Below, in pieces: positions 1 through 19,676 of a stretch of DNA of 19,676 nucleotides (positions are counted from its first letter, which is position 1; each line of letters begins with the position of its first letter). Origin of the DNA: an uncultured Rubrobacteraceae bacterium (GTDB lineage Bacteria > Actinomycetota > Rubrobacteria > Rubrobacterales > Rubrobacteraceae). The stretch is taken from NCBI GenBank assembly GCA_902806015.1, contig CADCUZ010000169.1:1-19676 (forward strand). The letters run 5' to 3'. Both the position numbers and the translations under genes were made by a program. A model generated the notes under the pieces. The model had not been told where the DNA came from and made no database searches. It worked only from the letters and a program-made list of their open reading frames with translations.

Positions 1-156
1 TCGCTCGTCGTCGTAACCGTACTTAGCCCCGCTCTGTCCGGTGAACAACAAAACGAGCGGCCAATCTCCGGATGGCGCGATGCCGCTCTGCCAAGAACCC
101 TCGTAAGGACCGTGTATGTCCCGGCGACGGTGGTACAACCTTCCGATCTCGAACAC
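1..156 (-). CDS. Probable HNH/SRA-type (ScoMcrA-like) endonuclease, N-terminal part only
   Basis: The reading frame is open for 52 codons and runs off the left edge, so the 3' part of the gene is missing. I place the start at a GTG (154-156) because a GGAGG lies 8 nt upstream of it. The visible protein contains YHRRRDIH (residues 8-15), then GSWQSGIAP (20-28), LVLLFTGQSG (34-43) and KYGYDD (45-50). This RRDIH-(Q-GI)-FLFTG-YGY pattern is what I recall from the N-terminal head and SRA-like region of HNH restriction endonucleases that cleave modified DNA. The HNH domain itself would lie outside the window. The gene starts 124 nt after the topoisomerase gene on the same strand. The coding call is firm from codon use, RBS and motif; the family name is from memory and less certain. 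Confidence 0.6.
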   Translation of the reverse strand, partial: MFEIGRLYHRRRDIHGPYEGSWQSGIAPSGDWPLVLLFTGQSGAKYGYDDER

Positions 157-280
157 GCTCGGTGCCTCCGAATTTTGGGGTGCGAGGACGATAGCCGCAG
201 TCTACCGCGCGTATCTGCGCGCTCTACTTGTCACGGTAGGGCGCCTCTTCGCGACTCGGAGAAGATGCGAACCCCGCGTT

Positions 281-1315
281 TTAGGCGGCGTTCCTCAGCT
301 CGCGGCGCAGCTCCCTCCTGAGCAGCTTCAGGAGCGCTTCCTCTGCCTGGGTCAGAGTCTCTTGTTCCGCGGCGATGATCTCTTCTAACTGTTCGGCGTG
401 ATGCTCCACCACGGAGCCTTCCATGTAGTGGTCTATCACGCGGGGGCTGATGTAGGAGGCGCGGGCGATGTCGCGGGTGTTGCCGAGCCTCCGCGCGACG
501 TCGTCGACCGCCGCCAGCACGTTCTTCCGGGCGCCCTTGGGGTCCTCAGTGGCGCCGAGCTCGGCTAGCTTGACCGCGGCGATCAGAGTCCCGGCCCACG
601 TGCGGAAGTCCTTGGGGGTGAACTCCCCTCCCATGACCTCCTTGACGTAGGCGCTCAGGTCGCGAGATTTGACGTCCCGGAGCTCGCCCGCGTCGTCGTA
701 GTACTTGAAGATTTCGTAACCCGGCAGAGCGCGGCACTCTTCTACCACCCGCCTGAGCCGGACGTCCGTGACGCACTTGCGCTGGTGTTGTCCCCATTTA
801 CCGGTGAACTCGAAAATGAGGGTGTCCCCTTCGACGCTCAGGTGCTTGCGCCTGAGAGTGGCGATGCCGTAGGTCTTGTTGTGCTTCGCGTAGCGCTCAT
901 CGCCGAGACGGAAGTAGGCCGCGTTCATCAGGCGGGTCATGGCCGCAAGGACCTTCTGGCGGTCCAGGTGCTTGTGCTGCAGGTGGTTGCTGGTGATACG
1001 CCGCATCTCGGGCAGCGCGGCGGAGAAGCGCAAGATCCGGTCGAATTTCTCGTGCTCTTTGCGCTCCCGGTACTTGGGGTGGTAGCGGTACTGGAGCCTG
1101 CCGGCCGAATCGTACCCGACCGCCTGGACCTTGGCGGAGGGGCTCCTGGCAATGCGCGTGTCCTCCCACGCCGGCGGCACCTTGAGATTTTCGATACGAC
1201 TTAGCACCCGCTCCTCGCGCACCGCTTCGTTTGTGCCCGGGTAACGGTAGGAGAAGCCTCTCTCTTTGGAGCCGATGCGCCTGATGCCGGTTTCATAAAG
1301 TACGTGTTTGCCCAT
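281..1315 (-). CDS. DNA topoisomerase IB (poxvirus/bacterial type)
   Basis: The 344-residue protein should relax supercoiled DNA by transient single-strand cleavage through a 3'-phosphotyrosine, without ATP. The N-terminal part (about residues 38-96) has the IENLKVPPAW...RLQYRYHPKYRE signature of bacterial topoisomerase IB. Catalytic residues can be placed: Arg155 (TLRRKH), Lys173 in the TGKWG hairpin, Arg238 in DFRTWAGT and the nucleophile Tyr288 in RASYISPRVI. The length matches the bacterial family (about 330-370). The ATG at 1313-1315 is preceded by a G-rich but weak Shine-Dalgarno region. The last 35 residues are a charged, Glu/Arg-rich helix. It stands alone between the endonuclease gene and a gene-poor stretch. 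Bacterial topoisomerase IB is accessory and patchily distributed. Confidence 0.95.
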   Translation of the reverse strand: MGKHVLYETGIRRIGSKERGFSYRYPGTNEAVREERVLSRIENLKVPPAWEDTRIARSPSAKVQAVGYDSAGRLQYRYHPKYRERKEHEKFDRILRFSAALPEMRRITSNHLQHKHLDRQKVLAAMTRLMNAAYFRLGDERYAKHNKTYGIATLRRKHLSVEGDTLIFEFTGKWGQHQRKCVTDVRLRRVVEECRALPGYEIFKYYDDAGELRDVKSRDLSAYVKEVMGGEFTPKDFRTWAGTLIAAVKLAELGATEDPKGARKNVLAAVDDVARRLGNTRDIARASYISPRVIDHYMEGSVVEHHAEQLEEIIAAEQETLTQAEEALLKLLRRELRRELRNAA

Positions 1316-1569
1316 GTCCCCCGACCCCTAAGTTGGCCTTCTGCACTGCGCGTTGTTGGGCGACCCAAGCGTTGCGCTCTGCGCCGCCTGTTTAGTCAAG
1401 CAGGCAGCACCTCTCTTATCGGTGAGGGTTCTTACCATTACCACTGCAGTCCAATCGGGTTACGAGGTAAAGGGGTACAGAGACACTCCTCAGATCGCAA
1501 GCTCCGCTTAAGGAGGAAAGGCAGACGCCTTTACGCTCTCGGGGCGGCGAACTTTCGAAGCACCAGTTT

Positions 1570-1612
1570 CTAGGAAGTTCGGTGAACAGGTCTCTCCGAA
1601 AACTACCCCTGA
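1570..1612 (-). repeat. Degenerate copy (D) of the HU-region dispersed repeat
   Basis: On the minus strand this stretch has GTTCACCGAACTTCC and AGGGGTAGTTTTCGGAG. These resemble the GTTCCGCGAACTTCC core of copy A and the GGGGAGTTTTCCGAA of copy B. The two pieces are in a different order from the other copies, so this is the weakest member of the family. Confidence 0.35.
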
Positions 1613-1682
1613 TACTGCTGAAATGCGTTGAGCCCATCCTCGACCGTTTGGGGGCTCTCGTGAAAGCAACGATGGTGCCAAC

Positions 1683-1709
1683 GGGCGCCCGAAACGTTCG
1701 TTGGCGCCC
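1683..1709 (-). terminator. Strong hairpin after the small minus-strand gene
   Basis: GGGCGCC (1683-1689) pairs with GGCGCCC (1703-1709). Inside it CGAA (1690-1693) pairs with TTCG (1697-1700) around an ACG loop, giving about 11 pairs with a two-base bulge. It begins a few bases after the TAA of the 1715-1996 gene. No U-tract follows, so it would be a U-less hairpin terminator or an RNA 3'-end protector. Confidence 0.5.
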
Positions 1710-1714
1710 CCGGG

Positions 1715-1996
1715 TTAAGCCTCCCGCAGGACCGCCAGCCCGCGCGCGGTAATCCGGCGCACGGTGTCGCTAGCGTCGCGGGCGAACAGGTCCGCCTCGA
1801 CCCACCCCATGACATCCATGTAGTCCAGCAATACGTCGAGGCGGGGGCTAGCTACGTTCATCCCGCGTTCCTCGGCCCCCACCCCGAGATCCACCCGCGT
1901 CACCCCTCCCCCGCCCGCGACCTGCCGTTCGTAGGACACCCGTAGCAACTGCTTGGCGTCTTCTCTGAGTCCTCCGTCTTGCGCCTCAGCTTGCAT
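1715..1996 (-). CDS. Small hypothetical protein, possibly winged-helix
   Basis: The 93-residue protein starts at an ATG preceded by an excellent Shine-Dalgarno stretch (GGAGGGAGGAAGGG), which makes it a believable gene. I do not recognise the family. The N-terminal third is acidic/basic with a GGGG turn near residue 30. The C-terminal half (about residues 44-93) alternates predicted helices with a short hydrophobic strand (LLDYMDVMGWVEADL, then RRITARGLAVLREA), which resembles a winged-helix fold; that fold is inference. It starts 63 nt after the end of the HTH/coiled-coil pseudogene on the same strand, so it may once have been its operon partner. A stable hairpin follows its stop codon. Confidence 0.65.
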   Translation of the reverse strand: MQAEAQDGGLREDAKQLLRVSYERQVAGGGGVTRVDLGVGAEERGMNVASPRLDVLLDYMDVMGWVEADLFARDASDTVRRITARGLAVLREA

Positions 1997-2059
1997 CCCT
2001 TCCTCCCTCCGCGGCCACCGATCGCGCCCCCAAGACGATCGTGCCGGTGGTTTCGAAAA

Positions 2060-2555
2060 TCACGGCCCGAGCAGCCGCGCCCAGAGCCTCTTGCCCTGCA
2101 CCGTCCGCAGCTCCTCGCTGAGGTGCCCGTTTTCCTCGCGTAGCCTTTGTGCCTCTTGGTCGACCGTGCTTTGCGCCGAGGCGGTCAACTCGAAATGGAT
2201 TCACAGTTGCGCGGCCTCGTCCGCCCTCCGCCCCAGCCTCGCAGCCTGCCCCGAAGCACGTCCGCGAGGGTCGCCGCCCGTCTGCGGCCCCGTCTTGGCG
2301 GTCCTCCGTCGGACCGTCTTCGCCGACCGCGAGAAGCAAAGCGCGTGCAGGCCGCCCGACGGAGACGCGCCAGGCCCTGCTCACGCCCTCAGCCTGCGAT
2401 TTAGCCTCTAGCTCCCCCCGCTCGATGTAACGGCTTATAGTCCGCGGACTCACACGAACGGCCTTCGCCACTACGTACGTACACACCCAACCCGAGTTTG
2501 CGGCCGTGTCCGCCAAAGATGTTTGCGCCTTGCCGCGATCGTTGCCGGCTTCCAT
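2060..2555 (-). pseudogene. Broken HTH/coiled-coil DNA-binding protein (paralogue of the 9638-10258 gene)
   Basis: The start region encodes a MerR/excisionase-like helix-turn-helix: TYVVAKAVRVSPRTISRYIE, then RGELEAKSQ. The 3' region, in another frame, encodes a coiled coil ending LREENGHLSEEL...KRLWARLLGP and then TGA (2060-2062). The intact paralogue ends GFWSRLLGN. To join the two parts one needs a frameshift in the middle (about 2250-2400). Even then a TGA sits in the coiled-coil frame between AAQL and IHFELTAS, consistent with a CGA-to-TGA change. The gene is therefore dead unless both lesions are sequencing errors. I take the ATG at 2553-2555 as the start, because a TAACAT box lies exactly 7 nt upstream, as in the paralogue. 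Confidence 0.75.
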
Positions 2556-2562
2556 ACGTGAC

Positions 2563-2568
2563 ATGTTA
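2563..2568 (-). promoter_or_regulatory. -10 box of a leaderless promoter (HTH pseudogene)
   Basis: TAACAT on the minus strand is followed by 7 nt and then the ATG at 2555, placing the start of transcription at or next to the start codon. The intact paralogue has TAAAAT, 7 nt and ATG. No convincing -35 box is visible in either. Confidence 0.5.
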
Positions 2569-2591
2569 GCGTCGGCTCCCAAGAGTTGCAT

Positions 2592-2889
2592 CGGACGCTA
2601 CATATGGTGGAAACGTGCTTCGGTCTGCCCTGGATGGGCGACTCGCGAAGGTTAGGCGCACCGTCTGTCCGAGCCCTCGACCACAAGTAGCGGTAAGAGC
2701 TAGGGACTTTTCCGGGGTGCCGGCGTACAGTACCGAAAGGAGCGTCCCAATAGTCGTCCCCGTTCGCCAGCGTTCTCATTCCCCCACCGAGAGCGCTGGT
2801 AGTGGTTTCTAGCACCTCTGCGCAGCGAACACCACAAGCGGCGTCACGTGGCAGGCTGATAGACAGGGAGCATCCCTCAGAGGTATCCA
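2592..2889. other. Gene-poor stretch, nothing recognised
   Basis: About 300 nt between the HTH pseudogene and a coding scrap. Frames on both strands are short, with mixed codon use and no recognisable motif. Two short ORFs that span it lack an RBS and a family signature. Confidence 0.5.
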
Positions 2890-3112
2890 CGCCCCAAGGA
2901 ACTATTTGTCGCGAAGATCTTCAAGAGGCTTGAGGGCCTCTCCGCCGAGAAGACCCACAAGGACCGCGAGACCCTCGTCACCCAGATAGACCGCAAGATA
3001 AGGGCCAACAACTCCCAAGGCGGGCCTCCTATGAAGGCGAACAAAAGGGCCAAGACAAACCTCCCGGCCCTTTTGTTGCGCGTCGTCCCGCCGCGTTTTT
3101 CGTCCCGGTGAA
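2860..3112 (+). pseudogene. Unrecognised coding remnant without a start codon
   Basis: From an in-frame TAG near 2857 to a TGA at about 3110-3112 the plus strand encodes a lysine/arginine-rich stretch. It includes ELFVAKIFKRLEGLSAEK and then HKDRETLVTQIDRKIRANN. Third positions are mostly G or C up to about 3020, typical of real genes here, but no start codon occurs before codon 58. The frame then runs through the intrinsic terminator at 3040-3077, where it loses coding character. I read it as the C-terminal remnant of a deleted gene and cannot name the family. Confidence 0.35.
3040..3077. terminator. Bidirectional intrinsic terminator downstream of HU
   Basis: AACAAAAGGGCC (3040-3051) is perfectly complementary to GGCCCTTTTGTT (3066-3077), with a 14-nt loop. 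Both flanks supply a U-rich tract after a GC-rich stem core, so it can act in both directions. It lies about 155 nt past the HU stop and would end the HU transcript on the minus strand. Confidence 0.75.
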
Positions 3113-3120
3113 TCTCTTAG

Positions 3121-3174
3121 AATCCCCTAGCGGGAAGTTCGCGGAACACCCCTACCACGCACTCGGGTGAATAG
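3121..3174 (-). repeat. Dispersed repeat, copy A (downstream of HU)
   Basis: On the minus strand it reads CTATTCACCCGAGTGCG, then GGGGTGTTCCGCGAACTTC, then CGCTAGGGGATT. Copy C shares CTATTCACCC, GGGGTGTTC-GCGAACTTC and AGGGATT at the same spacing. Copy B shares TTCACCCGAGTGCG-GG-AGGGG. Confidence 0.65.
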
Positions 3175-3232
3175 ACATTTGTCGGATGAGCCGGGGAATC
3201 CAACTTCAGAGGTCCGTTCGCCGTCGCTGATA

Positions 3233-3502
3233 CTAGATGGACTCCTTGAAGGCCTTGCCCGCCTTGAAAGCCGGAACCTTGCGGGCACCTATCTGCATCG
3301 TCTCTCCGGTCTGCGGGTTTTTGCCTTCCCTGGCCTTCTGCTCCCGGACGTAGAACTTCCCGAAGCCGGGGATCTGTACCTCCTCGCCCGCCTTGAGCGC
3401 TCCGGATACGGTCGCCGTGAAAGCTTCCAGGTGTTTTTCGGCTTCGCCCTTGGGCGAGTCGGCGTGCTCGACGATCCGCTCGATCAGCTGCTTTTTGTTC
3501 AT
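3233..3502 (-). CDS. hup: HU family DNA-binding protein
   Basis: The 89-residue protein is a full-length HU, a dimeric nucleoid protein that binds and bends double-stranded DNA without strong sequence specificity. It has the N-terminal MNKKQLIERI helix, the core EVQIPGFGKF (residues 41-50) and the DNA-binding arm with KNPQTGE, which puts the intercalating proline at residue 63 as in classical HU. The C-terminal KVPAFKAGKAFKESI is also canonical. The frame extends upstream to 3649, but the ATG at 3500-3502 has an AAGGAG 9-10 nt before it and gives the standard length. There is no long basic C-terminal tail of the mycobacterial kind. It is monocistronic, with repeat copies on both sides and a perfect palindrome in its upstream region. 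Confidence 0.97.
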   Translation of the reverse strand: MNKKQLIERIVEHADSPKGEAEKHLEAFTATVSGALKAGEEVQIPGFGKFYVREQKAREGKNPQTGETMQIGARKVPAFKAGKAFKESI

Positions 3503-3542
3503 GGCCGCTTTGCTCCTTGCCTGCGTATTGTGTCGACCTTTG

Positions 3543-3559
3543 TGTCCTACCCGTGGTAG
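3543..3559. promoter_or_regulatory. Palindrome upstream of HU (TCCTACC-CGT-GGTAGGA)
   Basis: Two perfect 7-bp arms flank a 3-bp centre about 40 nt upstream of the HU start codon. This could be an operator for HU, or a short hairpin in the 5' leader. A near copy (CTACTCGTGGTAGG) occurs at 19215-19228. Confidence 0.45.
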
Positions 3560-3620
3560 GAGAGTGCCCAAACATGCGAGGCACCTGGGCCTTTTCTGGG
3601 ATCCCGGCCCTCTACGCTTA

Positions 3621-3663
3621 GGATTTCGGAAAACTCCCCTTCCGCGCACTCGGGTGAACAGAG
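3621..3663 (-). repeat. Dispersed repeat, copy B (upstream of HU)
   Basis: The minus strand reads CTGTTCACCCGAGTGCGCGG, then AAGGGGAGTTTTCCGAAATC. The first half is nearly identical to copy A. The last part resembles the TTTTTCGGAAG end of copy C, as if the central GTTCGCGAACTTC block had been deleted. Confidence 0.6.
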
Positions 3664-3675
3664 CCTACGGCGGTT

Positions 3676-4257
3676 TTACCCCTGCAGAGAATCTGGCGGG
3701 GAGTCCTCGTCGACCACGGCTGGGTTCTCCTCCAGCTGCGGCTCGGCCCCCTCCGCAGGCGGCGGGGCCTCCACCTTGCCCGAACCCTCCTCTTTCTGCC
3801 GCCGGATGCTCCCAAGCGTCGCCGTTATGCCTCCGCCATGGGGTGCTCTGCCTCTCGGGCGCCTGCTCTCGCATCTCCGACCCGGCACAGCGCTCCCCGA
3901 AGGAGAGGTGCAACACCAGCTCGCTTGCCTCTTCGGTGTGGTTCGCGACCGTCAGCCACCCCGAGTAGTCGCGCCCCTTTTGCGCGCCCCAGTCCATCCT
4001 GCGCTCCCCCTCGTCCACGGCCAGGTAACCCTTGGCCTCGCAGGTGCCGCCCTCGCCAGGGTACTGGAGCGTCGCCCTGATCTTTTGGCCCGGGAGAGGC
4101 CCTCTGCCGAAGGACCCTCCAAGGAGGAGTCCAAGACGGGGGGCGGGTACTCGGGGAGGTTCCCCAAGTCCGAGAGCCAAGCGAAGACCTCCTCGGGCGG
4201 GGCGTCTATCGTCTGGCTCTGCTCGTATTCTTCTTGCTGGGCTACAATCAGAGCTGC
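3676..4257 (-). pseudogene. SRPBCC (START-like) family protein, two frameshifts
   Basis: Three consecutive frames together spell one protein. From about 4245 to 4095 it reads QTIDAPPEEVFAWLSDLGNLPEYPP, the usual start of a polyketide-cyclase/START-like SRPBCC domain. From about 4095 to 3845, one frame over, it reads GQKIRATLQYPGEG...DYSGWLTVANHTEEASELVLHLSFG. From about 3845 to 3676, in the third frame, it reads ITATLGSIRRQKEEGSGKVEAPPP and an acidic tail ending SLQG. No start codon is visible at the 5' end: an in-frame TGA lies at 4258-4260 with no ATG, GTG or TTG before the homologous region. SRPBCC proteins bind hydrophobic ligands; the specific ligand cannot be inferred. It is either a pseudogene or carries two indel sequencing errors. 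Confidence 0.8.
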
Positions 4258-4649
4258 TCACGTAGCCGGACCAACACGTATCCAGGGTAGCAGGGGCGCG
4301 CTCGGCTCCGATGCGATCTCGCTCACGAAGGCGTTCCGAAAAGCGAAACAAGCGGGTGGCGGGTTGTCGGTCCGTTGCCCCTCACGCGAGCACAGACTTC
4401 CGAAAAATCCCTCAGCGCGAAGTTCGCAGAACACCCCCTCTATGAGGTTGGGTGAATAGAACCGACCTACGAGGGATCCGGCGTCGTGCCCACTTGCCCG
4501 CGGACAACAGGCCGTCTGCGATCGCGACATGAAGGTCCGTCCCCTCATGACGGTCGCCTCCACCGGCCTCGACGGTCCCGGCAGCGAACCGGAGCCGGAG
4601 ATCACACCAGAACCGCAGTGGGGCGCAACGCCCGCCTGACGGTCCGCCC
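4258..4649. other. Intergenic stretch with repeat copy C, no gene seen
   Basis: The region between the SRPBCC pseudogene and the LLM oxidoreductase has no frame with an RBS or a recognisable motif. Repeat copy C occupies 4396-4460. Around 4470-4640 one minus-strand frame has coding-like composition (VAIADGLLSAGKW) but no start or family match, so it may be an old remnant. Confidence 0.5.
4396..4460 (-). repeat. Dispersed repeat, copy C
   Basis: The minus strand reads CTATTCACCC, then GGGGGTGTTCTGCGAACTTC, then GCGCTGAGGGATTTTTCGG. It is the longest copy and matches copy A over roughly 50 bp apart from a variable 14-bp segment after CACCC. Confidence 0.65.
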
Positions 4650-5615
4650 CTACCCGACGTTCGGGACTACTTTTTTCGCGAAGCGCTCGACCATTTCGGG
4701 CTCGTGGGCGACGCGGGGCAGGTAGGCGATAAAGTAGTTGACGCCGGCGGCGACCATGGGTTGGAGGCGCTCGACTATCTCTTCCGCCGTGCCGACCATG
4801 AACTCCCGGCTGTACTCGTCGTAGCTCTTGGGGCCGCGGGCTTCTTTGGTGGCCTCCTCCGGGCTCTCGCCGGGTTCTAGCAGGTAGGCGTTGATGGAGG
4901 TCGAGCGGGTTATGTCCTCGTAGGGGCGGTCCTCGTCTTCGCAGTGGCCTTTGAGGACCTCGAACTTGTGTCTGAGGGTGTCGAGGTCGCCGCCTACGTT
5001 GCAGGCGTCGCCGAAGCGCGCGACGAGCTTGAGGGTTACTTTCTCGCCGCCGCCGCCGATCCAGATCGGCGGGTGAGGCGAGCTTACGCCTTTGGGCTCG
5101 TTTATGGGTTTGTCGAGCTTGTAGAACTCGCCGTCGAAGACGAGGTCGTCCTCGGTGAACATGCGGTGGACGATCTCGCACGCCTCCTTGAACATGCGCA
5201 TCCTGACGGGGACTTCCGGGAAACTGTAGCCGTAGGCGAGCCACTCGTGCTCGTACCAGCCCGCCCCCAGCCCGAAGAGCAGCCGCCCGTTGCTCATCAC
5301 GTCCACCGTCGAAGCCATCTTGGCGAGGAGGGCCGGGTTGCGGTAGCCGTTGCAGGTGACCATCTGCCCGATCTTGACCCGCTCCGTCTCTCTGGCGAGG
5401 CCGGCGCTTATGGTCCACGCCTCGAAAGTGGTCTCTCTGGTCGGCTCTGGCACGGTGTGGAAGTGGTCGTAGACCCAGATGGAGTCGTAGGCCCCCGTCC
5501 CGTCCGCCACCTTCGCGACCCGCGTCATCGCCTCGTACTGCTGATGGGGGTCCCCTATCCCTACCAGGTCCATCCGCCAGCCTTGCGGCACGAACACCCC
5601 GAAGTCAACCGCCAC
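4650..5615 (-). CDS. LLM class (F420-type) oxidoreductase
   Basis: The 321-residue protein is a luciferase-like monooxygenase-fold TIM-barrel enzyme. Members reduce or oxidise small organic substrates with coenzyme F420 or FMN. Family landmarks are YDSIWVYDHF (residues 43-52), the NPALLAKMASTVDVMSNGRLLFGLGAGW block (93-120) and PPIWIGGGGEKVTLKLVARFGDACN (182-206). Absence of a partner flavin reductase and the actinobacterial setting favour F420, but the cofactor is inferred and the substrate unknown. The start is a GTG at 5613-5615 with GGAGAGGGGAGA just upstream. It is the last gene of a four-gene minus-strand run, 64 nt after the adenosyltransferase. Confidence 0.9.
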   Translation of the reverse strand: MAVDFGVFVPQGWRMDLVGIGDPHQQYEAMTRVAKVADGTGAYDSIWVYDHFHTVPEPTRETTFEAWTISAGLARETERVKIGQMVTCNGYRNPALLAKMASTVDVMSNGRLLFGLGAGWYEHEWLAYGYSFPEVPVRMRMFKEACEIVHRMFTEDDLVFDGEFYKLDKPINEPKGVSSPHPPIWIGGGGEKVTLKLVARFGDACNVGGDLDTLRHKFEVLKGHCEDEDRPYEDITRSTSINAYLLEPGESPEEATKEARGPKSYDEYSREFMVGTAEEIVERLQPMVAAGVNYFIAYLPRVAHEPEMVERFAKKVVPNVG

Positions 5616-5679
5616 GGTCTCCCCTCTCCTTCTCCGTCGGTGGGCGACATCTTAGATGAGCGGCGAGCTTCGGGCTATC

Positions 5680-6210
5680 TCAGCCTTTCGACAGGGTCTC
5701 GCCGCCATCAGCGTTGCGCGCGACGACGAAGAGCAGGTCTGAGAGCCGGTTGACAACCCTGACGGCGTAGGGGTGCGCCTCGCCGTAGCCGGCAGCGACG
5801 AGGCTCCGCTCCGCGCGGCGCACCACCGAGCGGGAGACGTCCAAAAGCGCCCCGAGCCGGCTCTCGCCCGGGACGACGAACTCCTTGGGGATGGGCGTCC
5901 GTCCCCGCCAATCCTCGAGCGCCCGGTCGACGAGCTCCAGGTCGCCCTCCCCCACGAAGTCGTCCTCTTTGGGCATGGCGACGTCGCTCATCACCCGGTA
6001 GAGGAGCCTCTGCACCTCCAGCAGCAGCGCCGCCACGGCGCCCCCGGCCTCGGCGCGGGCCAGGCCGAGGAACGAGCTCGCCTCGTCCACATCGCCGAGC
6101 ACGACTATCCGCGGGTCGTTCTTGACCATCCGGCCCGACCCGAGCAGGGTGGTGGTTCCGTCGTCGCCGCGGCCGGTCGAGACCGGCGGGTTGTTCTCGT
6201 GTTCGCTCAA
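5680..6210 (-). CDS. Cob(I)yrinic acid a,c-diamide adenosyltransferase, PduO type
   Basis: The protein (about 176 residues) transfers the adenosyl group of ATP to cob(I)alamin, making coenzyme B12. The ATP-binding N-terminus has GDDGTTTLLGSGR (residues 15-27) followed by DVDEASSFLGLARA. Also present are FVVPGESRLGALLDVSRSVVRRAERSL (about 111-137) and VNRLSDLLFVVARN (153-166), which form the conserved ATP/cobalamin site of the PduO family. The frame extends to a GTG at 6243, but I prefer the TTG at 6208-6210, because AGGAG sits 5 nt upstream of it. No cobalamin riboswitch is visible. It lies 56 nt after the phosphotransferase gene and 64 nt before the oxidoreductase on the same strand. Nothing B12-dependent is encoded in the window. 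Confidence 0.92.
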   Translation of the reverse strand: MSEHENNPPVSTGRGDDGTTTLLGSGRMVKNDPRIVVLGDVDEASSFLGLARAEAGGAVAALLLEVQRLLYRVMSDVAMPKEDDFVGEGDLELVDRALEDWRGRTPIPKEFVVPGESRLGALLDVSRSVVRRAERSLVAAGYGEAHPYAVRVVNRLSDLLFVVARNADGGETLSKG

Positions 6211-6266
6211 CTGTTCTCCTAATCCGGGTAGGGTCAGGGGCACGGTATCTTATCGGCCGCCAGCCG

Positions 6267-7181
6267 TCAGCTTTCGGCTATAAGCTTCGCGAACGACAGG
6301 GCCTCGCGCCACACCCGACCACCGTCTTCCAGGCTCCAGCAGGCGGCGAGTACCGCCTGCGCCAATCCCCACCCGCGGACTCGGGCGCGGTCCAGGCCGA
6401 GCTCCGCGGAGAGGATGTCCAGGCGGCGCTTCGCGAGTCCCCCGGGGTCCGGCGCGCCCAGCGCCTCGACCAGGTTGTGCAGGAGCGCCGCGGTGTCGTA
6501 GGTCGCCTCGCCAACGACGCCCTTGGGGTCGATCGCGAGCCACGGCTGGCGCCGGGCCGCCAGGATGTTCCCCTGATGGAGGTCGCCGTGGAGCACGAGC
6601 GCCTCGCCTTGTGAAGCGAGTAGCTCGTCGAAGAGCCGCTCGGCCTCTTCGACGAGCCGGGTCGGCATCGGGCTCGAGCCTCCCCCGAAACGCCCTCTCA
6701 GACGCTTGAACCCCCGGGCCCAGTCTGAGACGAGGGGGAGGCCGTGGTCTGGCGGGGCGGGATACCAGAGCTTCTTAATCACCCCCGCGGCTATCGTGGT
6801 CGCCTCTTCGTCGTCTCCGACGGCGGTCAGCGGCGTGCCCGGTTCGAGGTGTTCGAGCAACATGGCGCCCCGGTCGGAGTCCAGCTCCAGCAAGCGGCAG
6901 ATGCCCCCGCCGTGGAAGGCCTTTAGCGCTTTGGCCTCCGTCGGGAACCCCTCGTCCTCGGGAAAGGAGAGCTTAAGGACGGCGGGCTTGCCGCCCTCGC
7001 GGACAGCGGGGGCGACCCAGCTGTAGGAGAGGTTCGGAAACGGGGGACTTACCTCGAGGGACCAGCGCCCCTCGAGCTCGCGCGAGAGGGCAGGCAGCCG
7101 GTTAAGCCATGCGGCGCCGGCCTCGCCGTGGAGCGAGATCTGGGTCCGCGCAAAACTTTCGGGGATGGGCGGAAAGCTCAT
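6267..7181 (-). CDS. Aminoglycoside/hydroxyurea phosphotransferase-like kinase (APH(6) family)
   Basis: The 304-residue protein has the protein-kinase-like fold of the streptomycin 6-kinase/hydroxyurea-resistance family. Visible elements are the beta-strand lysine Lys70 (AVLKLSFPED), the conserved Glu-rich MLLEHLEPGTPL (about 107-118), the catalytic loop HGDLHQGNIL (198-207, base Asp200, Asn205) and the metal-binding IDPKG (217-221). Enzymes of this family phosphorylate streptomycin; chromosomal homologues in environmental actinobacteria often have unknown natural substrates. Resistance should therefore not be assumed. The long frame begins at 7271, but the ATG at 7179-7181 is preceded by GAGGAGG at 8 nt spacing. 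It sits 127 nt after doxX and 56 nt before the adenosyltransferase, probably in the same transcript. Confidence 0.88.
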   Translation of the reverse strand: MSFPPIPESFARTQISLHGEAGAAWLNRLPALSRELEGRWSLEVSPPFPNLSYSWVAPAVREGGKPAVLKLSFPEDEGFPTEAKALKAFHGGGICRLLELDSDRGAMLLEHLEPGTPLTAVGDDEEATTIAAGVIKKLWYPAPPDHGLPLVSDWARGFKRLRGRFGGGSSPMPTRLVEEAERLFDELLASQGEALVLHGDLHQGNILAARRQPWLAIDPKGVVGEATYDTAALLHNLVEALGAPDPGGLAKRRLDILSAELGLDRARVRGWGLAQAVLAACWSLEDGGRVWREALSFAKLIAES

Positions 7182-7308
7182 GCTCGGGGCCTCCTCGTGA
7201 GCCGAACGCGTCGGGAAGACGAAACCGCCCGGGGGAGGACGGGCTACTGACCGGTGTGCGCGTCGGAGCATGGCCGGAATACAGGCCGCCGGGGTGGACG
7301 GCCCAAGC

Positions 7309-7803
7309 TCAAGCCCTCTTTCTGCGGTTGACGAGCAGGGGGGAGAGGCCGGGGCTCCGGCGGGCCAAACCGGCGTCCACGGAGAGCCCTTTGGCGGCCG
7401 AGCTGAACAGGATGCCCAGCGAGAGCAGGACGACCAGGACGTTTATCGTGATGAACTCCGGGGCACCGAGGCCCGTCCCCAGACGCACCCCGCCCGCGGA
7501 GAGCTGGATCGCGACGCTGAGGATCACGCTGCCGACGGTGGCCAGGTTGGTGAGGAACCCAAGAATCAGCGCGAGGCCCAGCGTCAGCTCGCCGGTTCGG
7601 ACGACCTGCGCGAAGAGCTCCGCGTTGGGGACCACGGTGCCCTGCATGAAGCCACGGAAAAATGGGGACGCCTGCGAGACGAAGCCGCCGACCGCGAGGC
7701 TGTCGGCGAACTGACGGGGGAAACTCGGGTTGAGCAGCTTCTCGATGCCGCCGTTCAGCCACACGGCCCCCACCAGGACGCGCACCCACACCATGCCGTT
7801 CAA
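7309..7803 (-). CDS. DoxX family membrane protein
   Basis: The protein (164 residues from the TTG start) is an integral membrane protein with about four hydrophobic segments (roughly residues 5-20, 68-85, 87-102 and 115-135). The motif WLNGGIEKLLNP (15-26) in the first helix is characteristic of DoxX. DoxX proteins are associated with quinone/thiol redox stress, in some bacteria in a complex with a superoxide dismutase and a thiol protein; no such partner is seen here. I choose the TTG at 7801-7803 because AAGGAGA lies 6-7 nt upstream. The ATG three codons later would be spaced too far from it. The C-terminus is basic (NRRKRA). It is first in the minus-strand run and diverges from the aquaporin gene across an operator-like region. 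Confidence 0.85.
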   Translation of the reverse strand: MNGMVWVRVLVGAVWLNGGIEKLLNPSFPRQFADSLAVGGFVSQASPFFRGFMQGTVVPNAELFAQVVRTGELTLGLALILGFLTNLATVGSVILSVAIQLSAGGVRLGTGLGAPEFITINVLVVLLSLGILFSSAAKGLSVDAGLARRSPGLSPLLVNRRKRA

Positions 7804-7839
7804 GGCAAATCTCCTTTCCGCTCCAACGCGACCCCCCAT

Positions 7840-7909
7840 CTTACATACGCATTTTGGGGAAAGTGGGATGCCGGCCAAACATACAAATGCGGAAAAGCGG
7901 GTATGTAAG
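7840..7909. promoter_or_regulatory. Operator-like inverted repeats between doxX and the aquaporin gene
   Basis: CTTACATAC (7840-7848) and GTATGTAAG (7901-7909) form a perfect 9-bp inverted repeat. A third ACATAC lies at 7879-7884. CGCATTTT next to the left arm and AAATGCG in the middle extend the symmetry. The block sits 36-106 nt upstream of doxX and 59-128 nt upstream of the aquaporin start. This is where a regulator controlling both divergent promoters would bind. TAAGAT on the minus strand within the left arm could be the doxX -10 box. Confidence 0.55.
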
Positions 7910-7967
7910 CCGAAAGCGCCGCGCCACGCAGTCCGCAACGCCTCCGGGCCAGGAAGGAAAAAAGCAC

Positions 7968-8918
7968 ATGTCCGACAAGGGTGGAAAAGACGACGACCTG
8001 AACTGGGACCTTCCCAAGCGCGGGGGACGCACCCGCCGCGACCGCGGCCCTGAACGCGACGACGGCCCGCTCGACGAGCCGTTCGCTGGTGAGCGGGGGA
8101 CCGGACCGACCTCCAACCGCGGTTCCGGCCAGACGGGGCGGGGCGGGGTGCGAAGGAGAGGCACGGGGCAACGCTCGGGTTCCGGGTCGGGCACCGGTCT
8201 GTACGGGAGCGAGATCGGCTCTAACATGGCGCGCGCGGGGGTGGCCGAGCTCGTCGGAACCGCCATCCTCGTCTACGCCGGCACCACCGTCGCGGTCGCG
8301 GCCTCGCTGGCGGTCCAGGCGATAGGCACTACCCTCGGCTCGCTCGCGGTGCCGCTCGTGTTCGGGCTGACGCTCGTGGCTTTGGTGGCCGCCTTGGGGC
8401 ACGTATCGGGGGCGCACCTGAACCCGGCCGTCACCCTTAGCCTCGCCGCCACGCGGAAGTTCCCCTGGGGCCACGTCCCGGTCTACCTCGGGGCGCAGCT
8501 CTTCGGGGCGATCCTGGGCTCCATCGCCACCTGGATCACCCTTGGCGGCCCTGCCCGCTCGGAGGCCAAGCTGGCCTCCCCCGGCCTCTCGCCGGACGTG
8601 GGTCTGTTGCAGGGGTTCTTTGTCGAGGGGGCGATAACGTTTATCCTGGTATTGGTGGTGATCTCGGTCGCCACCGACGACCGCGTCGCCGACACGGTGG
8701 CCCCCGTGGCGGTGGGTTTCGCCCTGGCCGTCGGGGTCTTTGTCGGGGGGCCGGTCACCGGCGGCTCGGTCAACCCGGCGCGCGCGCTGGGCCCGATCAT
8801 CGTCGCCTGGAACAATTGGGACACTGCCCTGCTCTACATCCTAGCCCCCATCGTTGGCGGTATCCTGGCCGCGGTCCTCTACGACGGCTTTATCTCCGAG
8901 GCGACCACGCCGGGATAG
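7968..8918 (+). CDS. Aquaporin (MIP family) with a long charged N-terminal extension
   Basis: The 316-residue protein is a membrane channel of the aquaporin/glycerol-facilitator family. The two half-helix motifs are GAHLNPAVTLS (NPA at 152-154) and GGSVNPARALGP (NPA at 269-271, followed by the selectivity-filter Arg272). The second filter position, aligned on the NPAR segment, is Val257 (VGVF) rather than the His of water-selective AqpZ; this suggests a wider, TIP-like pore. Residues 1 to about 86 are unusual for the family: Asp/Lys/Arg/Gly-rich, no hydrophobic segment, with GSGSGTG repeats near the end. The start is the ATG at 7968-7970 after AGGAAGGA; the open frame reaches back to 7854 but without an RBS. 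It diverges from doxX. Confidence 0.9.
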   Translation: MSDKGGKDDDLNWDLPKRGGRTRRDRGPERDDGPLDEPFAGERGTGPTSNRGSGQTGRGGVRRRGTGQRSGSGSGTGLYGSEIGSNMARAGVAELVGTAILVYAGTTVAVAASLAVQAIGTTLGSLAVPLVFGLTLVALVAALGHVSGAHLNPAVTLSLAATRKFPWGHVPVYLGAQLFGAILGSIATWITLGGPARSEAKLASPGLSPDVGLLQGFFVEGAITFILVLVVISVATDDRVADTVAPVAVGFALAVGVFVGGPVTGGSVNPARALGPIIVAWNNWDTALLYILAPIVGGILAAVLYDGFISEATTPG

Positions 8919-8976
8919 AACCGGAAGGGTGCCGGCCGCGTATATCCGAGTGTCCGCAGGCGAAAAGGAGATCCCC

Positions 8977-9471
8977 TTGGGAAAGATATCGCGTGTAACG
9001 TTCATCCGGCTGGCTGCCACGCTCAGTGTCGGGGCCGCCTCGGCTTCCGTCGCGGCCTGCGGTGGGGGATCCGGCGGCTCAGGTGGTGGTTCGGGCAACG
9101 GCTCGGGCGATGGCTCCGGCGTCGGGCCGAGCACACCCGCGGCGTCCTCGGGAGGGGCGGCCGCCGGTGGGCCCGGCGGATCGGCCATAGCGCAGGAGTC
9201 CGAGGTAGCGGCGGGGAACGCCGTGAAGTTCAAGGACGGGGGCAAGGACGCCGTCCTGGTCCACCTGGACGGCGGGGACTATGTCGCCTACTCTGCGGTC
9301 TGCACCCACGCGGGCTGCACCGTGGTCTACAAGAACGCCCAGCTCGCCTGTCCGTGTCACGGCTCGGTCTTCGACCCGGCCAACGGCGCCGAGGTCGTCT
9401 CCGGCCCGGCCCAGCTCCCGCTGCCGGAGATACCCGTTGAGGTGCGCAACGGGGAGGTGCTTCGCGCCTGA
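8977..9471 (+). CDS. Rieske [2Fe-2S] lipoprotein
   Basis: The 164-residue protein starts at a TTG (8977-8979) with AAGGAG 5-6 nt upstream. A signal sequence (about residues 3-27, VTFIRLAATLSVGAASASV) ends in a lipobox-like SVAAC, giving lipid-modified Cys28. A Gly/Ser-rich linker of about 40 residues follows. The Rieske domain (about 75-164) has CTHAGC (109-114) and CPCHGS (125-130). Cluster ligands are thus Cys109, His111, Cys125 and His128. Cys114 and Cys127 provide the disulfide typical of high-potential Rieske proteins. It would be an outward-facing electron-transfer protein tethered to the membrane. No bc-complex, oxygenase or other partner is encoded nearby. It lies 58 nt after the aquaporin gene on the same strand. 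Confidence 0.93.
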   Translation: MGKISRVTFIRLAATLSVGAASASVAACGGGSGGSGGGSGNGSGDGSGVGPSTPAASSGGAAAGGPGGSAIAQESEVAAGNAVKFKDGGKDAVLVHLDGGDYVAYSAVCTHAGCTVVYKNAQLACPCHGSVFDPANGAEVVSGPAQLPLPEIPVEVRNGEVLRA

Positions 9472-9624
9472 AGAAATGTTTTGGGTTACGGGTTTGAGGC
9501 ATCGGGAAAAGCCTCACAAGACGATACCGTACCCGCGAACCTTCTCCGTTGTTGCGATGTGGAGGGCGTCTGTCATGGCAAGACCTGAAGCCCGTGACTT
9601 GATGCCCGTAGCCTCATTCTCAAG

Positions 9625-9630
9625 TAAAAT
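9625..9630 (+). promoter_or_regulatory. -10 box (TAAAAT) of a leaderless promoter
   Basis: TAAAAT ends 7 nt before the ATG at 9638, so transcription would start at or one base before the start codon. The gene has no Shine-Dalgarno sequence, consistent with leaderless translation. TTGATG at 9599-9604 is a possible -35 box, but the 20-nt spacer is long. Confidence 0.55.
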
Positions 9631-9637
9631 GCCCCGC

Positions 9638-10258
9638 ATGGACGTGGGTGAGGAGCGCATCGGGCTTAACGGGGCGGCGGCGGTCCTGGACGTATCCCCG
9701 GAGAGGGTCCGGCGCTTCGTGCAGGAGGGACGGCTCCGGGCGGGTCGCGGGGAGAACGGGGACCTCGGCCTCTTCCTCGGCGAGGTAGTGAATCTGGCGC
9801 GAGAGCTCGGCGCGGAGGCCGCGGAGGAGGAAATCTTCGAGGGGGAGTTGATGGGGGGCGATCTCCCGAACAACTCCCGCCTTCCAGCGGTCCCCTTCGA
9901 GCGCTACGAACGCCTCCTGCAGCAGGGCCAAGATTACAAGACCCGCCTCGAAGAACGGACCCGCCAGACCGACGAGGTCCGCCAGGAACGCGACGCCGCC
10001 CGCATGGAGATAGACCGGCTTTGGTCCGAGATCGAACGCCTAAACCTCGTCGAGTTCCAACGCGAGCTTCAGGAGAAAACCATCTCCACCCTCGAAGAAG
10101 AGAAGCAGAGGCTTGAGGAGGACCGCAGCCGCATGGTCGAGCAACATACCAGGCTCATCGAGGAGAAGTCAGCCCTCTCCGAAGACCGTGTCCGCCTGGA
10201 AGCCGAGCTAAACGCCCTGAAGAACCGCGGCTTCTGGTCCCGCCTCCTCGGCAACTGA
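9638..10258 (+). CDS. HTH and coiled-coil DNA-binding protein
   Basis: The 206-residue protein begins with a short MerR/excisionase-like helix-turn-helix: IGLNGAAAVLDVSPERVRRF, then VQEGRLRAG (about residues 8-36). A linker follows, then a long predicted coiled coil (about 90-195) rich in E/R/Q/L heptads, ending with an aromatic tail NRGFWSRLLGN. I do not know a named family. The same architecture, including the terminal (F/L)W-RLLG, is encoded by the pseudogene at 2060-2555. A role as a self-associating DNA-binding or scaffolding protein is inference. An in-frame ATG at 9629 overlaps the -10 box, so I prefer 9638. It is followed by the ABC transporter remnants. Confidence 0.8.
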   Translation: MDVGEERIGLNGAAAVLDVSPERVRRFVQEGRLRAGRGENGDLGLFLGEVVNLARELGAEAAEEEIFEGELMGGDLPNNSRLPAVPFERYERLLQQGQDYKTRLEERTRQTDEVRQERDAARMEIDRLWSEIERLNLVEFQRELQEKTISTLEEEKQRLEEDRSRMVEQHTRLIEEKSALSEDRVRLEAELNALKNRGFWSRLLGN

Positions 10259-10369
10259 GGACGCGACCCGGACCCCACCGGATTACCCGCGGCGAAGGTC
10301 CACCATTTTGGGTATACGCGGCACCCATCCCTACCGAGGTCTTCGGTCTCGACACCCGGAGGGAGAGCG

Positions 10370-10735
10370 TTGAAACGCGGGCGCGTCGGCAACCTTCCTG
10401 GCCAGTTCGCCCTGGAGGACAGGACTACCGGGGAGGGGCTCCTGCGCTTTTTCGCCAAGCTGCGCGGGGCGGGGAACCCGGGCTACGTCAGGGAGCTGGT
10501 GGAGCGGTTCGAATCGGACCTCTCGATGGGCACGTCGACCCGAGACCCTTCCAGGCTTGCCAGGCGCCGAGGACCTGAAGGTCGAGTGTCCAAGGGTGTC
10601 TTTCACGCAGCACTCGCAGCCGGGCGCATTGGTCAAGCTGGCCGCGCGGCACCGGCTCGTCGGCCTGAAGTACGAGCGCCCGAGCCTGAAGGAGATCGTC
10701 CTGACCTACTACGCGATGAACGTCGCGCGTGCGTG
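10370..10735 (+). pseudogene. ABC transporter ATPase remnant, core deleted
   Basis: The first part (frame 1) reads VGNLPGQFALEDRTTGEGLLRFFAKLRG (about 10385-10470), matching the Q-loop/helical region of ABC-2-type drug or antibiotic exporters. From about 10555, in another frame, GAEDLKVECPRVSF and GLKYERPSLKEIVLTYY give the C-terminal end of the same protein. The Walker A region is missing at the 5' end. The signature motif, Walker B and H-loop are missing from the middle. The protein therefore cannot hydrolyse ATP. A TTG at 10370 with GGAGGGAG upstream may be fortuitous. It directly precedes the matching permease remnant. Confidence 0.75.
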
Positions 10736-11547
10736 GGACGGACGGGGTCGGCACGCGGCCATGCGCGGCGGCGCTGGCCTTCCAGTACACCAGACTCAAG
10801 GCGAGGGGCGTGGTCATCTGGGGGTCGACGCTCGGGCTCTACAGCGCGGCGCTCGTCGCCTCGTACACCACGTTCAGCGGGAGCGCGGAGCAGATGAACC
10901 AACTCCTTGAGGCCCACTCACTCCCGGGGGATGCTCGAGGCCTTCGGGATCACGGAGCTCGCCGGCGTCGAGAACTGCATGAACCCCAGGTGTTCTTACT
11001 GGCTCCGCTGGCGCCCACTTTCTTCCCAATCCAGGCGACCGTCGGGACCATAGCGGGGGCGGCGGAGCGGGGCATCATGGACGTCTTGCTCGGCAAGCCG
11101 ATCCCCCGCTGGCAGCCCTTGGTCGGCGGCTTCGCCTCCATATCCCTCTCGCTGTTGGCCATGCTGGCCCCCAGGGGAGCCCTGACCTGGGCCACCGTGG
11201 CCCCAATTGACCTGAACCTTACCCTCGGCAGCACGGCCGCGGCGGTCCTGAACATGTGGCGGCCTTCGTGCTTCCTCTTCGCGCCACCGCAGTGCTCTGC
11301 TTGACCCTTTTCGCTGCCGGGCGCTCGCCGTCCCCGCCTCTCTGCTCTTTGCGAAGTACCTCCTCGACACCCTTGGCCGGGTCTCCGAAGACCTCGAAGC
11401 CCTCCAGCGGCTCTCTGCCTTCTGCTATGCGGATCCGCCATAGAAGACGGCCTCGACTGGTCGAACGTCGGTGCCCTTACCCTGGTCGGCTACCTACTGG
11501 TCGTGCTGGCGATGCTCGCCTCTCGCCGCCGCGACATATACACGTAG
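10736..11547 (+). pseudogene. ABC-2 type permease remnant, several frameshifts
   Basis: Successive frames spell one multi-pass permease: ALAFQYTRLKARGVVIWGST with GLYSAALVASYTTFSGSAEQMNQLLE (10765-10915), then PGMLEAFGITELAGVEN in a second frame. Next come VFLLAPLAPTFFPIQATVGT and IAGAAERGIMDVLLGKPIPR back in the first (10990-11130). The 3' end is FAKYLLDTLGRVSEDLEALQ, then AIEDGLDWSNVGALTLVGYL and SRRRDIYT followed by TAG at 11545-11547. At least three frameshifts are needed, and a stretch around 11270-11350 is scrambled. Together with the ATPase remnant this was an ABC-2 exporter operon. Confidence 0.75.
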
Positions 11548-11606
11548 CTTTCGGAGCGCTCCGCTCTTCGGCCAGCGGCCGGCAAGCCGGCAACGGCGGC
11601 GTGCTG

Positions 11607-11612
11607 TAGAGT
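11607..11612 (+). promoter_or_regulatory. Possible -10 box (TAGAGT) of the DUF815 ATPase gene
   Basis: TAGAGT lies 25 nt upstream of the chosen ATG, leaving room for a short leader that carries the GGAAGG Shine-Dalgarno sequence. No clear -35 box is present. Confidence 0.35.
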
Positions 11613-11637
11613 GCCGTTCCGTATGGAAGGGATGAGC

Positions 11638-12921
11638 ATGGAGGCTTTGCTGCTGCGGGCGCGGGGGTTGGCCGTGTTGCGCGGGGTCCTCGACTCGCCG
11701 GTGGCGCGAGATTTCCTGGGGTTGATGGGGCTGTTGACGGTGAGGCGGCCGGAGCCGGCGGCGGTGGCCGGGGTTTTCGGACGGCTGTGGGAAGGGCTGG
11801 CCTCGGAGCCGGACCGGATGCTGCCGGATGCCTGGCAGTCGCACCTCGTTGGGCGTCTGCTGGACCACGAGAACCCATTTAGCTTGGGGGCCGAGCGGGG
11901 GGAGGTGGAGTGGAGCGTCCTCCATCAGGCCAAGCGCGACCTCGGTACTCTGCGGGCGCTCTTCGGCCTGGATGCGAGGACGCTCCTCGCCAGGGTCGAG
12001 GAGGCGGTTCCCGCCCTCGCCGAGACCTGGGTCCCCTGGACGGCCCCGGTGCACGAGGGGGACGCGTCGCCGAGGAGCGCGCTCGCCCGGGGACTCGCCG
12101 CTGCCGGAGACTGGGGGAAACAGGCGGAGGACCTGGCGAACCATTTCGCCCGACACGGCGCCGGCATCTTCGGTCGGCACAGGGCATTTCGGTGGGAGGG
12201 GGCCGGTTTGCGGGCCGTGCCAGGCCCCGATCCCATCCGCCTCGACGGCCTGGTCGCCTACGAGCGGGAGCGCGAGCCCCTGGTCGAGAACACGAGGCGG
12301 TTTCTGGCCGGGTTGCCGGCGCACAACGCGCTGCTCTACGGCCAGCCGGGGACCGGCAAGTCCTCCACGGTGAAGGCCCTGCTGAACGAGTACGCCGACC
12401 GGGGCCTGCGGCTCGTCGAGGTAGCCAAGGAAGACCTCGGGTCGCTGCCGCGAGTGCTCGGGTTATTGCGGGGGCGTGGCCCGCGTTTCGTCCTTTTCGT
12501 GGACGACCTCTCCTTCGAGGAACACGAGGTCGAGTACAAGGCGCTAAAAGCTCTGCTAGAGGGGAGCGTCGAGGAGCCGCCCGGAAACGTCAGGGTCTAC
12601 GCAACCTCCAACCGCCGCAACCTGGTGCGCGAGAGCTTCTCAGAGCGTGACGGGGCGGACGATGTCCACGCCCGCGACACGGAGCAGGAGAAGCAGTCGC
12701 TCGCCGCGCGCTTCGGGCTGCGCGTTACCTTCCCCGCCCCGGACCAGTGGCGATACCTGGAGATAGTCGCAGGGCTCGCCAGGAAGCGGGGGCTGAAGCT
12801 GCCGGAGGAGGAGCTGCGGGAGAGGGCGCTTCTCTGGGATCGCTGGCACGCCGGCCGTTCCGGGCGTACGGCCCGCCAATTCGTGGACGAACTGGCGGCC
12901 GGGCTCCTCGGAGGCCGCTGA
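11638..12921 (+). CDS. DUF815-type AAA ATPase
   Basis: The 427-residue protein is a P-loop ATPase of the DUF815 family, whose function is not established. The N-terminal 200 residues are helical. The ATPase core has Walker A GQPGTGKS (235-242), Walker B VLFVDD (285-290) and a sensor-1-like YATSNRRNL (321-329). The segment SFSERDGADDVHARDTEQEKQSLAARFGLRVTFPAP (333-368) is the signature I associate with DUF815. A C-terminal helical lid includes GRSGRTARQFVDEL. In-frame starts exist at 11611, 11623 and 11632. I choose the ATG at 11638-11640 because GGAAGG precedes it by 7 nt. It stands alone; the neighbours on both sides are remnants. Confidence 0.9.
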   Translation: MEALLLRARGLAVLRGVLDSPVARDFLGLMGLLTVRRPEPAAVAGVFGRLWEGLASEPDRMLPDAWQSHLVGRLLDHENPFSLGAERGEVEWSVLHQAKRDLGTLRALFGLDARTLLARVEEAVPALAETWVPWTAPVHEGDASPRSALARGLAAAGDWGKQAEDLANHFARHGAGIFGRHRAFRWEGAGLRAVPGPDPIRLDGLVAYEREREPLVENTRRFLAGLPAHNALLYGQPGTGKSSTVKALLNEYADRGLRLVEVAKEDLGSLPRVLGLLRGRGPRFVLFVDDLSFEEHEVEYKALKALLEGSVEEPPGNVRVYATSNRRNLVRESFSERDGADDVHARDTEQEKQSLAARFGLRVTFPAPDQWRYLEIVAGLARKRGLKLPEEELRERALLWDRWHAGRSGRTARQFVDELAAGLLGGR

Positions 12922-13017
12922 CCCTGCAGCGCAACCCCGGCCGGACTGCCTTGCGGGCCGCGCCCTCGAGTTCGCGAACCCGACGCTAAAGAAGTGATTT
13001 CAACGGGGAACGTCACG

Positions 13018-13470
13018 TTATGTTGTTCTACGTGGATACAATCTGGCGAGTATGCCCTTTCGTACCGGGTGCAGGGTTCCGACGCCGGCCGGGAGATTAC
13101 CGCCGGCCGAGAGGCCCAACTCACCAGCGGCATCCCCCCGCGGAAGACCACCGTGGGAGACCGCCGCGACCATGTACGCAAAGTCGAAGCCCATGACCCA
13201 GTCCTGGAACCGGTGGATGATCGCCTGTTCTTGCCCTACCATCTCAGAAAAATCGGTCCGTCTCGTGAAAGTTCCACGGGAGGCTTGGCGTAAATGCCCG
13301 AGCGCGACGCTGGTGGTCGCAGCCTCCGCCCCGCCGGCACCGCCCAGATACGTGGCTCCCGGCAGGATCGTAGCCAGGACCGAACCGGCAACGCCAACCC
13401 TTCCCAGTCTCAGAAAACCCCGATGGTTCATGGCGTCCGTGAGTCTATCCTGTGACCGTCCGCGGATCAT
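13018..13470 (-). pseudogene. GH26-like secreted glycoside hydrolase remnant
   Basis: The N-terminus MNHRGFLRLGRVGVAGSVLA (start codon 13429-13431) is a Tat-like signal with HRGFL in place of the RR pair, ending before GGAEAAT. The mature part reads FSEMVGQEQAIIHRFQDWVM and GFDFAYMVAAVSHGGLP. In the +1 frame this continues as RGGMPLVSWA. The pattern (W/F)QDW...RG-MP-(I/V)-(T/S)W is typical of the start of GH26-like mannanase/glucanase domains. The catalytic domain is absent, so the gene is truncated and frameshifted. An ATG at 13470 with AGAGG upstream is a possible true start; 13431 is an alternative. Family placement is from motif memory only. Confidence 0.55.
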
Positions 13471-13639
13471 AGATGTACCTCTGAGGCCGCGCGGCTCGTG
13501 GCACCCTGATCCCAGTTGGTATCTACCCACACTGAGCCTCGCGGTGTTCAGATCTGTCGAGCACCGTATCCGCGGTGTTTCACCGCATCCTCCCGGCTTC
13601 AAACAAAAAACATACATACAAAAACACATAAAGAAGCGG

Positions 13640-13728
13640 CTCGGTGCGTCAAACCTGACACTATTCTCGTACGCTGAAGAAGGAAAAGGCTAGGAGGTTA
13701 TCGCCGCCGACCTCACAGCCGCACCGAG
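13640..13728. repeat. Spaced inverted repeat CTCGGTGCG / CGCACCGAG
   Basis: CTCGGTGCG (13640-13648) and CGCACCGAG (13720-13728) are perfectly complementary and separated by 71 nt. They lie between the GH26 remnant and the response regulator, next to an A/T-rich tract (13603-13635) that stands out in this GC-rich DNA. No function is evident. Confidence 0.3.
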
Positions 13729-13807
13729 GTCTCTTGTGCCGACCGGCAAGACAGTCAATCATACGATTCAACATGTTGCAAACACCGAAACGTTAGTGTT
13801 CTTGGGC

Positions 13808-14251
13808 CTATGCGACCTCGGGGGGCGCCTCGTTCAGGTTCAGCCAGTACCGTTTGAGTTGCTCGATGGTGTCGATGAACTTCTCGAAGTCCACGGGTTT
13901 TCTGACGTAGGAGTTCGCGCCCAAGCTGTAGCCGTCGAGCACGTCCTGGCGCTCGTTGGAGGACGTGAGGATCACGACCGGCAGGAGCCGCGTGCGCTCG
14001 TGGGAGCGCAGGCGTTCGAGAACTTCGAGGCCGTTGAGCCTCGGCAGCTTCAGGTCTAGCAGGATCAGGTGCGGCATCTCGTCCGCTCCCCGTCCGACGT
14101 AGGTGCCGGAGGCGAAGAGGTAGTTTAGGGCCTCAACCCCGTCGCGAACCACGACGATCCCGCCGGTGAAGTCGTTCTTCGCGAGGGCCCGCAGCATCAA
14201 CAGTTCGTCGTCCGGGTTGTCCTCGACGAGCAGGATCACCTGCTCCCTCAT
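13808..14251 (-). CDS. Single-domain response regulator, Rcp1 type
   Basis: The 147-residue protein is a receiver domain without an output domain. It has the acidic pair Glu10-Asp11 (LVEDNPDDELL), phospho-acceptor Asp66 (ILLDLKLP), Thr96 (VVILTSS) and Lys118 (YVRKPVD). The LVEDNPDDELLMLRALAKN start, the LNYLFASGTYVGR insertion and the C-terminal LKRYWLNLNEAP are typical of Rcp1-like regulators, which usually pair with phytochrome or PAS histidine kinases. It diverges from the REC-PAS-PAS kinase gene, so it may take phosphate from that kinase or relay with its receiver; this is inference. The ATG at 14249-14251 has only GGAG at 10 nt. A 10-codon ORF upstream ends in an ATGA overlap with it. 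Confidence 0.95.
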   Translation of the reverse strand: MREQVILLVEDNPDDELLMLRALAKNDFTGGIVVVRDGVEALNYLFASGTYVGRGADEMPHLILLDLKLPRLNGLEVLERLRSHERTRLLPVVILTSSNERQDVLDGYSLGANSYVRKPVDFEKFIDTIEQLKRYWLNLNEAPPEVA

Positions 14252-14280
14252 GACTCTCTGACTCCGTCGCGGTAGTTCAT
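14248..14280 (-). CDS. Ten-codon leader ORF overlapping the response-regulator start
   Basis: ATG at 14278-14280 opens the peptide MNYRDGVRES. Its TGA (14248-14250) overlaps the start codon of the response regulator as ATGA, the arrangement used for translational coupling. A GAGGG lies 4 nt before the ATG. It may be a leader peptide or the tail end of a lost upstream gene; no homology can be judged at this size. Confidence 0.3.
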   Translation of the reverse strand: MNYRDGVRES

Positions 14281-14408
14281 GGTTCCCTCGCCTTCACGCG
14301 CTCTGCCCATAACCGGTTCACCGGTTGGCGCAATATATTCCTCGGGGCGCCTAGGCGCATCCCGCAAATGGATGATCTTGGCGGTCCGCGTTTTGTATCC
14401 CGCGGCGC

Positions 14409-14452
14409 AAAAAAATCGGGCCGACGAAGGAGGGAGAATGAGCGTCGGCCCG
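14409..14452 (-). terminator. Intrinsic terminator (third hairpin of the cluster)
   Basis: A perfect 10-bp GC-rich stem (14417-14426 with 14443-14452) is followed, one base later on the minus strand, by seven consecutive T. It is directed towards the response regulator, so it would stop transcription entering that gene from the right. Confidence 0.75.
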
Positions 14453-14546
14453 GCTCTGAGAGAGGCCGGCGCCCAGGAGGGGGGAGGGCACCGGCCGCTT
14501 GCACAGGGGTGGCCGGCAAGCCGCGACCGGCGACATCCCGCAAATG
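14409..14546 (-). ncRNA. Candidate small RNA or attenuator: three C-rich-loop hairpins plus terminator
   Basis: Read on the minus strand, three hairpins follow one another. The first has stem GCTTGC/GCAAGC (14516-14521 with 14497-14502) and loop CGGCCACCCCTGT. The second has stem GGCCGGTGCCC/GGGCGCCGGCC (14486-14496 with 14464-14474, one mismatch) and loop TCCCCCCTCCT. The third has stem CGGGCCGACG/CGTCGGCCCG (14443-14452 with 14417-14426) and loop CTCATTCTCCCTCCTT. A run of seven U follows at 14409-14415, making the third an intrinsic terminator. C-rich hairpin loops that can pair with Shine-Dalgarno sequences are the hallmark of the actinobacterial 6C small RNA. I see no sure promoter, so it could equally be a leader attenuator for the response regulator 160 nt downstream. 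The 5' end is a guess. Confidence 0.55.
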
Positions 14547-14576
14547 AGTGATTTATCCGGTTTATCCCCTGCCGAT

Positions 14577-14605
14577 TTGCCCAGGATCGTGGGCGCCGAT
14601 AGAAT
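14577..14605 (+). promoter_or_regulatory. Promoter of the REC-PAS-PAS kinase gene
   Basis: TTGCCC (14577-14582) and TAGAAT (14600-14605) are separated by exactly 17 nt, a good housekeeping-sigma promoter. Transcription would start near 14612, about 63 nt upstream of the kinase ATG. Confidence 0.6.
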
Positions 14606-14674
14606 AGGCCCACGTTTTCGATGGACACGATGCTGCTTATCTCGCCGAAGCGGTTCCCCGGGGGGAATGCCTAG

Positions 14675-16498
14675 ATGGGTGCCCTGCTCAGGTTGCTGCT
14701 CGTCGAAGACTCGGAGAACGACGCGTTGCTCCTTTTGCGGGAGCTCCGGCGCGGCGGCTACGAGCCGGACTTCAGGCGGGTGGAAACCGCCGGTGGCATG
14801 GAGGCCGCCTTGGAAGAGGAGGCGTGGGACCTCGTCATCTCCGACCACTCCATGCCGTCCTTCGACTCACTGGCGGCGCTGGACCTCGTGCGGGGCAAAG
14901 GCTTCGTGGATTTGCCCTTCATCATCGTGAGCGGCCGCATCGGCGAGGACGCGGCGGTCTCGGCCATGAAGGCCGGCGCCCACGACTACATCATGAAAGA
15001 CAACCTGACACGCCTCAACTCCGCCATAGAGCGGGAACTCGGCGACGCGGAGGTTCGCAGGCGCCGCCGCGAGGCGGAGGCGGCGCTACGCGACTCCGAG
15101 ACACGCTTCCGGTTGATGATCGAGCAGTCCCCCCTGAGCATCCAGATCTTCTCCCCCGAAGGTCAGACGTTGCGGGTCAACCGCGCCTGGGAGAAGCTGT
15201 GGGGCGTCACGCTCGACAGGATCCCGGACTACAACGTGCTGCAGGACCCTCAGCTCTTTGAGAAGGGCTTGATGCCCTACATCGAACGCGGATTCGCCGG
15301 GGAAGCGACCGTGATCCCACCGGTCCAGTACGAGCCGGGCGCGACCATACCGGACGCGAGCGAGGTCGCCTATCGCTGGGTACGCGCGTTCATCTACCCC
15401 GTCAAGTCCGCGGACAAAAGCATCCAGGAAATCGTGCTCATCCACGAGGACATTACGGAGCGCCTGAAGGCGGAGGAGGAGCGCAGGCAGGCCGAGGAGA
15501 ACTACCGCTCCATCTTCGAGAACGCGGTGGAGGGCATCTTCCAGGCCACGGCAGACGGGAGGTACTTGACGGCCAATCCCGCCCTGGCTCGCATGTACGG
15601 GTACTTATCGCCGGAGGACTTGCTGGAGCAGGTGTCGAGCATGGGGAACCAGATCTACGCGGACCCCCAGCGCAGGGACGAGTTCGGTCGCCTCATACAC
15701 CGCGACGGCTTCGTGGAGGACTTCGAGATGCGGGTTCGCCGCGGGGACGGGAAGATGGCCTGGACTTCGGTCAACGCGCGCGCCGTCCGCGACGACGAGG
15801 GTAAGGTGGCCGCTTATGAGGGCTTCGTCAAAGATATAACCGAGCAGAAGCGGGCCGAGGAGGCGCTCGGCGAGATCCGGGAGGCCGAGCGCCGCCGGAT
15901 CGCCCGCGAACTGCACGACGTCGTCCTGCAAGATCTCACCTACGCCCTCCAGTCCCTGCAGCTCGTCTCGAGGCTGCCCGAGGGAGACCGCGACGCGGAG
16001 ACGGCCCGGCAGGTGGAGGCCCTCAAGCGGTCGGTCGCGGGGATACGGGACGCCATCTACGACCTGCGGCTAGAGGGCGCCGGAGAGCAGACCCTAATGC
16101 GCTCCCTGGAGTCCATCGTGGAGCTGAACCGCCAGATGTCCCCGGCCTGCTCTTTCGAGCTCACCGCCGTCGGGGACTTCCCGGCCGCGCTTCGCGGCCC
16201 GTTGGCGGTGGATGTCGCACGCGTGGTCCAGGAGGCGCTGGCCAACGTCCGCCGCCACTCCGCCGCCCGCCACGTCACGGTCTCCTTCGAAAGGGGGCGG
16301 GTGGAGGTCCGGGACGACGGCCGGGGTTTCGGGCCGGAGACCCCCGCCGGGATGGGGCTCACGGGGATGCGCGAGCGGGCGCGATCGCTGGGCGGCGAGC
16401 TGGAGGTGAAGGCGGAACCCGGGAGGGGTACGCTCGTGCGACTGCGCATACCGCCCGGCCTCCTGGCCGCAGACGAAGGGCCCGACGGGAAGGCCTGA
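14675..16498 (+). CDS. REC-PAS-PAS histidine kinase (NarL-partner type)
   Basis: The 607-residue cytosolic protein has an N-terminal receiver (about 4-122) with Glu11-Asp12, phospho-acceptor Asp57 (VISDHSMP), Ser86 and Lys108. Two PAS domains follow (about 140-265 and 272-392), ending in the usual DITER/DITEQ motifs. A HisKA_3 dimerisation domain carries His414 (RRRIARELHDVVLQDL). The ATPase domain has its N box at VVQEALANVRRHS (Asn524), G1 at VRDDGRGFG (546-553) and G2 at GLTGMRERARSLGGELEV. No membrane segment is present, so the input is cytoplasmic or comes through the receiver. The ATG is preceded only by a G-run, a weak RBS. The LuxR-type regulator 79 nt downstream is the expected phosphoryl acceptor. 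Confidence 0.95.
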   Translation: MGALLRLLLVEDSENDALLLLRELRRGGYEPDFRRVETAGGMEAALEEEAWDLVISDHSMPSFDSLAALDLVRGKGFVDLPFIIVSGRIGEDAAVSAMKAGAHDYIMKDNLTRLNSAIERELGDAEVRRRRREAEAALRDSETRFRLMIEQSPLSIQIFSPEGQTLRVNRAWEKLWGVTLDRIPDYNVLQDPQLFEKGLMPYIERGFAGEATVIPPVQYEPGATIPDASEVAYRWVRAFIYPVKSADKSIQEIVLIHEDITERLKAEEERRQAEENYRSIFENAVEGIFQATADGRYLTANPALARMYGYLSPEDLLEQVSSMGNQIYADPQRRDEFGRLIHRDGFVEDFEMRVRRGDGKMAWTSVNARAVRDDEGKVAAYEGFVKDITEQKRAEEALGEIREAERRRIARELHDVVLQDLTYALQSLQLVSRLPEGDRDAETARQVEALKRSVAGIRDAIYDLRLEGAGEQTLMRSLESIVELNRQMSPACSFELTAVGDFPAALRGPLAVDVARVVQEALANVRRHSAARHVTVSFERGRVEVRDDGRGFGPETPAGMGLTGMRERARSLGGELEVKAEPGRGTLVRLRIPPGLLAADEGPDGKA

Positions 16499-16577
16499 CG
16501 GCGAGCCCTTCATCACCGATGCTGTTATATTTCCTGTTCGAGTGGGAGCCTTCGGGCCCTTCCCCGAAAGGAAAGAG

Positions 16578-17231
16578 ATGCAGCGAATCTTGCTCGTCGA
16601 GGACCACGCGTCGTTTCGGCAAACGCTCGCGTTTATCTTCGATCAAGAGCCCGAATTCGAGGTGGTCGCCCAGGCCGGGTCGCTTGCCGAGGCCCGCCGG
16701 GACGCGCTGGGCCTTCGGGCCGACCTTGGCGTTATAGACCTCTCGCTGCCCGACGGGGAGGGCGTGGAGTTGATCCGGGAGCTGCGCGAGGCCAACCGCG
16801 AGTTCGCCGCCCTGATACTTACGGCCAGCCTCGACAAGGCGGAGCACGCCCGGGCGGTGGAGGCCGGGGCTGCGGGCGTGCTCCACAAGTCCGCAGACGT
16901 GGACGAGATTCTGGACGCGACGCGACGTCTGGCCGCCGGGGAGACCCTCCTCTCACCGCAAGAACTGATGGAACTACTCCGCCTTGCCGGCCGGAGCCGC
17001 GAAGAAGAGCGCGAAGCGCGGATGAGCATAGACCAGATCACACCCCGCGAACGCGAGGTGCTCCAGAAGCTGGCCGAAGGCCTCTCCAACAAGGAGATCG
17101 CGGACGGCCTCCACATGAGTGTTGACACCGAACGCACCCACATGATGAACATCTTGAACAAGCTGGGCGTCCACTCGCGCTTGCAAGCCCTCCTCTTCGC
17201 CGCCCGCCACGGCCTCGTAAGGCTAAAGTAG
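16578..17231 (+). CDS. NarL/LuxR-family response regulator
   Basis: The 217-residue protein has a receiver domain (1 to about 118) with Glu8-Asp9, phospho-acceptor Asp54 (VIDLSLPDG), Thr82 (ILTAS) and Lys104 (VLHKSADVDE). A linker leads to a LuxR-type helix-turn-helix (about 152-215): TPREREVLQKLAEGLSNKEI, ADGLHMSVDTERTHMMNILN, KLGVHSRLQAL. The recognition helix has ERTHMMNIL where most relatives have VRTHLKNIL. The frame opens at 16542, but the ATG at 16578-16580 follows AAGGAAAGAG and gives the canonical receiver start. It lies 79 nt after the HisKA_3 kinase and is almost certainly its cognate transcription factor. A TATATT near 16527 might give it an extra promoter. It converges on dapF. 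Confidence 0.95.
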   Translation: MQRILLVEDHASFRQTLAFIFDQEPEFEVVAQAGSLAEARRDALGLRADLGVIDLSLPDGEGVELIRELREANREFAALILTASLDKAEHARAVEAGAAGVLHKSADVDEILDATRRLAAGETLLSPQELMELLRLAGRSREEEREARMSIDQITPREREVLQKLAEGLSNKEIADGLHMSVDTERTHMMNILNKLGVHSRLQALLFAARHGLVRLK

Positions 17232-17357
17232 GCGAGCCTCGTAGAGCACCGCGCCGCTGGCCACAAGCCTTAAGCCCGCGCGTCTCCGGCGGGACCCTTA
17301 CCTTGCGCGCGACCGCAGAGAAGGCGTAGGTCTACGCAAAACCCGTCTGCAAACCTA

Positions 17358-17379
17358 GGAGCCGCCCGCAAACGGCTCC
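17358..17379 (-). terminator. Hairpin immediately after dapF
   Basis: GGAGCCG (17358-17364) pairs with CGGCTCC (17373-17379) across an 8-nt loop, starting right at the dapF stop codon on the minus strand. The following sequence is only modestly U-rich. It may also stop transcription arriving from the convergent response regulator. Confidence 0.5.
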
Positions 17380-18156
17380 CTAATACATCTCCCCTTCGCA
17401 GACGTACTCGGCGGGGCCGGTCATATAGACGGGTTCTCCGTCGCCGGACCACGCTACCCCGACGACGCCGCCGTCTAGACGGACGTTCACGGGGGTCTCG
17501 ACAAGGCCCGTTCGTAGCGACGCCACCGCCGCGGCGCAAGAGCCGGAGCCGGAGGCTAGCGTCTCGCCCGCGCCACGTTCCCAGATCCTCATGCGTATCT
17601 CGTGTTCGTCCCTGACGTGAACGAACTCCACATTCGTCCCCTGCGAGAAGAGCGGGTCGTTCTCCAGCGGGGGCCCGACGGCGCGGAGGTCCAGCGTTTC
17701 TAGCTCCTCGGTGCCTTGCAGGAACGCGACCGCGTGCGGGTTGCCCATCGAGATGCGCAGTAGACGAAAGCCGCCCGCCCTCACTTCGGGGAGGAACGCC
17801 GGCGGGCCCATGTCCACCCGCGAGGAGCCGTCCTCGAAAAGGACCACCTTCTTCACGCCGGCACCGGTCGCGACCGTCAGGGCGTCGGCATCCACCATCT
17901 CGTGGTCCCTGACGTAGCGGGCCAGGCAGCGCAGTCCGTTGCCGCACATCTCCGAGTACGAGCCGTCGGAGTTCAGGTAGACCATCTCCAGGTCGGCGCC
18001 CCTGGCGGGGGTGGGGATGAGGATCCCGTCCGCCCCGACCCCAAAGTGCCGGTCGCAGGAGCGACGGGCGAGTGTCGGAAGGTCCGTGCCCTCGACCTCG
18101 CCGGGGTCGAAGATCAGGAAGTCGTTGCCGGCGCCGTGCATCTTGGTAAAGCGCAT
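17380..18156 (-). CDS. dapF: Diaminopimelate epimerase, second active-site Cys replaced by Ser
   Basis: The 258-residue protein belongs to the family that interconverts LL- and meso-diaminopimelate for lysine and peptidoglycan synthesis. Landmarks are MRFTKMHGAGNDFL (Asn11), YLNSDGS (Asn62), the first catalytic Cys71 in SEMCGNGLRC, MGNPH (Asn139), GTNVEF (Asn175) and the substrate-binding Glu193-Arg194 in WERGAGET. In well-studied DapF the second catalytic Cys lies nine residues after that Glu (ERGAGETQACGSG). Here the sequence is ERGAGETLASGSGSC, so position 202 is Ser (codon TCC), and the nearest Cys is 207. Either activity is reduced or altered, or the base call is wrong (TGC to TCC). The start ATG has no close Shine-Dalgarno. 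The neighbours are not lysine genes. Confidence 0.92.
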   Translation of the reverse strand: MRFTKMHGAGNDFLIFDPGEVEGTDLPTLARRSCDRHFGVGADGILIPTPARGADLEMVYLNSDGSYSEMCGNGLRCLARYVRDHEMVDADALTVATGAGVKKVVLFEDGSSRVDMGPPAFLPEVRAGGFRLLRISMGNPHAVAFLQGTEELETLDLRAVGPPLENDPLFSQGTNVEFVHVRDEHEIRMRIWERGAGETLASGSGSCAAAVASLRTGLVETPVNVRLDGGVVGVAWSGDGEPVYMTGPAEYVCEGEMY

Positions 18157-18389
18157 ACTTGGCCAACGCCCTCCCCGGCTCGCCAGGTCAACTCCAAAGC
18201 GCCGTCTTTGTGCGCGACGACTCCAGAACCGAGGTTAGTGTACATGACGGCCCGGTGGCGTTCGGCGCGTTCGCGCTCCCGCGCGAGCCGGAGCTCTTCC
18301 ATTTCCTCCTGCGGGCGTTCGCGGAACCTCTTGGACGACAGCGGGAACAGGGGAAAGCGACCCTCCTCTCGGGCTTCTCTCTCGCGGCT

Positions 18390-18884
18390 TAACAGGGCCG
18401 CGATCGACAGGTTGCAGGCGACCACCCTCAGGGTGGACTCCGGGCCGGTCAAAGCACGCAAGGCGGACTGCAAGGAGCCCACGCTCCTCACGTAGACCGA
18501 CGCCAACGCTACGGTGAGTGCCCCGTAAACGAGCGCGCGGTTGATGATGAGCTCTATGTCGTAGAGGCGGTAGCGCAAGACGGCGATGCCCACGGCGATG
18601 GGGACGGCTGCGAGCAAGAGGCCATCCACGAGCCCGGACTCTTTCACCCCGGAAAAGGGGGAAACCGCCGCCACAACCCAGCCATTGGTGAGGAACCAGG
18701 TGCGGACCACCGAAGCGGCGCATGCGAGCCACTTTATCTGCTGGCGCTCTTTGCCCCTAGACCGGCGAAAGCGGATCACGAGGCTCGACGCCGAGGCGAA
18801 GAGTACCCCGAAGTACCCCATCGTGAGCAAGGTATCGAGCGGGCCGAGGACCGACCTTAGCGCCTCGATACCCAGCGGATTCAC
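18390..18884 (-). pseudogene. Sensor histidine kinase membrane-domain fragment
   Basis: About 165 residues encode a multi-helix membrane sensor: LDTLLTMGYFGVLFASASSL, then RSRGKERQQIKWLACAASVV, LLLAAVPIAVGIAVLRYRLY, DIELIINRALVYGALTVALA. The LYDIELIINR-LVYG signature is typical of large sensor kinases common in actinobacteria and related phyla. After IAALL the expected cytoplasmic part (a RRFYR-KYDA motif, GAF, HisKA and ATPase domains) is absent. The frame continues as a charged tail to 18114, inside dapF. Upstream the domain begins abruptly next to the DUF2961 fragment. It is a truncated remnant at both ends. Confidence 0.7.
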
Positions 18885-18888
18885 GAGG

Positions 18889-19089
18889 CCCCATGCCCTC
18901 CATCTCGACGAGCGTCACCCTCGCGCCGTGCGCCGCGTGCAGCCGGTCGTTGCCGCCCGAGCGGTCCCAGCTGGACGCCCGCCTGCGACGGCTGTCCCTC
19001 AGGCGCGGCAGGTCGCGCAGGCTGCTGCCGAAGGCTCCGTAGTTGCCAACTTTTTCCTTTCGGCTAAATCCTTCGTTCCCCGTACGCAA
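18889..19089 (-). pseudogene. DUF2961 family protein, N-terminal fragment
   Basis: The frame from a TTG at 19087-19089 encodes GNYGAFGSSLRDLPRLRDSR and RRRASSWDRSGGNDR, then RVTLVEMEG. The pattern LPRLRD-R-RRASS-DR-GGN followed by a VTL-E-EG strand is characteristic of the start of DUF2961 proteins, which are linked to carbohydrate processing. Homology stops at about 18889, and the sensor-domain fragment begins a few bases later in another frame. The rest of the gene has been replaced or deleted. There is no good RBS before the TTG. Confidence 0.6.
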
Positions 19090-19569
19090 AGGTACCTAGG
19101 ACTCGCCTTTTGGCCCAGTGCTGCTGTTGGGTATTGTGAGTACGCCCATGCCGGCGATAACGCCAAAATCCTGAGCTCCGTCCCTCACCGCCTCTGATCG
19201 ATCTCCCACCAGTACTACTCGTGGTAGGCATGAGCCGAGGTCAGAGCTTTACTCCCTTCTCGCAGGTTTACATTAAGTCTGTCATTTAATCTGGTGCGAT
19301 ACGGGTAAGCTTCTTGTGCGTCAGCAGAAGCCGGCGTTCAGTCACCGATGAGATCGGATCCGCGACTACTTGTGCCCGTGCCCTTTTGTCAGGCGTGTCC
19401 CCATGCAGTTGGAGTATCCCTCCGGAAGCACCCCTTGCAAATCAGCATTTGCGGAGCCGGCTTCCTACAGGTAGACACCGAACAGTTCCCGTGCCACTTT
19501 GCGCGGTCTGTAATGCTGGGTTTTAATGGGGATGAGGCGGATCCGCGTCGCGAAATCTCCCCCGGCATC
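19090..19569. other. Gene-poor stretch before the right-edge kinase
   Basis: No frame has a recognisable motif or RBS. It contains the CTACTCGTGGTAGG element (19215-19228) resembling the palindrome upstream of HU. It also has an A/T-rich imperfect inverted repeat ATTAA-gtctgtca-TTTAAT near 19272-19290. Either could belong to a promoter of the DUF2961 remnant. Confidence 0.45.
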
Positions 19570-19676
19570 TTACCCTGTCTGCTGTGCCGGAGCCCGCAAG
19601 CGCACACTCGTCCCCTGCCCCACCTCGCTTTCTATCTCCAATCTACCGCCGACGACAGCGGCCCGCTCTTGCATGC
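19570..19676 (-). CDS. Histidine kinase, C-terminal end only
   Basis: The minus strand from the right edge encodes MQERAAVVGGRLEIESEVGQ, then GTSVRLRAPAQQTG and a TAA (19570-19572). The pattern (G)MQERA-x2-GG-LEIES-x-GQGT-VRL is the G2 box and terminal strand of HATPase_c domains of NarL-type (HisKA_3) histidine kinases. Compare MRERARSLGGELEVKAEPGR in the complete kinase at 14675. The rest of the gene lies beyond the window, and the first codon shown is not its start. Confidence 0.8.
   Translation of the reverse strand, partial: MQERAAVVGGRLEIESEVGQGTSVRLRAPAQQTG

Follow-up and report, generated by a model that had tools for sequence, protein, structure and literature searches.

The divergent intergenic region between two two-component genes of an uncultured Rubrobacteraceae bacterium contains GC-rich hairpins with C-rich loops, which raises the question of whether this DNA encodes a separate small RNA, or whether its hairpins serve as a leader of the neighbouring gene or as terminators. 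We addressed this question in the window, by which we mean the whole 19,676-nt stretch of DNA that was analysed (contig CADCUZ010000169.1 of assembly GCA_902806015.1), and in 39 genomes of its order, Rubrobacterales. A sequence-only reading had proposed that this divergent two-component intergenic region encodes a separate small RNA whose C-rich loops resemble an anti-Shine-Dalgarno sequence, and our analyses support that proposal, the RNA being conserved in Rubrobacter relatives. We consider it probable that the locus belongs to a family of stress-wired small RNAs in Rubrobacterales, in which a LuxR-type regulator would activate transcription and the RNA would block ribosome-binding sites without Hfq.

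A predicted two-hairpin RNA between divergent two-component genes

Two covariance models were used: R1, built from six loci and applied together with a reading of the loci, and R2, which covers just the terminator hairpin and was built from 17 training sequences. The window is in both training sets; its RNA is matched by R1 at 14411–14503 and by R2 at 14409–14459. As a training sequence it scored 47.9 bits (E 1.1e-13) against R2, with an 11-pair hairpin, a CCCCCUCCU-type loop and a pyrimidine tail. The features of the locus are as follows.

14409–14500, minus strand: two-hairpin small RNA of ~92 nt (R1 and R2 matches; same locus in 13 of 39 relatives; predicted 5′ end)
14464–14496, minus strand: 5′ hairpin of 11 pairs, loop UCCCCCCUCCU at 14485–14475 (fold; compensatory changes in relatives)
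14496–14486/14474–14464, minus strand: stem arms of the 5′ hairpin (fold)
14409–14452, minus strand: 3′ terminator hairpin of 10 pairs, loop CUCAUUCUCCCUCCUU at 14442–14427, tail ATTTTTTT (fold, comparison, R2)
14452–14443/14426–14417, minus strand: stem arms of the 3′ hairpin, followed by the tail ATTTTTTT at 14416–14409
14534–14552, minus strand: operator A1, ATCACTCATTTGCGGGATG, 0 mismatches, upstream of the small RNA (pattern conserved in relatives)
14508–14513, minus strand: position of the -10 box of the small RNA, reading GCCACC (alignment A9; GATACT in five close relatives)
14358–14376, minus strand: operator A2, ATCATCCATTTGCGGGATG, 2 mismatches, upstream of the REC gene (conserved in A9)
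14332–14337, minus strand: -10 box TATATT of the REC promoter, 20 nt past operator A2 (sequence; spacing as at other sites)
13808–14251, minus strand: single-domain response regulator (REC, 147 aa; PF00072, E 8.5e-19)
14577–14605, plus strand: sigma-70-type promoter of the histidine kinase, TTGCCC-17-TAGAAT (-10 region conserved in five relatives)
14675–16498, plus strand: histidine kinase, REC-PAS-HisKA_3-HATPase, 607 aa (Pfam)
16542–17231, plus strand: LuxR/NarL-type response regulator, REC-GerE, 229 aa, proposed activator at A1 and A2 (Pfam, linkage, co-occurrence)

The minus strand of 14409–14546 folds at -66.2 kcal/mol (z -3.24), and one of 200 dinucleotide shuffles was equally good. Three GC-rich minus-strand hairpins had been described in this stretch, of which two are strong and recur in relatives, whereas the first (loop CCACCCC, ~14530–14510) is promoter DNA: its stretch corresponds in relatives to the spacer and -10 box between the conserved operator and the RNA, and it overlaps the 19-base element at 14552–14534 plus bases beyond. 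C-rich loops, previously counted as three, number two in the window, and the copies at the same locus in 13 relatives have two hairpins (8/13) or one (5/13), the locus L006 having one. The expected transcript shortens accordingly to ~92 nt, with a predicted 5′ end, versus the 138 nt of the stretch initially marked out. The last hairpin is terminator-like, as had been claimed, with a strong GC stem followed by ATTTTTTT, a T7 tail in the window; a simple terminator scan, which admits loops of 3–8 only, did not list it. The first window loop has CCCCCC and the second only CUCCCUCC, some relatives having CCCCCC in both; this second loop is altered (CUCCCUCCUU), and the RNA stems and T tail are intact.

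Three further observations were made in the window. A 15-nt inverted repeat (14219–14233 and 14696–14710, 462 nt apart) falls within the beginnings of the two REC-domain genes, which most likely share it as coding sequence. A protein like aminoglycoside/hydroxyurea kinases (PF04655, E 7.6e-49) is encoded at 6267–7271 on the minus strand, and a DUF815 AAA+ protein (PF05673, E 5.7e-94) at 11611–12921 on the plus strand.

Conservation of the locus and the strand of the RNA

Relatives were reached via the histidine kinase, and of 80 loci only the Rubrobacter-like ones were followed further. The RNA was identified at the same locus in 13 of the 39 genomes of the order (R1 together with reading of the loci), plus L006 and the window. 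R1 gave 15 matches, of which two (L113 and L115) arose by chance at the given place, with true hairpins nearby, and one (L114) is without operator A; the 12 locus-type matches and genome G022, added later, make up the count of 13. In all 13 genomes the histidine kinase gene begins upstream and runs on the opposite strand (12 by motif, G006 through a kinase search), and the single-domain REC gene lies downstream on the same strand in 12 (in G006 another gene intervenes, and in G022 the stretch is too short to show it). The best LuxR-type regulator match of the genome is at most 5 kb from the small RNA in 11 of 11 genomes with sufficient contig, and in the remaining two the contig ends just past the kinase (G006) or within it (G016). 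In locus L105 (genome G004), the REC gene adjoining the RNA has an early in-frame stop in this assembly (~1803, minus strand).

Compensatory changes in relatives, an alignment check suggested along with the original proposal, were found for both hairpins. For the terminator stem, a MAFFT alignment of 15 sequences that was not fitted to the structure (A3) has two-sided changes in six of 11 pairs, and its covariation of 0.234, vs 0.165 in shuffles, was reached by none of 500 shuffles. Further pair types were not exceptionally numerous, as 133 of 500 shuffles had as many. Alignment of 57 copies to R2 (A8), which is fitted to the structure, has two-sided changes in nine of 11 stem pairs and a covariation of 0.276. 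Shuffles gave 0.137 and none of 500 attained the value of the alignment; slid versions gave no more than 0.104. The 57 copies were chosen, with L261 and L278 (near duplicates), L281, L282, L287–L289, L128, L133 and L188 omitted. In the 5′ hairpin, whose arms were assigned by hand, 67 of 68 cells are standard pairs when L103 is left out, and C-G/U-A exchanges occur.

The wobble pairs bear on the strand. G-U outnumbers A-C by 13 to 3 in eight core pairs and by 7 to 0 in the 5′ hairpin, both favouring the minus strand; over all ten pairs counted the two are equal, at 25 each. The 3′ tail is 97% pyrimidine (58% T and 39% C). On these sequence patterns the minus strand is strongly favoured as the RNA strand. 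A functional plus strand would act as a CsrB/RsmZ-like sponge whose GGA loops bind CsrA, and the plus strand does fold (z -2.03), with loops GAAGGAGGGAG and CAGGAGGGGGGAG, but CsrA had no match in the 39 genomes, in a search whose control was positive in three named genomes, and the promoter, terminator tail and core wobble pairs all point to the minus strand. We regard such a sponge as extremely improbable.

A minus-strand attenuator or leader of the REC gene, which had been offered as the alternative to a separate RNA, would agree with the position of the RNA upstream of that gene, on the same strand and with a terminator at its end. This reading is disfavoured because the RNA has its own terminator, past which the REC gene has a second operator (14358–14376, conserved in five relatives) and a -10 box of its own (TATATT, 14337–14332). 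In addition, a gene that appears by eye to be DUF4870-like lies in G006 (L007, L090) between the RNA with its second operator and the REC gene. An attenuator is therefore very improbable here, and a separate small RNA is the reading that we pursue below.

Operator A and its candidate activator

Operator A is the near-palindrome ATCACTCATTTGNGNGATG, with halves ATCACTCA-TT-TGAGTGAT, given also as ATCACTCA-TT-TGNGNGAT. With up to two mismatches, ATCACTCATTTGNGNGATG had 174 matches in 29 of the 39 genomes of the order vs three for the reversed pattern, counts in which a palindromic site can score on both strands. Allowing at most one mismatch, it was found in 25 of the 39 genomes and in five of 357 genomes of other Actinomycetota, with one match in each of the latter, and the reversed control gave none. 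The spacing between operator and promoter was analysed at 92 distinct sites (≤1 mismatch) from the fetched loci, a subset of all sites. A -10-like hexamer lies 20–21 nt downstream at 49 of these sites, compared with two such hexamers on the mirror side at the same offsets. If the -10 box is placed at -12 to -7, the palindrome would be centred near -42, the position of a class II activator.

A -10 box just upstream of the RNA is a usual, non-universal trait of the family, and the window copy has the operator but not the -10 box. At spacings of 19–22 its best match to TATAAT is 1/6, whereas 89 of the 92 operator sites score at least 3/6 there (best of four offsets). Since the -10 box is degenerate, the window copy may be silent or weak, or hit by a sequence error.

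As judged by eye from translations, the genes behind operator A encode, besides the small RNA, REC, DUF4870-like, calcium-binding repeat, zinc-ribbon, glutaredoxin-like, amidase-like and LuxR-type proteins. The zinc-ribbon-like protein, with two C-x-x-C pairs by eye, was seen behind operator A in L120, L126, L173, L180, L183, L192 and L203. At least two matches to operator A were present in all 17 genomes with a regulator match of ≥275 bits vs seven of the 22 others (Fisher 7e-6; Spearman 0.63 over the 39 genomes, uncorrected for phylogeny). This co-occurrence makes the adjacent LuxR-type regulator the likely candidate for binder and activator at operator A. The small RNA was not detected at that locus in seven of the 17 genomes having the close regulator and operators, and many copies of the small RNA are without operator A.

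A multi-copy family in Rubrobacterales

The terminator hairpin is widespread in the order. R2 matched 36 of the 39 Rubrobacterales genomes at E ≤ 0.01, and at E ≤ 1e-6 it identified 54 strong copies, training copies included, in 25 genomes, with a maximum of nine per genome; opposite-strand matches of R1 and R2 were counted as mirror matches of the same hairpins. Outside the order, seven of 357 genomes matched at E ≤ 1e-4 under stricter filters, the best match (G063) having a loop without UCCU. Among the 57 aligned copies, 47 have CCCCCTCCT in the loop and 54 have CCTCC, numbers that are partly circular as R2 was trained on such loops. A search of twenty loci with family copies against Rfam returned nothing over gathering.

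The sequence upstream of the copies is informative as to whether they are transcribed on their own. Removal of L281, which is outside the order, and of one duplicate from 47 upstream regions left 45 copies outside the window's locus, 33 of which have a -10-like hexamer at most 24 nt upstream of the hairpin, vs 12.6 ± 2.8 (maximum 21) in shuffles; most of these copies therefore look like their own transcription units. The upstream elements vary among copies and include operator A, a second palindrome, RGGACNAWTGTCCYATATA, and ECF-sigma-like spacings (by eye). Within a group of copies the distance to the second palindrome does not vary: it is 48 nt in one group of five and 54 nt in another of four. 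Operators of this second type were found in 12 of the 39 genomes at ≤2 mismatches. None of the eight genomes that have the second operator at ≤1 mismatch has two or more matches to operator A, vs 24 of the 31 others (Fisher 1e-4, likewise uncorrected for phylogeny); when all 12 second-operator genomes are considered, p = 0.03.

Several other C-loop RNAs were observed. A second RNA type, with a long 5′ hairpin and then a C-loop terminator hairpin, lies behind operator A in L128 (1500–1660) and L133, of genomes G024 and G029, and C-loop RNAs with stems unlike those of the window lie behind operator A (L288, L289) or a variant of it (L278, L279). ECF-sigma-like spacings (TAAC-N-CGTCT; TGAAACC-N-CGTAG, by eye) precede C-loop copies L238, L244, L263 and L268, as well as L241 and L266, so that alternative sigma factors may likewise drive members of the family.

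The abundance of the copies could be taken to mean that the hairpins are only efficient terminators or REP-like repeats, their C-rich loop being trivial or specific to the element and no free RNA acting in trans. The terminator shape of the last hairpin, the stem sequence common to the 54 strong copies and target tests that established none are consistent with this. Against it stand the -10-like hexamers in 33 of 45 copies, compared with 12.6 in shuffles, the fixed distances of the second palindrome, and a loop that is conserved like the stem (partly circular) while the bases between vary. We consider it unlikely that the copies are terminators or repeats alone. As regards the family of small RNAs that we prefer, it is possible, at somewhat less than even likelihood, that it constitutes a translational brake common to the order, in which one anti-Shine-Dalgarno seed is placed behind many stress promoters, and in which the two-component branch kept the small RNA as its operator changed from ATCACTCATTTGAGTGAT to RGGACAAATGTCCY between genome sets.

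Proposed mechanism and search for targets

The structure and conservation of the RNA, the geometry of operator and -10 box, the two-component linkage and the multi-copy family are read directly from the genomes, and it is from these that we infer the identity of the binding protein, the activation, the stress signal and the block of translation. In the proposed mechanism, the histidine kinase (14675–16498) and the LuxR-type regulator (16542–17231) would form one two-component system, whose phosphorylated regulator would bind the two half-sites of operator A near -42 and activate promoters in the class II manner, including the ones that drive the small RNA and the single-domain REC gene. The RNA, having one or two hairpins of which the last is its own terminator, would expose a loop that mimics the anti-Shine-Dalgarno tail of 16S rRNA, CCUCCU. 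Given this resemblance, the natural assumption is that the loop pairs with G-rich ribosome-binding sites; such pairing would stop translation without Hfq and make the small RNA the repressing arm of the response. Related copies behind other operators and promoters would potentially allow many inputs to act through one seed. Hfq had no match in the 39 genomes, in a search whose control was positive in five named genomes.

Tests for targets were essentially negative, with one weak lead. The pattern AGGAGGGGG-N2-9-ATG had 282 matches in the 39 genomes vs 232 for its reversed form, and the 282 include complements of the small RNAs. Twenty sites picked from the 282 were read. Among them, L299 and L300 encode homologous proteins (47% identity over 207 residues) with a Tat-like signal by eye, both starting after AGGAGGGGGGAATG, which can pair with the RNA loop along ten bases. 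These proteins are, as a weak lead, candidate targets of the small RNA. Two other possibilities were rejected. For feedback on the histidine kinase, loop pairing with its ribosome-binding site fell below 5% of shuffles in none of nine loci (lowest 0.077), and another of the twenty sites, common to four genomes (L290–L293), proved to be inside coding sequence (...QEGDFYGGW...).

Significance and comparison with known small RNAs

To our knowledge, little is known of the small RNAs of deep-branching actinobacteria that lack Hfq. A search of the open-licence literature for Rubrobacter and small RNA found no report of such RNAs, and neither the family nor its operator and spread appear to have been described in that literature or in Rfam; the working principle is already known from Listeria and the alphaproteobacteria. 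The Rubrobacter group is tolerant of radiation and desiccation, and if the family is a translational brake common to the order, the group would have a general, Hfq-free RNA arm of its stress response. The family also provides a predicted regulon for the group, and a directly testable case of minimal one-hairpin RNAs that might choose their targets by anti-Shine-Dalgarno pairing in GC-rich cells.

No Rfam family was over gathering in the window. A permissive search of 14300–14700 gave five sub-threshold matches, one of them on the plus strand and the other four, all to small RNA families, on the minus strand, and a search of twelve relatives' loci at E ≤ 5 gave five matches, none on the RNA. 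Kinship to 6C had been suggested, and 6C RNAs are defined by a pair of hairpins whose loops each contain six or more C. That the window RNA is a divergent 6C member would be in keeping with its two hairpins, the C runs in its loops and its actinobacterial host, but the covariance-model check did not bear the kinship out, RF01066 being unlisted at E ≤ 10 for the window region and for the relative L108. No relative among the 39 was over the RF01066 cut-off, a weak test as none of 14 control genomes passed either, and seven weak 6C matches elsewhere in related genomes had no C-loop hairpins by eye. The Rubrobacterales RNA differs further in its common single-hairpin, multi-copy forms, with an extra UCCU in the loop. 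Membership in 6C is thus quite improbable. 6C is described as actinobacterial with two C-rich loops, like the window RNA, and, for mycobacteria and Streptomyces, as a neighbour of the Ms1 gene (PMC6582537).

The top weak match of the window was Scr3202 of Streptomyces (RF02833; 32.7 bits, E 0.0053), which shares two hairpins and C-rich loops. This match probably reflects shared composition, since it is below the gathering score of 52 and the relative L108 reached only 18.3 bits. The sX13 RNA of Xanthomonas resembles the mode of action proposed for the window RNA in that it acts without Hfq through C-rich loops on G-rich motifs near start codons (PMC3771888); it is set apart, by description, by its three stems and its different phylum.

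Parallels to the proposed wiring exist in the alphaproteobacteria and in Listeria. The alphaproteobacterial ar14/NfeR1 and cuckoo RNAs (ar7, CcsR) have repeated anti-Shine-Dalgarno hairpin motifs like the window RNA and a two-component wiring like the one proposed for it; NfeR1 (ar14) has three redundant anti-SD motifs, is Hfq-independent and forms a feedback loop with NtrBC (PMC10746234). Its motif, CCUCCUCCC, occurs in three hairpins (PMC10746234), and the phylum is a different one. The exact cuckoo motif CCUCCUCCC is absent from the window loops UCCCCCCUCCU and CUCAUUCUCCCUCCUU, and the cuckoo models stayed far below gathering for the window (ar7 26.3 of 60 bits, ar14 23.9 of 58.8, CcsR1 15.6 of 65.3). 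LhrC of Listeria monocytogenes (RF00616) is present in five copies, all LisRK-dependent, whose UCCC motifs bind Shine-Dalgarno regions, one of these motifs being in the terminator loop (PMC4132741). The Rubrobacterales RNA is likewise multi-copy and C-rich, and its counterpart to two-component dependence is operator and regulator linkage only. It differs from LhrC in having one or two hairpins only, in its palindrome near -42 and adjacent LuxR-type regulator, in that its genomes gave no Hfq match, and by model, RF00616 scoring 16.2 of 110 bits in L108 and being unlisted for the window. Potentially, the family is the Rubrobacterales equivalent of LhrC and the cuckoo RNAs: it has many copies, a clear operator and a two-component system linked to it.
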